Shown: positions 1-64,000 of the stretch, in pieces
Position numbering within the stretch: position 1 is the stretch's first letter
Layout of the letters: every line of letters starts with the position of its first letter
DNA from: Chloroflexota bacterium
GTDB lineage: Bacteria > Chloroflexota > Anaerolineae > Aggregatilineales > Phototrophicaceae
Direction: 5' to 3'
DNA length: 64,000 nucleotides
Assembly (NCBI GenBank): GCA_011523705.1
Contig: WTGC01000228.1
Span: 1 to 64,000, forward strand
Made by a program: the position numbers and the translations under genes
Notes under the pieces: generated by a model
Told to the model about the DNA's origin: nothing
The model's input: only the letters and a program-made list of their open reading frames with translations
Databases searched by the model: none

Positions 1-28
1 CAATCAACCATTGCCGACTTTGCGACGA

Positions 29-72
29 AGGCCCCTCCCTCTTTATGGGGGAGGGGTTTGGGGTGGGGGTGT
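29..72. repeat. GC-rich intergenic repeat, CCCCTCCC/GGGAGGGG type
   Basis: The arms CCCCTCCC and GGGAGGGG flank a short AT-containing spacer and are followed by a G-rich run. A copy of the same family lies in the opposite orientation at 36786-36832. It sits just 3' of the binding-protein gene on the minus strand. It could fold as a hairpin, but no function can be read from the sequence. Confidence 0.6.
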
Positions 73-92
73 TGAAATCAAATGTCGCTGAT

Positions 93-1421
93 CTAGCCGC
101 CAGCCAAGCGCTCAGCCAGCTTGTCCATCGCGGCGGACAACTCAATATGCGCTGCTTCGAGACCCTGCTCCGGGGTGACCGAGTTGGCCATAATCTGACT
201 CATGTGACGCATGAAAATGGCTTCGTATTCGGAGAAATTCTCCGGCGACGGCACCGGTTTGATGTCTTCCAGGCTGCCAAAGAAGCGATGGGCATTGGCC
301 GGGAAGCTGTTGAAGAGCTCATTCTCGGTGGCGCTGCGGCGGGCCGGCAAGGATGTGCCAACAGCGACGGCTTCCATGTCGGTTTCAATCGCGGTCAAGT
401 TTTTGATCAGTTCCAGAGCCAAGGGGACGTTCTCGGCTGTCTTGGATACTGCCCAACCGCCGGAACCGAAGACGGTCGTGCCAGCGCGATTACGCGGCCA
501 AGGCGTGATGTCAACCGTGCGCCAATCGGTGGAGACGTAGGTATCAAAGGGCCAACGTCCGGCCCCAGTCATGGCGGCTGTACCGGCCATGAAATGCTCA
601 GTCATCGTGAGGCCTTCCACCGCGGGCGCCACGCCGTGTTCATGCACCAGCGAATGCACGAATTTGACCGATTCCAGCATCTTGGGATCGTCCAGGTTAG
701 ATTGCGACCAATCCGGCGTCAACGTGGACGTGTCGTTGGTGTGCCACCAGGGCGTCAGACCGAAGTTGAAGAAAGGAATTGCGAATCCGAATTTCTTGTC
801 GGCGCCTTCACCGTGGGTCAAGACCAATGAGGTCTCGAGGAAGTCGTCCCAGGTCCAGTCCACGGCCGGAGGATCCAAGCCCGCTTCTTCAAATATGGCT
901 GTGTTGTAGTGGATGATCATATTGTTCCACTCGCGGGTGAAGTAGTAGGTCTGTCCGTCCGGTCCCTTGAGGGCGTCGTGCAATACCGGCTCGACCTCAT
1001 CGACGACGGCGGCGAGTTCCTCATCGGCGGCGATGGCGTCATCCATCGGCAGCACGAGATCTTCAAAGATAGTCTCGCGCGTGCCTTCGATGGCGATGGC
1101 GATGATGTCGGTCTTCAGCCCGCTGGCGACGCGCAGCTTCAGGTTGGTGGTGTAGTGGCCCCAGCCTTCGGGCCAAGGGATGTAAAGGTCTTCGACGACG
1201 ACATTGGGATAGCGCTCATTGAAGCGCGCGATGGCGTTGGCGATCATCTGCTGCTGCTCGGCGCCGCCGAAGTTGTAGATGACCAGATGGCCCGCGGTAT
1301 CGCCCGGAGGCGCTTGCGCGAGCGCCGTGCCGAGCGGCATGCCATAGGCGGCGGCAAAGGCGGCGGCGCTGCCCATGCCCGTGTACTTCAAAAAGTCGCG
1401 GCGTGAAAGATTCTTAGACAT
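93..1421 (-). CDS. ABC transporter sugar-binding protein, Tat-exported (CUT1 type)
   Basis: A 442-residue extracellular solute-binding protein of family 1, expected to capture a sugar or oligosaccharide outside the membrane and hand it to a CUT1 permease pair. The N-terminus carries a twin-arginine signal (SRRDFLK at about residues 6-12), an Ala-rich hydrophobic stretch and a likely cut after ALAQA near residue 36. The start is supported by a GGAG about 8 bases upstream. The mature part has typical family features: an early GWGHY-type segment, a central aromatic-rich ligand region (WNNMIIHYNT, DWTWDDF) and a late GGWAVS segment. Its permeases are not to the right; if they are linked they lie beyond the left edge. 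The substrate cannot be told from sequence. The family call is firm. Confidence 0.9.
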   Translation of the reverse strand: MSKNLSRRDFLKYTGMGSAAAFAAAYGMPLGTALAQAPPGDTAGHLVIYNFGGAEQQQMIANAIARFNERYPNVVVEDLYIPWPEGWGHYTTNLKLRVASGLKTDIIAIAIEGTRETIFEDLVLPMDDAIAADEELAAVVDEVEPVLHDALKGPDGQTYYFTREWNNMIIHYNTAIFEEAGLDPPAVDWTWDDFLETSLVLTHGEGADKKFGFAIPFFNFGLTPWWHTNDTSTLTPDWSQSNLDDPKMLESVKFVHSLVHEHGVAPAVEGLTMTEHFMAGTAAMTGAGRWPFDTYVSTDWRTVDITPWPRNRAGTTVFGSGGWAVSKTAENVPLALELIKNLTAIETDMEAVAVGTSLPARRSATENELFNSFPANAHRFFGSLEDIKPVPSPENFSEYEAIFMRHMSQIMANSVTPEQGLEAAHIELSAAMDKLAERLAGG

Positions 1422-1550
1422 ATCACTGCTCCCTCTGTGCGAATAGATTTTACTGAAATGCAGACTCTCGCAATTATATCGCGGCGATGCGATGTTGCAA
1501 GATACTCGTTTGGCGCAGACGAGCGCCTGGCAGTGTGAAAATTCTGTCGA

Positions 1551-2321
1551 TTATTGCGAGTCAAGCAGCAGATCCCGCGCGCCTAAGGGCTGCACTGGCC
1601 GCGCGTTCGCGTCAAAAATGGCGGTGAAAGCGGCGATCTGTCGCGCCGAGAGCGCCACCGGAGTATCCAGCAGCAGCCAGCGCACGATCTCGCTGCAAGG
1701 CGGCGTGGTCAGCGAACCCTGGTACGTGAAGAAGGTGCGCGCTTCCGGCAGCAGCGCTGCCAAGACAATCGGCTCGCCAGCCGCTTCCGCCTCGCCAACC
1801 TGAGCTGGCAGGTGATCAAATACGGCCGCGTAAGCCTCGTTGTCGTCTTTACCCTCGCTGAGCAGAATGCCGACCACCGCCAGCGCGCCCGAGTTGGGAT
1901 CTTGATGCACGAAGTGAATTTCCATTGGCGCCGGCATCCCGTCAATTGTGTGCTCGCTGGGGCTGTGGAAATGGAATTGCAGCAGGTCGTAAGTGATGCC
2001 GTTGTAATGAATCGCGCTGCCCGCATCGATATTGACTTGAATCGTATGGCCGTTGTTGAGGATGTTGTTGGCGCTCTCGCCATAGTGGAATTCGATATCG
2101 ACCAGGTCGAGCGCGCTGGCGTCGCGAATGTCGATCGGCGATTGTGCCGAGCCGTCGGTGCATAGCGCGTATTCCGGCGAGAGCTCTCCCCAGTATTCGG
2201 GTCCCGCATCGCCGCTGTAGCTCCAATGAATATCGGCCGCGAGCGTATTTAGCAGCAGCGCAACAAAGATGACGAGGAGAAGCGCTGTGGCGAACAGTAA
2301 TTTGCATTTCGATGACTTCAC
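1551..2321 (-). CDS. alpha-class carbonic anhydrase, secreted
   Basis: Zinc enzyme that interconverts CO2 and bicarbonate, here outside the cytoplasmic membrane. A hydrophobic signal segment (about residues 8-28) precedes the mature start near ADIHWSY. The alpha-class landmarks are all visible: QSPIDI near the N-terminus, the first two zinc histidines in FHFHSPSEH, the third in EIHFVHQ, and the late SLTTPPCSE substrate-pocket loop. Length (256 residues) is normal for bacterial alpha enzymes. The start chosen is the GTG at 2321, because an AGGAG lies 8 bases before it; an in-frame GTG nine bases further upstream would have that AGGAG overlapping it. It stands alone, transcribed away from the acetyl-CoA synthetase gene. 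Confidence 0.93.
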   Translation of the reverse strand: MKSSKCKLLFATALLLVIFVALLLNTLAADIHWSYSGDAGPEYWGELSPEYALCTDGSAQSPIDIRDASALDLVDIEFHYGESANNILNNGHTIQVNIDAGSAIHYNGITYDLLQFHFHSPSEHTIDGMPAPMEIHFVHQDPNSGALAVVGILLSEGKDDNEAYAAVFDHLPAQVGEAEAAGEPIVLAALLPEARTFFTYQGSLTTPPCSEIVRWLLLDTPVALSARQIAAFTAIFDANARPVQPLGARDLLLDSQ

Positions 2322-2540
2322 AAGCCGCACTCCTAATATATTGTAATCTTGCTTGATTATACGATATTGCCGGATGTACGTAAAGCAAAGGGCTTGCGGA
2401 TGAGAGGTAAGAGACGGTCAGCCGCGGGCGGATATCGGCCGGGCTTAGACTTATCGCCGCTATCGATTATAATTGGCACGGTGAGGCAGAAGCGCGCTAA
2501 GCGAGTCCGCGCGCGATAAATACAGGACAGGAGATCTTGA

Positions 2541-4448
<1,908 letters not shown>

Positions 4449-4472
4449 GAGCGATTGTAGCGAACGCTGAAG

Positions 4473-4493
4473 GGGCGACTCTGTGAGTCGCCC
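4473..4493. repeat. dispersed palindrome, GGGCGACTC-TGT-GAGTCGCCC
   Basis: A perfect 9-bp stem with a 3-base loop. It is one of at least twelve related palindromes between genes in this window. It lies between acsA and the DUF262 gene, and creates an apparent upstream GTG start for the latter at 4483 that should be disregarded. It may double as a terminator, although no T-run follows. Confidence 0.8.
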
Positions 4494-4509
4494 GTACTTG
4501 GGAGACGCA

Positions 4510-6369
4510 ATGAGTAGGATTCAAGCAAAGGAAAAGACAGTCGGCGAACTGCTTAGAAATGTCAAATACAGCATCGACTTTTATCAGCGCGAATATGAGT
4601 GGGAACGAAGGCATGTCGAGGAGTTGCTCGACGACTTTGAATCCAAGTTTATCAGCAGCTACTCGTCGGAACATGGAAGGTCTGAAGTCTACAGTTACCC
4701 ACATTACTTTCTCGGGACTATCATTACGGTTGCCGAAAACGGCCAAAGCTATATTGTCGACGGACAGCAGCGCCTGACCACACTAACCTTGCTTCTGATC
4801 TATGTTCAACATCGGCTCACGGATATAGACGATATTGGCAATTGTCGTTCACTCATTTACTCTGCCAAGAGGGGAGTGAAGTCCTTTAACATCAATGTGC
4901 CAGAACGCTTGGATTGCATGCAAGCGCTTTTTGAGGAAGGCGAATACGACGCTGCCGACCAGCTTGATTTGTCAGTGAAGAACGTGGCGACGCGTTATGC
5001 GGACATCGTGGAACTCTTTCCCGAGTCACTTCAAGGGGATACGATGCCTTATTTTTTCGATTGGTTGATCGACAATGTTGATTTGGTTGAAATCAAGGCT
5101 TATGCCGATGACGACGCATTCACTATCTTTGAGACAATGAATGATCGTGGTCTCAGTCTAGGCCATACCGACATGCTCAAGGGCTTTCTTCTAGCCAACA
5201 TCAACGATTCGAACGAAGATATTGTTCATCAGCGCAAGACACAGGCGAATAAAGTATGGAAACGGCGCATTATCGACTTAATTGGCATTGGTAAAGACGA
5301 AGACGAAAGGTTTTTTAGAGAGTGGCTGCGCGCCAAATACGCCCGCTCGATCCGCGAACGCAAAAAAGATGCTACGAACCAAGATTTTGAGAATATCAAC
5401 AAATTCCATCGCTGGGCGCGAGACAACAAAGAGCATCTAGGTTTAATGCAACCTCAAGACTTTTACGATTTCATCACGCAAAGGATGAATCGATTTGCCG
5501 GGCATTTCATTTGGCTACGTCAAGCAGCGACCACACTAGCGCCCGGTTACGAAGAGATTTACTACAACGCACATAACAACTTCACCCTGCAATACATGCT
5601 CGCCCTTGCGCCCTTGCGCCTGGAAGACGATATCGAAACAGCTCGCGAGAAAATGCGACTGGTGACAACTTTTCTCGACATTTATCTGGCCCGTCGCATG
5701 GTGAATTTCCGCGTCATTGGCTATAGCACTGTTCAGTACACCATGTTCAATTTTGCAAGAAATATTCGTGACGCACAGCTTGATCAGTTGCGCGAACTCC
5801 TTCTACGTTTTCTTGAAGAAATGCCTGATACATTCAAAGGCATCAATGGTGACCACTATGAACCCTTCTCGCTGACACACGTAAACCCTCGTCGTGTACA
5901 TTATTTGTTGGCGCGAATGACCGCTTTTGTTGAACAAGGCAGCGGCAACAATGTCTCATTTTACAACTGCGCCTACGACGGCAAGGGCAGACCGCTCGAA
6001 ATTGAACATATTTGGGCTGACATGCACGATCGCCACGTCGATGAATTTCCTCATTCATACGACTTTCAACGCCATCGTAATTACTTTGGCGGACTCGTCT
6101 TGTTACCAAAAGGCAGCAATGCAAGTTTTGGGGCAGACCCATATGAAGAAAAACTCCAGCACTACGTCGAAGAAAATCTTCTCGCCGCATCTCTCCATCC
6201 CCAAAAATATGAGAAAAACTCCAGCTTTCGGAATTTCAGAGAGAATAAAGATCTTCCATTTAAGCCACATCCACAATTCAAGAAAGCTGACCTCATGGAG
6301 CGGCAGGAACTCTACCGCCAAATCTGTGAGCAAATCTGGACTCCGGACCGGCTCTTGGTATCAAGCTAG
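4510..6369 (+). CDS. DUF262/DUF1524 protein, GmrSD-like putative nuclease
   Basis: A 619-residue protein with an N-terminal DUF262 domain, including the hallmark VDGQQRLTTL near residue 85, and a C-terminal DUF1524/HNH-like region with IEHIWA near 500 and NYFGGLVLLPKGSN shortly after. This pairing is that of the type IV restriction proteins GmrS/GmrD (fused in one chain), which use NTPs and cut modified phage DNA. In the family the HNH motif is usually EH-x-x-P; here EHIW is seen, so catalysis is not certain. The ATG at 4510 is chosen, with GGGAGAC just before it; the longer GTG start lies inside a repeat. By eye the gene is less GC-rich than its neighbours, and has no partner genes, which suggests it was acquired by transfer. 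Confidence 0.82.
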   Translation: MSRIQAKEKTVGELLRNVKYSIDFYQREYEWERRHVEELLDDFESKFISSYSSEHGRSEVYSYPHYFLGTIITVAENGQSYIVDGQQRLTTLTLLLIYVQHRLTDIDDIGNCRSLIYSAKRGVKSFNINVPERLDCMQALFEEGEYDAADQLDLSVKNVATRYADIVELFPESLQGDTMPYFFDWLIDNVDLVEIKAYADDDAFTIFETMNDRGLSLGHTDMLKGFLLANINDSNEDIVHQRKTQANKVWKRRIIDLIGIGKDEDERFFREWLRAKYARSIRERKKDATNQDFENINKFHRWARDNKEHLGLMQPQDFYDFITQRMNRFAGHFIWLRQAATTLAPGYEEIYYNAHNNFTLQYMLALAPLRLEDDIETAREKMRLVTTFLDIYLARRMVNFRVIGYSTVQYTMFNFARNIRDAQLDQLRELLLRFLEEMPDTFKGINGDHYEPFSLTHVNPRRVHYLLARMTAFVEQGSGNNVSFYNCAYDGKGRPLEIEHIWADMHDRHVDEFPHSYDFQRHRNYFGGLVLLPKGSNASFGADPYEEKLQHYVEENLLAASLHPQKYEKNSSFRNFRENKDLPFKPHPQFKKADLMERQELYRQICEQIWTPDRLLVSS

Positions 6370-6428
6370 TTTAAGTAGCGTGCGAACAGAATACGGCATT
6401 TAACTTGGGTTGATGAGAGAGTTTACGT

Positions 6429-9077
6429 TTGCGCTATAGCGGCTTGATTCTCGCCCTCGTCATCCCGATAATCGGCCTCCTGCCCATGTTCGGCGAGGGA
6501 CTAGCCAACGGCGCCGACGCCCCCTTCCACGCCCATCGCATCTTCGCCCTGGCGCGCCTGATCGAAGCGGGCGATCTCTACCCGCGCTGGGTACCTTATT
6601 TCCACCTGGGCTATGGCTATCCGGTTTTCACTTATTATGCGCCGGGCGCGACCCATATCGGCGCTTGGCTGCATCTGCTCGGCTTCGATGTCGTCCGCGC
6701 TTATACGCTAACGGTCGCATTTGCCTGGTGCATCGGCAGCCTGGGCATCTGGCTGCTGGCACGCCAATTTCTGCCGGTCGCCGCCGCGCTCCTCGCCTGC
6801 GTCCTTTGGGTCTACGCGCCGTCGCGTTTCTACGAATTCTGGTGGCAGGGCAGCCTGGCGCAAATCGTTTCCACTTCGTTCATCCCTTTCGTATTTTACG
6901 GCATCTTGTCAACGAGGCGGGTTCCCGGTCTGCGAGCCAGCTTATGGCTGGCGCTTCCGCTGGCGGCGGTCGTTTTGACCCATACGCCGACGACTTACAT
7001 CGTGCTCATATTTGCTGCGCCCTTCTGTCTGGCAGCCGCGTTCGCCTCTCGGTCGCGGCGTGAGGCGGCACAGCGTCTGCTTTTCATCGGCATCGGATTG
7101 GCGCTCGGCTTGGGCTTGTCGGCCATCTTCTGGCTGCCGGTGTCCGCTGAATTGCAGTTTGTGAGAATCGGGGGCGAACTGCGCGACACCGTCGACTTCC
7201 TCAAACACGAGTTTCTGAGTCTTGGCGAACTCCTGAGTCTTCCGCAGTTGATCGATGGGAATGACGCGACCTTGCTGATGGCGCGAACGCTGGGTCCAGT
7301 TGGCGCGGCTCTGAGCGCTCTCGGCGGCGCAGCGCTATTAGTACGCCGGCGCTTCGGCGCTGCCCTGCTTATGCTCATCGGGCTCCTCGCCGCCATTCTG
7401 TTGACATTGGAGCCGTCGTTTGATTTCTGGCTGAGCATGCCCGGCTTTCGCAACCTGCGCTTTCCTGCGCGGATTATCCGATTGGGGGCGCTCATTGTCG
7501 CTTTGCTGGGCGCGTCGAGCTTGCTGCTCGTGCCCGCCCGCTGGCGGATGCTGGCGGCATTCGCCCTGTCAGCGGCGGCGATCGCCCAAGCGCTCCCCAT
7601 CATGCACCCGCGCGACGATGATCGGGTCTGGTCCCAGCTCTCCGCCAAGGACGAGATTGAGATGGAGTACCGCGAGCGCAATTGGGGCACGACCGCCTAC
7701 AATGAATTCCGACCCATTTGGGGCGAAGCCACATCATTTGACCTGCCGCAAGACCTGGACAGTTACATCAGCGCGCCTTTGCAGATTCGCGTTTACTCTA
7801 GCGATTTCGCGCGCCGTCACTTCGATGTCAGCTACCAATATCAAGCCGACAATCAGATCTTGATTACCGCGAGGGGCCGGCCGGTTGAGCTGCGGCTTCG
7901 CCAGTTCTATGTGCCCGGCTGGCGCTTGACGGTTGACGGCGAGGCTTATCCATTTGAAGCGGATGATCGCTTCGGTTTGATCCAATTCCGCTTGCCCGAA
8001 GGCGCGCACCTGGTGCAGCTTGATTATGTAGGCACGCCGATTCAGCGTCTGGCCGCGGTGGTCAGCTTGGCGAGCGTTTGCCTCTGTCTCTTGATCATTC
8101 GATTTGCCGCGCCCTCCCGGCGCCCGCGCGCGCCCGCGCCGGCTATAACCATGAACGCGGCGCTGCTGACGGGCGGCGGCATTATTGCCTTCGCCGCTCT
8201 GAACGCATTCTACTTGCAAGACACTGTCTTTCGCATAGTCAGAATGGACGGTAAGCCAGTTTATATGCGGCAGCAGGTCGGCACGACCTTTGATGAATCC
8301 GTCACTTTGCTGGGATATACATTAGCGTCGAACTCCATCAGTGACGAAAAACCTTTGGACATCCGCTTGTATTGGGGGGTTGAAGCCGCGCCAGCGGACC
8401 GATACGAGCCAGTGGTACAGTTGGTTGATCTCAATGTCTCCAGCGCCTGGGCGGTCAGCCAACCGGGGAATTTCGAAGGTGGCTCGCTTTCTGATATTCC
8501 GCCCGGAGAATTCATGTCCGATGGCCACAAGCTGAAGCTGTCGGAGCATGCTCCCGCCTATGTCGGGCGCATATCAGTTCAGTTGATGACCTCCGATGAC
8601 AGCGGCGCCTACGCCAAATTGCCTGATGGTTCCAATCGCTATTTGCTGCCCGACATCATCAAGATCAATCGCCCCGGCGAAGCTTTCCGCGGCAAGTCTC
8701 AAGCGATTGACTTCGACGGTTTCTTGACTTTGCATTGCATCGAGACGCAGCGAATGGGGGATGCGCTCAAAGGTACGCTCCATTGGGAGGTCATCAAACA
8801 GCCGGCGCTCGACCTGCATCAGTTTGTACATGGTTTGGACGACGGGGGGGCGGTCGCTGCGCAGAGCGATGGCGAACCCTTGCCGGGCTTGTACCCAATG
8901 TCGCATTGGCGTGCAGGGCAGCATATCACCAGCGAGTTTTCGCTCGCAATCGTTGATGGCGTCGCTCAAGTCGCCTTCGGGTTATATGATCCGAACAGCG
9001 GCGCGCGCGTCCAGGTCTTGCTCGATGGAGCACAGGCCGATCGCATCCCGCTGGCGCCGGATGATTCTTCGTGCTAA
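6429..9077 (+). CDS. large polytopic membrane protein, PTPS-related/YfhO-like
   Basis: An 882-residue protein. About the first 385 residues form a series of roughly ten hydrophobic helices, with a GADAPFHAHRIFALARLI segment after the first helix and a YPVFTYYAPG loop, as in the membrane family called 6-pyruvoyl-tetrahydropterin-synthase-related. The family resembles GT-C glycosyltransferases by topology; this is known for the fold class, not shown here. Residues of about 385-535 are soluble and contain a beta-rich GWRLTVDG module as in YfhO proteins, then two more helices, then a soluble C-terminal region of about 290 residues. The start is TTG, with GAGAGAG about 7 bases upstream. A role in cell-surface glycan or lipid modification is an inference. 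Confidence 0.75.
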   Translation: MRYSGLILALVIPIIGLLPMFGEGLANGADAPFHAHRIFALARLIEAGDLYPRWVPYFHLGYGYPVFTYYAPGATHIGAWLHLLGFDVVRAYTLTVAFAWCIGSLGIWLLARQFLPVAAALLACVLWVYAPSRFYEFWWQGSLAQIVSTSFIPFVFYGILSTRRVPGLRASLWLALPLAAVVLTHTPTTYIVLIFAAPFCLAAAFASRSRREAAQRLLFIGIGLALGLGLSAIFWLPVSAELQFVRIGGELRDTVDFLKHEFLSLGELLSLPQLIDGNDATLLMARTLGPVGAALSALGGAALLVRRRFGAALLMLIGLLAAILLTLEPSFDFWLSMPGFRNLRFPARIIRLGALIVALLGASSLLLVPARWRMLAAFALSAAAIAQALPIMHPRDDDRVWSQLSAKDEIEMEYRERNWGTTAYNEFRPIWGEATSFDLPQDLDSYISAPLQIRVYSSDFARRHFDVSYQYQADNQILITARGRPVELRLRQFYVPGWRLTVDGEAYPFEADDRFGLIQFRLPEGAHLVQLDYVGTPIQRLAAVVSLASVCLCLLIIRFAAPSRRPRAPAPAITMNAALLTGGGIIAFAALNAFYLQDTVFRIVRMDGKPVYMRQQVGTTFDESVTLLGYTLASNSISDEKPLDIRLYWGVEAAPADRYEPVVQLVDLNVSSAWAVSQPGNFEGGSLSDIPPGEFMSDGHKLKLSEHAPAYVGRISVQLMTSDDSGAYAKLPDGSNRYLLPDIIKINRPGEAFRGKSQAIDFDGFLTLHCIETQRMGDALKGTLHWEVIKQPALDLHQFVHGLDDGGAVAAQSDGEPLPGLYPMSHWRAGQHITSEFSLAIVDGVAQVAFGLYDPNSGARVQVLLDGAQADRIPLAPDDSSC

Positions 9078-9339
9078 GGGTAATCATCAAGTAGAACATT
9101 CCGAATACGTATGACTTCGCCGAGCAAACCTCACGCTCCCTGCTGTTTGCGTACTCCGCTGTGAGCGAATTGGCGCCATGCTCGCTAACGGGAAATCGCT
9201 CGCCGGCCTTTGCCAGCCTCGCCCGCGAATCTTTGGCTAGACGCTTCAATGTTGGTTACACTGTGTATGTGGCGTTTCATTCGCGCGCCACACTTTGAAG
9301 CGCGAGACGAACCATTTAGGTGCAGAAGGGAAGCGATTC

Positions 9340-10650
9340 ATGGCGAAGTTAAGTCGAAGAGATTTCTTGAAGGGCTTGGCCGCATCGGGCACGGTGGTTG
9401 GGGCGCAGATGACGGGTGGCTTGCTCACTTCTCTGCCGCTTGCTGCCGCGCAAGATGTGGTTCAAGTGACGTATGCCACGCCTGGCGGCGCGGTAGAAGA
9501 TGCCGCCTGGGAGCCGGTTTGGGAAGCGTTCAACGAAGAGAACGAGACCATTCAGGCCAATTATCTCGCCGTTGGCGGTGGCTATGGACCGCAGTATTTG
9601 CAGCTGCTGCAAGCGCAACTCGCGGCGGGCACCGGTCCTGATGTCTTCTTTGTGATGGACGGCTTCACGGTCGGGTTCGCTGCTCGCGGCGTCTTGGTGC
9701 CGATCGACAGTTATGTGGACGCCAACCCGGATGTCGACCTAGAAGACAACTATCCGGGTCATATCGCTGCGCTCCGCTGGCAAGACCAGCTTTGGGGACT
9801 GCCGCGCGATGGCGCGCCCTACGCCACTTGGTTCAATGCCGATATCTATGACGAAGCCGGCATCGATCATCCACACGGTTTGACCTGGGACGAGTATCTG
9901 GAACAAGCCGTCGCCTTGACCGACCGTGATGATCGCGGGCGCGCGCGCGTCATCGGCGGCGGCCGCGGCGCCTGGATCGACTGGATCTGGCAAGCCGGCG
10001 GCGATGTGCTGAACGAAGAAGGCACCGCCTGTCTGATGGGCGAGCCGGAAGCGATCGATGGCTTGCGATTTGCGCAGAGCCTGGTGGTCGAGCATGAGTG
10101 CGCGCCATCCGCGTCAGACTTGGCGGACCAGAACGAGGGCGCGCTCTTCACTTCCGGTCGGATGGCGAGCTTCACGATTGCGCGCGGCTTCCTGGGCGCG
10201 GTCTGCAACACACCATTCCGCTTTGATGCCGCGCTGCCGCCGGCGGGCGCCGTCCGCGTGGGGCGCACCAACGTGGGACCCACGGTCATGTCGTCGGATA
10301 CAGCCGACAGGGACGCCGCCTGGGAATTGCTCAAGTTCATCAATAGCAGCCGTGGTCAGACATTGAAGATCAGCTCCGGCTACGCTTATCCCTCGCGCCG
10401 CTCAGTGGTGCAAGAAGACTGGTACGTGAACTTCACTTGCGGCAATGCCATCGGTACTGGGCTCAATACGGTCTTCAATGACATCATGGAAAACGGCTGG
10501 GCGCGGACCTGGCCCCAACACCCGCGCTGGCCCGAAATCAGCACCGTCATCAATAGCGAGCTTGACGCGCTTTACAGTGGCGACAAGACGGCGGAAGCTG
10601 TGGGGACCGAAATCGCCGCGCAGGTCGACGCGATTCTGAGCGCCGAGTAG
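9340..10650 (+). CDS. ABC transporter sugar-binding protein, Tat-exported
   Basis: A 436-residue family 1 solute-binding protein, first gene of an importer operon with two permeases and a sulfatase. A Tat signal is clear: LSRRDFLKG at residues 4-12, hydrophobic stretch, cut after AAAQ near residue 34. The ATG at 9340 is preferred because GAAGGG lies 9 bases before it and because translation from here puts the twin-arginine motif at the very N-terminus; an upstream in-frame start adds 15 residues that do not fit. The mature protein has the usual pattern, such as GPDVFFVMDG and GLPRDGAPYATWFN. With a sulfatase in the operon, a sulfated sugar is a reasonable but unproven ligand. Confidence 0.9.
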   Translation: MAKLSRRDFLKGLAASGTVVGAQMTGGLLTSLPLAAAQDVVQVTYATPGGAVEDAAWEPVWEAFNEENETIQANYLAVGGGYGPQYLQLLQAQLAAGTGPDVFFVMDGFTVGFAARGVLVPIDSYVDANPDVDLEDNYPGHIAALRWQDQLWGLPRDGAPYATWFNADIYDEAGIDHPHGLTWDEYLEQAVALTDRDDRGRARVIGGGRGAWIDWIWQAGGDVLNEEGTACLMGEPEAIDGLRFAQSLVVEHECAPSASDLADQNEGALFTSGRMASFTIARGFLGAVCNTPFRFDAALPPAGAVRVGRTNVGPTVMSSDTADRDAAWELLKFINSSRGQTLKISSGYAYPSRRSVVQEDWYVNFTCGNAIGTGLNTVFNDIMENGWARTWPQHPRWPEISTVINSELDALYSGDKTAEAVGTEIAAQVDAILSAE

Positions 10651-10674
10651 GGTCGGTTGGCCGACATAGAACCC

Positions 10675-10709
10675 CTCCTCCGGCCCTTTGCCTACAACGG
10701 GCTGAGGAG
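10675..10709 (+). promoter_or_regulatory. hairpin between binding-protein and permease genes
   Basis: The arms CTCCT plus CGGCCC and GGGCTG plus AGGAG can pair with one G-U and one bulged C, with a 12-base loop. Hairpins here often lower permease expression relative to the binding protein in sugar ABC operons; that role is inferred. Confidence 0.45.
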
Positions 10710-10744
10710 CGGTCATGTTTGAGATTTGCGGGTATCTTCGCAAC

Positions 10745-10839
10745 GGGTCAGCCACCGGCTGACCCCTACAGAGTTCTTTAGGTTGGAGAGATGTAGGGGC
10801 GACCGATCCGCTGTGTCTACGCGCGGCGGTGGGTCGCCC
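10745..10839. repeat. two dispersed palindromes in tandem
   Basis: The first, 10745-10765, is GGGTCAGCC-ACC-GGCTGACCC, perfect, followed by CTACA. The second, 10797-10839, has outer arms GGGCGACC and GGTCGCCC, is preceded by GTAG, and holds a TGTGTCTACGCG core in its loop. The pair faces in opposite orientations and creates a false GTG start at 10829 for the permease gene. Confidence 0.75.
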
Positions 10840-10870
10840 GCTGACTTATGAATTTGCCCCCGTTTTCCAA

Positions 10871-11788
10871 ATGCTAATTCACGATATTTTCAAGCCAAAA
10901 CGCCTGAGTTTCTGGGAGTCGCTGAACGCCTGGGTCTTCGTCGCGCCCTGGATACTCGGCTTCATCTTCTTCACCGGGGGACCGATCCTGGCATCGTTTG
11001 TCATCTCCTTCACCGAATGGGACATCGTCAATCCACCGGTCTGGACTGGTTTGGGCAATTACGAGTTGATGCTCAGCGATCCGCTCTTCTTTCAGTCGCT
11101 CAAGGTGACGACGATTTACGCGCTGGTGGCGGTGCCGCTGCAAATCGTGGTCGGGCTCTTCATCGCCATTCTCCTGAATACCAAGATCCGGCTCATCGGC
11201 GTCTATCGCACCTTGTTCTACTTGCCGGCGGTTTTGCCGATTGTGTCGGTGGCGGTGATGTGGCGCTGGATCCTGTCGCGCGATTGGGGTTTGATTAACT
11301 GGTTCTTGTCGGTATTTGGCGTTTATGGTCCCGGCTGGCTGTCGGAGCCGGAGTGGGCCCTGCCGGCGCTGATCCTGATGAGCTTATGGGGCGTCGGCTC
11401 GGGCATGCTGATCTATCTGGCGGGCTTGCAAGGCATCCCGAGCGATCTCTACGAAGCGGCGAAAGTAGACGGCGCGGGCGCATGGGCGTCTTTCGTCTAC
11501 GTCACCTTGCCGATGATCTCGCCCGTGATTCTCTTCCAGCTGGTAGTCGGCTTAATCGCCGCCTTTCAAGTGTTCGCCCAGCCATTCATCATGACCCAGG
11601 GGGGACCGCAAAATTCGACCTTGTTTTATCTGCTGCATCTTTTCCGCAACGCCTTTGAATTTTTCCGGATGGGTTATGCTTCGGCGCTTTCATGGGTCTT
11701 ATTCATGTACATCGCGGTGTTGACGCTGCTGATCTTCCGCTTTTCCGCCGCCTGGGTCTTTTACGAAGGTGAAATAAAAAACGAGTGA
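10871..11788 (+). CDS. sugar ABC transporter permease (MalF/UgpA type)
   Basis: Membrane subunit of a CUT1 sugar importer, 305 residues, with six predicted helices. The EAA loop that docks the ATPase is visible as YEAAKVDGAGAWASF around residue 213. The protein pairs with the MalG-type permease encoded 7 bases downstream. The ATG at 10871 is chosen; a longer reading would start inside a palindromic repeat. No strong ribosome-binding site precedes it, so expression may rely on readthrough from the binding-protein gene. No ATPase gene is linked. Confidence 0.9.
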   Translation: MLIHDIFKPKRLSFWESLNAWVFVAPWILGFIFFTGGPILASFVISFTEWDIVNPPVWTGLGNYELMLSDPLFFQSLKVTTIYALVAVPLQIVVGLFIAILLNTKIRLIGVYRTLFYLPAVLPIVSVAVMWRWILSRDWGLINWFLSVFGVYGPGWLSEPEWALPALILMSLWGVGSGMLIYLAGLQGIPSDLYEAAKVDGAGAWASFVYVTLPMISPVILFQLVVGLIAAFQVFAQPFIMTQGGPQNSTLFYLLHLFRNAFEFFRMGYASALSWVLFMYIAVLTLLIFRFSAAWVFYEGEIKNE

Positions 11789-11795
11789 GCCGCCG

Positions 11796-12674
11796 ATGAC
11801 GCCGATTACCGCTGGGACTTCACTTAAAGTTGCGTCAGCCCAGAAACGCCCGATCGACTGGGCGAAAGTGTTGGCGCATATCATTCTGATCGCCGGCTCG
11901 ATCATGTTCTTGATGCCCTTCATTTATGTCGTATCTACCTCGCTCAAAACCGCTGGCGATGTCTATACCTTCCCGCCCGAGTTCATACCCGATCCCGTTG
12001 CCTGGGAGAACTACCCCGATGCCTTGACCGCGATGCCCTTCGATCGCTTCTTTCTAAATACGATATTCTTGGCGGTGGGGCGGATCTTGGGCCTTACGCT
12101 GAGTTGTTCGCTGGCCGGCTTCGCCTTCGCCAAGCTGCGCTGGAAGGGGCGCAACACAGTCTTCTTCGTCGTGCTCTTGACACTGATGATCCCAACCGAA
12201 GTGACGCTGATACCGCGTTATATTCTCTTCACAAAGCTGGGTTGGATCAATTCTTTCGCGCCGCTGCTGGTGCCGGGTTTCTTCGCCGAGAACGCCTTCT
12301 TCGTCTTCTTGTTTCGGCAGTTTTTTATGACCATGGGGCAAGACCTGATAGACGCGGCGCGCATTGATGGCTGCAGCTTTGCCGGCTTATTCTGGCGAAT
12401 TATTGTTCCGAACGCGAAGCCAGTGTTTGCGGTGGTCGCCATCTACGTCATTCAGAACAATTGGAATTCCTTCCTGCTGCCGATGATTTATCTGACGGAC
12501 AGAGCCAAGTACACGCTTGCGCTCGGTCTGCGACTCTTCAACGAACAGTATTATTCGCAGACCCATCTGCTCATGGCGGCCTCGGTCTTTGTCGTCATCC
12601 CAATCGTCATCTTGTTCTTCTTCATGCAGCGTTACTTCATCCAGGGCGTCGTTTTCACCGGATCGAAAGGATGA
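11796..12674 (+). CDS. sugar ABC transporter permease (MalG/UgpE type)
   Basis: Second membrane subunit, 292 residues and six helices, with the EAA-type loop seen as IDAARIDGCSFAGLFWRI near residue 190 and a C-terminal RYFIQGVVFTGSKG that is typical of MalG-like permeases. It follows its partner by 7 bases and its stop codon overlaps the sulfatase start (ATGA), so all three are probably translated from one message. Confidence 0.92.
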   Translation: MTPITAGTSLKVASAQKRPIDWAKVLAHIILIAGSIMFLMPFIYVVSTSLKTAGDVYTFPPEFIPDPVAWENYPDALTAMPFDRFFLNTIFLAVGRILGLTLSCSLAGFAFAKLRWKGRNTVFFVVLLTLMIPTEVTLIPRYILFTKLGWINSFAPLLVPGFFAENAFFVFLFRQFFMTMGQDLIDAARIDGCSFAGLFWRIIVPNAKPVFAVVAIYVIQNNWNSFLLPMIYLTDRAKYTLALGLRLFNEQYYSQTHLLMAASVFVVIPIVILFFFMQRYFIQGVVFTGSKG

Positions 12675-14110
12675 GTGGCCTGAGCGGCGCAAAGCCAAAT
12701 ATCGTGCTTATCACTTGCGACGAGCTGCGCGCGGATGCCTTGAGCTGCTTTGGCAATCCCGTCGTAAGCACGCCCAATCTTGATGGGCTGGCGGCGCGCG
12801 GCACACGATACGAGCGAGCCTATGCCAACAGCCCCTGGTGCTTGCCCAGCCGCTGCTCGCTGGCGACCGGCTTGTACCCACATCGGAATGGCGCCTACAG
12901 CAACTTCCGCGATGTTGCTCTCGATCCAGAGATTCCAAACATTTATTCGCTGCTGCGTGACGCGGGCTACCACAGCGCGCATATCGGCAAATGCCACTAC
13001 GCGCCGGTGCCCTATGGTCAAACGCGACCGAACCAAACCTTGCCCTATGACGAATTCCGCGACTATTATCTCAACCTGGGCATCGACACGCTCGCACTGC
13101 AGGATGACAAGCAGGTGTCCGTCTGGTTCATGGATGATTACGCGCGCGAGCTTGACGCGGCTGGCTACTTGAGCGCCTACCGCGATGCCGTGTGGAGCAA
13201 AGAGAAGGCGAAAGTCTTCCCGTTCCCCGGTCCGGAAGAATGGCATCCCGACAGCTGGGTCGGCCGCAAAGCCTGCGAGTTGCTGGATTCGTACCCGGCC
13301 GCGCAGCCGCTCTTCCTCTGGGTCTCGTTCAGCGGTCCACATTATCCCTTCGACGCGCCGGCGGAGTATTACGAGCGTGTCGATATGTCGCTTGACGCGC
13401 GCGTCATCAGCGCGACCGAATTCGATGACCCGTCTCGTATCCACCGCGCGACCTTCCACGGCGGCTCCACCGGCGCCATTGATGGGCTGGGAAATGCCCC
13501 GGGCGGCGCAACCAAGAACTTCAGCGAAGTGTACTGGCGAGAGTTGCGGCGGAACTACTTCGCCAATGTTGCGCAGATTGATGATTACATCGGGCGGATT
13601 CTGGCGTCGCTTGATTCGCGTTTTGGCGCAAACACGCTGATCATCTTCACCGCCGATCATGGTGAGATGTTGGGGAATCACGGACTCTGGGGCAAGAACA
13701 ACTGCGCTTATGAAGATGTCTGGAAGGTACCGCTAATCGTGAAGGAACCGGACGATGACGAGCCGCGCGCAAGCGATTCCATGTGCATGTTGGTCGATAT
13801 GTTGCCGACATGTCTGGCGGCCGCCGGCTTGGAGCATGATTTCTGCGACGGCATTCCGCTGCGCGAGCGGATAGATTCAGGCGGCGCCGATTACGTCTAT
13901 GCGGAAGGCGAGGGCTTCCTGGCGGTGAGCGATGGCCGCTTCAAACTGACGCGCGTGGCGCAGGGCGAGCGGCAGCATACCGAGTTGATTGATCTCGAAG
14001 CCGATCCGCATGAGTTCGTGAATCGCGCAAGTGATCCGGCATTGCAGTCGGAGCGAGCGCGATTGGGGGCGGCGATGACTGACCATTTGATGGCGCATTC
14101 CTTGAGATAG
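12671..14110 (+). CDS. sulfatase (arylsulfatase family, type I)
   Basis: Hydrolyses sulfate esters, probably from a sugar. The 479-residue protein has the formylglycine motif C57-L-P-S-R at residues 57-61, so the cysteine should be converted by a formylglycine-generating enzyme encoded elsewhere. The metal-binding aspartate-glutamate segment (ITCDELRADAL) is at 14-24 and the late DHGEMLGNHG near 325. There is no signal peptide in the chosen start, so the enzyme is likely cytoplasmic and acts after import. Its start overlaps the upstream permease stop by ATGA, tying it to the importer and suggesting a sulfated mono- or oligosaccharide as cargo. Exact substrate unknown; choline-sulfatase-like or N-sulfo-sugar sulfohydrolases are alternatives. 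Confidence 0.9.
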   Translation: MSGLSGAKPNIVLITCDELRADALSCFGNPVVSTPNLDGLAARGTRYERAYANSPWCLPSRCSLATGLYPHRNGAYSNFRDVALDPEIPNIYSLLRDAGYHSAHIGKCHYAPVPYGQTRPNQTLPYDEFRDYYLNLGIDTLALQDDKQVSVWFMDDYARELDAAGYLSAYRDAVWSKEKAKVFPFPGPEEWHPDSWVGRKACELLDSYPAAQPLFLWVSFSGPHYPFDAPAEYYERVDMSLDARVISATEFDDPSRIHRATFHGGSTGAIDGLGNAPGGATKNFSEVYWRELRRNYFANVAQIDDYIGRILASLDSRFGANTLIIFTADHGEMLGNHGLWGKNNCAYEDVWKVPLIVKEPDDDEPRASDSMCMLVDMLPTCLAAAGLEHDFCDGIPLRERIDSGGADYVYAEGEGFLAVSDGRFKLTRVAQGERQHTELIDLEADPHEFVNRASDPALQSERARLGAAMTDHLMAHSLR

Positions 14111-14169
14111 GTTCAGCGGACTTGGGCTGGTTTGGCTTTCGGCAGCGCGTTTCTGCCGGCAACATGCGT

Positions 14170-14175
14170 TATAAT
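14170..14175 (+). promoter_or_regulatory. possible -10 box for the nucleoside-importer operon
   Basis: A TATAAT hexamer lies 45 bases before the ATPase start, in the gap after the sulfatase gene. No convincing -35 box is seen, so this is tentative. Confidence 0.35.
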
Positions 14176-14219
14176 CTCGGGCAAATTATGCGCATAGCGA
14201 CAAGCCGAAAGGCGCAAGC

Positions 14220-15761
14220 ATGAGCGAAGCTGCGCCCGTGCTGGAAGTTCGGGGCATTACCAAGCGCTTTCCCGGTGTATTGGCGAACGACAGCGTAGAT
14301 TTGACCCTGCGCAAGAGCCAGGTCCTCGGCTTGCTGGGCGAAAACGGCGCTGGCAAAAGCACGCTGATGAATATGATTTACGGACTATACAAGCCGGACG
14401 AAGGCGAGATCCTGGTGAATGGCGCGCCCGTTCAGATCGCCGGACCGAAAGACGCCATCGAACTCGGCATCGGCATGGTGCATCAGCACTTTCAGCTGGT
14501 GGATGTCTTGACCGTGACCGAGAATGTCATGCTTGGCAATGAGTCCGTCAGTGGTCCATTCTTGCGGCGGGATAGGGCGCGGCGCGAGATTGAGCAGCTT
14601 TCGCGCGAATACGGGCTCGATGTCGATCCGGACGCGCTGATTTCGGATCTTCCTGTGGGCATTCAACAGCGCGTGGAGATCATCAAGGCGCTCTATCGCC
14701 ACGCCGACATCCTCATCCTCGATGAGCCGACCGCGGTGCTCACCCCGCAGGAGACGCGCGGTCTCTTTAAGATCATGCGCACACTGCTGGATAAGGGCGT
14801 CAGCATTATCTTCATCAGCCACAAACTGAAAGAAGTGCTGGAGATCTGTGATGATGTGGTCGTGCTGCGGCGCGGCAAGGTCGCGGGCCATGCCGACCCC
14901 AGCGAATCGACCGAACAGTCGCTGGCATCGCTGATGGTCGGCCGCGATGTCATCCTCGAAGTCGACAAAGCGCGAGCCAGGCCGGGCGACGAAATTCTCA
15001 ACGTGGTCAACTTGCATGTGCACGACGATCGCGGCTTGCCGGCTGTAGAGGGCCTCAGCTTTGCCTTGCAGCGCGGCGAAATCCTGGGCATCGCCGGTGT
15101 GCAGGGCAACGGGCAGACGGAACTGGTGGAGGCGCTGGCTGGCATGCGCCCGGTCGAAGACGGACGCGTCTTCATCAAAGATACCGACATGACAAATGCC
15201 TCTCCGCGCCGAGTCACCGAGCGGGGTGTGGGCCACGTGCCGGAAGATCGCCAGCGTGACGGCTTGGTGGCGAGCTTCACCGTAATGCACAATCTGGTGC
15301 TCTCGACCTATTATCAGAGCGCCTTTTCCCGCGCCATCGTCGTGGACGACCGCGCCATCGCCGACAACGCGCGCGAACTGGTCGACGCATACGATGTGCG
15401 GCCGCCCATCATCAACAATATAGCTGGCGGCTTATCGGGCGGCAATCAGCAGAAGGTCATCGTGGCTCGCGAATTTTCCCGCGATGTGGACCTGCTGATC
15501 GCCTCGCAGCCGACCCGCGGCTTGGATGTCGGCTCCATCGAGTTCATCCACCGGCAGATTGTGCGCATGCGCGATTCCGGCGCCGGCATTCTGCTGGTTT
15601 CTTCAGAATTGGACGAAGTGCTTAGTTTGGCCGATCGGGTGGCGGTCATGTTTGAAGGCGAGATCATCGACATCCTTTCCATTGAAGAAGCCGATCGCGA
15701 TACCGTTGGCATGCGCATGGCTGGCGTCCGCGACGCTGGCCAGGCGGTCGTCGAGGCATGA
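14220..15761 (+). CDS. nucleoside-type ABC transporter ATPase, two-domain (YufO/RbsA-like)
   Basis: Drives import of a nucleoside or related base; 513 residues with two ATPase domains. Domain one has Walker [10 protein letters not shown] near residue 40, a degenerate signature LPVGIQQR, and Walker [11 protein letters not shown] near 163. Domain two has GVQGNGQTE where Walker A should be, with no lysine, and an intact LSGGNQQK signature, as is normal in this family, so only one composite site is fully active. The stop overlaps the next permease start (ATGA). The BMP-type binding protein and permeases of this operon place it with the YufNOPQ/BmpA class and not with ribose importers. Confidence 0.92.
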
Positions 15762-17983
15762 ACGAGTCGCCTCAAGGTCGTCGCGGCGGCATCATCGGCA
15801 TGTGGTCGGGTATCTCCCCGAGTCTCGTGCCGCTGCTGGCGGTTATCACTGCGTTTCTTGCCGGCATCCCCTTGATCACCATCACCGTCAGCGACAATGC
15901 GCTCCAGCCCGATATCGCCGAAGGCTTGCGCGTCTCCTCAACCGCTTATGTCGCGCTGGTCGAGTCGATTACCGGATTGACCATCAATTCGGTGGCCGGG
16001 GTCGATGACTTCGCCGAAATGCGCGCTTATGCCGCCAGCCACGATATCACAACGCGGCGCAGTCTGTCGCGGCAGGCGCGTCCCTTCGAGCGAATTCTTG
16101 AAGTCGGCATGGAAGAGACGCGCGCGTATGGCGAGTTCTTCGCCCGCTACGAAATCGGCGAAGAAGCGGCGACCGCCATCGCCGAGCGCATCCCCACCAT
16201 CCTTGAAGTTGGCGACGAGCGACTGCGTGAGATCAAGCCCCTGCTTGACGATCTGGGCCAGCTCAAACGTTCCGATTCCCGCGCCCTGGCGGAACTGGCT
16301 GCAGACACAGCCGAGCCAAGCGGGGACGCCCTTGCCGAAGCCAGCTCGATTTTTCCGATGCTGGCTGATCTGTCCGCAGCGGAACTGGATCGCGCCTGGG
16401 CGCGTTTGCGCACGATTGATGAATACGGCCAGGTCGCGCTGCTGCGCAGTCACGGCGCTTTGATGACTCTGGACGCCCTGGAGATCGGCCCCGCCAGCCC
16501 CGAAGCCGAGACCATCCAATCAATTGTGGCCGCCGACTACGAGGACGTGCGCGAAGCGATCGAGACGCTCGCGGCGCTGGATGCGCTCGGCATCGAAGAT
16601 CCGGCGGCGCTGGGCGCGCAATTCCGCATCGTCGGCAGAATGTATGAATCGGAATATCTTTTGGGCGCATCCGTCAATGCGGCGCTCGACCAGCAGCTGG
16701 ACGCGGCGCTGGGGCGGCATCTGGTGATTCGCCGGCCCGGCAATCGCGTGCTGAATGCCGATGATCTCGGCGGGGTTACATTCGGCATCCTCAAGAACGA
16801 TCAGGATCTGGAGGTGCTTTTCCTGCGCCTGGGTGATCCCGCGCTGCTCTTCATCCCCTCGAACCTGGAGAAGACGATCGTCCGCGCCATTCCCTTCATC
16901 ATCGCCGGCTTGGCTGTCGGGCTTGGCTTCAAGGCGGGCTTATTCAATATTGGCGCCGAGGGGCAGCTCTACGCCGGGGCGATTGCGGTCGCCGCCTTGG
17001 GCGCCTTCGCGCCGGTGGAGTCGTCGCCTCTCTTTCTGCTGCCGGCGGTGATATTCTTCGGCATCCTGGGCGGCTTTCTTTGGGGCGCGTTGCCCGGCGC
17101 GCTCAAAGCTTATACCGGCGCCCACGAAGTCATCACGACCATCATGTTGAACTTCATCGCCATCTTGATCGTCGACTGGCTGATCAAGTCAGTCGATCCC
17201 GTTATCCTGGGCGATGTGAACGCGAGCGTGCCGAAGACGCCAGTGATTCTGCCGGCGGCGATGCTGCCGACGATGGACACGATCCGCTCGCCGCTAGCGT
17301 TACTGCTGTTGATGGCGGCGGTCGCCCTTGTCGCCTTCCTGCTGAATTACTTGCCCGCCCGCCGCGATAATCCAAGGGCGGCCCGGCGCAGCGGCCTCAT
17401 CTGGGCGGCGGTCATGAGCGGGCTGCAGCTTTTCCTGGTGCTCATCGCCGTCGGCGATCAATCCAAGCTGCATTTCGGCTTCTGGCTGATGATCGCGGCT
17501 GTCTGGCTGACAGACTGGTTCTTGAGGCGCACGACGCTCGGCTTTGAGCTGCGGACCGTGGGCGCCAACCAGAACGCGGCCAAATACGCCGGCATGAGCG
17601 TGCCGCGCAACGTGGTACTGGCGATGGCGCTTAGCGGCATGTTGGCGGGCTTGGCCGGCGCGATCGAGATCAGCGGCGTTGAGCATGAGATGCTGCCGCG
17701 CTTTTTCGCTGGCGTCGGCTTTGACGCCATCGCCGTGGCCCTGCTGGCGCGCAACAATCCCAAGGGCATGGTGTGGGCTGGCTTGCTTTGGGGCGGGCTG
17801 CTTAGCGGCGCGGCGCTGATGCAGATTCGCGCCGATATTTCCATTGATCTGGTGAAGATCGTTCAGGCGCTGATTATTATGTTCGTCGCCGCCGATCAGA
17901 TCATCCGCTTCTTGTGGCGCGTGCCCAAACGCAGCGAAGAAGAAGAGGGCGAGCTGGTCTTCTCGACCGGGTGGGGCAGTTAA
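15758..17983 (+). CDS. nucleoside-type ABC permease with a large N-terminal insertion (YufP-like)
   Basis: A 741-residue membrane subunit, about twice the usual length (350-370). Residues 20-45 form a first helix; residues of about 45-355 are soluble, helical and rich in Glu, Ala and Leu (for example [18 protein letters not shown]), with no close match I can name. The conserved permease core follows from about 365, with [30 protein letters not shown] and the cytoplasmic ATPase-docking segment [22 protein letters not shown] near 590. The core between helices also contains an Arg-rich cytosolic loop near 530-545. It overlaps the ATPase gene by 4 bases and is followed 2 bases later by the second permease. 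Confidence 0.88.
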
Positions 17984-17985
17984 CC

Positions 17986-19290
17986 ATGTCCGCTGTTGGC
18001 AAGCAGAAGAGCGGGCGCCGGCTCGCTTTCAAGCTGACGCGAAAGCGCATCATCGCGGTCCTGCTCCTGCTATTGGGCGCCTTCATTTTCTTCGAATCGA
18101 GCACGCTCGATAGCGAGCTGGTCACGACCTTGACCTTCGAGTCGAGCTCAACTGGCGAAGCGCCCGCTGTCGCCGATATCCCCGTGCCAACTTCGTCCTA
18201 CCTGCTGGTCGTCGGGCTGCTATTCATCGTGACGGGCACGCTCAATCTCTATGAATATGAAATCCCGCGCTGGCGTCGCCTCAGTCTGGCGCTGATGGCG
18301 CTCTGTGGCGCGCTCTTCATCCCGACCGTCATCATCGCCGCCGCGGCTGGCAACGACACCAACCTCACCACGATCATCGCCGAGAGCCTGCGCCTGGCGA
18401 CGCCGCTTGCGATCGGCGCCTTTGCCGGCATTTGGTGCGAGCGCGCCGGCGTCGTCAATATCGCCATCGAAGGCATGATGCTTTTCGCCGCCTGCTTCGG
18501 CTTTACGACGCTATTCTTCCTGCGCGGCACGGCGCTGCCATTAGAGACGGCGCAGCTGCTAGCGGTGATTATCGGCCTGCTCGCCGGCGGCTTGATCGCC
18601 TTGCTGCATGGCTGGCTTTCGATAACCTTCCGCACCGATCAAATCGTCAGCGGCACCGTCATCAATATTCTCGCGGTCGGCGTAACCAGCTTCGTGCGCC
18701 GCGAATACCTGCTATCGACCGAAGCGGGCGCGGCCAAGCTGGGCAATTTCGCCATCCCGATACTGAGCGACTTGCCCGTGATCGGCGAGGCCATCTTCAC
18801 CAACCAGCCGATTTTCTTCATGATGTTTGTCATGCTAGCCATCACCCATATCGTGATGTTTTATACGCGCTGGGGCTTGCGGACGCGCGCAGTCGGCGAG
18901 CACCCGCACGCCGCCGACACGCTGGGCATCAATGTCAATCGGACGCGCTGGATCAACGTATTCATCAGCGGCATGATCGCTGGTTTGGCCGGCGCCTGGT
19001 TCTCGCTGGAAGCCACGGGCAGCTTCAACGATGGCATGACGCGCGGCGCTGGCTTCATCGCGCTGGCGGCGATGATTTTCGGCAAGTGGACGCCAATCGG
19101 CGCATTCGGCGCGGCATTGCTCTTCGGCTTCTCCGATTCGCTGGGCATCCGCCTGCAAATGGTCGGCGTCGGCTTCCCGGTGCAGTTTCTCCAGATGGTG
19201 CCTTATGCGGTGACGCTGGTCGTGCTGGCCGGCTTCATCGGGCGCGCCAGTCCGCCAAAGGCGGTGGGCCAGCCCTACGTGAAAGAATAA
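17986..19290 (+). CDS. nucleoside-type ABC permease (YufQ-like)
   Basis: Second membrane subunit, 434 residues, with two extra N-terminal helices (about residues 20-40 and 65-90) before the conserved core that begins near ESLRLATPLAIGAFAGIWCERAG. The ATPase-docking region reads RWGLRTRAVGEHPHAADTLGI near residue 297, which is characteristic of this BMP-linked permease class. The ATG at 17986 is 2 bases after the previous stop; a longer in-frame start would lie inside the upstream gene. Together with the ATPase and the downstream BMP protein it forms one importer. Confidence 0.9.
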   Translation: MSAVGKQKSGRRLAFKLTRKRIIAVLLLLLGAFIFFESSTLDSELVTTLTFESSSTGEAPAVADIPVPTSSYLLVVGLLFIVTGTLNLYEYEIPRWRRLSLALMALCGALFIPTVIIAAAAGNDTNLTTIIAESLRLATPLAIGAFAGIWCERAGVVNIAIEGMMLFAACFGFTTLFFLRGTALPLETAQLLAVIIGLLAGGLIALLHGWLSITFRTDQIVSGTVINILAVGVTSFVRREYLLSTEAGAAKLGNFAIPILSDLPVIGEAIFTNQPIFFMMFVMLAITHIVMFYTRWGLRTRAVGEHPHAADTLGINVNRTRWINVFISGMIAGLAGAWFSLEATGSFNDGMTRGAGFIALAAMIFGKWTPIGAFGAALLFGFSDSLGIRLQMVGVGFPVQFLQMVPYAVTLVVLAGFIGRASPPKAVGQPYVKE

Positions 19291-19464
19291 CGAGGCTTAG
19301 TAGCCCGCTTTCCGCAGCGTACAGGAATGTCCTGGCTCTGTGGATGGATTCGCCACAAGCACAGAACCCGTCCATTGCTCCATTTGAACATTTTGGTCAG
19401 AAGGCCGCGAATCAAAGGGTTGCGCAAGCGCCCTTGTTGATTTTCGTCCTTGGAGAGTGATATA

Positions 19465-19950
19465 GTGAAATTAGGTAATTTCGTTTGCGAGGCGCAGGCA
19501 GCAATCCAGTTCGCGAATCAAGCGCAGATATCAGGGCGGGTAGCGATGAATGAAGATTCGAATGCTAAGGTAGTTGGCAAGGGCGGCATCAGCATGTTGC
19601 GCGGGGGCACGGCGCTTTCGAGCAGCAATGTTGACGCAAAAGGGCTCTCGCTGAAACTCGCCGTGATCCCGCCCGGCGCCGTAATTCCCGCCCATCTCCA
19701 CGTCGATTTTGAGACGATGATTTATATGCTCGAGGGACGCGTGCGGCATGAGTATGGCGACGGATGCAAACTGGTCATGGAAAACAGAGCAGGTGATTTT
19801 CTGTTCATTGAGCCGGGCGTGCCGCATGAAGTATACAATCTGAGCGATACCGAGCCCGCTGTGGCGATCATCGCGCGTTCGGCGCCCGATGAGCGAGAGC
19901 AGACCATTCCCTACGACCGTGATGCGGCGCTGATGGCGGAGGAGGAATAG
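19465..19950 (+). CDS. cupin-domain protein
   Basis: A single-domain cupin of 161 residues. The metal-site motifs are visible: PAHLHVDFETMIYMLEG, with the His-x-His cluster partly kept (HLH) and the glutamate, and PGVPHEVYN with the second-motif histidine. Such proteins often bind a metal and a small ligand, or act as isomerases or sensors; the function is not known here. Start choice: GTG at 19465 has GGAGAG 7 bases before it. An ATG at 19546 begins closer to the conserved fold and is the main alternative. It sits between the nucleoside permeases and the binding protein, so a link to nucleoside or sugar metabolism is possible. Confidence 0.75.
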   Translation: MKLGNFVCEAQAAIQFANQAQISGRVAMNEDSNAKVVGKGGISMLRGGTALSSSNVDAKGLSLKLAVIPPGAVIPAHLHVDFETMIYMLEGRVRHEYGDGCKLVMENRAGDFLFIEPGVPHEVYNLSDTEPAVAIIARSAPDEREQTIPYDRDAALMAEEE

Positions 19951-20342
19951 ATTCCGGAAGAAGCTTCGCGATGGCAAATGGGAGTGGCTCGCTTAATTCG
20001 GTTCTCAGCCCCTTTTCTGGTCGCGCAGTCGCTAACAGATCCGCAGTCGCATTCTGCTCGCTTGGTCGAGGCGAGAAGAAGAACAACCGCGAAGGTAGAA
20101 CGAATACGAATAAGAGCAGTTTTTCTATCATGACTTTGTGCCTCTTATCTGATAAATCCCTTTGCCTGTGCCAGGAGCCGGTTTGTCGTACTGTGTGAGC
20201 GCGGTTGGTTCTTTTCGTTGCCGCCGAGCGGCTGTTCGAGGCAACCCCGCAATCCACAGCTACATTGAAAATCAGCCCCCAGAATAGTAAAGTAAGTGCG
20301 GTAATCGAACTTCGCAATCGAGTCTTCTCAGGAGAAGATGTC
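19951..20342. other. 392-base gap before the BMP gene
   Basis: No convincing gene. A 75-codon open frame at 19971-20198 looks random (serine- and cysteine-rich, no ribosome-binding site). The region is less GC-rich than the surroundings and likely holds the promoter for the strongly expressed binding protein, but no clear -35/-10 pair can be named. Confidence 0.5.
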
Positions 20343-22382
20343 ATGAAAAAGCTCATAATTTTATGCAGTCTGCTTGCCTTGCTGCTGGGACTTGTCCCCC
20401 TCGCCGGGGCGCAGGGCAGCGTGGAAACCCTCTGCCTCGTCACCGATATCGGGCGCGTCAACGACGGCACCTTCAATCAATTCGCCCACGTAGGCGCGTT
20501 GGACGCCGCCGATGAATACGACCTGGAGTACAAATTCATCGAGACGCAGGCCGAAACAGACTACGACGCCAACATTCAGACCTGCATCGACGAAGGTTTC
20601 GAGATCATCATCACCGTCGGCTTCTTGATCGCTGACGCCACCTACGCCGCCGCTGAAGCCAATCCCGATGTTTATTTCCTCGGCGTCGATCAATTTGTCA
20701 TGGGCGGTCCGACGAATTATGTCGGCATTCAATTCCGCGAAGATCAGTCGGGATTCCTGGCGGGCGTCTTGGCGGCGCAAGTGGCCGATTCAATCGGCGC
20801 CGACACCATCGCTGGCATCTACGGCATCGATATCCCGCCGGTCAAGAAATTCCGTAACGGCTTTGAACAGGGCGCGCGTTATATTAACCCCGATCTGAAT
20901 CTGCTCGGCGTCTACATCGACAGCTTCATCGCGCCTGACCGCGGCGCTTCCGCGGCGATGCAATTTATCGGCGAAGGCGCTTCGGTGATCTTTGGCGCTG
21001 GCGGACCCACCGGCACCGGCGGCATCCTGGCGGCGGCGCAGGAAGGCGTTTACGTCATCGGCGTCGATCAGGACGAATGGGTCACCAGCTTCGGCGCGGG
21101 CGAAACCGATGGCGCCGAATACATCATCTCCAGCGCGATCAAGCGAGTCGATCAAGGCGTATACGATATGGTCGCCGCAATCGCGGACGGCATGATGGGA
21201 GACTTCCCCGGCGGCGGCATTTACTTGATGGATGTGGCGCTGAATGGAGTGGGGCTGGCGGAAAAGCACGACGCCGATATCGACGACGCCTTCTTCGAAG
21301 TCGCGGCTGGGGTCGCTGAGATGATGATCGCGGGCTCGGTCACCACCGGCGTCGATCCGGTTTCGGGCGATCTGATGGCTATGGACATGATGGACGACCA
21401 AGCCGCCGAGATGATGGGCATCGAAACCGTCTGCCTGGTCACCGATTTGGGGCGCGTCAATGACGGCACCTTCAACCAGTCGGCGCATGAAGGCGCAGTC
21501 GCGGCCGCCGATGAATACGACCTGGAATACGATTTCATCGAGACGCAAGCCGAGACCGACTACGAAGCCAATATCCAGACCTGCATCGACGAGGGCTACG
21601 AAGCCATCATCACTGTCGGTTTCCTGATTGCCGATGCCACCTATGCGGCGGCCGAAGCCAACCCCGATGTTTATTTCCTGGGCGTCGATCAATTCGTAAT
21701 CGATGGTCCCAGCAACTACGTCGGCATCCAATTCCGCGAGGATCAATCCGGCTTCATGACCGGCGTGCTGGCGGCTTATGTCGCCGAATGGCAAGGCTCG
21801 GATACCATCGCCGGCGTCTATGGCATTGATATCCCGCCGGTGAAGCGCTTCCGCAACGGTTACGAGCAAGGCGCCCGCTACGTCAATCCGGATCTCACCA
21901 TCCTTGGCGTCTATATTGACAGCTTCATCGCGCCCGATCGCGGCGGCTCGGCGGCGCTGCAATTCATCGGCGAAGGGGCCACCGTGCTCTTCGGCGGCGG
22001 CGGACCCACCGGCACCGGCGCCATCCTGGCGGGCGCGCAAGAAGGCGTCTATGTCATCGGCGTGGACAAAGATGAATGGCTGACCAGCTTCGGCGCGGGC
22101 GAGACTGACGGTTCCGAGTTCATCATCTCTTCGGCGATGAAGCGCGTTGATGTCGGCGTCCATGATATGGTCGCCATGCTGGCGGAAGGCGATTTAAGCG
22201 GCTTCCCCGGTGGCAGCGTCTTCTTGATGGACGCGGCGATGAATGGCGTCGGCCTGGCGCCGCCCCACGAGGCGGATATACCGGACTCCGTCTGGGAGAA
22301 AGTGAACGCGCTCAATGCCGAGCTGATCGCCGGCAATATCGAGACCGGCGTGAACTTGATCACGGGCGATCTGCTGGAATAA
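20343..22382 (+). CDS. BMP-family substrate-binding protein with two tandem BMP domains
   Basis: Captures the ligand, probably a purine nucleoside, for the importer encoded upstream. The 679-residue chain has a signal peptide (about residues 1-23, hydrophobic, ending LAGA, no lipobox cysteine), then two BMP domains, about 27-352 and 360-679, offset by exactly 333 residues. Both contain LVTD-GRVNDGTFNQ near their start, FETQAETDY-like segments, IAPDRG and GVGLA near their end. By eye about three quarters of positions are identical between copies. BMP proteins are normally single-domain, about 330-370 residues. The ATG at 20343 follows AGGAGA. The lack of a lipobox is odd for a binding protein without an outer membrane; a diderm-like or S-layer-held form cannot be told. 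Confidence 0.9.
   Translation: MKKLIILCSLLALLLGLVPLAGAQGSVETLCLVTDIGRVNDGTFNQFAHVGALDAADEYDLEYKFIETQAETDYDANIQTCIDEGFEIIITVGFLIADATYAAAEANPDVYFLGVDQFVMGGPTNYVGIQFREDQSGFLAGVLAAQVADSIGADTIAGIYGIDIPPVKKFRNGFEQGARYINPDLNLLGVYIDSFIAPDRGASAAMQFIGEGASVIFGAGGPTGTGGILAAAQEGVYVIGVDQDEWVTSFGAGETDGAEYIISSAIKRVDQGVYDMVAAIADGMMGDFPGGGIYLMDVALNGVGLAEKHDADIDDAFFEVAAGVAEMMIAGSVTTGVDPVSGDLMAMDMMDDQAAEMMGIETVCLVTDLGRVNDGTFNQSAHEGAVAAADEYDLEYDFIETQAETDYEANIQTCIDEGYEAIITVGFLIADATYAAAEANPDVYFLGVDQFVIDGPSNYVGIQFREDQSGFMTGVLAAYVAEWQGSDTIAGVYGIDIPPVKRFRNGYEQGARYVNPDLTILGVYIDSFIAPDRGGSAALQFIGEGATVLFGGGGPTGTGAILAGAQEGVYVIGVDKDEWLTSFGAGETDGSEFIISSAMKRVDVGVHDMVAMLAEGDLSGFPGGSVFLMDAAMNGVGLAPPHEADIPDSVWEKVNALNAELIAGNIETGVNLITGDLLE
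20421..22379 (+). repeat. internal tandem duplication of the BMP coding sequence (unit 999 bp)
   Basis: The second copy starts at 21420, 999 bases after the first at 20421, and stays in frame. Copies differ at many synonymous and some amino-acid positions along their whole length, so this is an old duplication and not a simple assembly repeat. Confidence 0.85.
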
Positions 22383-22404
22383 CACTTTCGCATGGAATCT
22401 GTGG

Positions 22405-22447
22405 GGGCGACTGGCGGTCGGTGTCTACGCGACCCTGTGAGTCGCCC
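22405..22447. repeat. dispersed palindrome with GTGTCTACGCG core
   Basis: Outer arms GGGCGACT and AGTCGCCC enclose a GGTGTCTACGCGACC segment. It lies 22 bases after the BMP gene stop and may serve as its transcription end. Confidence 0.75.
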
Positions 22448-22590
22448 TTTTCGTTTCCTTGACGGCGCAACAATGGGGCGCATCTGACAGCCTCATCATA
22501 TTATCGGGCATTTGCTATCCCGCGATGCCTCGCCGCCAGTGCGAGAGTTCGCCCGTCGGGATCAGTGAGATCCAGAGCGCCACCACAAAT

Positions 22591-22604
22591 TGAAACCAGT
22601 TTCA
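22591..22604. promoter_or_regulatory. LacI-type operator O1 (TGAAACCAGTTTCA)
   Basis: Inverted repeat TGAAAC-CA-GTTTCA, the pattern recognised by LacI/GalR-family repressors. It lies 10 bases before the -35 box of the regulator's own promoter. Confidence 0.8.
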
Positions 22605-22613
22605 ACAAATTGC

Positions 22614-22642
22614 TTGACAAGCCGCTTTTCATACGTTAGAGT
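22614..22642 (+). promoter_or_regulatory. promoter of the lacI-type regulator
   Basis: A perfect -35 box TTGACA at 22614-22619 is spaced 17 bases from TAGAGT at 22637-22642 (4 of 6 to consensus). It is framed by operators O1 and O2, so the regulator should control itself. Confidence 0.7.
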
Positions 22643-22645
22643 GAG

Positions 22646-22659
22646 TGAAACCGGTTTCA
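22646..22659. promoter_or_regulatory. LacI-type operator O2 (TGAAACCGGTTTCA), perfect palindrome
   Basis: A perfect 14-bp palindrome with the central CG typical of LacI-family sites, just downstream of the -10 box and 14 bases before the regulator ATG. A repressor bound here would block transcription start. Confidence 0.85.
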
Positions 22660-22673
22660 GAACGGTGGACCTT

Positions 22674-23699
22674 ATGAGCGGCAGGATTACGATTCAGCGC
22701 GTTGCCGAGCTGGCGGATGTCTCCAAGGCGACCGTCTCGCGCGTTTTGAATGGCTATCCGCATGTGCGCCCTGAAGTGCGCGAAAAGGTGCAGCGGGTCA
22801 TCAGGGAGACCGGTTATCAGCCGAACAATATCGCACGGCTGCTGGCTTCCGACCGCTCGAGCATCATCGGCTTCGTTATTTCCAGCAGCGCGCAAATGGT
22901 CTTCCACGATCCCTACTTCCCGGCTTTGACCGAAGCGGTATCCGATGCCGCTGGCGACCGCGGCTTGATTATGGCGCTGTTTATGTCGCATGCGGATGGG
23001 CAGGGACAGAAAACCGTCAACAGCATTCTGGCGGCCGGCCTCTTCGACGGCCTCATTTTGACCGCCGATGCGAACGGCGCCTCTATCTTTCCGCAGCAAC
23101 TGGCGCCCGATTTGCCAGTCGTTTTCATCGGGCGGCCGAGTCATGCGGATGGCTTCCATTACGTCGATGCTGACAACGTGCAGGGCGGCTACCTGGCGAC
23201 CAGCCATCTGATTGATCTGGGTCATCGCCGCATCGCGACGATTGGCTCAAATCGAAATGCCTCAGGCGAAGACCGCGTGACCGGTTACCGGCGCGCCTTG
23301 AGCCAGCGGGGCCTCGCATTTGATGAACGTCTGGTTGCCTTTGGCGATTATTCGCTTGAGAGCGGCTATGCCGGCATGCAAACTTTGCTGCCCTACAAGC
23401 CCGAGGCTGTTTTCGTCGCCTCGGACACCATGGCGCTTGGGGCGCTGCGGGCTCTGCGCGAAGCCGGCTTGCGCGCGCCGGACGATATCGCGCTCGTCAG
23501 CCACGATGATCTGCCGCCGGCGGTGCAAGCCGACCCGCCTCTAACCACCGTGCAGCAACCGATCGCCCGGACCGGGCAACTGGCGGTGCAAAAGTTGGAG
23601 CGGATTATCGTGCAAGGCGGCAAGGCGCCCGTGGAGAATACGATCTTGCCGGTCAAGTTAATTGTCCGCGAAAGTTGTGGCGCGGTTGAATCCTTATGA
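22674..23699 (+). CDS. LacI-family transcriptional regulator
   Basis: A 341-residue repressor. The N-terminal helix-turn-helix and hinge helix are clear (IQRVAELADVSKATVSRVLNG at about residues 6-26, then the minor-groove reading hinge near NNIARLLASDRS with an LA pair). The C-terminal two-lobe sugar sensor has the usual IIGFVIS, GLILT, VFIGRP and LGHRRIATIG segments. The ATG at 22674 puts the HTH at the very N-terminus. Its own promoter is framed by two matching operators, and two more lie before the sugar importer operon, so it most likely represses the beta-glucan uptake and cleavage genes until the sugar appears. Confidence 0.93.
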   Translation: MSGRITIQRVAELADVSKATVSRVLNGYPHVRPEVREKVQRVIRETGYQPNNIARLLASDRSSIIGFVISSSAQMVFHDPYFPALTEAVSDAAGDRGLIMALFMSHADGQGQKTVNSILAAGLFDGLILTADANGASIFPQQLAPDLPVVFIGRPSHADGFHYVDADNVQGGYLATSHLIDLGHRRIATIGSNRNASGEDRVTGYRRALSQRGLAFDERLVAFGDYSLESGYAGMQTLLPYKPEAVFVASDTMALGALRALREAGLRAPDDIALVSHDDLPPAVQADPPLTTVQQPIARTGQLAVQKLERIIVQGGKAPVENTILPVKLIVRESCGAVESL

Positions 23700-23750
23700 C
23701 CTTGGATTGCGGAGAGGAGACGGGATATTGCAGATTCTTGTGGTCAGCCT

Positions 23751-23764
23751 TGAAACTGTTTTCA
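23751..23764. promoter_or_regulatory. LacI-type operator O3 (TGAAACTGTTTTCA)
   Basis: An imperfect copy of the O1/O2 palindrome (one base off in the right arm), 161 bases before the sugar-binding protein start. Confidence 0.65.
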
Positions 23765-23852
23765 CAGAGTACGACGCGGGAAAAGGTCGGCATGGCAGTT
23801 GATTTCGCTCCCATAAATGGGAAGGTTTTGCCGGAGTTTTTTTCGCTGCTCT

Positions 23853-23866
23853 TGAAAACGGTTTCA
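23853..23866. promoter_or_regulatory. LacI-type operator O4 (TGAAAACGGTTTCA)
   Basis: One mismatch to O2, 46 bases before the start of the sugar-binding protein. A TTGAAA -35-like hexamer at 23852-23857 overlaps it. With O3 about 100 bases upstream, looping between the two is possible. Confidence 0.75.
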
Positions 23867-23911
23867 ATTTCGTCCGTACGCTTTACATGATTCCATGAGC
23901 AGGAGCAGAAA

Positions 23912-25309
23912 ATGCCTAGCAAGAAGCAAGTCACCCTATTTGTCCTTTTGAGTTTGATCCTCGCCATGACGGTCGGCATAGCCGGGGCGCAGGACCGCGT
24001 CCGCATCCGCTGGTATGTCGGCTTGGGCGCGGGCACCGATGCACCGCTGGTGGCGGCGCAGGAACAAGTGGTCGCCGACTTCAACGAGTCTCAAGATGAA
24101 ATCGAGCTCGTGCTGGAGATCGTCGACAACGCGCAGGCTTACGATGTCTTGAGCACGCAGATCGCCGCTGGCAACGCGCCGGATATCGTCGGTCCCATGG
24201 GCATTCGCGGGCGCGCGTCCTTCCCGGGCGCCTGGCTGGATCTGACGCCGCAGATTGAAGCGAGCAACTACGATCTCAGCGATTTCGACCCGGCGCTGAT
24301 TGATTTCTACCGCGTTGAAGGCGAAGGGCAGCTCGGCATCCCCTTTGCCGTCTTCCCGTCCTTCCTGATGTACAACGTTGATCTCTTCGACGAAGCCGGC
24401 ATCCCCTATCCGCCGAGCGCTTATGGAGAAACCTACACCGATTGGGAAGGCGTTGAGCACGAATGGAATACCGACGCCCTGAGCGAAGTCGCCAAGATTC
24501 TGTCGGTCGATATCAATGGCAACGACGCCACGATGGACGAATACGACAAGGGCAATATCGTGCAGTTCGGCTTTGGCAATCAGTTCACCGACGTGCGCGG
24601 CCGCGCCACGCTCTTCGGCTCGGCCAACTTCGTCGACGCAGATGGCAACGCTGTCATTCCGGATGTCTGGCGCGAAGCCGAGCATTGGTATCACAACGCG
24701 ATGTGGAACGATTACTTCTACCCCAACGCCGTCTACAGCGGCAGCGAGATCATGGGCGGCGGCAGCGCCAACTGGTTCGACACCGGCAATATGGGCATGA
24801 TCACGATTCACCTGTGGTTCCTCGGCTGGGGCACCGCCAACCTGGACGCGGCTTGGGACTTTGCGCCGGTGCCCTCGCATAAGGGCGTCACCACCGCCAA
24901 GCTGCATGCCGATACCTTCGGCGTCATGAACAGCAGCGAGCACCCGGACAAAGCCTTCACCGTCTTGACCTACTTGCTGGGCGAGCGGGCGGCTGATCTC
25001 ACCAGCCTCTACGGGGGCATGCCGGCGCGCCTGAGCCTGCAAGGAGACTTCATCGAGCGGACGGTCGCGGCGCAGAGCGAGATTTATCCCGATGTCGACT
25101 GGGCCAATCTGAATTGGGATGTCGTGCTCGCTGGCTTGCAGCATCCGGACAACCCGAATCACGAAGAGGGCATGCCGAGCTTCCTGGAAGCCAGCGCCCG
25201 CTACAACGAGTACGGCCAGTTGGTTGACAACAACGGCGATGAAGACGTTGATGCCGCCCTCGACGCGCTGCGCGATGACCTGCAAGCTATCTTCGATGCC
25301 GAGATGTAA
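23912..25309 (+). CDS. ABC transporter sugar-binding protein of the beta-glucan locus
   Basis: A 465-residue family 1 solute-binding protein with a classical Sec signal (hydrophobic residues 9-26, cut after GAQ near 27), unlike the Tat-type ones elsewhere in the window. Conserved segments include APDIVGPMGIRGR near residue 90 and GWGTANLDAAWDFAPVP near 305. The start is an ATG preceded by CAGGAGCAG. It is the first gene after operators O3 and O4 and is followed by two permeases and a GH16 glucanase. The likely cargo is therefore a beta-glucan oligosaccharide; this is inferred from neighbours. Confidence 0.9.
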   Translation: MPSKKQVTLFVLLSLILAMTVGIAGAQDRVRIRWYVGLGAGTDAPLVAAQEQVVADFNESQDEIELVLEIVDNAQAYDVLSTQIAAGNAPDIVGPMGIRGRASFPGAWLDLTPQIEASNYDLSDFDPALIDFYRVEGEGQLGIPFAVFPSFLMYNVDLFDEAGIPYPPSAYGETYTDWEGVEHEWNTDALSEVAKILSVDINGNDATMDEYDKGNIVQFGFGNQFTDVRGRATLFGSANFVDADGNAVIPDVWREAEHWYHNAMWNDYFYPNAVYSGSEIMGGGSANWFDTGNMGMITIHLWFLGWGTANLDAAWDFAPVPSHKGVTTAKLHADTFGVMNSSEHPDKAFTVLTYLLGERAADLTSLYGGMPARLSLQGDFIERTVAAQSEIYPDVDWANLNWDVVLAGLQHPDNPNHEEGMPSFLEASARYNEYGQLVDNNGDEDVDAALDALRDDLQAIFDAEM

Positions 25310-25334
25310 AGCGTCCTGAAGCGAAATTTCTCAA

Positions 25335-25365
25335 CCGGCGGGGACCAGGAATCGGTCTCTGCCGG
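25335..25365 (+). promoter_or_regulatory. strong hairpin between binding-protein and permease genes
   Basis: A 12-bp stem (CCGGCGGGGACC with GGTCTCTGCCGG, two G-U pairs) and a 7-base loop, with no T-run. It is well placed to stabilise the upstream message or to reduce readthrough into the permeases. Confidence 0.6.
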
Positions 25366-25400
25366 CCGCAACTGAAGCTTGGATTTACAAGGTACCTATT

Positions 25401-26390
25401 ATGGACATGTTTACTGAGTTTGGCGCCGCGCGCGGGGGGGCTAGGTGGAGCTTGCGCGCTGCGTTTCGTCTGACGGGCGCGCAGCGCGATGAAGCGAAGT
25501 GGGGTTTGATCTTCATCAGCCCCTGGCTCATCGGTTTCGCGCTCTTTTACTTTGCGCCGATGATCGTTTCTTTCTTGTTCTCGCTCTACGATTTTGTCCT
25601 CTCGGCGCCCGATGAAGCGCGATTCGTCGGCTTGGAAAACTGGCGCCGCATGCTGGCGGAAGATCCAAATACCTGGGAGGCGCTCTTCGTCACTTTCAAG
25701 TTCGCCCTGATCTCGCTCCCGATTGGCATGGTCTCCGCCTTTTTGCTGGCGGTGCTGCTTAACTCAAAGCATCTGCTCGGGCGAAACGTGATGCGGACTC
25801 TCTTCTACGCCCCGACCATGGTCCCGCTGATCGCCGCTATTTTGATCTGGTCGCGCGTGCTCAATCCTCAGACCGGCTGGTTGAACCAAATGATTGAAGT
25901 CACCGGCATTCAAGCGGTCGGCATGGATGGACTGCGCTGGCTGGATGACCCCAACTTGATCTATATCGCCTACACCTTCATCGGGCTTTGGGGCATCGGC
26001 AATGCCATCCTCATCAATCTGGCCAGCTTGCAGGGCGTGCCAACCGAGCTTTATGAAGCGGCCTCGATCGATGGGGCGGGCTGGCTGCGGCAATTGTGGT
26101 CGGTCACGATTCCGATGGTGACGCCAGTGATCTTTTACAACCTGGTGCTCAGCGTCGTTGGCTTGCTGCAATACTTCATCGTGCCCTACGTGCTCAACGG
26201 CGGCAATGGCTACCCCGAGGGCTCAACCAACTTTTACATGATCTACTTCTACAAACAAGCCTTTCCCTTCCAGAACATGGGCTACGGCGCCACGCTCGCC
26301 TGGTTCATGTTCATCATCGGGCTGGGCATCACTATCTTCCTGTTCGCGACCGGTCGCTACTGGGTCTATTACGCCGGGGAGAGCAAGTGA
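25401..26390 (+). CDS. sugar ABC transporter permease (MalF type)
   Basis: A 329-residue CUT1 membrane subunit with a soluble N-terminal tail of about 35 residues, six helices and the ATPase-docking loop YEAASIDGAGWLRQLW near residue 216. It overlaps the next permease at TGATG. It is the partner of the MalG-type protein encoded next and the binding protein encoded before. No ATPase is linked. Confidence 0.92.
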   Translation: MDMFTEFGAARGGARWSLRAAFRLTGAQRDEAKWGLIFISPWLIGFALFYFAPMIVSFLFSLYDFVLSAPDEARFVGLENWRRMLAEDPNTWEALFVTFKFALISLPIGMVSAFLLAVLLNSKHLLGRNVMRTLFYAPTMVPLIAAILIWSRVLNPQTGWLNQMIEVTGIQAVGMDGLRWLDDPNLIYIAYTFIGLWGIGNAILINLASLQGVPTELYEAASIDGAGWLRQLWSVTIPMVTPVIFYNLVLSVVGLLQYFIVPYVLNGGNGYPEGSTNFYMIYFYKQAFPFQNMGYGATLAWFMFIIGLGITIFLFATGRYWVYYAGESK

Positions 26391-27463
26391 TGGCTGCGCT
26401 GCAAAGCAATACCTGGAACGAATATGAAATTGGCCGGCGCCGGCGCAACTTGCTGCTGACCGCGGCGGTGACGCTCTTCGCCTTGGCGATCCTGGCGATC
26501 TATCTGATGCCGATGGCTTACGGCGTCATCACTTCGCTGAAGTCGAAGGCGCAGACCTCCGATCCGGGCGCGCCCGTTTGGCCCGCCGAAGCCATCAAGT
26601 TCAGCTACGAGGGCGAAAGCTACGACCTGCTGCAAGTGCCGACCGAATCGGGCATTCGCCATTGGGCATTGGTCAAGAAGGGACGCCGCGCCAGCCAATT
26701 CATTGATCCGGCGAATGTGGCGGCCGGGCTGATCGACTGGGAAGGCAATTGGCGGCAATTGCAGCCGGTGCGCGAATTCGCTGTGCAGTGGGATAACTAC
26801 CCGCGCGCCTGGAATACGATCGACTTCGCGCGGCTGTTGGGCAATACCTTGATGTACGCCTTCATCACCATGTTCGGCACGGTGGCAGCCTCGTCTTGCG
26901 CCGCTTATGGTTTCGCCCGCTTCAACTTTCCCTTCAAGAATCTTCTCTTCATGATCATGATCGGCACCATCGTATTGCCGCCGGCGGTGACTTTGGTGCC
27001 GACCTACGCCTTCTTCGTCAACATTCTGGGCTGGGGCGGGACCTGGCTGCCGCTGATCGTGCCGGCGATGTTCGGTAACGCCTATAATATCTTCCTGCTG
27101 CGGCAGTATTTCCTGACGATTCCGCGAGAGATGGAAGAAGCGGCGCAGATAGACGGCGCCGGGCGCATCCGCACCTTTGTCTCGGTCATTCTGCCGCAAG
27201 CGGTGCCCGCTTTGACCGCCGTCTCGCTATTCCATTTCTTCTTCGCCTGGAACGATTTCTTCGGTCCGCTGATCTACTTGGCCGGCAATCGCGACGCCAA
27301 TCCCATCACCGTCGGCTTGACCGAATTCAACGGCTTGTACAGCTCAGAGACGCAGTTGATCCTGGCGGCCGCGGTGATCTCGATGATTCCGCCGCTGGCG
27401 ATTTTCTTCCTGGCGCAGCGCGTCTTCATCCAGGGCATCGTGGTTACCGGTGTGGATAAGTAG
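26390..27463 (+). CDS. sugar ABC transporter permease (MalG type) with an extracytoplasmic insertion
   Basis: A 357-residue CUT1 subunit; the usual length is about 275-300. The extra length is a soluble segment of about residues 50-135 between helix 1 and helix 2, including WPAEAIKFSYEGESYDLL and IRHWALVKKGRRASQF. By topology it lies outside the membrane, where it could touch the binding protein. The docking loop EEAAQIDGAGRIRTFVSV is near residue 248 and the C-terminus RVFIQGIVVTGVDK is typical. The ATG overlaps the previous stop. Confidence 0.9.
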   Translation: MAALQSNTWNEYEIGRRRRNLLLTAAVTLFALAILAIYLMPMAYGVITSLKSKAQTSDPGAPVWPAEAIKFSYEGESYDLLQVPTESGIRHWALVKKGRRASQFIDPANVAAGLIDWEGNWRQLQPVREFAVQWDNYPRAWNTIDFARLLGNTLMYAFITMFGTVAASSCAAYGFARFNFPFKNLLFMIMIGTIVLPPAVTLVPTYAFFVNILGWGGTWLPLIVPAMFGNAYNIFLLRQYFLTIPREMEEAAQIDGAGRIRTFVSVILPQAVPALTAVSLFHFFFAWNDFFGPLIYLAGNRDANPITVGLTEFNGLYSSETQLILAAAVISMIPPLAIFFLAQRVFIQGIVVTGVDK

Positions 27464-27555
27464 CGAACTGTTATGGCACGGTGACGCCGCGATCGCCTAT
27501 AAGGTATCTGTTTCAGCTCAAATGCTCGCGCAATGAATATAGGAGGGAAATCGTT

Positions 27556-30300
27556 GTGAATATGAAAAGACTTGGGACAGCGCTGATGCTTTTATCGCTG
27601 CTGCTGGCCGCCGGGCTCAGCAACGCTGACGAAGCGAGAGAGCGAGTTCTCGCCGACTTCGAGGTGGACGAGCTCTTTGAAGGGCGCGACCCATACAACA
27701 ACGCGATTGGCCATGCGCCCTGGGGCGATATCGCCGGCAATGTCGCGCTTTCGCTGGCGCAGATGGAACGCGGCGACCTCAGCTCCACCGTACTGGAAAT
27801 CAACTATGATATCGGCGCCTGGGGCGGCTTCACTCAAGCCTTTACCGACGGCGACAACTGGATCAGTCAAGACTGGCAGACCTACAATGCCCTGAGTTTC
27901 TGGCTCTATGGCAATAATACGGGCGGGATTGTTCAGGTGGAAATCTTCGACAATCGCAATCCGAACATCAGCGGCGACAGCGCCGAACGCTGGTATTACC
28001 GCATCGCCGATGACTACGAAGGCTGGCGGGGACATACCATCGAGTTCCGCAGCTTCCAACGCCGCAGCGATTGGCAGCCCGGCGGCGCGCCCGACGATGG
28101 CTTGGGCTTGGATGCGGTGTCGGGCGTGGCTTTCGGCTTCCCCGCTGGCACAGGCGCCCAAACCGCCTACCTCGACGATGTTCAACTGATCACGCTGGAT
28201 GTGCAGCCGCTGATGCTGGACGACTTTGAAATGGATGAGCTCTTCATCGGAGTAGATGACGCCGGCAACAATATCGGCTATGTGCCTTGGGGAGATGCGC
28301 CGGGCAATGTCGAGTTGAGCCTCTTCCAGGCAAAACGCGGTGGCCAGGAATCGGGCGCGCTGAACATGAATTTCGATATCGCGGCTTGGGGCGGCTTCAC
28401 CCACGTCTTCAACGACGGCGCGAACTGGACGAGCATGGACTGGCGCGATTACAACGCGATCAGCTTCGCCTTCCTGGGCAATAACACCGGCGGCGTGATT
28501 CAATTTGAGATCTTCGACAATCGCAACGCCGATCTCGCCGGCGATAGCGCCGAGCGTTGGTTTTATCGCTTTGAGGACGATGCTTATGGCTGGCGCTTGA
28601 TCGAGATTCCCTTCATCGATTTCCAGCGCCGCAGCGACTGGCAGCCATCCGGCGCGCCCGATGACGGCTTGGGGCTCGATGCCGTTTCCGGCTACGCTTT
28701 TGGCTTGCCCGCGGGCATCGGCAGCGCTTTCGCCATCATCGACGAGGTTCAGCTTGTCGTCCTGCAAGGCGTCGCCTCGCCGGAAGCGGCTATGGTCGAG
28801 GAAGTGGCCGCAGAGACAGCGCCGGAAGCTGTCGAGTTGCCGGCGGTCCCTCTGAATGAGGCTTTGCTATCGCCGCTTCCATACGCCGAACCGATGCTGG
28901 TCGCCGATTATGAAAGCGGCTTGCAATATGTGAGCCAGGCTGACGGCGCCGCTGTTGGATTCGTCGCCTGGGGTGATACGACGGCGAATGCGATCATCGG
29001 GACCAGCCAGATCATGCCCTTCACCGAGTTGGCGCTTCCCGACGCGAGCGCGCCCAATCAGATCTTGCGCATCGACTATAATATCGGCGCCTGGGGCGGC
29101 TTCACCCACGCCTTCAGCGACGGCAGCGGCTGGCAAAGCATGGACTGGAGCGGGCATAACGCCCTGCAATTCTGGCTCTACGGCAATGACAGCGGGCGCG
29201 TGGTCCAAGTCGAGATCTTCGACAACCGCCGGATGGACAGCAATGCCGATTCTGCTGAGCGCTTCTATTATCACCTGCTGGCTGACTACGATGGCTGGCG
29301 GCAATTCACCATCCCCTTCGCCTTTTTCCAGCGCCGCGCCGATTGGCAGCCCGGCGGCGCGCCCGATGACGGCTTCAATCTGGATGCCGTCTGGGGATAC
29401 GCCTTTGGCTTTCCGGCGGGCGTCGGCGCCCAAACTGCCTATCTCGACGAGCTAATGATTGTGGTGGTGGACGATCCGACGCAGGTGCAGATCAGCGCCA
29501 GCGAGATGGCAGCTGAAGTCGAGATCGACGAAAGCATCAGTTGGGTTTCGCGCGAGTGGGAGCTGCTCTGGTCGGACGAGTTTGAGGGCGAGGCCGGCGC
29601 GCCGATCAGCAGCGAATCCTGGACCTGCGAAGTGGGCGGGCAAGGCTGGGGCAATAACGAGTCGCAATACTACAGCGACCGCGTCGAAAATGCGGCGCAT
29701 GATGGCGCGGGCAATCTGGTCATCAGCGCGCGCGAGGAGACGCTGGCTGGGTCTAGCTGCCATTACGGCGAGTGCCTCTACACATCGGCGCGCTGCATCA
29801 CACAGGACAAGGTCGAATTCACCTATGGCCGCGTCGAGGCGCGGATCGACATCCCCAACGGGCAGGGCATCTGGCCCGCCTTCTGGATGCTGGGCGCCAA
29901 CTTCCCCGAGATCGGCTGGCCCCTCAGCGGCGAGATCGACATTCTCGAAAATATCGGCGAGAAGAATGTCGTCTACGGCGCCTTGCATGGACCGGGCTAC
30001 AGCGGCGCCGGCAATATCGGGCATGTTTATCGCGCCGATGTCAACTTCGACGAGGGCTTCCATGTATACGCCATTGACTGGGATGAATACGTCATTCGCT
30101 GGTATGTCGATGGCGAACTGGTTAATTTGACCAGCGTCAACGACCTGGAGGGGGCGCAATGGGTTTATGACCACGACTTCTTCCTGCTGATGAATGTGGC
30201 GGTCGGCGGCTATTGGCCCGGTTACCCGGATGAGACGACTGCTTTCCCGCAAGAGATGATCGTCGATTACGTGCGCGTCTATCAGTTGGCGGAGGAGTAG
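27556..30300 (+). CDS. secreted GH16 beta-glucanase (laminarinase-like) with three repeated binding modules
   Basis: Cuts internal beta-1,3 (or mixed-linkage) glucan bonds outside the cell. The 914-residue chain has a signal peptide (about 1-24), three repeats of about 190 residues (near 30-215, 220-405 and 446-640) each with ADF/DDFE, W-x-GF(T)-F-DG, VEIFDNR, AERWYYR and FQRRSDWQP blocks, and a GH16 domain from about 668. The catalytic motif E793-I-D-I-L-E798 is intact (nucleophile and acid/base). The repeats look like CBM11/CIA30-type jelly-roll sugar-binding domains; that assignment is tentative. The GTG at 27556 is chosen, 8 bases after AGGAGGG; an ATG two codons later is possible. A Pro/Glu/Val-rich linker precedes repeat three. 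Confidence 0.9.
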   Translation: MNMKRLGTALMLLSLLLAAGLSNADEARERVLADFEVDELFEGRDPYNNAIGHAPWGDIAGNVALSLAQMERGDLSSTVLEINYDIGAWGGFTQAFTDGDNWISQDWQTYNALSFWLYGNNTGGIVQVEIFDNRNPNISGDSAERWYYRIADDYEGWRGHTIEFRSFQRRSDWQPGGAPDDGLGLDAVSGVAFGFPAGTGAQTAYLDDVQLITLDVQPLMLDDFEMDELFIGVDDAGNNIGYVPWGDAPGNVELSLFQAKRGGQESGALNMNFDIAAWGGFTHVFNDGANWTSMDWRDYNAISFAFLGNNTGGVIQFEIFDNRNADLAGDSAERWFYRFEDDAYGWRLIEIPFIDFQRRSDWQPSGAPDDGLGLDAVSGYAFGLPAGIGSAFAIIDEVQLVVLQGVASPEAAMVEEVAAETAPEAVELPAVPLNEALLSPLPYAEPMLVADYESGLQYVSQADGAAVGFVAWGDTTANAIIGTSQIMPFTELALPDASAPNQILRIDYNIGAWGGFTHAFSDGSGWQSMDWSGHNALQFWLYGNDSGRVVQVEIFDNRRMDSNADSAERFYYHLLADYDGWRQFTIPFAFFQRRADWQPGGAPDDGFNLDAVWGYAFGFPAGVGAQTAYLDELMIVVVDDPTQVQISASEMAAEVEIDESISWVSREWELLWSDEFEGEAGAPISSESWTCEVGGQGWGNNESQYYSDRVENAAHDGAGNLVISAREETLAGSSCHYGECLYTSARCITQDKVEFTYGRVEARIDIPNGQGIWPAFWMLGANFPEIGWPLSGEIDILENIGEKNVVYGALHGPGYSGAGNIGHVYRADVNFDEGFHVYAIDWDEYVIRWYVDGELVNLTSVNDLEGAQWVYDHDFFLLMNVAVGGYWPGYPDETTAFPQEMIVDYVRVYQLAEE

Positions 30301-30334
30301 GGCGTTGGCAGCGCGAATGATTAGCTAAAGTGAC

Positions 30335-30360
30335 GCAGCCTCATCACGCGATGGGGCTGC
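30335..30360 (+). terminator. hairpin terminator after the glucanase gene
   Basis: The arms GCAGCCTCATC and GATGGGGCTGC (one G-U pair) with loop ACGC, followed by TGTCTCTTTGT. A near-identical hairpin occurs at 30864-30888. Confidence 0.7.
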
Positions 30361-30493
30361 TGTCTCTTTGTCACGAATGAGCCTTTAACATGACAATTGC
30401 CGAACCCTGGAAGAGTTGACGAATCTTACAGACCTGATACAGTTGTAACAGCATTGCAATGTTCTTTACCCAATAGACAGTACGGATCGCGGC

Positions 30494-30841
30494 ATGGCGA
30501 AACTCAATAGCGATCATGAAAGGCGAATCTCAACCATTGAAGGTGAGATGAAGTCGCTGGCCACCAAAGCCGACCTCGCGGACTTCAAGGTTGAGATCAT
30601 GGAATACGTCCGGAATGAGATCCAGAGCGCGATTCGAGCGCAGACGGAAGAGTTTCGCGCGTCCTTCGATAGATTCAGCGAGGCTTTGAATAAACAGAGC
30701 GAAGATATCCGTATATAGAGCGGCGAAATTCGCAATCTCGGTGAGAAGGAAAGCCGCTTCAGAGGCGCCGTGGACACGCTCAAGTACACCTTGCCTTTTC
30801 TCATCAGCATCATTGCGGTGTTGGTGGCGGTCTTGAAATAA
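30494..30841 (+). pseudogene. small coiled-coil plus membrane-anchor protein, broken by an in-frame TAG
   Basis: Translation from the ATG at 30494 gives a 74-residue, charged, helix-forming (coiled-coil) product that ends at TAG 30716-30718. Reading on in the same frame gives 40 more residues, first charged (SGEIRNLGEKESR) and then a clear membrane helix (LPFLISIIAVLVAVL) and a stop at 30839-30841. The layout, coiled coil followed by a C-terminal anchor, matches small bacterial proteins of about 110 residues. The simplest view is a point mutation to TAG near codon 75. The short form may still be made. No function can be assigned. Confidence 0.7.
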
Positions 30842-30863
30842 TCATCGGAAACCGAGCGGCAAC

Positions 30864-30894
30864 GCAGCCTCATCAGACGATGGGGCTGTTTTCG
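30864..30894. terminator. bidirectional hairpin terminator between convergent genes
   Basis: The arms CAGCCTCATC and GATGGGGCTG with loop AGAC, followed by TTTTCGTATTT on the plus strand. It separates the small broken gene from the aldehyde dehydrogenase gene, which ends at 30901 on the other strand. Confidence 0.75.
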
Positions 30895-30900
30895 TATTTG

Positions 30901-32478
30901 TTAGAGTCTCCCGTCGGTATACACATCATCCACCAGCCGCATGATCCCCAGCGGATTGGCATCCTTCAGCGGATCAGGCAGCAGGGCGTCCGGCACATTC
31001 TGGAAGGCGATCGGGCGCATGAAGCGGTAAATCGCGTTCATGCCGACGGAAGTTGTGCCTGGCGCGGTGGTGGCCGGGTAGGGTCCGCCATGCTGCATCG
31101 CCTGCACGACGGCGACGCCGGTGGGGAAGCCGTTCCAGATCACGCGGCCCGCTTTCTCGCGCAGCTGATGCAGCAGGTCGCCGATGTCCCCCAACTCGTC
31201 CGATTCGGCGTGGATGGTGCTGGTCAGGTTGCCTTCAAGGGCGTCGACCGTGGCGCTCAGATCAGCGCCGTCTTCGCAGACGACGAAGAGCGTGACCGGA
31301 CCAAAGTGCTCGACTTGCAGGCGGTCATCTGCGCGGATGGCGGCCGCGGTCGTTTGCATCACCGTATTGCTAAAGCAGAAGTAGTCGCTGTCGGCGATGG
31401 CTTCGCCGCCGGTCAAGACGCTGATTTCGGGATTGGCGACCGTCCGCCCCACTGTCCCTTCCAAGCCGCGCGCGATCGTTTCGTTGAGCAAAACGCCGGC
31501 CGGCGCCACGCTCATCTTTGCCGTGACGTCGGCGATGAAGTCCTGCGCTGCCGGGCTGTCTTGCAGCAGGATCAAGCCGGGGTTGGTGCAAAACTGCCCC
31601 GTGCCCATCGTGATCGAAGCGACCAAGCCCTCGGCGATGTCGTCAGCGCGTTGGGCCAATGCCGCACCCGTGATGACCACTGGATTGACGCTGCCCATTT
31701 CTGCGTAAACGGGAACGGGGCGTGGGCGGCTGGCGGCGGCATCGTAAATCGCGCGTCCGCCGCGAAGGCTTCCGGTGAAGCCGACCGCTTCAATGCCATC
31801 ATGCGCCACCAGCCACTGACCAACATCAATGCCGTTCCCTTGCAGCATGGAGAAGGTGCCGGCTGGGAAGCCACCCGCGGCGACAGCGGCGTTGAAGGCT
31901 TGGGCGAACATCTCCGAAGTGGCGGGGTGGCCCGGATGCGCCTTGACCACCACTGGACAGCCGGCCGCCAGCGCCGAGGCCGTATCGCCACCGGCGACAG
32001 CGAAAGCGAAGGGAAAATTGCTCGCGGCGAAGATGGCGACCGGACCCACCGGGAACTGCATCTGACGGATAGACGGCTGGCCCGGCTGCTCGGAATTGAT
32101 GATGGGGCGCAGGTAACTGCCCTCGCGCAGAAACGACCCGAAGGCGCGAAATTGCCCGGTCGTGCGCTCCCGCTCCCCGGTCAAGCGCGGGAGGCCGAGC
32201 CCCGTCTCGCGATCGGCGCAATCCAGCAACTCGTCGCCGAGCGCTTCAATCTGCTCCGCGATTTCGTCGAGGAAGTCCGCGATCTTCTCTGAAGAATAGT
32301 CGCGAATCTCTGTGAATGCGGCTTCCGCCGCCTCAACCGCGCGCGCTACCTCAGCAGCCGTCGCGTTGTGAAAGGGCAGGTCGGCAGTTTCCTTGCTGCG
32401 TGGATTGACGCTGAAGAAAGTTTCTGCGCCCTCGGCCGATGTCTCGCCGGCGATATAGTTGTAGCCCGTCAGTTGCAT
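30901..32478 (-). CDS. alpha-ketoglutarate semialdehyde (2,5-dioxovalerate) dehydrogenase
   Basis: Oxidises 2,5-dioxopentanoate to 2-oxoglutarate with NAD(P)+, the last step of oxidative pentose or uronate breakdown. The 525-residue protein has the long form and motifs of this aldehyde dehydrogenase group: AIFAASNFPFAFAVAGGDTASALAAG, VVKAHPGHPATSE, VGFTGSLRGGRA, the general base in EMGSVNPV, and the catalytic cysteine in GTGQFCTNPGL near residue 300. Its start is 3 bases after the stop of the DapA-family gene, so both are co-translated or co-transcribed. The pairing supports this specific activity rather than a general aldehyde dehydrogenase. Confidence 0.88.
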   Translation of the reverse strand: MQLTGYNYIAGETSAEGAETFFSVNPRSKETADLPFHNATAAEVARAVEAAEAAFTEIRDYSSEKIADFLDEIAEQIEALGDELLDCADRETGLGLPRLTGERERTTGQFRAFGSFLREGSYLRPIINSEQPGQPSIRQMQFPVGPVAIFAASNFPFAFAVAGGDTASALAAGCPVVVKAHPGHPATSEMFAQAFNAAVAAGGFPAGTFSMLQGNGIDVGQWLVAHDGIEAVGFTGSLRGGRAIYDAAASRPRPVPVYAEMGSVNPVVITGAALAQRADDIAEGLVASITMGTGQFCTNPGLILLQDSPAAQDFIADVTAKMSVAPAGVLLNETIARGLEGTVGRTVANPEISVLTGGEAIADSDYFCFSNTVMQTTAAAIRADDRLQVEHFGPVTLFVVCEDGADLSATVDALEGNLTSTIHAESDELGDIGDLLHQLREKAGRVIWNGFPTGVAVVQAMQHGGPYPATTAPGTTSVGMNAIYRFMRPIAFQNVPDALLPDPLKDANPLGIMRLVDDVYTDGRL

Positions 32479-32481
32479 GGA

Positions 32482-33402
32482 TTACCTCTCAGTCTTAACG
32501 GCGACTCTCAAGTCCAATTCGTCAACTATAGCAAAGAATGCGGGCAAATCACATTCGTCGAAATCGATCGTCGGTCGTCGCACGGTGGCGCTGTGTATCG
32601 CGCCGTAGCGCTTCATCAAGTGCTTGCGCATGTGCAGCGAATATTCGTGACCCTGGCCCGAGACGGCTCGTGTCATGGGCGCGCCATTCAAGATGATCGC
32701 CTCGGCGGCATCGGTTTCGCCGCGCTTCCACTGGTCCCAAGCCGCCAAGAATAGCTCGTTGAAGCCGACGCCCGGGATCAAGCCGGCAGCGCCATTGCGC
32801 AATTCTTCGAGCACGGAGATGCCGCCGCCACCGCCGAACATCTTGCGGTCCTCCGGGAGCAGCGGCTTGAGCTCGCGCATTTTCGCCGCCGATCCCGGTC
32901 CTTCTAGCTTGTAATACAAAACGTTAGGCGCGCGGTCGGCAATTTCGGCGAGCGCCTCCGCCGGCAGTTCGGTGTGGCGATATTGCGGTATATGGGGCGC
33001 TTGCTGGAGGATGATCGGCACATCAGTCGCCTTGCCGAGCGCGACGTAGAATTCCACCAGCGCCCCCGCGCCATTGTCCATCGTGGCCGGCGGCAATGTC
33101 ATCAAGGCGACTGGCTGATAGTCTGCGAATTGACGCGCTTGCTGCAATGCAACTTCGGTGCTCGCGGGAGCGATGCCGATCACCAAGGGCAGGCCCCTCG
33201 CCAACTCGCTCGCGACAATCTCGACCGTCTGCCGGCGCTCATCATCGCTCAGCTTATAGGCTTCGCTGGCGAATCCGTTGATGCCAATCGCGTGGACGCC
33301 GCCGTCGACTTCAAAGCGAACAATGTTGCGCAAGCCGTCGGCGTCGATGTCGCCCCTGTCGTCAAAGGGCGTGAACAGAATAGGAGCGATGCCTTCAAGC
33401 AT
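32482..33402 (-). CDS. DapA-family 2-keto-3-deoxy sugar acid dehydratase or aldolase
   Basis: A 306-residue class I (Schiff base) TIM-barrel enzyme. The catalytic lysine is in YYKLEGPG near residue 167, and the GxNGFASEAYKLSDDER and GIGAP-like segments are in their usual places. With the ketoglutarate semialdehyde dehydrogenase 3 bases downstream, the best guess is dehydration of 2-keto-3-deoxy-pentonate (or the hexarate equivalent) to 2,5-dioxopentanoate. An aldolase splitting 2-keto-3-deoxy-gluconate is the alternative. The family is certain; the substrate is inferred from the neighbour. Confidence 0.85.
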   Translation of the reverse strand: MLEGIAPILFTPFDDRGDIDADGLRNIVRFEVDGGVHAIGINGFASEAYKLSDDERRQTVEIVASELARGLPLVIGIAPASTEVALQQARQFADYQPVALMTLPPATMDNGAGALVEFYVALGKATDVPIILQQAPHIPQYRHTELPAEALAEIADRAPNVLYYKLEGPGSAAKMRELKPLLPEDRKMFGGGGGISVLEELRNGAAGLIPGVGFNELFLAAWDQWKRGETDAAEAIILNGAPMTRAVSGQGHEYSLHMRKHLMKRYGAIHSATVRRPTIDFDECDLPAFFAIVDELDLRVAVKTER

Positions 33403-33497
33403 GGGCTTCTCCCTGGCGGAAGGAACAGTTGACAGACATAGCCTATCGTATGCCAGTTCGGATTTCCACTGCCTGAATCGTGGGGAAAGTCAGGGGC

Positions 33498-33540
33498 GGG
33501 CGACTCGCAGCCGCGCGTAGACACTGCGGGTCAGTCGCCC
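33498..33540. repeat. dispersed palindrome with core, reverse orientation
   Basis: Arms GGGCGACT and AGTCGCCC followed by CTACA, with a CGCGTAGACACT segment inside (the complement of the AGTGTCTACGCG core). Confidence 0.75.
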
Positions 33541-33594
33541 CTACAGCGCACTACGTGAATCTGGTTCGTTGAATCTGTGCCGGCGATCAGCGTC

Positions 33595-33660
33595 GGCGGT
33601 CAGTGTCTACGCGACCTGCGCGTTCCTCTGTGCCCTCTGTGTCCTCTGTGGTGAGAAAAA
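33595..33660. repeat. core repeat plus CCTCTGTG motif
   Basis: TCAGTGTCTACGCGACC at 33600-33616 is identical to 40041-40057. It is followed at 33621-33660 by a run of CCTCTGTG-type units ending in CTCTGTGGTGAGAAA, related to the CTCGGTG...CTCGGTGGT motif found elsewhere in this window. Confidence 0.65.
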
Positions 33661-33685
33661 CTTGGCTATGTTCGCTAAACGGTCG

Positions 33686-34840
33686 TCAACTCTCGTGGCG
33701 GAACTGGGGAATCTCAACGCGGGCGCCACCATTCATCGCCGACTCGTGCGCGCAGACACCAGCCGCAGTCCAGGCGGCTGTCGTAATCGCATCCGGCCAA
33801 GGCGGCCGTTCTTCAATGATGCTGCTGACTAATTCATGCACCAAGTGCGGGTGCGAGCCGCCATGCCCGCCGCCATGCAAGAAAGACAAATGCATCTGCG
33901 TTTCGTCGTAGACGCCGCGCTGGGTGAAGCGCGCGATCTCCGGCGGCAGCAAGTCTTGGCGGTCGGGCACGTCGATGCGCTCGGCCGTAATATCGTTGCC
34001 GCGCCCCCAATGCGTGACCACCGGCTTCATGCGAAAGACGACCGGCGGCTCGTCTTCGATCTGCTCCCACTCGAATGTCGCCTTCTCGCCGTAAACATTG
34101 AAGCTCTCGGTGTAGCCGCGCGCCGTGTGGAAGAGGCTGCGCGTGATCTCGGCCGCTAGCGGCGGATCGCTGTTGAGTTCGTAGATGGCGGTTTCGATCG
34201 GGAAGGGATTGCCGTACTGCTCGTGCAATTCGGGGCGCATCACGCCCGAGCCGAAGCAGTGCACCGCCTTCGCTTGCGTCTCCGCCAGCGCTAGAACCGG
34301 CGACACCGCATGAGTCGCGTAGTGCATCGGTGGCAAGCCCATCCAATAGGGCGGCCAATATTCCATATCCTGATAATGCGCGCCCCGCAAGAACTGGATG
34401 CGGCCGATCTCGCCATTTTTGATCATCTCCTGCACGTGCAGAAAGCGCCGCGTGTAGACCGCCGTTTCCATGCCCATATAGCTTTTGCCGCTCTCGCGCT
34501 GAGCCGCGACAATCGAGTTAAGATCAGCGATGCTGGTCGCCATCGGCACCGTGCAGGCACAATGCTTGCCCGCATTGAGAACGGCGACGGACTGCTCGGC
34601 ATGGACCGGGATCGGCGTGACCAGATGCACAGCGTCGATGCTGTCGTCGGCGAGCACCTCATCCAGGTCGAGGACGCGCTTCTCGACTTCAAAGCGGTCG
34701 CCGATTTTTTGCAGGACTTCGGGATCGGAATCGCAGATGGTCAGGCTTTCGACATTGGGATGATGCTGGAAGATGGGCACGAATTCAGCGCCGAAGCTGA
34801 GCCCGGCGAGGGCGACGTTGATTCTGCGAGATGCGGTCAT
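33686..34840 (-). CDS. Gfo/Idh/MocA-family NAD(P)-dependent oxidoreductase
   Basis: A 384-residue sugar or sugar-acid dehydrogenase. The N-terminal Rossmann fold is seen as NVALAGLSFGAEFVP near residues 8-22 (a looser glycine motif than usual), with DAVHLVTPIPVHAEQSVAVLNAGKH near 70 and the family's usual CTVPMATS in place of EKP, so the conserved catalytic lysine of the EKP motif is missing; this occurs in some subfamilies. A zinc- or substrate-binding histidine-rich part follows (HYATHAVSPVL). It lies between the DapA-family gene and the sugar importer on the same strand and probably acts on the imported sugar. Confidence 0.85.
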   Translation of the reverse strand: MTASRRINVALAGLSFGAEFVPIFQHHPNVESLTICDSDPEVLQKIGDRFEVEKRVLDLDEVLADDSIDAVHLVTPIPVHAEQSVAVLNAGKHCACTVPMATSIADLNSIVAAQRESGKSYMGMETAVYTRRFLHVQEMIKNGEIGRIQFLRGAHYQDMEYWPPYWMGLPPMHYATHAVSPVLALAETQAKAVHCFGSGVMRPELHEQYGNPFPIETAIYELNSDPPLAAEITRSLFHTARGYTESFNVYGEKATFEWEQIEDEPPVVFRMKPVVTHWGRGNDITAERIDVPDRQDLLPPEIARFTQRGVYDETQMHLSFLHGGGHGGSHPHLVHELVSSIIEERPPWPDAITTAAWTAAGVCAHESAMNGGARVEIPQFRHES

Positions 34841-34872
34841 GGTTGTTATTCCCGTGCTACGTTAAATGAATC

Positions 34873-34944
34873 GGGCGAGTCACCGCCTCGCCCCTACAAT
34901 GTCCATATATATCGGAAAATGTAGGAGCGACCCTTGGGTCGCCC
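34873..34944. repeat. two dispersed palindromes
   Basis: 34873-34893: GGGCGAG and CTCGCCC around a GC-rich loop, followed by CCTACA. 34924-34944: GGAGCGACCC-TT-GGGTCGCCC, preceded by GTA. They face opposite ways, between the oxidoreductase gene and the MalG-type permease gene. Confidence 0.75.
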
Positions 34945-34971
34945 TCTAGTATCCCATAATCTGTCTTCCCG

Positions 34972-35820
34972 CTACCCCTGCACCGCGCCTAAGGTGATGC
35001 CTTCCACCAACTGCCTCTGCGTCAGCATCAGCAGCGGCACCAGCGGAAGCAAGACAAACATGCCGGCGGTCGCCACCAAATCGAGATTGCTCGATTGGTA
35101 ATCGGCTTCGCGCGGCGGAATGGTATACAGTTTCGTCGTCAGCACTTGGGTATCGGGCGATGTCGACAGGGTGAAGACGAAGAGGAATTCGTTCCAGCCG
35201 CCGATGAAAAGCAGCAGGAAGCTGACGAAGACGCCCGGCATGGCGATGGGCATGATGATGCGGAAGAGCGTCATGAAGCGCCCGGCGCCATCAATCGCGG
35301 CCGCGTCATCCAGCTCGCGCGGGATGGCGTTGAAATAGGCGAATTGCAGCAGTGTCGCCAACGGCATGCCGCCAGCGGTGAAGACGAGTATGAGTCCGAT
35401 ATGCGTATCGAGCAGGTTGAACTGAAGATAAGCGATGAAAATGGGTCCCAGCGTGACCATGGCCGGAACCGCCATGCTGGCGACCAGCAGACTGTACATC
35501 AATGTGCGCCCGCGGAAGCTGCCGCGGCTGAAAGCGTAAGCCGCCATCGCGCCCAGCATCGTCGCGGCCAAGCCCGAGCCGCCGGCCAAAATAAGCGTGT
35601 TGCGCAAGGTCAGCCAGAAATCCCAAGCGCGCGCCATGAAGGGGTAGTTCTCCAGGGTCGGGTAGCGGGGAATAATCGTCGGCGGGATGCGGTTGACCTC
35701 GCCGACTGACTTGAATGAGGTAAGCGCCATAAACAGCACAGGAAAAACCAGGCCGACCAAGACGATGACCAGCAGGGTGTATAGCAAGGCATTACGTAGA
35801 CGCCGCCGCTGATGAATCAT
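34972..35820 (-). CDS. sugar ABC transporter permease (MalG type)
   Basis: A 282-residue CUT1 membrane subunit with six helices, the docking loop DDAAAIDGAGRFMTLFRI near residue 188 and a C-terminal RQLVEGITLGAVQG. The start ATG overlaps the stop of the MalF-type gene (ATGA), which fixes it; a longer open frame extends far upstream in the wrong frame for the neighbour and is not real. Confidence 0.9.
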   Translation of the reverse strand: MIHQRRRLRNALLYTLLVIVLVGLVFPVLFMALTSFKSVGEVNRIPPTIIPRYPTLENYPFMARAWDFWLTLRNTLILAGGSGLAATMLGAMAAYAFSRGSFRGRTLMYSLLVASMAVPAMVTLGPIFIAYLQFNLLDTHIGLILVFTAGGMPLATLLQFAYFNAIPRELDDAAAIDGAGRFMTLFRIIMPIAMPGVFVSFLLLFIGGWNEFLFVFTLSTSPDTQVLTTKLYTIPPREADYQSSNLDLVATAGMFVLLPLVPLLMLTQRQLVEGITLGAVQG

Positions 35821-36737
35821 CAGATCTCCCGCGAACGATACAAGAGCCAGGCGAAAATGGCGCCGATGACGATGGTCAACAAAAGCAGCACGATATTGAC
35901 CGCCGAGCCGTAGCCGTAGCGCAGCTGCTGGAAAAAGCGTTCGAAGGTATAGAGCGCCAGGGTCTTGGTGGCGCTGCCCGGTCCGCCGCGCGTCAAGCCA
36001 TAAATCTGCTCGAAGGTCTGCACCTCGGCCATGGCGCGCAGCAGCAGCACAAGGTAGATGGCTGGCTTGAGCAAGGGAAGCGTCACATACCAGAAACGCT
36101 GCAGGGTATTGGCGCCGTCGACAGCGGCCGCCTCCAATACTTCTTTGGACAGCGAGCCGATCGCCGCCATGAAGATCAGCGCGACCCAGGAGACGTTCTT
36201 CCACACCGTCATCACAATCACGGAGAAGCGGGCCGTTTCGGCATCGCTCAGCCAGCGCACGGCGGCGTTGCCAAAGCCAAGCTCTTGCAGGATCGCGTTC
36301 AGAATGCCGCCGTCTTCGAAGTATAGAATCCGAAAGGCGACCGCCGCCAGCATGGGCGCGACCACCCAAGGCAGCAGCATGATGAAATTGCTCAGCCAGC
36401 GCAGGCGCAGGTTCTGCATCAGGAGCACGGCGATGCCCAAACCGATGACGGTTTCCGCCACCGCGGAAGCGCCGGTGTAGAGCAGGGTCCAGCCCAGGCT
36501 GCCGATCAGCGTGGCGTCACGCGTGAGGCTCTCGTAGTTGCGCAGGCCGATGTATTTCCCGCCCATGATGGTGCGATTGGTGAAGCTGATGAGCACCGTC
36601 TGGATGATGGGAATGACGGTATAGATCATGCGCAACAGAAATGCCGGCAGCACCAGCACATAAAAAACAGCATATCGGCTGGCGAATATATCTTGCAGGC
36701 GGCTCTGCGGCGCTGACGTTGCTTTGGCTTGCGCCAT
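35820..36737 (-). CDS. sugar ABC transporter permease (MalF type)
   Basis: A 305-residue CUT1 membrane subunit; docking loop LEAAAVDGANTLQRFWYV near residue 200, and six helices. The ATG at 36737 has AGGAAA about 8 bases before it; a start nine codons further up has no such site. It is translationally coupled to the MalG-type gene that follows. No ATPase gene is linked. Confidence 0.9.
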   Translation of the reverse strand: MAQAKATSAPQSRLQDIFASRYAVFYVLVLPAFLLRMIYTVIPIIQTVLISFTNRTIMGGKYIGLRNYESLTRDATLIGSLGWTLLYTGASAVAETVIGLGIAVLLMQNLRLRWLSNFIMLLPWVVAPMLAAVAFRILYFEDGGILNAILQELGFGNAAVRWLSDAETARFSVIVMTVWKNVSWVALIFMAAIGSLSKEVLEAAAVDGANTLQRFWYVTLPLLKPAIYLVLLLRAMAEVQTFEQIYGLTRGGPGSATKTLALYTFERFFQQLRYGYGSAVNIVLLLLTIVIGAIFAWLLYRSREI

Positions 36738-36785
36738 TACAGTTTTCCTGTGGCTCGGTCCCAAGTCACGCAGGGGCGGTATTCT

Positions 36786-36968
36786 ACCCCTCCCCCCAGC
36801 CCCCTCCCCAACACCTTAGGGAGGGGGAGCGCCGCGGGCGAAGATGGTAGTCTCTTTCCATATCCGTACGATGTAGCGTAGCGATACCCGTGGCGAGTTT
36901 CTCCGCAAGTCTCCCCCCATAGCTAAGGGGTCGTGTAGACACTGACCCGTCGGGGGAGATTTAGAGGG
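36786..36968. repeat. two GC-rich intergenic repeats
   Basis: 36786-36832 is a CCCCTCC...CCCCTCCCC...AGGGAGGGG element, in inverse orientation to the one at 29-72. 36908-36968 has CTCCCCCC, AAGGGG and GGGGGAGATTTAGAGGGGGG blocks and contains the complement of the GTGTCTAC core (TGTAGACACTGACCC). They fill the gap between the binding-protein gene and the MalF-type gene. Confidence 0.6.
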
Positions 36969-36982
36969 GGGTGAAGAGCGCC

Positions 36983-38251
36983 CTATTCCGCTTGCCTGAT
37001 GATCGTGTGCTCTTCTTGCAGCCACTGGAAGGCTTGGTCTACATTGCGTTCGCCAGAGAGGATCGACTCCCCGAGCTGGTCAAACATCGACCAGAGCTGC
37101 GACACTTGCGGATTGTTCACAATCGGATAGCGGAATTGCGCCCCCTGCGTGATCTCGCCCCAAGACGGATTCTGCAGGTTCAGGATTGGGATCTGGGCGA
37201 CGACCTCTTCGTCTTCAAAGAGCGACTTCAAGCCGGGCATGACATTCTGGAGCGCGACGGCTTTCAGTTGGTCGTAAGAACCCAGGAACTCAAGCACTTC
37301 TCTCGCTTGCTCACGCTTTTTCGAGGCGGTTGGGATCGAATAGCCCCAGCCATGGATCAGCAGGCTGTCGTTGGCGGGACCCATCGGGAAGCGGCCCCAC
37401 GCGAGATTGTCCTCGGTCACGGAGGTATCAACCGTACTGGTGATATTGTTATACATACCTTCGTAACCCCAAACCATGCCCGCTTTGCCCCCGGCCATCA
37501 GCCCGATGACCTCGTTCCAGCCTTCGTTGATGGTGGATGGCGGCGTGATTTCGTAGTCGTTGACCCAGTCGTACATCCACTGGAGCGCGGCTCTGGTGGC
37601 GTCGTCATCGAGCGCCTGCAGATCGGCGCCCGTATGGTGCAGCGCCAACAGCACGGTATTGAAGGCGTGCCCCCCGCCGCCCAGTGGACGCCAGCCCCAA
37701 ACGCCGGCTTCCTGGTCGGTGGCTGCCAACCCGCTGGAAATGAAGTCTTCCCAAGTCGCTGGGTGTTCCGGCACCAGGTCGGTGTTGTAGAAGAAGGGCG
37801 TGGCGCCCATGAAGTAGAAAATTCGGAAAACACCGCCCATCGCATTGTCCAAGACGTTTACGCTATCGGTGAGGTCATCGGCATTGTCGGTATAGGCATT
37901 CAAATCGCTCAGGTCGAGCGCCCAGCCATTGATGCCATACATGCCGCCCAGCAGGTCATCTAGGAACATGATGTCGGCGTGGGAATAACCGGTTTGACCC
38001 CAGAGCGTGTACTTCTGCATCACGTCGCTCCAGCTCCCCGTTGGCAAACCCTCCTGAATGATCTTAATCCCGGTCGCTTCCTCAGCCGCTTCATACTGCG
38101 ACTCCCGGAATTCCCCGCCCCAGCCGACGAGGTTGATCTCGTGGTTGTCGGCGCGGACGATGTTGGGGAAGTGCGGCAACAGCGAGCTGGCCGCGACCGC
38201 GCCCGCCCCCCTCAAGAAATCACGGCGTGATATGTTTTTGACCTTATTCAT
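36983..38251 (-). CDS. ABC transporter sugar-binding protein, Tat-exported
   Basis: A 422-residue solute-binding protein, first gene of the sugar/sugar-acid cluster on the minus strand. It starts with a Tat signal (ISRRDFLRG at residues 7-15) with cut near 34. The start is fixed by AGAAGGAG 6 bases before the ATG. The GWGGEFRESQYEAAEEATGI segment resembles the spermidine/putrescine-type and uncharacterised family 1 proteins, so the ligand class is less sure than for the other binding proteins. Permeases follow after a 245-base gap of repeats. Confidence 0.88.
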   Translation of the reverse strand: MNKVKNISRRDFLRGAGAVAASSLLPHFPNIVRADNHEINLVGWGGEFRESQYEAAEEATGIKIIQEGLPTGSWSDVMQKYTLWGQTGYSHADIMFLDDLLGGMYGINGWALDLSDLNAYTDNADDLTDSVNVLDNAMGGVFRIFYFMGATPFFYNTDLVPEHPATWEDFISSGLAATDQEAGVWGWRPLGGGGHAFNTVLLALHHTGADLQALDDDATRAALQWMYDWVNDYEITPPSTINEGWNEVIGLMAGGKAGMVWGYEGMYNNITSTVDTSVTEDNLAWGRFPMGPANDSLLIHGWGYSIPTASKKREQAREVLEFLGSYDQLKAVALQNVMPGLKSLFEDEEVVAQIPILNLQNPSWGEITQGAQFRYPIVNNPQVSQLWSMFDQLGESILSGERNVDQAFQWLQEEHTIIRQAE

Positions 38252-38628
38252 TTCTAACTCCTTCTAAAAAATGATCGAGAACCGATAAACTATTGCCTCA
38301 GCGCCGATTCTATCCCCCCTTGGCGAAAAAGCAAAATATTCTACAAGTACTTAAGAATCTGTAGCGGCGACGTATGTGTCGCCCGCCTCCCACGCCAATG
38401 TCTGTCTGTCGAGGCGACCCTTGCGTCGCCCACCTGCCAAAGATGTGTTGTTTGGGCGAGACAAGTCTCGCTCCTACAAGGCCGCTAGATTAGCGTGACA
38501 TGCGATGGAGCACGATGCTCCTTGGTGATCTCACATAAACTCGGTGCACTCGGTGGTAAAATTTCAACTGTTTGCTTGCATTTACTTCTATGGTTAAATT
38601 TTAGAAATCAGCAGGAGTGAGCAAATCG
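38252..38628. other. 377-base divergent gap filled with repeats
   Basis: Holds three short palindromes: 38366-38383 (GGCGAC/GTCGCC, preceded by GTAGC), 38413-38430 (GGCGAC/GTCGCC) and 38454-38473 (GCGAGAC/GTCTCGC, followed by CCTACA), then a CTCGGTG-type motif at 38540-38562. The promoters of the two divergent genes must lie here, but no clear boxes can be named. Confidence 0.65.
38540..38562. repeat. solitary CTCGGTG...CTCGGTGGT motif
   Basis: CTCGGTGCACTCGGTGGTAAAAT differs by little from the ends of the GxxExxY cassette at 47249-47727. Confidence 0.7.
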
Positions 38629-39780
38629 ATGAAAGCCCTGACCCTCCGCGCCGAATGGGCGCCCAAACCCGGCTACGAAATGTCCGCTAGCGAGCGTGAA
38701 CTGCGCCGCCCGCGCAACGGCAATATGACATGGATGTCGCCCAGGCTTGAGCTGGGCGATGTGCCCGACCCGCAGCTCGAGCCCGATCAGGCGCTGCTGG
38801 AGGTGGCGGCGGTCGGCATCTGCGGCTCCGACATGCACATGTACGAAGCCGGCGCCGATGGCTATATGGTCTATCCCGGCCTGGTGCACACGCCCAACAT
38901 CCTTGGCCACGAGTACGCCGGCCGCATCGTCGAGCTCGGCAGCGATGTGCAGGGCTTGAGCGTCGGCGATCTGGTCGCGGTCGAGGAAATCCAGTGGTGC
39001 GGCGTCTGCACCGCTTGCCGGCGCGGCTTCGTCAATCATTGCCTCGATATCGAAGAGACTGGCTTCACCATCCCCGGCGCCATGGCGCAATACCTGCCCG
39101 TGCGCGCCAAATATTGCTGGAAGCTGGACGAAGTCGCCGAGCGCTACGGCGAAGAAGAAGCGCTGGTCATGGGCGCGATGGTCGAGCCCACTGGCGTTTC
39201 CTATCAAGGGCTGTTCAATCGCCTGCGCAACTGGCAGCCGGGCAACAACGTCGTCATCTTCGGCGCCGGACCGATCGGGCTGGCGGCGCAAGCGCTGGTC
39301 ATCGCCGCGGGAGCAGGGCAGGTCATCATGTTCGACCCGTCCGCCAGCCGCCGCGATATCGCCATGAATATGGGCGCGTCGGCCGCGCTGGACCCGGTCG
39401 GCATCGATCTCGACGAGGTGATCATGGGGCATACTTTCGGGCGTGGCGTCGACTACGTGGTGGAATGCGCCGGTTTCGCCGATAAGACCATCGAGCCGCT
39501 CGACCGCTGCCTGGCGGTCAATGCCTCCATCATCGATATCGGCATGGGCGGCGATAACCCGACCGTGCCCGTCGTCGCCTACAAGCGCATGGGCGTGCAG
39601 TACGCCGGTTCGCTCGGGCACGCCGGCGGACCCTTCATGCATGTGATCCGGCTGATGGCGGCCGGCAGAATCGACATGCGCAAGATGGTCAGCGCGCGCC
39701 TGCCGCTGGACGACGCCCTGGCCGCCTTCAAGCGCCTCGAAAGCCGCCAAGACGCCAAGATCATCCTGCAGCCGAACTAG
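38629..39780 (+). CDS. zinc-dependent alcohol (polyol/threonine-type) dehydrogenase
   Basis: A 383-residue medium-chain dehydrogenase. The catalytic zinc site is in GICGSDMHMY near residue 62 and GHEYAG near 95. The structural zinc site has four cysteines (WCGVCTACRRGFVNHC near 124-139). The NAD(H)-binding motif is FGAGPIGLAAQ near 211. The ATG at 38629 is 11 bases after AGGAG. It diverges from the sugar importer cluster; oxidation of the imported sugar or polyol is likely but not proven. An N-terminal insertion of about 20 residues (SERELRRPRNGNMT) is unusual. Confidence 0.88.
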   Translation: MKALTLRAEWAPKPGYEMSASERELRRPRNGNMTWMSPRLELGDVPDPQLEPDQALLEVAAVGICGSDMHMYEAGADGYMVYPGLVHTPNILGHEYAGRIVELGSDVQGLSVGDLVAVEEIQWCGVCTACRRGFVNHCLDIEETGFTIPGAMAQYLPVRAKYCWKLDEVAERYGEEEALVMGAMVEPTGVSYQGLFNRLRNWQPGNNVVIFGAGPIGLAAQALVIAAGAGQVIMFDPSASRRDIAMNMGASAALDPVGIDLDEVIMGHTFGRGVDYVVECAGFADKTIEPLDRCLAVNASIIDIGMGGDNPTVPVVAYKRMGVQYAGSLGHAGGPFMHVIRLMAAGRIDMRKMVSARLPLDDALAAFKRLESRQDAKIILQPN

Positions 39781-39797
39781 GCTAACGGGGCGCACTC

Positions 39798-40019
39798 ATG
39801 GGCGACTGGATTCTAATCATCGGCGGCATCGTCTTTTGGATCCTGGCGGGACTTTGCGCGTACCGGCGCGATCTCGTCTGGCGCCTCTATTCGCTGGAAC
39901 CGCGCTGGAGAATAGACAACCCTGAACGGACCGAGGCCTGGGACGCCAAGACGCGGCGCTCGGCGCTGATCTTCGCGTTGCTAGGTGTAGTCTTTGTGGC
40001 GCTGGGCTTGGTGATATGA
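39798..40019 (+). CDS. small membrane protein, two helices
   Basis: 73 residues with helices at about 3-22 and 54-73, and a polar middle (RWRIDNPERTEAWDAKTRR). The layout resembles the DUF6199-type two-helix proteins; the match is tentative and function is unknown. It follows the dehydrogenase by 17 bases and probably shares its message. A palindromic repeat starts 1 base after its stop. Confidence 0.65.
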   Translation: MGDWILIIGGIVFWILAGLCAYRRDLVWRLYSLEPRWRIDNPERTEAWDAKTRRSALIFALLGVVFVALGLVI

Positions 40020-40020
40020 T

Positions 40021-40063
40021 GGGCGAGTCACCGCCGGCGGTCAGTGTCTACGCGACCTCGCCC
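40021..40063. repeat. dispersed palindrome with core between convergent genes
   Basis: Outer arms GGGCGAG and CTCGCCC, then CCTACG. The loop holds TCAGTGTCTACGCGACC at 40041-40057, identical to 33600-33616. It fills the whole space between the two stop codons and may end transcription from both sides. Confidence 0.8.
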
Positions 40064-41443
40064 CTACGTCTTAACCGCGCCCAAATTGTGATACAAGCGC
40101 ACGGCCGCTTCCAGCGATGTATAGAAGCTGTCCAACTTCAAATACTCATTGGGCGAGTGGATGCCCTCGCCTTCGCCATAGGCAAATGCGGTTATCGGCA
40201 AGCCGATCAAGCGATTGAATACGCCCAGAATCGGGATGGACCCGCCGGTGCGGACGAGCTGCGCCCGTTTCCCCACCGTCGCTTCAATTGCCGATTGCAC
40301 CGATTCCAGCCAGGGACCGTCGGTGACCAGCTCGAAATACCATGCGAGCTCGCCGAGATTGCACTCGACATTGACCGTATCGGTCGCGAATCCTTCGACA
40401 TATTCCTTGAGCGCCTCCGCGATTTCCGGCGGGTCTTGATCGGGCGCCAGCCGCATGGTGATTTTGAAGCCGGCTTCCGCTGGAATGATCGTCTTGTTGC
40501 CCGCACCTTGATAACCACCCCACATGCCGGTGATGTCACAGGTGGGGTAGACGGTGGCGCGCTCGGCGGCCGGCGCGATTGTATCGCCCCAGAAGCGCTC
40601 GACGCCGGCGCCCTCCAACAGCGCCTCTTCCTGAAAGCCGGCGTCGATGCGCGTCTTGTCCAGCGCGTTCGCTTCTCGCACTCTGTCGTAATAGCCGGGC
40701 ACCTGAACGCGTCCGTCATCGTCATGGAAGGCGCCGATGATGCGGCCGGCGACATGCAGCGGATTCTGCACCAAGCCGCCGTAAAGCCCGGAGTGGATAT
40801 CGGCTTTTGGCCCAGTTACCCGGACTTCGGCGGTGACCATGCCGCGCCCGCCATAGTAGAGCCGTGGATCATCAGGTGCGAAATCGCCATCGCAATTCAG
40901 CAGCACGTCCGCTTTGAGCCGCGCCTCGTTCGCCTTGACGAAGGCTTCTATGCTGGGCGAGCCCGATTCTTCTTCGCCCTCAAACATGATCTTGACATTG
41001 ACCGGCAACGCGCCATTTGTGCGGAGCAGCGCCTCGAAAATCTTGAGATTGCCCCAAACGCCGGCTTTATTGTCGCTGGCGCCGCGCGCGAACAACTTTC
41101 GCCCTTTGATGACGCCCTCAAAAGGTTCCGTTTCCCAAAGCGGCAGCGGATCCACCGGCTGCACATCGTAATGCGCGTAGACCAGCACGGTCGGCTTGTC
41201 GGCGCCGGCTTTGAGCCATTCGCCGTAAACGACCGGATAGCCAGCTGTGGCGATCGCCTCGCAATTGTCGAAGCCCAATGTCTCGAGTTGCTCCACGATC
41301 CAGTCGGCGCAGGCGCGCACATCGTCCGCATAAGCCGGGTCCGCGCTGATGGAGGGAAAGCGCAGCAGCGCCTTGTAATCTTCCATCATCTTATCTTGCG
41401 TTTCTTGCAGATAATCGATTGTGCTCTGGATGCGTTCCGCCAT
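40064..41443 (-). CDS. M20-family metallopeptidase (dipeptidase)
   Basis: A 459-residue zinc peptidase acting on dipeptides or related amides. Metal ligands are visible: HYDVQPVDP near residue 93, GASDNKAG near 124, EGEEESGSPS near 157 and CDGD near 186. The length and the DVQPVDPLPLWETEPFEGVIK segment are typical for the dipeptidase group (the PepV/CNDP-like proteins) and not for acetylornithine deacetylases. It has no signal peptide. It stands alone. Confidence 0.9.
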   Translation of the reverse strand: MAERIQSTIDYLQETQDKMMEDYKALLRFPSISADPAYADDVRACADWIVEQLETLGFDNCEAIATAGYPVVYGEWLKAGADKPTVLVYAHYDVQPVDPLPLWETEPFEGVIKGRKLFARGASDNKAGVWGNLKIFEALLRTNGALPVNVKIMFEGEEESGSPSIEAFVKANEARLKADVLLNCDGDFAPDDPRLYYGGRGMVTAEVRVTGPKADIHSGLYGGLVQNPLHVAGRIIGAFHDDDGRVQVPGYYDRVREANALDKTRIDAGFQEEALLEGAGVERFWGDTIAPAAERATVYPTCDITGMWGGYQGAGNKTIIPAEAGFKITMRLAPDQDPPEIAEALKEYVEGFATDTVNVECNLGELAWYFELVTDGPWLESVQSAIEATVGKRAQLVRTGGSIPILGVFNRLIGLPITAFAYGEGEGIHSPNEYLKLDSFYTSLEAAVRLYHNLGAVKT

Positions 41444-41789
41444 TCTGATCCCTCTTTACATGTCCGTAACCTGCCGACAATCATAACGCAATGGTGTGAA
41501 TAATGCGGCAGCGAAATCAGGCCCTTGTCCACAACTGCTGAGTACTTTGCTTGCGCCAGCCCCAGAGTGGCGAGAGCGGTGAAAACAGATGATGCACGGA
41601 TTTAACTCATTCCTGTATGACAACCTCTCGGTGCTCTTGTTACCCTCGGTGTGCTCGGAGATAAAGAAACAAGTGCAGTGCTCGATGCAAGAACATATCC
41701 ACATATTCGCCTCGCCTCATTCCGTTAAGCACTCCTTTAGATTTTCAATCTACGCTAAAATGAACGGCGAAACTAGCGCATAGAACGGC
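41444..41789. other. 346-base gap
   Basis: No gene supported. A weak CTCGGTG...CTCGGAG motif lies near 41628-41660. A short open frame at 41589-41783 lacks a ribosome-binding site and resembles nothing known. Promoters for the two divergent genes should be here. Confidence 0.5.
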
Positions 41790-41795
41790 GTGGAA

Positions 41796-42527
41796 ATGAC
41801 TGCGAAAAAACGGAACATTCTGGTCGTAGACGACGAACGCACGATCCGCGAAGTGGTGCGGCGATACCTCGAGCTGGAGGGCTTCGCCGTCACCGAGGCC
41901 GAGACGGGACCCCAAGCCTTGTCCATTCTGCAGGACAGCCGCCCCGACTTAATTGTGCTCGATATCATGCTGCCCGGCGTCGACGGCTTTTCCATCACGC
42001 GGCGCCTGCGTCAGGCCGATGATTACGGCGCCTTGGCGATTGATGGCGATATTCCCATCATCTTGCTCACGGCGCGCACGAACGAGGTCGATCGCGTGGC
42101 CGGGCTGGAGCTGGGCGCGGACGACTATGTCACCAAGCCCTTCAGCCCACGCGAACTGGTGGCCCGCGTGAAGACGGTGCTGCGGCGGACGACCGCGGCC
42201 GAAGCCGAAAGCGAAAGCCCGGTCGAGATTGGCGCTTTGTCACTCGATCCGCGCAGCCGTTCGGTCAGCGTGGACGGCGGTGGCGTCTCGCTGACGGCCA
42301 AAGAGTTTGATCTGCTCGCTTTTCTGCTGCGCCATCCGCGGCAGGTGTTTACGCGGCAGCAACTGCTGGACAAGGTCTGGGGCTACGAATTTTATGGCGA
42401 CGAAAGCACAGTGACGGTTCACGTGCGGCGCCTGCGGGAAAAGCTGGAGCCAAACCCGAGCAAGCCGAGTTACATCCAGACGGTCTGGGGCGTGGGCTAC
42501 AAGTTTGAAGCGCCCTCCGCTTCTTAG
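41796..42527 (+). CDS. OmpR/PhoB-family response regulator
   Basis: DNA-binding output half of a two-component system, 243 residues. The receiver domain has the acidic pair VVDDE near residue 12, the phospho-acceptor aspartate in VLDIMLPGVDG (D56), and the TKPFSPREL lysine. The C-terminal winged helix has SVDGGGVSLTAKEFDLLAFLLRHP and YIQTVWGVGYKFE. A loop in the receiver is longer by about seven residues (QADDYGALAIDGDIP). The ATG at 41796 is chosen; a GTG two codons upstream is possible. The histidine kinase follows after 282 bases. Confidence 0.92.
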   Translation: MTAKKRNILVVDDERTIREVVRRYLELEGFAVTEAETGPQALSILQDSRPDLIVLDIMLPGVDGFSITRRLRQADDYGALAIDGDIPIILLTARTNEVDRVAGLELGADDYVTKPFSPRELVARVKTVLRRTTAAEAESESPVEIGALSLDPRSRSVSVDGGGVSLTAKEFDLLAFLLRHPRQVFTRQQLLDKVWGYEFYGDESTVTVHVRRLREKLEPNPSKPSYIQTVWGVGYKFEAPSAS

Positions 42528-42660
42528 CAGGCAATGTCTGCTGTGAGGATTCTGGCCTTCTATGGATTTCATCTATATTTTGTGTTTTCGGGAGTTGCGA
42601 CGAGGAAATGCAAATGATGGCCCTTTGCATGCAACTCTCGAAATAATGAAGACCGTGTAC

Positions 42661-42681
42661 GGGCGAGCCGGTGGCTCGCCC
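42661..42681. repeat. dispersed palindrome, GGGCGAGCC-GGT-GGCTCGCCC
   Basis: A perfect 9-bp stem with a 3-base loop, between the response regulator and kinase genes. It could terminate or separate their expression. Confidence 0.75.
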
Positions 42682-42809
42682 ACGAATGCTGCTCTTTTGC
42701 TTCCACTATTTCGAAAACCCCATTGGCTTCTTCCGCAGTGTACTTGGTGGTTCATGAACCGGCTGCCCACAGATCCTAAAAGTCCCGAATAGCGAAAGTA
42801 ATTGAGACG

Positions 42810-44069
42810 ATGCGCGTGGATCAGAGACTATACCAGAACCCCCTCATCATTTTCCTCATCGTTTTGCTGATTCCGATTGCCGGCGCCTTGTTTAGCGAGT
42901 TGGTCATGTTTGACTTGCCCGGCAATGAGGTGCAAGATCTGATGGCATTCATGACTGTCACCGGCCTGACCAGTTCGCTGCTGTCCTATGCCTTTTATCG
43001 GCTGGGCGTCTTGGAATGGTTTCGCAGTTTGCGCTGGGCCATCTGGATGGTGATCGCGCTGCTGGTATTGATGATCTTTCTCAACGTATGGGTCATCGCC
43101 CGCTTCACATTCATTCAGAACCATTACCTGACGCTGACCTCGGTCTTGCTGGTATTCGCCGGGCTTTCCGCGCTGACTATCGGTTTCTTTGCGTCCAAGA
43201 CCATGACCGACCGCCTCAGCAAGTTGAGCGACGCCACGCGCTCGCTGGCGGGCCGAGACTTTGCCATCCGCCTCAAAATCTCCGGCAATGACGAAATCGC
43301 GCAGTTGGCCGATACATTTAACGCCATGGCGCAGAATCTGCAAGAAGTCGAGGAACAGAAGCGGCAGCTGGAGCAAACGCGCCGCGACCTGACCGCCTGG
43401 GTTTCGCACGATCTGCGCACGCCGCTGACGTCAATCCGCGTGATGATCGAGGCCATGCTTGATGGCGTGGTCGCCGATGACGAGACGGTGCATCGCTATC
43501 TGGATAACAGCCGTGTCGAAATCGAACACCTTAGCGGTTTGATCGATGATCTGTTTGAGTTGGCGCAGCTTGATGTCGGGCATCTGCAGATTCGTATTCA
43601 GCGCGCCTCGATTCGCGATCTGATCTCGGATACGCTCGGCAGCATGCGGCTGGAGGCCGACAGGCGCGGCATCGAGCTGAACGGCGAAGTTGCCGATGAT
43701 GTCGATATGATCCGGATGGCGCCGGACAAGATTCAGCGCGTCTTGACCAATCTGGTCGACAACGCCATCAAATACGCCGAAAGCGGCGAGCGCGTCACTC
43801 TGCGCGCCTGGCAAAGCGGCGACGAGATCCGTATCGATATTCACAATAGCGGGTCTTATATCCCTGAGGATGTCTTGCCCCGTCTGTTTGAGAGCTTTTA
43901 TCGCGGCGAGGGCTCGCGCAAACGTGGCGACGATGGCGGGCGCGGAACCGGCCTGGGACTGGCCATCGCCCGCGGCTTCATTGAAGCGCATGGCGGGCGC
44001 ATCTGGGCCACGAGCGTTCAATCGCAGGGAACCACGTTTAGCTTCTCGCTGCCGCAAGCCGCCGAATGA
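42810..44069 (+). CDS. sensor histidine kinase with HAMP domain
   Basis: Input half of the two-component system, 419 residues. Four hydrophobic segments lie at about residues 11-31, 43-62, 71-95 and 107-127, with almost no extracellular domain, so it likely senses a membrane or cytoplasmic signal. HAMP follows (about 130-180), then the H-box WVSHDLRTPLTSIR with the phospho-histidine near residue 197, and the ATP-binding N-box NLVDNAIKYAES and G-box GGRGTGLGLAIARGF. All catalytic motifs are intact. Confidence 0.92.
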   Translation: MRVDQRLYQNPLIIFLIVLLIPIAGALFSELVMFDLPGNEVQDLMAFMTVTGLTSSLLSYAFYRLGVLEWFRSLRWAIWMVIALLVLMIFLNVWVIARFTFIQNHYLTLTSVLLVFAGLSALTIGFFASKTMTDRLSKLSDATRSLAGRDFAIRLKISGNDEIAQLADTFNAMAQNLQEVEEQKRQLEQTRRDLTAWVSHDLRTPLTSIRVMIEAMLDGVVADDETVHRYLDNSRVEIEHLSGLIDDLFELAQLDVGHLQIRIQRASIRDLISDTLGSMRLEADRRGIELNGEVADDVDMIRMAPDKIQRVLTNLVDNAIKYAESGERVTLRAWQSGDEIRIDIHNSGSYIPEDVLPRLFESFYRGEGSRKRGDDGGRGTGLGLAIARGFIEAHGGRIWATSVQSQGTTFSFSLPQAAE

Positions 44070-44106
44070 GACCGCGCTGGCGGGCCAATCTCAGAAAGGA
44101 TCGACA

Positions 44107-44712
44107 GTGCAAAACAATCGCATTAGACTGATAACCCGCGAAATGGCGCCCGCCGAGCTTGAGGCGATTTATGAACGCGCCGACAGTCTTGATCTCGATG
44201 GCGAACTGCCGGGACCCACATTATTTGCCGATCAAGTACGCGCCCTGGCGCATCATCCGGCCCTGCTTCAGTCCTTGACCAAAGTGTATGAGGCCTTTGC
44301 CGAATCGCTTTCGGTCGAGCGCAAGCTGCTGGAACTGGGCGTGCTTATCTGCTCGCGCGTGAACGCCTGCGACTACTGTTTGCAGCATCACGCGCCGCTG
44401 GCGCAGGCCGCGGGCTTGAGCAAGATCCAGCTTAGGCGCATCGAATCAGGCGATTGGCGCGAACAGCGCAATTTGTGGAGCAACGAGGAATGGCTGGTCA
44501 TCCTGTATGCCGAGCAGTTGACGCGCGAGCCCTACAAAATCACGAATGATTTCTTCGCCGAGTTGCGCAATTGCTTTGATGACCGTCAGATCGTAGACAT
44601 GACGATGCGCTTCGCCCTCTGCTCGGCGTGGAACAAGTTTAATGATGCGCTGCGATTAAACACGGAGTTGGCGTTCCAACACGCATTTGCTGAATTGATG
44701 GTCGCAGACTGA
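44107..44712 (+). CDS. AhpD-like carboxymuconolactone decarboxylase-family protein
   Basis: A 201-residue all-helical protein with the CxxC pair in NACDYCLQHH near residue 93, as in AhpD peroxidase-type members, preceded by the helix ERKLLELGVLICSRV. It may act in peroxide reduction or oxidative stress. The GTG at 44107 has AGAAAGGA about 8 bases before it; longer in-frame starts lie inside the kinase gene. It follows the kinase by 37 bases and is probably co-transcribed. Confidence 0.82.
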   Translation: MQNNRIRLITREMAPAELEAIYERADSLDLDGELPGPTLFADQVRALAHHPALLQSLTKVYEAFAESLSVERKLLELGVLICSRVNACDYCLQHHAPLAQAAGLSKIQLRRIESGDWREQRNLWSNEEWLVILYAEQLTREPYKITNDFFAELRNCFDDRQIVDMTMRFALCSAWNKFNDALRLNTELAFQHAFAELMVAD

Positions 44713-44728
44713 TCGAGCCGCTCGTCCC

Positions 44729-45115
44729 TCACTCAACGATGCGATAGCACGCGTCCAGGCGCCATTCCACCAATTCAATCCCGTGCCGCTGCATGAATTC
44801 GCGCGAGGGCGCGCTGTGCTCCCAGGAAGCGCCGATGATCACCTTGGGGATTTGATAGCGCACGATCGCCCCGGCGCACATCAAACAGGGAAAGGCGGTG
44901 GTGTAGAGCACGGTGTCGGCATAGCTCTCCTGCAAGCCGGCCGCTTTGATCGCTTCCATTTCACCGTGGCTGAGCGGGTCGTTGTTCTGGATCATCATAT
45001 TGCGTCCGCGCCCGATGACTTCCCCAGCCCTAACCAGCGCCGCGCCGAACGGACTGCCGCCTTCCGCTTTGGTAGCGTAGGCTTCTTCAATCGCTATCGC
45101 CATGAACTTGTCCAT
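44729..45115 (-). CDS. nucleoside/cytosine deaminase-family protein
   Basis: A 128-residue zinc deaminase. The zinc ligands are in SHGEME (His, with the proton-shuttling Glu) near residue 49 and PCLMCAG near 77. The segment CAGAIVRYQIPKVIIGASW is close to that of cytosine deaminases and guanine deaminases. The short single domain fits both groups; the base cannot be chosen from sequence. It converges on the AhpD-like gene. Confidence 0.85.
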   Translation of the reverse strand: MDKFMAIAIEEAYATKAEGGSPFGAALVRAGEVIGRGRNMMIQNNDPLSHGEMEAIKAAGLQESYADTVLYTTAFPCLMCAGAIVRYQIPKVIIGASWEHSAPSREFMQRHGIELVEWRLDACYRIVE

Positions 45116-45244
45116 ATTGCCTCTCCCTCGCGCTTCCGCTTCCCGTGAATGGGAACATGACTGGACGCGTCCAGCCCCCCCTAGTCAGATGATACCGCTT
45201 TAAGTTCGCGATTTTAAGGCGCCTGCCGCGAATGAATTCTGTGC

Positions 45245-45275
45245 TATAATGACAATACTGACCAGTCAGTATTGT
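45245..45275 (+). promoter_or_regulatory. promoter -10 box and operator of the tetR-type gene
   Basis: TATAAT at 45245-45250 is followed at once by a perfect inverted repeat, ACAATACTGAC-CA-GTCAGTATTGT (45252-45275, arms of 11 bases). The site covers the probable transcription start and ends 8 bases before the ATG, which points to self-repression by the TetR-family protein. Confidence 0.82.
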
Positions 45276-45283
45276 GAGTTTTC

Positions 45284-45871
45284 ATGGCAGAACCAAGCAC
45301 AGACTTCCGCTCCACCCGCGATCGCATCCTCGACGCGGCGATGAACATTTTCAGCGCCAAAGGCTTTCACGATACCAAGCTGGATGAAATCGTCGCCGAG
45401 GCGAGCATCAGCAAGGGCTCCATCTATTTTCATTTCCCCAACAAGGAGAAGCTCTTCATCGCCCTGGTGGATCAATTCGCCGATGTCATTGAACGCCGCG
45501 CCCGTGAAGCGATTGGACAAGAAGCGCAAGGCATGGTCCGCGTCCGCGCCGCGCTTGCAGCAGTGCTAGAGACTTTCGGCAAGTACCGACTTCCGGCCAA
45601 GCTGCTCTTGGTGCAAGCCGTCGGTTTGGGCACGGTCTTTGAGCGCAAGCGCATGGAAGTCACCGACCGATTTGCGCTTCTGATTCAGACATATCTTGAT
45701 GAAGCAGTCGCCGATGGGTCAATTGCGCCGGTGAACACGCATATCGTTTCGCACGCTTGGATGGGCGCCATCTACAGCGTCGTGATTCAGTGGGTCTATA
45801 CCGGGGAACCGAGTCAAGACGAGATCATGGAAGCATTGCTGCCGCTGCTGCTGAAGAGCGTCGGCTATTAG
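45284..45871 (+). CDS. TetR-family transcriptional regulator
   Basis: A 195-residue repressor. The N-terminal helix-turn-helix is typical (ILDAAMNIFSAKGFHDTKLDEIVAEASISKGSIYFHFPNKEKLF, given here only as a landmark from residues 13 to 56). The rest is the variable ligand-binding domain. A strong palindromic operator precedes it. It ends 9 bases before menF, so it may be in one message with the menaquinone genes; whether it controls them or only itself is open. Confidence 0.9.
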   Translation: MAEPSTDFRSTRDRILDAAMNIFSAKGFHDTKLDEIVAEASISKGSIYFHFPNKEKLFIALVDQFADVIERRAREAIGQEAQGMVRVRAALAAVLETFGKYRLPAKLLLVQAVGLGTVFERKRMEVTDRFALLIQTYLDEAVADGSIAPVNTHIVSHAWMGAIYSVVIQWVYTGEPSQDEIMEALLPLLLKSVGY

Positions 45872-45880
45872 GATTGAGAA

Positions 45881-47254
45881 ATGGATTCCAGCGCCACTCT
45901 GGATGTGGCGATCAATCGGCGCTACGGCCGCTTGCTCAGTTGCAGCGCTCCCTGCGCTGGCATCAGTTTCGCCGGATTTCTGGCGGCGGCTGCGGGCGGC
46001 GCGCGCTTCTACTGGGAAGAGCCGAATGGCGCTTTCGCCTTCGCTGGCGCCGGTACGGCTGTCGAATTGATGGCATGGGGACCCGAGCGTTTCAAACGGA
46101 TCGCCGTGGACGCGCGAGAGCTATTCGAGGGCGCGCGCCATGAAGGCGACGACAATCCACTTAGCGGTCCCCGCCTGCTCGGCGGCTTTGCTTTCCGCAA
46201 CGATTTCACGCCCGATAACACTTGGTCGATATACAGTCCCGCCTTCTTCGTGCTCCCACATTATCAGCTGGTGAGGGACCGGGACATGATGTGGCTGACG
46301 ATCAATGCGCAGATTCCGCCGGAGGAATCGCCAGAGTCGCTGATACCAGATCTAACAGCCGCGCTCGAACAAAAGATCGCGCAGCTGAAGGCGGCGCAAG
46401 CATCCATGGACGCGGATGAGCAGAGCGCGCTCATAGGCGTCGACTATCCAATGCGTTATCCGACTTGGGAAAGCATCATTAGCGACGCGACCGAGCGCAT
46501 TCGCGCTGGCGCCCTGCGAAAAGTGGTCTTGGCGCGCGCCGCCGAATTGCGTTTCGAGTCGCCGGTAAAACTGCTGCCGATCTTGTGTCACTTGGCGGCG
46601 CAGTATGCCGACTGCTATCGCTTCCTCTTCGAGCCGCGTCCGCGTTACGCCTTTTATGGCGCCTCGCCCGAGCTGCTTGCCTCGACGCGTGGTCGCGCGC
46701 TCGAGACAATGGCACTGGCCGGCAGCGCCGCGCGCGGCGATAACGATGAGGCCGATCGGCGCCTGGGCGATATGCTGCTCGGCAATGCCAAGGAGCGTAC
46801 TGAGCATGAGATCGTGGTCGAAAAAATGCGCGACCGCCTCGCGCCGATGACAGAATCGCTGGAAATCAGCCCAACGGCGCTCTTGAAATTGAGCAATATA
46901 CAGCATATCAACACACCGATCCGCGGGACGCTCAAGCGGAAGAACGGCATACTGCCGCCGGTTGAGGCATTGCATCCGACGCCCGCTTTGGGCGGCGATC
47001 CGCGGCCCGATGCCTTGCGACTGATCCGTGAGCTGGAGCCGATTCCGCGCGGCTGGTATGGGGCGCCGGTCGGCTGGATTGATTCGAGTCTCGATGGACA
47101 GTTCGCTGTCGCCATTCGTTCCGCCGTTGCCCAGGAGTCGCGCGCCTGGATTTACGCCGGCGCCGGCATTGTGGCAGAGAGCACGCCTGATCTTGAGTGG
47201 GCGGAGACCGAACTCAAATTCCGCCCCATGCTTGATGCGCATGGAGTGATTTGA
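45881..47254 (+). CDS. menF: isochorismate synthase
   Basis: Converts chorismate to isochorismate, the entry step of classical menaquinone synthesis. The 457-residue protein has the C-terminal chorismate-binding fold, with KVVLARAAELRF near 210, YAFYGASPELLASTRG near 255, and the ALAGSAARGDNDEADRRLGDMLL segment and EHEIVVEKM near 310 with metal-binding glutamates. Its place with menD, menB, menE and menH rules out anthranilate or salicylate synthase. Its stop codon TGA overlaps the outer end of the GxxExxY cassette. Confidence 0.93.
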   Translation: MDSSATLDVAINRRYGRLLSCSAPCAGISFAGFLAAAAGGARFYWEEPNGAFAFAGAGTAVELMAWGPERFKRIAVDARELFEGARHEGDDNPLSGPRLLGGFAFRNDFTPDNTWSIYSPAFFVLPHYQLVRDRDMMWLTINAQIPPEESPESLIPDLTAALEQKIAQLKAAQASMDADEQSALIGVDYPMRYPTWESIISDATERIRAGALRKVVLARAAELRFESPVKLLPILCHLAAQYADCYRFLFEPRPRYAFYGASPELLASTRGRALETMALAGSAARGDNDEADRRLGDMLLGNAKERTEHEIVVEKMRDRLAPMTESLEISPTALLKLSNIQHINTPIRGTLKRKNGILPPVEALHPTPALGGDPRPDALRLIRELEPIPRGWYGAPVGWIDSSLDGQFAVAIRSAVAQESRAWIYAGAGIVAESTPDLEWAETELKFRPMLDAHGVI

Positions 47255-47727
47255 CCACCGAGTACACCGAGGAAAGCTCTGCTGATCGGATTGAAAAAGA
47301 GGGATTGCATGTATAGGCACGACGATCTGACACATGAAATAATCGGCGCGGCGATGGACGTTCATAGTGAGATGGGAGCAGGGCTAATCGAGCAAATCTA
47401 CGAAAACGCGATGTGTGTCGAACTTACTAAGCGCGGAATACGATATCAGAAACAGGTGCGTGTGCCTGTGCAATACAAGGGCGTAGCGGTCGGCGACTTG
47501 TACGCTGATCTCGTAGTCGAAGGCCGGGTGATTGTGGAGTTAAAATCGGTCCGCGAATTGGCTCCTATCCATCAAGCGCAACTGACTACTTATCTGAAAC
47601 TGTCAGGAATCAAGACTGGCCTGCTCATCAACTTCAACGTTGTATCTCTGAAAAAGGGCGAACGACGCTTCAGCGTATAACAGATTCTCGACGTCCTCGG
47701 TGACCTCGGTGTACTCGGTGGTGAAAT
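47249..47727. mobile_element. GxxExxY cassette with exact terminal inverted repeats
   Basis: The 19 bases ACCACCGAGTACACCGAGG at 47254-47272 and their exact reverse complement at 47704-47722 bound a 469-base unit. With one mismatch the match extends outward by five more bases (ATTTG on the left, SAAAT on the right). The only gene inside is a GxxExxY protein. The unit sits exactly in the gap between menF and menD. No transposase is present, so it would be a non-autonomous or unusual element. Related solitary motifs lie at 33621-33660 and 38540-38562. Confidence 0.65.
47309..47680 (+). CDS. GxxExxY-family protein (PD-(D/E)XK-like)
   Basis: A 123-residue protein with the name-giving motif at GAGLIEQIYENAM (about residues 24-36), and later DLVVEGRVIVELKSV, with the D...E-x-K pattern of the PD-(D/E)XK nuclease fold. 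The function of this widespread family is not known. The ATG at 47309 is chosen because of GAGGG 5 bases upstream. It is enclosed by exact inverted repeats and interrupts the men gene order, so it is likely to be mobile cargo and not part of menaquinone synthesis. Confidence 0.88.
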   Translation: MYRHDDLTHEIIGAAMDVHSEMGAGLIEQIYENAMCVELTKRGIRYQKQVRVPVQYKGVAVGDLYADLVVEGRVIVELKSVRELAPIHQAQLTTYLKLSGIKTGLLINFNVVSLKKGERRFSV

Positions 47728-47738
47728 ACAAGACTACC

Positions 47739-49478
47739 ATGCCCAATCCAAACACACTTTACGCCAATACATTCGTTGACGCCCTGATTGCGTGCGGCTT
47801 GAGACGCGTTTGCCTGGCGCCTGGCTCGCGGCATACGCCACTCGTGCTCGCGCTGGCGCGGCATCGTCAGGATATCGAGATTTACTCCCATCTGGACGAA
47901 CGCAGCGCCGCTTTTTTCGCCTTGGGGCTGGCGATTGGTTCATGCGAGCCGGCCGCAGTGGTCTGCACCTCCGGCTCGGCGGCGGCCAACTTCTTCCCGG
48001 CGATTGTGGAGGCGCATCAATCGCGCGTCCCCCTCATCGTGCTAACGGCTGACCGCCCCCCTGAATTGCGAGCCAGCGGCGCCAACCAGACCATCGACCA
48101 AATCAAGCTCTACGGCGATTACGCTGACTGGTTCTATGATGCGCCGCTGCCGGAAGCGGACCCGCCCCCGGTTGCGTTGCGGAATTTAAGGTCGCTGGCG
48201 GCGCGCGCTTATGATATCGCGGCATCGCAGCTTGGCGTCGTACATATCAACTTTCCCTTCCGCAAGCCGTTTGAACCGACTTCCGATGACATGTTGGAAA
48301 TCGACCGCAGCGCGCCCGCCCGGTTCAGCGCGCTATCGTCTGGCGGAAGCGCTGAATTGGCGGCGCTGCTAACTGATGACCTGCTGAGCCGCAGAGGTTT
48401 GATCTATTGCGGTCACGGCACTTGCCGCAGCGATGCCGAATGGAGAGCGCTGACGCCGTGGATATCGCGCCTGTCGCTTTCGACCGGCTATCCCGTCTTG
48501 GCCGAATCCACCGCTAACCTGCTTGGATTCGGATACCCGTTTAACAGTGCCACCCTTGGTTTCATGGCAGCACCCGTTGTCGACTTCTCACAAGCCGAGG
48601 TAGTCATCCGCTTTGGCGCGCCGCCGCTGAGCAAGCCGATGCAAGACTTCCTTGCGGATCGTGAGTTGGCATACCATATCTACTGCAGCCGCACAGGCGA
48701 ATGGGCGGACGATACGCATGGTATCACACACCATTTGACCATTGATCCCAACTCCGTTTCGCAGTTTGATTGGAACGACATTCCACCGGTGCAATTCCAG
48801 GACTGGCGCAGCCACATGTGGAAGATATGGCAAATCTCCCGCAAGGCAATGGCTGAGGAAATCGCAAAGGGCGACTACTTCGATGGCGCCGTACTATTTG
48901 ATGCAATCGATCTCATGCCACTGGACAGCGCAATATTCGCTGGCAACAGTTTACCGGTGCGGCATCTGGAGCAGTTTGGCTTGCCGGGCGCGAAGCCCCC
49001 ATTCGCCTATGCCAACCGAGGCGCCTCGGGCATCGACGGCAATGTCTCGACCGCATTGGGCATCGGCGCGGCGCGCAAAGGCAAACCGCTGGTGGCCGTC
49101 CTGGGCGATATCACCCTCTATCACGATATGAATGGCTTGCTGGCGATCAAGCGCTGCGGCGTCCCGCTGACGATTGTGCTGCTCAACAACGAGGGCGGGG
49201 GCATCTTCCACCGCCTGCCGATACGGGAGTTTGAACCGGCGTTCAGCGATTATTTCTTCGCTGCGCATGGACTGGACTTCGCCCAGGTTGCCGCGCTCTA
49301 CGATCTGAATTACATTCGCGCGGATGATCGCGCTTCGTTTCGGCGTGCCTTCAGCGAGTCGGTCGGCGGAACAACCTCGACCTTGATTGAAGTGCGCACC
49401 GATGCCGCCGCTGATCTCAAGCGCCGGAACGATATCATGGCGGCCGTGCATGAGAATCTGAAATCGCTACTGTCGTAG
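47739..49478 (+). CDS. menD: SEPHCHC synthase
   Basis: Thiamine-diphosphate enzyme that joins isochorismate and 2-oxoglutarate, 579 residues. The catalytic glutamate region [12 protein letters not shown] is near residue 47, and the ThDP/Mg motif [10 protein letters not shown]...[13 protein letters not shown] near 450-490 (the [11 protein letters not shown] block is diagnostic for MenD). The ATG at 47739 lies 17 bases beyond the end of the GxxExxY cassette; an in-frame GTG within the cassette end is less likely. Its TAG stop at 49476-49478 is formed by the conserved GTAG that precedes the palindromic repeat. Confidence 0.94.
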
Positions 49479-49499
49479 GGGCGACTCTGTGTGTCGCCC
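49479..49499. repeat. dispersed palindrome at the menD stop codon
   Basis: GGGCGAC-TCTGTGT-GTCGCCC, preceded by GTAG; the TAG is the menD stop codon. It separates menD from menB by a hairpin. Confidence 0.75.
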
Positions 49500-49564
49500 G
49501 CAAGTGGCGCAATGAATGCCAATTCGCACGACGGCTAAGAACGACTGACAAGAGGAGACCACCA

Positions 49565-50452
49565 ATGGTAACGAGCAAAAAAGAGGGTGCGAGGATCACA
49601 AGCCGGGACTTGATGCGGCTGGCCGATTGGCGCGAGGTGAAGGCTTACGACGACATCACCTATCACAAGGCGGATGGGATCGCGCGCATCGCCTTCGACC
49701 GCCCGGATATCCGCAATGCCTTCCGTCCCCAGACGATTGACGAAATGACCGAGGCGCTGCTCCATGCCTGGCACGATGGCGAGGTCGGCGTCTTGTGGAT
49801 CACAGCCAATGGTCCCAGCAGCAAAGATGGCGTCTGGTCATTCTGCGCTGGCGGCGATCAGAAGGTGCGCGGGCATTCCGGTTATGTCGGCGATGATGGC
49901 GTGCCCCGCTTGAATGTCTTGCAGCTGCAACGCTACATCCGCAACATTCCCAAGCCGGTGATCGCCGTTGTGCCCGGTTACGCAATCGGCGGCGGTCACG
50001 TGCTGCACGTTTGCTGTGACCTGACCATTTCCAGCGATAACGCCATCTACGGCCAGACCGGTCCCATCGTCGGCAGTTTTGACGCTGGCTTCGGCTCGTC
50101 GTTTTTGGCCGCGCATATCGGGCAGAAAAAGGCGCGCGAAATCTGGTTTCTCTGCCGTCAATACAGCGCGGCTGAGGCTGAGGCGATGGGCATGGTGAAC
50201 ACGGTTGTGCCCCTGGCTGAATTGGAGAAAGAGGCGTTGCAGTGGTCGCGCGAAATCCTGAGCAAGAGCCCGATCGCGCTGCGTTTCATCAAAGCCGGCT
50301 TGAACGCCGAATTGGATGGGCAGACTGGCGTGCAAGTGCTGGCGGGCGACGCCACCATGCTCTTCTATATGACCGAAGAAGGTAGCGAAGGCAAGAATGC
50401 CTTCCTTGAAGGGCGCCCGCCGGACTTCAGCAAATTCCCGCGCCGGTCCTGA
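49565..50452 (+). CDS. menB: 1,4-dihydroxy-2-naphthoyl-CoA synthase
   Basis: Crotonase-fold enzyme that closes the second ring of the naphthoquinone, 295 residues. Landmarks are [18 protein letters not shown] near residue 40, the oxyanion-hole block [11 protein letters not shown] near 95, and the MenB-specific [30 protein letters not shown] region near 180 (given as a landmark) with the aspartate and serine that shape the active site. The ATG is preceded by AGGAGA. It is followed by menE after 38 bases. Confidence 0.95.
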
Positions 50453-50490
50453 GCGAGTCTTGAAATTGGCATAGCGAGGGAAGGATCAGC

Positions 50491-51969
50491 GTGAGCGACT
50501 TCCAGCGTCCCCTGAATCCCGATCCAAACAAGGTCTTCTTCGCGGTCGAACACAGCGGCTGGACCTTCGCCGATGTCAATCGTTATGTGGCGCTCACCTG
50601 TGAGACGATTCTGAGCCACGCCGCGCTCGAGCCCGAGGACAGAGTTGCAATTCTGATGCGGAGGCCCGTGCCCTTTGCGCTGACGATGCTGGCGCTAATG
50701 CGGATGCGCGTCGTATCCGTGCCGCTGAACACGCGGCTTACCGCTGGCGAGCTCGCCTGGCAGGTGAAGAATGCCGATTGCCGCCTGGTGATTTGGGAAA
50801 GTGAAACGCAGGCGCTGACCAGCGCGATAGACGCGCGAGTTTTTGAGTTGCCAACGATAACTGTGCATGATCGCCGTACCAGGTTTGACGACTGGGGCAC
50901 AATGCGCTTCAATGATGATTTCGCCATCATCCATACATCGGGCACGACCGGCAAACCTAAAGCGGCAACGCTGACGGCCGGCAACATTTGGCACAGCGCA
51001 TTGGGCGCGGCCCTAATGCTAGCAACGCAGCCGAATGAGCGCTGGCTTTGCGTCTTGCCGCTCTATCACGTCGGCGGTTTGAGCATCATCCTGCGCTCCC
51101 TGATACACCACACCGCGATCGAGTTTGGTCCGACAGCGCCATTCAATGTGCAGGAGACCAATCGCGTCCTCAGCGCGAATCCGATCACGCTGGTCTCGCT
51201 GGTGCCGACCATGCTGCAGCGCCTGCTCGATGCCAAGACGAGAACCTGGAATCCACAGTTGCGCCTGATCTTGCTCGGCGGCGAAGCGCCATCAACCGAA
51301 CTGCTCACCCGGTGCCAAGCCGAAAATCTACCTGTCGCGACATGTTACGGGCTTACGGAAACAGCCTCCCAAGTCGCGACCGCCTTGCCTGACTTGGTGT
51401 ATCAGAAACCCGGTACGGTGGGCAAAGCGAAAATGACCGCTCAATTGCGCATCATTGACGAGCAGGGCAGTGACGCCGCGCCCAAGGTTCCCGGCGAAGT
51501 CCTGGTCAGAGGCGGCAGCGTCATGCGCGGCTACTACAATGACCCGGCCGCTACGGCGCAAGCGCTGCGCGATGACTGGCTGCATACCGGCGACATCGGC
51601 TATTTGGACGAAGACGGCGATTTGTTCATCCTGCAGCGGCGCGAGGACCTCATCGTCAGCGGCGGCGAGAATATTTACCCGGCCGAGGTGGAGCGGGTTC
51701 TGCGCTCGCATCCGCTGGTGGCGGAGGCGGTCGTATTCGGCAGGCCCGATGCGCAGTGGGGCCAGCGTGTGGTAGCGCTGGTTCAATCTGTCGGCGGCGC
51801 TTCAATATCGCATGACAGTATCGGCCGATTCCTGCGCGAGCGCTTGGCCGGTTACAAAATCCCGCGAAAGATCGTCTTCGTCGATAGCGTGCCGCTTACC
51901 GCATCGGGCAAGATTCAGCGCCGTGAAGCGCGGCGGATCTTTGATGACGCCATTTCACGCCGCACGTAG
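50491..51969 (+). CDS. menE: o-succinylbenzoate-CoA ligase
   Basis: Adenylate-forming enzyme that makes OSB-CoA, the substrate of MenB, 492 residues. The P-loop is [16 protein letters not shown] near residue 150, then CYGLTETASQ near 288, the hinge TGDIGYLDEDGDLFILQRREDLI near 370 and the C-terminal lysine in SGKIQRRE near 477. Start is GTG with AAGGA about 7 bases upstream. The last 26 bases overlap the start of menH. The neighbours make the MenE assignment firm over other acyl-CoA ligases. Confidence 0.92.
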   Translation: MSDFQRPLNPDPNKVFFAVEHSGWTFADVNRYVALTCETILSHAALEPEDRVAILMRRPVPFALTMLALMRMRVVSVPLNTRLTAGELAWQVKNADCRLVIWESETQALTSAIDARVFELPTITVHDRRTRFDDWGTMRFNDDFAIIHTSGTTGKPKAATLTAGNIWHSALGAALMLATQPNERWLCVLPLYHVGGLSIILRSLIHHTAIEFGPTAPFNVQETNRVLSANPITLVSLVPTMLQRLLDAKTRTWNPQLRLILLGGEAPSTELLTRCQAENLPVATCYGLTETASQVATALPDLVYQKPGTVGKAKMTAQLRIIDEQGSDAAPKVPGEVLVRGGSVMRGYYNDPAATAQALRDDWLHTGDIGYLDEDGDLFILQRREDLIVSGGENIYPAEVERVLRSHPLVAEAVVFGRPDAQWGQRVVALVQSVGGASISHDSIGRFLRERLAGYKIPRKIVFVDSVPLTASGKIQRREARRIFDDAISRRT

Positions 51970-52753
51970 CGGGCATCGCTACCACGTTGAGATAGGCGGC
52001 GCCGGCGATCCGCTGGTGCTGTTGCATGGGTTCAGTGGCGCCGCCGCGAGCTGGCGCGCGGTTTCTAAGCGCCTCGCCGATTGCTGTCAGTGCTTCGCCA
52101 TTGATCTGCTTGGCCATGGCCGGAGCGATGCGCCAGCCGACGCGGCGCGCTACCGGATGAAGTCTGTCGCTGCTGACATCGTTGATTTGCTCGACGAGCT
52201 AAAGTTGACGAAGCCGAATCTGCTCGGCTATTCGATGGGCGGGCGGCTGGCGCTTTACCTGGCGCTGGAATTTTCGGAGCGATTTGGCGCCTTGATCCTG
52301 GAGAGCGCTTCGCCCGGCTTGGCTGATGACGGCGCGCGGGCGGAAAGGCGCCGCCGGGACCTTCGCCTGGCTGAGATGATTGAGAAAGATGGAATCGCAT
52401 CTTTTGTCGCAGCTTGGGAAAGCTTGCCGCTCTGGACGTCTCAATCGGCGGTTCAAATCGGCGCGCAGCGATCTCAGCGAATGTCCAATAGCGCCCTGGG
52501 GCTGGCGAACAGCTTGCGCGGGATGGGTACGGGCGCCCAGCCCAATCTGTGGGAGAAGCTGCCCAATCTGACAGCGCCGACTTGTCTCATCGTCGGCGAG
52601 CGCGATGAGAAGTTTCGACGAACGAATCAACTTATGGCTGCAGCCATGCCTCTGGCCAGCCTCTCAATCATCACCGCAGCCGGTCACAATACGCACTTGG
52701 AAAATCCCGACGCCTTCTGTCGTACACTACTGTCCTTCATACAGCGCCTCTAG
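51944..52753 (+). CDS. menH: SHCHC synthase (alpha/beta hydrolase)
   Basis: Removes pyruvate from SEPHCHC to give SHCHC, 269 residues. The nucleophile serine is in LLGYSMGGRLAL near residue 94; the oxyanion region is LLHGFSGAAASW near 24, the GHGRSDAP block near 54; the acid aspartate is in VGERDEKF near 217 and the histidine in AAGHNTHLENP near 245. ILESASPGL after the nucleophile is typical for MenH. The ATG at 51944 begins inside menE, overlapping it by 26 bases. Its 3' end also overlaps the convergent kinase-like gene by 27 bases. Confidence 0.9.
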   Translation: MTPFHAARSGHRYHVEIGGAGDPLVLLHGFSGAAASWRAVSKRLADCCQCFAIDLLGHGRSDAPADAARYRMKSVAADIVDLLDELKLTKPNLLGYSMGGRLALYLALEFSERFGALILESASPGLADDGARAERRRRDLRLAEMIEKDGIASFVAAWESLPLWTSQSAVQIGAQRSQRMSNSALGLANSLRGMGTGAQPNLWEKLPNLTAPTCLIVGERDEKFRRTNQLMAAAMPLASLSIITAAGHNTHLENPDAFCRTLLSFIQRL

Positions 52754-53638
52754 TCTACAAATCGCAGTGCTGACAAAGGCATCGTATTGCGACTTCATCC
52801 GCGGGAATTGGTTTGGCTCGGGCACAAATGACGCAAAGTGCGACAGGCGGGACGCGCCCCACAAATCCCAGAAGGGCAAGGCATCTGCATTCAGCTTTCG
52901 ATTCAACTGCAAGTAGCGCGCAGTATATGCGTTCATCGCGTCAAAGCCGAGCGCCCAGAGGATTTCCAGCCGGCTCTTACCCAAATCCGCCAGCGGATCG
53001 CCCAGCATGGCGTCTTCCCAATCGAAGATGGCTGCGAGGGCGCCGTCACCCCAAAGCAGGTTGCCGGGCCAGAAATCGCCATGAAGCAGAACTTGCCCAT
53101 TGAACTCAACCCGGGGCAATGCTCGCCGCATCGCCGCTTGAATCTGGCGCTGCCCGGGCGAGCGCGCATCCTGCTGCTCAGCGATTGCATTCGTGAAGTC
53201 TGGGAGAAATGAAAGATCGAACTTGCCCAGGTCGGTCGCATGTATGCTTCGAAGAATGTCAGCGAGCGCGTGGCAGTGCGCGAGAATTGGCTTGTCGCCG
53301 AAGTCGCTTGAACCCTCCGCAAACGACGTAATCAGGAAGGGCGGCTGATGCGTCTCATTCAAATGCAAGGCATCCGGGACAGGCAGTCCGGCTTCCTTCA
53401 AGATCTCCAGCAAGTGGAATTCGTCCCGCGCGATCTGCGGATTCCGCTCTCGGTCGCGCTGACTGTGCGTCAGCAAGATCAGACGCCTTTGTGCCGCCGC
53501 GCCTGTTGACACCAGGAGCGCGCAGGCGCGGCCCCCCAACGGCTGCGTCTTTTGCAGGCGCCAACTCGGATCAATCTTGCGGATTGCCTGCTCGATATCT
53601 TGCTCTGGCACGGTCATGCTTTTGGCATTGCCCGCCAT
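52727..53638 (-). CDS. aminoglycoside-phosphotransferase-family protein
   Basis: A 303-residue small-molecule kinase-like protein. The catalytic loop LLHGDFWPGNLLW (near residue 198) and the metal-binding AIFDWEDAMLGDPLADLG (near 218) are intact. The family covers sugar, choline, homoserine and antibiotic kinases; a substrate cannot be named. It runs against menH, and both stop codons are within the other gene (27-base overlap). The 3'-overlap suggests it is not part of the men operon. Confidence 0.85.
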   Translation of the reverse strand: MAGNAKSMTVPEQDIEQAIRKIDPSWRLQKTQPLGGRACALLVSTGAAAQRRLILLTHSQRDRERNPQIARDEFHLLEILKEAGLPVPDALHLNETHQPPFLITSFAEGSSDFGDKPILAHCHALADILRSIHATDLGKFDLSFLPDFTNAIAEQQDARSPGQRQIQAAMRRALPRVEFNGQVLLHGDFWPGNLLWGDGALAAIFDWEDAMLGDPLADLGKSRLEILWALGFDAMNAYTARYLQLNRKLNADALPFWDLWGASRLSHFASFVPEPNQFPRMKSQYDAFVSTAICRLEALYEGQ

Positions 53639-53952
53639 ATCGCTCGCCTTAATGCGCTGCGCTGCTGCCTATGATTCCGCTCGCCCAAGACAGAAGCCGC
53701 TTTCAGTATATGCCAGCGCCATAGAATTGCCGGTTGACGCCCGAATTTCGGAGACGGTATGGCCGCAAAGGCACCAAGTAGATAGTCAACGGCTCAAGAC
53801 ATAGCCGGGGCGAAGTCCCGACGAGTCTATCCGCGACCGCTCGCGGGAAAACCCGGAAAGCCCTCTTACTGAACCGCACGATCTCACTACTGGACTATAC
53901 ACCGCGGCTGTTCCGATTTGCGCTACCGCAACGCATCAGAAGGCGGGGGAAA
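53639..53952. other. 314-base gap
   Basis: No gene or known RNA can be supported. A short GC hairpin (GCGACCGCTCGCGGG near 53830-53844) is present. The region leads into the broken regulator gene. Confidence 0.45.
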
Positions 53953-54657
53953 ATGGTGTACAATTGGGCAGCCAGATTGCGATATGCGGGATTGAGGAAA
54001 CAGATCTTGATAGATGCCATAACCGAGACCAAATTAAAATTTGATCTCGACGAGATCAAGCGGATCTGCAGCGCCATCGTCGATACCTTGGGTGAAGACC
54101 TGTGTGAAGTTGTCCTGCGTGACTTCGGCCGAGATGACGACACGATCGTCTGAATCAAAGGCAAGGTCACCAACCGCCAAGTCGGCGGGTCCCTAAGTCA
54201 GATAGGCTTGGCAATCAGAGCGCAGGGCGATACGGCGGAAGACTAGGTTAACTACACGACGCGCACGAAGGATGGCAAGCTGCTGAGATCGACCACCACG
54301 ATCCTGCGCGATGCGGACGGCATGATATTCGGTCTATGCTGCATCAACATCGATATCACGTCGCTCGCGGTTGCGCAGCATGCTCTGAACTCGCTATTGA
54401 AGACCGATGACAACAAGCTGCTCACCAATATTCACTTCAGCAACAGCCTGTCGGATGTGGCGCAGACCATTCTCGATGAGGTCATCAAAGAGCAGAACCT
54501 GACCGGTTTCCCCACCGAAGTCAGCGGCCGCCGCAAATTCATGCGCGCGCTGGATGCCCGCGGCTTCTTCGCCGTCCGCCATTCGGTATCCTTGTTGTCG
54601 GATTTTCCGGGCGTGTCCCGCGGCTCCATCTACAATTACATGAAGGACGCGGAATAA
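53953..54657 (+). pseudogene. YheO-like PAS/HTH regulator with two in-frame stops
   Basis: One continuous frame encodes a YheO/DauR-like regulator. The N-terminal part (ICSAIVDTLGEDLCEVVLRDFG) and the C-terminal part (DGMIFGLCCINID, then the DNA-binding KFMRALDARGFFAVRHSVSLLSDFPGVSRGSIYNYM region) match the family, but a TGA at 54151-54153 and a TAG at 54244-54246 interrupt it. The segment between still matches (KGKVTNRQVGGSLSQIGL, then NYTTRTKDGKLLRS), so only point mutations are needed. A TTG at 54007, with AGGAA before it, is a likely original start. In the family, the PAS domain senses a small molecule such as a D-amino acid product. Confidence 0.85.
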
Positions 54658-54703
54658 GCGCGGCAGTGGGATGCTCGGTTGGCGAGCGTTCGAACGCGTC
54701 GTA

Positions 54704-55627
54704 CTACTTGATGCTGCGCGGATCAAGGGCATCGCGCAAGCCATCGCCGATGAAGTTGATCGCGAGCACGGTTACCACGATGAAGGCCCCGGGGAAGACC
54801 CAGATCCACCAAATGCGATCGACCTGACCCTCAAACTCCGTGATCATATTGCCCCAGGTGGCTGTCGGCGGCTGAATGCCGAAACCCAGAAAGCTCAGAT
54901 AGGCTTCGGTCAAGATACCGGCGCCGACGCCCAAAGTGGCGGTCACGATGATCGGTTCAATCAAGTTGGGCAATATCGACCGCAGCAGAATATGTCGGTG
55001 GCCAGCCCTGATCGCGCGAGCAGCCAGCACAAACTCCCGCTACTTCAAGGAGTAGACCTGGGCGCGCACAATCCGAGAGAGCTGCATCCAGCTTGTTAAG
55101 CCAATCAGCATGACGACAATGACGACCGTGTTGCTCATCTCTCGTCCCAAGACGGTGATATTGCTCGAATCGCGGGCCAGGGCAGATGATAGGACGAGCA
55201 AGAGGATCAGCGGCGGAATCGAAAGCAGGGCTTCGGTCATGCGGCTGAGCAGACTGTCAACCCAGGCGCCGACGTAGCCGGAGATTAGGCCGACGAAGGA
55301 ACCGAGAGTTATGGAAATTGCGACCGCCAGAATGCCAATCGCAATGGAAATCTGGCCGCCGTAGATAGCTCTAATCAATATGCTGCGCCCGACCTGGTCA
55401 GTGCCAAAAGGTTGCGCGATTGTCGGCGGTGAATAGCGATTTAGGATATCAGGTTTGTTGCCCGCCGCCTCCTCGACGAAAAGAGTGCCGAGAATGACGA
55501 AGGCAACAACACCGACCAAAAGCAGGCTTCCCAGTACCGCCATGCGATGTGAAAGGAATCGGGACCGGGCGAGTCGCGCCAAGCCGCGCGTCAGATCAGC
55601 GGCAGCGGCTGCTCGCGATGTGATCAT
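54704..55627 (-). pseudogene. OppC/DppC-like peptide ABC permease with an in-frame TAG
   Basis: The frame encodes an OppC-type permease with PFGTDQVGRSILIRAIYGG near the N-terminus and a C-terminal LGFGIQPPTATWGNM and GDGLRDALDPRSIK, all typical. At 55040-55042 a TAG replaces one codon in the docking region: SLK-stop-REFVLAARA, where most members have a glutamate or similar. Without it the gene would have 307 codons. The ATG at 55627 is chosen; the frame stays open beyond it, but the DNA there is the sense strand of a broken ornithine cyclodeaminase. The partner permease, ATPases and binding protein are not in the window. Confidence 0.87.
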
Positions 55628-56015
55628 CACGGCGACGCCCGCCAAGTCATTCTTCTTGCGTGACTCATTCGTTCGCTCTGGAACTTTCGTCGCCGCCGTC
55701 GGCGCAGACAGCCCGGGCAAGCAAGAACTGGAGCCCAGCCTAATCGCTAAGGACAAACTCGTCGTCGATATACTTGAGCAGTGCGCGGAAGTGGGGGAGT
55801 TGCATCATGCGCTCGACGCCGGACTGATGACTAAAGACGCTGTTCATGCTGAGCTGGGCGAAGTCTTTGCTGGTAATAGATCCGGGCGCGCCAATGAAGA
55901 GGAGGCAATCATATTTGATGCAACCGGCAGCGCCATTCAGGACACGGCGGCAGTGGCAGTCTACGAGCGGGCCATGGCGCAAGGCCTCGGCTCGTCCTTT
56001 CGCGTCTATGATTGA
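55605..56015 (+). pseudogene. C-terminal fragment of an ornithine cyclodeaminase/mu-crystallin-family enzyme
   Basis: About 135 residues matching the last third of the family: DVIITATPAKSFFLRDSFV, GTFVAAVGADSPGKQELEPSL, the GELHHALDAG block, and EEEAIIFDATGSAIQDTAAV near the end. Nothing before 55605 matches; the sequence there runs antisense through the OppC-like gene, so the N-terminal two thirds (including most of the NAD-binding fold) are gone. The join lies at about 55600-55620. The intact enzyme would reduce a ketimine or remove ammonia from ornithine or a similar amino acid. Confidence 0.85.
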
Positions 56016-56060
56016 AGACTTGCGGCGTCATAATCGAATAAGAATCCGATGAGGCGGACA

Positions 56061-56960
56061 ATGCGCGACGATATCGCGGGCATCTCGCACGAATACACAA
56101 TGGTCAACGGCATAAGATTGCATTTCGTCCAAGGCGGGAAGAACAAAGCCCGCCCGGTCATGCTCGTGCACGGCCTCTTCGAGACCTGGCGCATGTGGCG
56201 CTATGTTTTGCCGGCCCTGATGAAAAACCACTACGTCGTCGTGCCAGATATGCGCGGCTATGGCGAAAGCGACAAGCCCCCGCTCGAGGTGATGGACAAG
56301 GGCAATCAGGCGCGCGACTTCTATGAGCTGGCGCAGCAACTGGAACTGGGCCGATTTGTGCTCTACGGTCACGATCGTGGCGGCCGGGCCGCGCGGCGCT
56401 ACGGCTTGGATTATCCGGAGACCCTGCGAGGGCTGGCACTGCTGGATATTTTGCCGACCGAGTATATTTACCAGGAGATGACCTCCAGCACGGTCGGACC
56501 GCACCATTGGGATCAGCTCTTTAAGCTGGCGTCACCGATTTCGGAACAGCTCATGGCGTCGAAGGACAATGTTGAACTCTACATCCGCCATTTCTATAAT
56601 CGCTCCGAGGGCTTTCTTGATTTGCTTCAAGCTGACGGGACCTGGGAGCACTATTATCACGCCATTACCCAGCCCGGCGCCATGTTAAGCATGCTGTACG
56701 ATTACCGGGCCGCGTTCAATGTCGATGTGCCTCGCCTGCGCGATGAGCTCAACCGCGGTGTCACCATTGATGTGCCTACGCTGATCCTGTGGGGCAGGCA
56801 GGGCAATCTGGCGCGCTCGCCAGCGATGGATGTGTGGCGCGTTCGCTGCTCCAATGCCGAAGGGGCCGAGGTGCCCTGCGGCCACTATCTGCCAGAAGAA
56901 GCGCCGGAGATCGTGTTGGATCACATGCTGCGCTTTGCCGACAAGTGCTTTTCTAACTGA
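56061..56960 (+). CDS. alpha/beta hydrolase, fluoroacetate/haloacetate dehalogenase type
   Basis: A 299-residue hydrolase that carries the full set of residues known from fluoroacetate dehalogenase (Rhodopseudomonas RPA1163): nucleophile D105 in GHDRGGR, carboxylate-binding R106 and R109, D129 in LLDILPT, halide-binding H149-W150 in GPHHWDQ, Y215 in YDYRA and base H275 in PCGHYLP. Spacings between them (24, 20, 65 and 60) are close to those of the known enzyme (24, 21, 63, 61). The oxyanion motif HGLFETWRMW is near residue 37. GAGG 6 bases before the ATG at 56061 supports that start; another ATG four codons upstream exists. Homologous epoxide or ester hydrolases are the alternative. Confidence 0.8.
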   Translation: MRDDIAGISHEYTMVNGIRLHFVQGGKNKARPVMLVHGLFETWRMWRYVLPALMKNHYVVVPDMRGYGESDKPPLEVMDKGNQARDFYELAQQLELGRFVLYGHDRGGRAARRYGLDYPETLRGLALLDILPTEYIYQEMTSSTVGPHHWDQLFKLASPISEQLMASKDNVELYIRHFYNRSEGFLDLLQADGTWEHYYHAITQPGAMLSMLYDYRAAFNVDVPRLRDELNRGVTIDVPTLILWGRQGNLARSPAMDVWRVRCSNAEGAEVPCGHYLPEEAPEIVLDHMLRFADKCFSN

Positions 56961-56992
56961 AGCCATGCCGAATCTGATCACGGCTTAATTCG

Positions 56993-58513
56993 ATGTCGAA
57001 GATTCTATCCTGGAATCAGCGCATCGGCGCGCTTTCGGCTGCGCATCCCGACAAGCCGGCAATCATTTTCATCCCGGTGGCGGGTGAGCAACGGCATATC
57101 AGTTGGCGCGAGCTTGACGAGACGACCAACAGAATCGCGTGCTGGATGGCTTCTCGCGGCATCAATGAAGAATCGCGCGTGGCAATCGGCCTCTTCAATT
57201 CGCCCGATCATTACTTCGCCGCGATCGCCGCCTGGAAACTCGGCGCTTTGGTATTGCCCTTGGCCGGCAACGCGCCCGCTCGCGAGCGGAATAATATGCT
57301 TGAAGTGTTTTGTCCCAGCCTGGTCATCACTGGCTGGTGCGATACCGATTGGCTCGCCTTCTCCGCCACCGAGATGCTGTCCGAATCCGCCCCCTGCGAT
57401 GCATCCAGGCTGCCGGATGTCATCCCTCATCCCGGTAAGGCAATTGGTTCCGGCGGCTCCTCCGGTCAGCCAAAAGTGATCGTCTATCCGCATCCCTGGG
57501 CTTTTGATCTAGAGCGTCTCCCGCCCGGCTCGCCGGACCTGGGCTTGCGGCCGGAGCAGGTCTATATGGTCGCCGGACCGCTCTAATTCAACTCCAGCTT
57601 TACCCTGAGCAATCGCGCTTTGTTCGCCGACAATACCTTAGTCGTTCTGGGTCGCTTTGACGCCGCCAAAGCAGTCGATGCGATCGAACAATACCGGGTG
57701 CAGAATTTCTTCCTGGCGCCGATTCACATGAAACGCGTTGTTGAATTGCCGGGCGTCACCGAGCGGGATTTTTCCAGCGTCGAGTCCATGTTCCATACCG
57801 GCGGACCCTGCGCGCCCTGGTTGAAGCGCGCCTGGATGAAGCTGATTCCACCGGCCAAAGTGCTGGAAGCTTATGGCACAACCGAAGGCAATGGCATCAC
57901 CACCGTTCGCGGCGATTCGTGGCTGGAGCGCCCGGGCACGGTCGGGCGCCCGCGAGGCTGTGAGATGCGGATTCTGGATGATGCGGGAGAAGAAGTGGCG
58001 ACTGGCGCGATTGGCGAGATCTTCATGCGTTCGCAGGCCTCGGGCTCGACCTTTCAGTACCTGGGTTCGCCGAGCCTGAGGCGCACCCACGATGGATTCA
58101 TGAGCATGGGCGATATGGGCTGGGTTGATGACGATGGCTATCTCTATCTGGCCGATCGCCGCGTCGATTTGATCGTCACCGGTGGCGCCAACGTGTATCC
58201 GGCCGAGGTGGAGTCGGTCTTATCCGAACTCGCGGCGGTCGCCGATGTGGCGGTGATTGGTTTGCCCGATGGCGAGCTGGACAAGCGCGTCCACGCGATC
58301 ATCCAGCCGACCGACCCTTCCAGTCCGCCCTCAGCGCTCGAACCGGACAAGCGCTGTCGGCAGCAGTTGCTATCATACAAGGCGCCGAAGTCATACGGAT
58401 TTGTGGCCGAGTTGCCGCGTCTCTCATCGGGCAAGATACGGCGCAGCGCCTTGGTGGACGAGCGTTTATCCGGCTGGACCAATGACATGATTGCCGTAAG
58501 CGCAAGGACTTAG
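56993..58513 (+). pseudogene. acyl-CoA ligase (adenylate-forming) broken by one in-frame TAA
   Basis: A 506-codon frame for an AMP-forming acid-CoA ligase. The first half (to 57583) holds the P-loop as GSGGSSGQPKVIVY; a TAA at 57584-57586 falls in AGPL-stop-FNSSFTLS, where relatives have a tyrosine (PLYHN), so a TAC or TAT to TAA change is the simplest cause. The second half (from 57587 in the same frame) has YGTTEGNGIT, GDMGWVDDDGYLYLADRRVDLI and the C-terminal SGKIRRSAL lysine. The rest of the protein looks well kept, so the loss is recent or reflects a sequencing error. Neighbours suggest a role in side-chain or fatty acid-like breakdown. Confidence 0.85.
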
Positions 58514-58523
58514 TCGAAAAGAC

Positions 58524-59681
58524 ATGAGCTTCTGGGAACGTAATCCGATTTATGTGGTCGGCGCGGCGGAAACATTGCTCGGCGTCGTGCCCGACCATAC
58601 GGAGCTTTCGATGTTTGCCTTGGCGGCGCAAGAAGCCTTGAGCGAAGCGGGTATGACATTCAAGGATGTGGATGGCATATTCGTCAATTATATGGGCGAG
58701 GAAGGCAGCGTTCAGGTCGGCGAATATCTGGGCATCTCCGCGCCGCGCTATGTCGATTCTGCTGATATTGGCGGCGCCTCCTTCGTCGCCTTTGTGCATC
58801 ACGCGATGAATGCGATCCCCTACGGACGCTGCGAAGTGGCGCTGATCGGCTACGCTTCGCGCCAGCGCAGTCTGCGCAACCGGAGCTATACGCTGAAAGA
58901 GAGGGGATTGGATAACGCGGCGCAGTTCGAGAAGCCTTACGGCTTGCCCTCGCCGATCGGCTATTACGCCATGATCGCCGCGCGGCATTTCCATGAATAC
59001 GGGACACAAAGCGAACAGCTAGCGGAAATCGCGGTGGCGGCGCGCCGGTGGGCGCAGTTGAATCCCAAAGCCTGGAAACGCAATCCTTTGACCGTTGAGG
59101 ACGTGATGGAGTCGCGCCTGATCTGTAAACCCTTGCGCCGGCTCGATTGCTGTCTCATTACCGATGGCGGCGGCGCTGTCATTCTCAGCAACAAGGAGCG
59201 GGCGCGCGACGCCAGAAAGAAACCAGTTCGGGTGCTGGGCGCTGGCGAAAGCCAAACGCGCTGGAATCTGTCGCAGGCGGCCGACATCACAGTGACCCCG
59301 GGCGTCGTATCCGGGCGCGCGGCCTTGGGCATGGCTGGCATCTCGCCGACGAACGTCGATTTCCTCCAGCCCTATGATTCCTTCACCATTACGGTGCTAA
59401 CGGCGCTGGAAGACTTGGGCTTCTGCAAGAAAGGGGAGGGCGGCGCATTCGTGGAAAATGGTCGTTTGGCGCCCGGCGGGGCTTTGCCGGCGATGACATC
59501 CGGCGGCGGCTTGTCTTACAATCATCCCGGCGCGCTGGGTGTCCAGATCATCATCGAAGCGGTGCGGCAACTGCGTGGCGAAGCGGGTGCGCGTCAATTG
59601 GAAGATCCCAAGATCGGCGTGGTCCATGGCGTGGGCGTCTTGCTTTCGACGGCGGCAACGGCGGTGCTGGCTAATGACTGA
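58524..59681 (+). CDS. thiolase-fold protein, probably a Ltp2-like aldolase
   Basis: A 385-residue thiolase-superfamily protein. The usual nucleophilic cysteine is missing: the equivalent site reads DIGGASFVAF near residue 78. The C-terminal part has GGGLSYNHPGALG near 330, with a histidine and a nearby tyrosine. Thiolase-like proteins paired with DUF35 partners and lacking the cysteine are known as retro-aldolases (Ltp2 with ChsH2) in steroid side-chain breakdown. The DUF35 gene follows with overlap. Aldol cleavage of a beta-hydroxyacyl-CoA is therefore the best guess; a true thiolase is less likely. Confidence 0.8.
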   Translation: MSFWERNPIYVVGAAETLLGVVPDHTELSMFALAAQEALSEAGMTFKDVDGIFVNYMGEEGSVQVGEYLGISAPRYVDSADIGGASFVAFVHHAMNAIPYGRCEVALIGYASRQRSLRNRSYTLKERGLDNAAQFEKPYGLPSPIGYYAMIAARHFHEYGTQSEQLAEIAVAARRWAQLNPKAWKRNPLTVEDVMESRLICKPLRRLDCCLITDGGGAVILSNKERARDARKKPVRVLGAGESQTRWNLSQAADITVTPGVVSGRAALGMAGISPTNVDFLQPYDSFTITVLTALEDLGFCKKGEGGAFVENGRLAPGGALPAMTSGGGLSYNHPGALGVQIIIEAVRQLRGEAGARQLEDPKIGVVHGVGVLLSTAATAVLAND

Positions 59682-60075
59682 TCCGGCTTTGGAACCCTAC
59701 GGCGATCCCATCACCGGGCCCTTCTGGGAAGCGGCGGCGCGCCGCGTCTTGCTGATACAGCGCTGTGAAGACTGCGAAGCTTGCCAGTTTTATCCCCGCC
59801 CAATCTGCCTCGCGTGTGAGTCCAGACATCTCGCCTGGATTGAGGCGAGTGGGACGGCGACCATTTATTCGCTGACCACTGTACACTTGCGCACGGCGCC
59901 CGAATTCGAGCCGCCCTATGTCACGGCGCTGATCGACCTCGATGAAGGCGTGCGTATGCTCACCATTATCATCGGAGATAATCCCAAGATCGGGGATCGC
60001 GTCCGCTTGGCTTGGCGTGAACGGGACGGATTGCCGCCCCTGCCGATTTGGACGACCGAATGGCGCAAACAGTGA
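59674..60075 (+). CDS. DUF35 OB-fold/zinc-ribbon protein
   Basis: A 133-residue partner of the thiolase-fold protein. The zinc ribbon is seen as CEDCEACQFYPRPICLAC near residues 31-48 (two CxxC pairs), followed by the OB fold (SGTATIYSLTTVHL). Such proteins bind the acyl-CoA and stabilise their thiolase-like partner. The ATG at 59674 overlaps the previous stop by 8 bases, so the two are coupled; an apparent start far upstream lies inside the thiolase gene and is not used. Confidence 0.88.
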   Translation: MTDPALEPYGDPITGPFWEAAARRVLLIQRCEDCEACQFYPRPICLACESRHLAWIEASGTATIYSLTTVHLRTAPEFEPPYVTALIDLDEGVRMLTIIIGDNPKIGDRVRLAWRERDGLPPLPIWTTEWRKQ

Positions 60076-60096
60076 TTCTGAGCAGGATTTGACGCC

Positions 60097-61002
60097 GTGA
60101 AGCGATTAGAGGGACGCGTCGCCATCGTGACTGGGGCCGGGCGCGGGCTTGGGCGCGAACATGCGCTGCTTTTGGCGCAACATGGGGCGGCGGTCGTCGT
60201 CAACGACCTCGGCAGCGATGTCCATGGGCGTGGTGAAGACATAACACCGGCCTGCCAAGTCGTGCAAGAGATTCGGAACGGCGGAGGTGAAGCCATCATC
60301 AGCGGGCACGATGTTGCCGACTGGGGGCAGGCGGCGGCGCTCGTGCGATTGGCGGTTGAAGCCTTCGGTGATTTGCATGTTCTGGTGAACAACGCCGGCA
60401 TTCTGCGTGACCGGACTTTGGCGAATATGACCGAGGCAGAATGGGATGCGGTGATCCGCGTTCATCTCAAGGGTCATGCGGCGCCAACTCGCCACGCCCT
60501 CGCCTACAGGCGCGATCAGTTCAAGGCGGGAAAAGCGGTGAATGCCTCGGTCATTCACACCAGTTCGGTCGCTGGCTTTGCCGGGAATTTCGGCCAGGCG
60601 AACTATGCGTCGGCCAAGCTCGCGGTGGCTGCCCTGTCACAGGTTGTAGTCTTGGAGGCGGGAAAGTACGGCATACGCTCCAATGTCGTTTCGCCGGCTG
60701 CCAGAACGCGCATTACCGAGCAGGCCAATCCGCTGCCGCTATCTGATAGGGCCGAGGGCGATCTCGACCGGCGCCATCCGGGCAATGTATCGCCCTTGAT
60801 CGCTTGGCTCGCCGATGCCAACTGCCCTGCTACGGGGCAAGTGTTTCATGTCGACAGCAATCGCGTCCTGATCGCCGCATTGCCGACGATCGTTGATACA
60901 GCGAAAACGCAAGGTCGATGGACGCTGGAGGCGCTGGATGAAGCGCTGCCTGCTAAATTGCAGCCGCTGCCGGATTTGCAGGCCTGGTTCCAGAGAGTTT
61001 GA
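60097..61002 (+). CDS. short-chain dehydrogenase/reductase (MFE2/HSD17B4-like)
   Basis: A 301-residue NAD-dependent hydroxyacyl-CoA or hydroxysteroid dehydrogenase. Rossmann motif TGAGRGLG near residues 12-19, NDLGSDVHGRG near 36, NNAGI near 98 and the catalytic S/Y/K (TSSVAGFAG...YASAK near 150-170) are all visible. The NDLG segment with the extended loop is typical for the dehydrogenase part of peroxisomal multifunctional enzyme 2. The GTG start has AGGA about 9 bases upstream. It ends the cluster and belongs with the thiolase-fold/DUF35 pair. Confidence 0.88.
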   Translation: MKRLEGRVAIVTGAGRGLGREHALLLAQHGAAVVVNDLGSDVHGRGEDITPACQVVQEIRNGGGEAIISGHDVADWGQAAALVRLAVEAFGDLHVLVNNAGILRDRTLANMTEAEWDAVIRVHLKGHAAPTRHALAYRRDQFKAGKAVNASVIHTSSVAGFAGNFGQANYASAKLAVAALSQVVVLEAGKYGIRSNVVSPAARTRITEQANPLPLSDRAEGDLDRRHPGNVSPLIAWLADANCPATGQVFHVDSNRVLIAALPTIVDTAKTQGRWTLEALDEALPAKLQPLPDLQAWFQRV

Positions 61003-61275
61003 AGGCGCCGCCTTGCTTACGTTCACTCGACGATAATCCGCCAGCGAAAGCGGATTCGTTACGTACTGAGATTGGCCGTTTAGCGCCGCCGTCACACCAC
61101 CGGATCAGCCGGATAGCACTGCGAATGAGCCCTCGCAATACCAGCAGACGGATAGCCGGAGTCGAGTAAACCAACTATCTATTACTGACCGTTTCAAGCG
61201 CCAAGCTTTCTTGAGTCGATTCTGCCGCCAAGGCAAGCGCGATAGGGATTCCACAAATTCGCCCGCCAATCTCGG

Positions 61276-63462
61276 CTAGAGCCGCAAGATACTTTCCACC
61301 GCACCCGCAACATCAACATAATCCGCGCTGTAGGCTTCACACAGCAAGGGCGAGGGAACGAATCGGTCATATTTTTCGCGCTGGAGACTGTATTCGCTTA
61401 CCCGTTTGGCGAGCGCCTCGGCAGATGGCGGTTCCTGGCAGTGGCGCCGAAGCTGCTCTCTCAAGTCGGCGGCGGACGCGCATGATGCCTCCAGCACCAG
61501 ATAATGGGGCGTGTCCTGATCCGGCACACCGATTCCGAAATGTCGAAGTAGAAGGACGAGGGTGGCGAACTGCCGCGTGCCGCACCAGGGGAATAGAAGG
61601 AAGCGATTGGCAGCCAAGGGCAATATGGATGTCGTTGCCAGGTCGACGCGCTGCGCCGCCCCTCGAGCGAGCTCCAGCCGTGTGCGAGCGCGACCGGTCA
61701 TGAAGACAAAGTTGGAGTCAGCCAGCAGGATCTGGCGCATCTTTTGCAGAATCCGCGTGTGAATCTCGATGCCCGGAGAAGTCCACCTTGTTTTGCCACG
61801 ACCTTTCGCCCGCGCCACTTCAACGATGCGGCGCTCGCTGTCCACGCTCAGCACGCGCCACATGAATCCCGCGAGCACCAGGGTGCTGTCGATATTAGGC
61901 GCTTTTGGTATCGTGCCAATCTCGCGCGATTTGTCGCGAACGCGGAACTCGTCGGCAACCAGGAAGACCGAATAGAAGCGGTAGTTGTGGACGATATCCT
62001 CCGCCTCCAGCCCGATAATCAAGCGGCCAGTTTCCGTTTTTTGCAGGTGTTCAATTTCGAGCAGATGACGCAGCAACTGGCGGAATTGCTCGGTCGTCAC
62101 GTCTTTGAATGGTGATAGAGTCAGGACGCGCTCAGCCAGTCGCGCTGGCGTCAGTTCGGTATGTGAATAGAGGATGCTCACCGTCTGGTGGTAGAGCAAG
62201 CTGAAGGGCAGGCGCGGAATCTGGGGCGGCTCGATCCACCTCTCTTCGGCGTAAAGCTGGATGATGGCGAGGGTTTGCAGCAGGTTCCAGGGCACTTCTT
62301 CGCCAAAGTGGGCGGCTTCCGATTGATTCTCGGTGGTATAGGAGCACATCCGCGGTGGCGCTTCGCGGCGGCCAGAGCGGCCCAGGCGCTGCACAAAGCT
62401 GGCGACCGAGTGCGTGGCATTGATCTGCAAGACTTGATCCAGCTGCCCGAGATCAATGCCGAGCTCCAGGGTGACGGTCGCGGCGACGCAGGCGGGTGTG
62501 TTTTCGGCTTTCATCGCCGCTTCGGCGCTCTCGCGATAGGGCGCCGAAACATTGCCGTGATGCGCATGATAAAAGTTGGGCAGACCGTCGCGCTCGGAAA
62601 TCCGCCGCATATTCAAGCTAATCTCTTCCACCGCGCTCCTGCTATTGGCGAAGATCAGCGTCTTCAGCGAGCGCCGCGTCATCTGGTGTATGTCCATGAA
62701 GTACTGTTCCGTGTCGACCAGCAGCGTATCCAGGTCGCTAGTTTGGCGTGTATCTTCGGACGGCAAAAGAAAATACTTGACGGCAAGCTCCAACTCGGAT
62801 TTTCCCGGTCCCATGATCTTTTCCACGCCGAGGCTTGAGCGGCCGCGCAGCCAGTCCATCGCTATGTCCGGCTCGCCCAAGGTGGCGGACAGACCTATCC
62901 GCCGGACTGGCACAGATTGAAAGCGCTCGAGGCGCTCGAGCTGGCACATCACTTGCCGGCCGCGATCCGAATCGATAAAGGCGTGCACCTCGTCGATGAT
63001 GACAAAACGCAAGTCGCCGAAGAGGCGCCTGAGTTCAAAGGTCCGATGCATCAGCATCGCTTCCAGCGACTCGGGAGTGATTTGCAGGATGCCGCGCGCG
63101 CGTTGCAGAAAGCGCTGTTTTTTGGATTGAGACACATCGCCATGCCAGCCTTGCGCCGGGATATCCGTGTCTTCAAGCAAGCCGGCGATGCGGAAGAACT
63201 GGTCGTTGATGAGCGCCTTCAGCGGACCGATGTAAAGCGCGCCGATAGAAGTCGGCGGGTCGCGGTCGAGCTCCGTGATGACGGGGAGGAGGGCTGCTTC
63301 GGTTTTGCCGCTGGCGGTGGCGCTGCAGATCAAGACGTGATTCGGTTCGTCGATGATGGCGTCAATGGCTCTCGCTTGGACCTCACGAAGCGCTTCCCAT
63401 TTGTGGCGATAAATGTATTCCTGGATGAAGGGCGCGAGCTTGTAGAAGGCGTTCTCGCTCAT
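61276..63462 (-). CDS. Lhr-like DEAD/DEAH helicase (BrxHI-like)
   Basis: A 728-residue superfamily 2 helicase: Walker A SATASGKTE near 45, DEVH box IIDEVHAF near 155, SATLGEP near 205, and late motifs (TLELGIDLGQLDQVLQIN and FVQRLGRSGRR near 340-370). After the helicase core is a C-terminal Lhr-type extension, shorter than full-length Lhr (about 1500). The start overlaps the previous gene's stop by ATGA. Such a helicase following a DUF2791 ATPase is the brxD-brxHI pair of some BREX phage defence systems; other DUF2791-helicase operons, such as those with TerB proteins, are possible. Confidence 0.85.
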   Translation of the reverse strand: MSENAFYKLAPFIQEYIYRHKWEALREVQARAIDAIIDEPNHVLICSATASGKTEAALLPVITELDRDPPTSIGALYIGPLKALINDQFFRIAGLLEDTDIPAQGWHGDVSQSKKQRFLQRARGILQITPESLEAMLMHRTFELRRLFGDLRFVIIDEVHAFIDSDRGRQVMCQLERLERFQSVPVRRIGLSATLGEPDIAMDWLRGRSSLGVEKIMGPGKSELELAVKYFLLPSEDTRQTSDLDTLLVDTEQYFMDIHQMTRRSLKTLIFANSRSAVEEISLNMRRISERDGLPNFYHAHHGNVSAPYRESAEAAMKAENTPACVAATVTLELGIDLGQLDQVLQINATHSVASFVQRLGRSGRREAPPRMCSYTTENQSEAAHFGEEVPWNLLQTLAIIQLYAEERWIEPPQIPRLPFSLLYHQTVSILYSHTELTPARLAERVLTLSPFKDVTTEQFRQLLRHLLEIEHLQKTETGRLIIGLEAEDIVHNYRFYSVFLVADEFRVRDKSREIGTIPKAPNIDSTLVLAGFMWRVLSVDSERRIVEVARAKGRGKTRWTSPGIEIHTRILQKMRQILLADSNFVFMTGRARTRLELARGAAQRVDLATTSILPLAANRFLLFPWCGTRQFATLVLLLRHFGIGVPDQDTPHYLVLEASCASAADLREQLRRHCQEPPSAEALAKRVSEYSLQREKYDRFVPSPLLCEAYSADYVDVAGAVESILRL

Positions 63463-64000
63463 CAGATCTGAAAGCGGGCGTAAGGCGACGAGCCGTTGTC
63501 GTCATGGATTTCGGTCGCCGGCGTCAAGGCTTCGGGGTCGGCGACGGCTTCTCCTGTGGTGAAAGGGACCTCGCCCACGAGCGACTCGAAGCTTTCTTCC
63601 GGGTGTTGCCGCAGCAGGTTTAGCAGAGCCACGAAATCCCGCAGCACTTCTCGCGGCGTGAGCAAGGTATCGGCGCCGATACGATTTAAGACAATCGACA
63701 GAAAGGCTTCGAGATGGCGGTCCTCGAGAGTGGTCTCGACCTTGAAATGTCCACTGTGGATATCACGTACTGTTTGCAGCAGCAGGAATATCTCGCTGTG
63801 GCTGAGCACATCGAGGCGAATCAGAGGGCCCGACATATCGCGCAGCCCTTGCCGGGCGAAGCGGCTGTCTTCCAATCGAGTCTTCAGCGCCTCGTATCCG
63901 AAGAGCCCGCGGCGCTCATCTTCCACCATCTGCGGCGTTGCGCCGAAGAGAACACCGAGGTACTCGGCTTTCCCTTGCAACGTGTCGTTCAAAATCGTTA
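63462..64000 (-). CDS. DUF2791/BrxD-like ATPase, C-terminal part, cut by the window edge
   Basis: The frame is open through the right edge, so the gene's start and its Walker A lie outside. The visible 178 residues include ERRGLFGYEALKTRL, the MSGPLIRLDVLSHSEIFLLLQTVRDIH block, and LTPREVLRDFVALLNLLRQHPEESF, which resemble the C-terminus of DUF2791 ATP-binding proteins (BrxD in BREX). A TTG at 63992 is not a credible start. It overlaps the helicase start by ATGA, so the two work together. Confidence 0.72.
   Translation of the reverse strand, partial: TILNDTLQGKAEYLGVLFGATPQMVEDERRGLFGYEALKTRLEDSRFARQGLRDMSGPLIRLDVLSHSEIFLLLQTVRDIHSGHFKVETTLEDRHLEAFLSIVLNRIGADTLLTPREVLRDFVALLNLLRQHPEESFESLVGEVPFTTGEAVADPEALTPATEIHDDNGSSPYARFQI

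Follow-up and report, generated by a model that had tools for sequence, protein, structure and literature searches.

Between menF and menD of a Chloroflexota bacterium lies a 479-bp unit consisting of a single gene, of the GxxExxY family, between two inverted tandem arrays. This locus raises the question of why a lone gene should carry such ends, and whether the unit is a mobile element acting through its own protein or a passenger of another enzyme. The unit lies in the window, the 64,000-nt stretch of contig WTGC01000228.1 that was analysed. A repeat search of the window found an inverted pair of 24 nt at 47249-47272 and 47704-47727, complementary at 23/24 positions. The inner 19 nt (47254-47272 and 47704-47722) were exact, bearing out the earlier note, which had described exact 19-bp inverted ends with one mismatch in the outer five bases. 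The right arm contained an extra, third 9-bp unit at 47694-47703, so the ends proved to be tandem arrays (Table 1). They are built of 9-bp ACCGAGTAC units with the head TTT-ACC pointing outward, and the left head, ATTTGACC, supplies the stop codon TGA of menF (47252-47254). In relatives G015 and G028 the left array had one unit more than in the window, and the arrays of G000, G015, and G028 varied in steps of whole 9-bp units. GxxExxY was the only gene between the ends at menF-menD, and a transposase gene was absent there.

Table 1. Positions of the element, its neighbours, and MITEs of other genomes that carry arrays just inside their ends.
Feature	Position	Strand	Description and basis
Left terminal array	47249..47272	+	Head ATTTGACC and two 9-bp units (ACCGAGTAC ACCGAGG); repeat search, sequence
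Right terminal array, inverted	47694..47727	-	Head ATTTCACC and units ACCGAGTAC ACCGAGGTC ACCGAGG; repeat search, sequence
GxxExxY gene (PF13366 / TIGR04256)	47309..47680	+	123 aa; profile matches, alignment, predicted structure
menF (isochorismate synthase), upstream neighbour	45881..47254	+	Stop codon within the left array head
menD, downstream neighbour	47739..49478	+	Start 11 nt past the right array
MITE in G007	L235 ~1142-1593		
MITEs in G021	L229 ~5553-5708, 6595-6762		
MITE in G016	L221		

The GxxExxY open reading frame runs from ATG at 47309 to the stop codon at 47678-47680, with TTG at 47291 as the longest start. The protein matched PF13366, its sole Pfam match (E=1.9e-43; 148 bits against a curated cut-off of 22), and TIGR04256, the GxxExxY family (E=1.6e-43; 147.7 bits against 35), which confirmed that the ends enclose a lone GxxExxY gene. 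In 25 aligned sequences, G25, E28, and Y31 of the GxxExxY motif were invariant, as were D67, E77, K79, and Q91 of the PD-(D/E)XK catalytic core. A search of solved structures by sequence gave no match to the protein. An AlphaFold2 model was obtained with a pLDDT of 94.5, and the best fold match of this predicted structure was Cas4 SSO0001 (Z 9.8), followed by many PD-(D/E)XK enzymes including Hjc. Judged from the model, the GxxExxY protein is a compact PD-(D/E)XK nuclease with a restriction-endonuclease-like fold and an intact core. Among relatives, dN/dS was 0.04-0.18, which points to strong purifying selection on the gene.

PADLOC defence models gave weak matches only, to Cas4 (E=0.0023) and NsnC (E=0.01). 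A single-pattern scan of IMG/VR confirmed no relative of the gene, phage records contained it in one virus (in two records), and plasmids in 8/72,556. This near absence from viral and plasmid collections makes GxxExxY look chromosomal, and carriage as phage or plasmid cargo was rejected on this ground.

The array sequence was found far beyond the element. With at most two mismatches, ACCGAGTACACCGAGG occurred at 64 places in the source genome, compared with 4 for the reversed control, alongside just one GxxExxY gene; within the window, there were 7 matches at up to three mismatches against 0.22 expected. In 20 regions read in the source genome, the copies began with a sharp head, TTT[T/C]ACC, had outer flanks unrelated between copies, and showed an array tail that decayed in 9-bp phase. 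Most copies were without a nearby partner and were located near gene ends. Terminal inverted repeats, as the earlier note had called them, were thus present, but the description was undersized, because each end is a tandem array whose repeat is dispersed through the genome, which had not been foreseen. A terminal repeat unique to the element was ruled out by the same dispersal, and a known RNA family by an Rfam search, which gave no match.

Weaker array matches in the window, with 2-3 mismatches, lay at 33634, 38539, 41644, and 42733. Around 782-880 of locus L080 (G000:C240), three arrays with three unit types were stacked about 33 nt apart in one orientation. At about 955 and 1113 of L074 (G000:C211), the 3' end of the upstream gene was duplicated along with the array head after the stop codon.

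To survey how widely the inverted ends recur, 97 distinct GxxExxY genes were gathered, partly from 61 related genomes and partly from species representatives of other phyla. There was enough flank at 95 of them, and a locus passed when inverted repeats within 220 nt scored above a shuffle threshold. The ends did recur: inverted flanking repeats were found at 85/95 genes, many of which occupy orthologous sites and therefore represent fewer independent cases. Direct-orientation repeats exceeded the threshold at 9/95 genes, the inverted-repeat threshold was passed by 17% of pairs when left and right flanks were taken from different loci, and among ordinary ORFs with 150 aa or more in the same genus, 4/466 had inverted repeats. 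A chance repeat was ruled out by this comparison with ordinary ORFs together with the genome-wide and window counts against controls. Among the loci of the species-representative scan (L044-L065), 19/22 passed, the direct-orientation score being higher in a few.

Outside the genus, arrayed GxxExxY genes were found in Geomonas, Akkermansiaceae, Bacteroidota, Nitrospirae, and other taxa. The arrays followed a common grammar, in which an outward head is followed by three or four purine-rich tandem units at 8-10 bp spacing. Lineage-specific units were ACCGAGTAC, CACAAAGA, CACAGAGG, and CGCGAATAA, together with AGGGATAAA, CGCCAAGAG, CACGGAGTT, and CACGGATTAA, which are among those found beyond the genus. 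Unit sequence and spacing varied by protein lineage and agreed on both sides of the gene, and even irregularities of spacing were common to the left and right side of a locus.

At L048 (Desulfoferrobacter suflitae), at about 5001-5315, GxxExxY was flanked not only by the inverted repeat but also by a strong direct repeat with an alignment score of 151. L151 (G023) and L153 (G015) are sites that each hold a pair of GxxExxY cassettes, separated by about 1.6 kb; their array spacing, GAAACGAGGATA, is distinctive.

The junction between menF and menD was polymorphic for insertion. Outside the genus the two genes abut, with gaps of -4, 11, and 14, and inside it G029 had a gap of 10 nt. An ACCGAG cassette filled the junction in G000, G028, G015, G018, G002, G008, G016, G020, G022, and G032, a CACAAAG cassette in G001, G007, G009, G011, G019, G021, G024, and G033, and a CACAGAG cassette in G026 and G030. 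The remaining states in the genus were decayed remnants or array-ended inserts without the gene. Replacement and nesting were also observed: in G018, G002, G008, G016, G020, and G032 a leftover CACAAAG left end had the ACCGAG cassette just inside it, and G030 had two nested shells. Variation of this kind was also seen where an SDR gene neighbours an acetamidase-like gene (both named from sequence, not by family search): this second site was filled in G008, G007, G021, G018, G017, and G002, empty in G012, occupied by a single array in G016, and also found in a gene-less state. Cassette sites were often inherited vertically, and many GxxExxY pseudogenes were present among the relatives. The earlier note had proposed a minimal mobile element and had called for a search of relatives for an empty junction. 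Empty, decayed, and differently filled junctions were found; as the ends recur at most GxxExxY genes and the gene is not always present at menF-menD, the proposal is supported. At L175 (G033:C21:40554-45517), a GxxExxY cassette stood on either side of menD.

Among G000, G028, and G015, dS of GxxExxY was 0.31-0.38, compared with 0.51-1.21 for the flanking menF and menD, and the raised similarity around the gene ran about 370 bp into menD. The low dS suggests exchange between lineages but, given this continuation into menD, not movement of the element alone, and ordinary recombination could explain the raised similarity. A similar tract would also be given by co-conversion, if GxxExxY cut the cassette-less allele and host recombination copied the cassette in, the arrays being substrates or by-products of recombination. 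Such homing would fit the low dS, the exchange of cassette types at menF-menD, and the use of two intergenic sites again and again. I-Ssp6803I is a PD-(D/E)XK homing endonuclease, and the present system resembles such enzymes and free-standing homing endonucleases in being a lone nuclease gene of the same fold superfamily that spreads into a defined site. It differs from them in that there is no intron, the ends are inverted tandem arrays, and many dispersed copies are gene-less. Homing alone leaves unexplained the inverted tandem arrays as ends, the hundreds of dispersed arrays, and the outward-facing gene-less pairs at non-homologous sites, and we regard it as improbable.

The protein and the repeat were found to co-vary. 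For the menF-menD cassettes, the amino acid distance was 0.31 within a repeat type and 0.45 between types (0/5000 permutations as large). When each protein was compared with its nearest relative at another genomic site, the repeat type agreed in 53/85 cases, compared with 22.6 after shuffling (maximum 40, 2000 shuffles), and for menF-menD proteins with ACCGAG arrays this relative was always of the ACCGAG type. This co-variation, seen at the level of sequence, is the main evidence tying the GxxExxY protein to the array. Together with the intact nuclease core and purifying selection, it indirectly favours the earlier suggestion that the protein acts on its own ends.

Array copy number roughly followed the GxxExxY gene. 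Within the genus, ACCACCGAGNNCACCGAG at no more than one mismatch reached 271 copies per genome. ACCGAG arrays numbered 6 and 1 in G013 and G014, genus members without a GxxExxY match, 0 in G033, whose GxxExxY genes are solely of the CACAAAG type, and 0 in three outgroups of the same family; other families of the order had 0-5 scattered matches. CACAAAG arrays were distributed in a like manner. G027 had 59 array matches, and the GxxExxY genes found there were all broken. Array counts did not scale with gene number, since the 271 arrays of G022 accompany one GxxExxY gene.

In G007, G021, and G016, GxxExxY-type arrays lay just inside the ends of MITEs that have other ends (GGGCAATCGCATCA, TAGTGTATCCATTTCGGTTGAAA) and ~10-bp target duplications. 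These duplications belong to the outer MITEs and were rejected as target duplications of the element itself. As some arrays travel inside other MITEs, part of array dispersal is hitch-hiking. A 191-bp MITE family of G018 was likewise rejected as proof of array-driven transposition, because its outer inverted sequences resemble the ends of another MITE; its dispersal may be a case of hitch-hiking.

Such nesting would be expected if an unrelated transposase encoded elsewhere recognised the arrays and GxxExxY were a cargo or parasite linked to them. Gene-less array pairs are common, which also fits a cargo role, and known PD-(D/E)XK enzymes of transposition act together with a partner transposase, as TnsA does. 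Against a cargo role, GxxExxY is the only protein-coding content that recurs between such ends, inspection of array pairs in G000 revealed no transposase gene within them, and the repeat type tracks the GxxExxY subfamily across sites, which a cargo need not do. We consider this account unlikely. The elements are like insertion sequences and MITEs in their terminal inverted repeats, in gene-less derivatives with shared ends, and in their presence or absence between species, but unlike them in lacking a transposase gene between the ends and a detectable target duplication and in having tandem arrays as ends.

Geomonas provided a second lineage. In Geomonas paludis, a GxxExxY cassette separates a capD-like gene from a downstream gene, and its cognate motif matched 168 times, the control 4 times. 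Of the 42 plus-strand heads listed, 37 belonged to pairs that face outward at a distance of 30-600 bp, and 1 to the reverse arrangement. These pairs are REPIN-like, of the form TTA|ACAGGGATAAAAGGGATAAAGGGGATA ... TATCCCTTTTATCCCCTTTATCCCTGT|T, in which the spacer measures between about 5 nt and more than 200 nt, and some of them hold a nested element family of CGCAAAG type. At two sites compared in up to 19 species, pairs were present or absent between species, the absent state being a short intergenic gap. The interval at the cassette site was 493-547 nt in 6/19 Geomonas genomes, consistent with the gene being there. The duplication of target sites that the earlier note had asked about was not detected: for 24 Geomonas elements whose exact insertion point is not fixed, own flanks scored 2.2 and swapped flanks 2.3.

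Two short Geomonas pairs were predicted to fold into very stable hairpins (z -6.7). Strong hairpins of paired arrays could mean that nuclease and arrays form a resident system of DNA repair, regulation, or RNA-level function, for example with stem-forming 3' ends. Strong purifying selection, long vertical persistence at some sites, and the location of arrays near gene ends would agree with such a host function. It is contradicted by the many pseudogenes, empty sites, and replacements, by the patchy distribution, by the lack of a stable hairpin when a single array was folded, and by the absence of an Rfam match, and we hold it to be very unlikely.

We favour, with a probability of roughly 0.6, a selfish system resembling REP/RAYT in which a PD-(D/E)XK nuclease replaces the HUH protein, with a minimal, probably selfish cassette whose arrays are the cognate recognition sequence. 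The full cassette would be the autonomous form, and solo arrays, short inverted pairs, and gene-less element ends would be non-autonomous members or scars. Most probably, the nuclease recognises its cognate array and binds there, each 8-10 bp unit perhaps taking one protomer; it would then cleave either array-bearing elements or the target DNA. Through these breaks, arrays and cassettes would be copied or transferred to intergenic positions, in many cases at stop codons or in the interiors of other small inverted-repeat elements, and insertion would occur without detectable target duplication. GxxExxY itself would drive this movement, presumably with no other enzyme. Points that weigh against this reading are the lack of a target duplication signal, the hitch-hiking of some arrays in other MITEs, the frequent vertical inheritance of sites, the 59 array matches of G027 beside broken genes, and array counts that do not rise with gene number.

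RAYT is described as a HUH tyrosine enzyme and REPs as palindromes of 20-40 nt with a GTAG or CGTC tag (PMC3733652), and TnpA_REP and REP are reported to co-evolve (PMC8266576). In a REPtron, the gene has on either side a copy of an extragenic repeat, the two copies being inverted relative to each other; the repeat is dispersed in the genome, and REPIN-like pairs occur (PMC8266576, PMC3733652, PMC3116915). The GxxExxY system is similar in having a lone small gene, inverted copies of a genome-dispersed repeat, and both solos and inverted pairs; the co-variation of protein and repeat types is a further likeness (PMC8266576). Unlike RAYT, the protein is not of the HUH single-tyrosine (Y1) kind but belongs to PF13366 with a PD-(D/E)XK fold, and unlike REP, the repeat is not a GTAG- or CGTC-tagged palindrome but has the head TTT[T/C/G]ACC and, after it, tandem 8-10 bp units, and the single array tested did not fold by itself. 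With neither a HUH enzyme nor a tagged palindrome, the GxxExxY system is not a REPtron member. Geobacter bemidjiensis has multicopy intergenic sequences made up of palindromes or short direct repeats, which occur several times in one intergenic region and were judged non-random (PMC2996986). They are alike as intergenic families, but their description links them to no nuclease gene; this comparison is by description only. Within the literature covered, which was partial, nothing relevant was found on the repeat sequences, GxxExxY, or a link between repeat and nuclease. As these REPtron features are lacking and no gene-array link was found reported in that partial coverage, we call the system of GxxExxY gene and arrays, whose mechanism we infer, a categorically new kind.

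Its occurrence across many phyla suggests that the arrangement represents a type of minimal mobile element not recognised before. If our reading is true, it would give a function to the widespread orphan family GxxExxY and would account for at least some of the dispersed CACAGAG-, CACAAAG-, ACCGAG-, and AGGGATA-type repeats of environmental bacterial genomes. The natural matched pairs of nuclease and array would offer a readable DNA recognition code, and the REP-RAYT life style would have evolved independently with a different enzyme fold. More tentatively, a lone 120-residue PD-(D/E)XK nuclease without a transposase partner might mobilise itself and a large family of non-autonomous repeats through recognition of tandem 8-10 bp units, with insertion at stop codons and inside hairpin-like elements and with its own array code in each protein lineage, and, with the period-7 arrays of PF05635 genes as a parallel, might belong to a general class of single-gene array-ended elements.

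PF05635 is an unrelated four-helix bundle family (23S rRNA IVP-like). At about 5/10 loci, it occurred as a lone small gene with inverted short-period arrays. The period was about 7 (GGGAGTG, AGAGGCC, GCGGATT), as seen at L301, L302, L304, L308, and L309 in G051, G046, G038, and G050.
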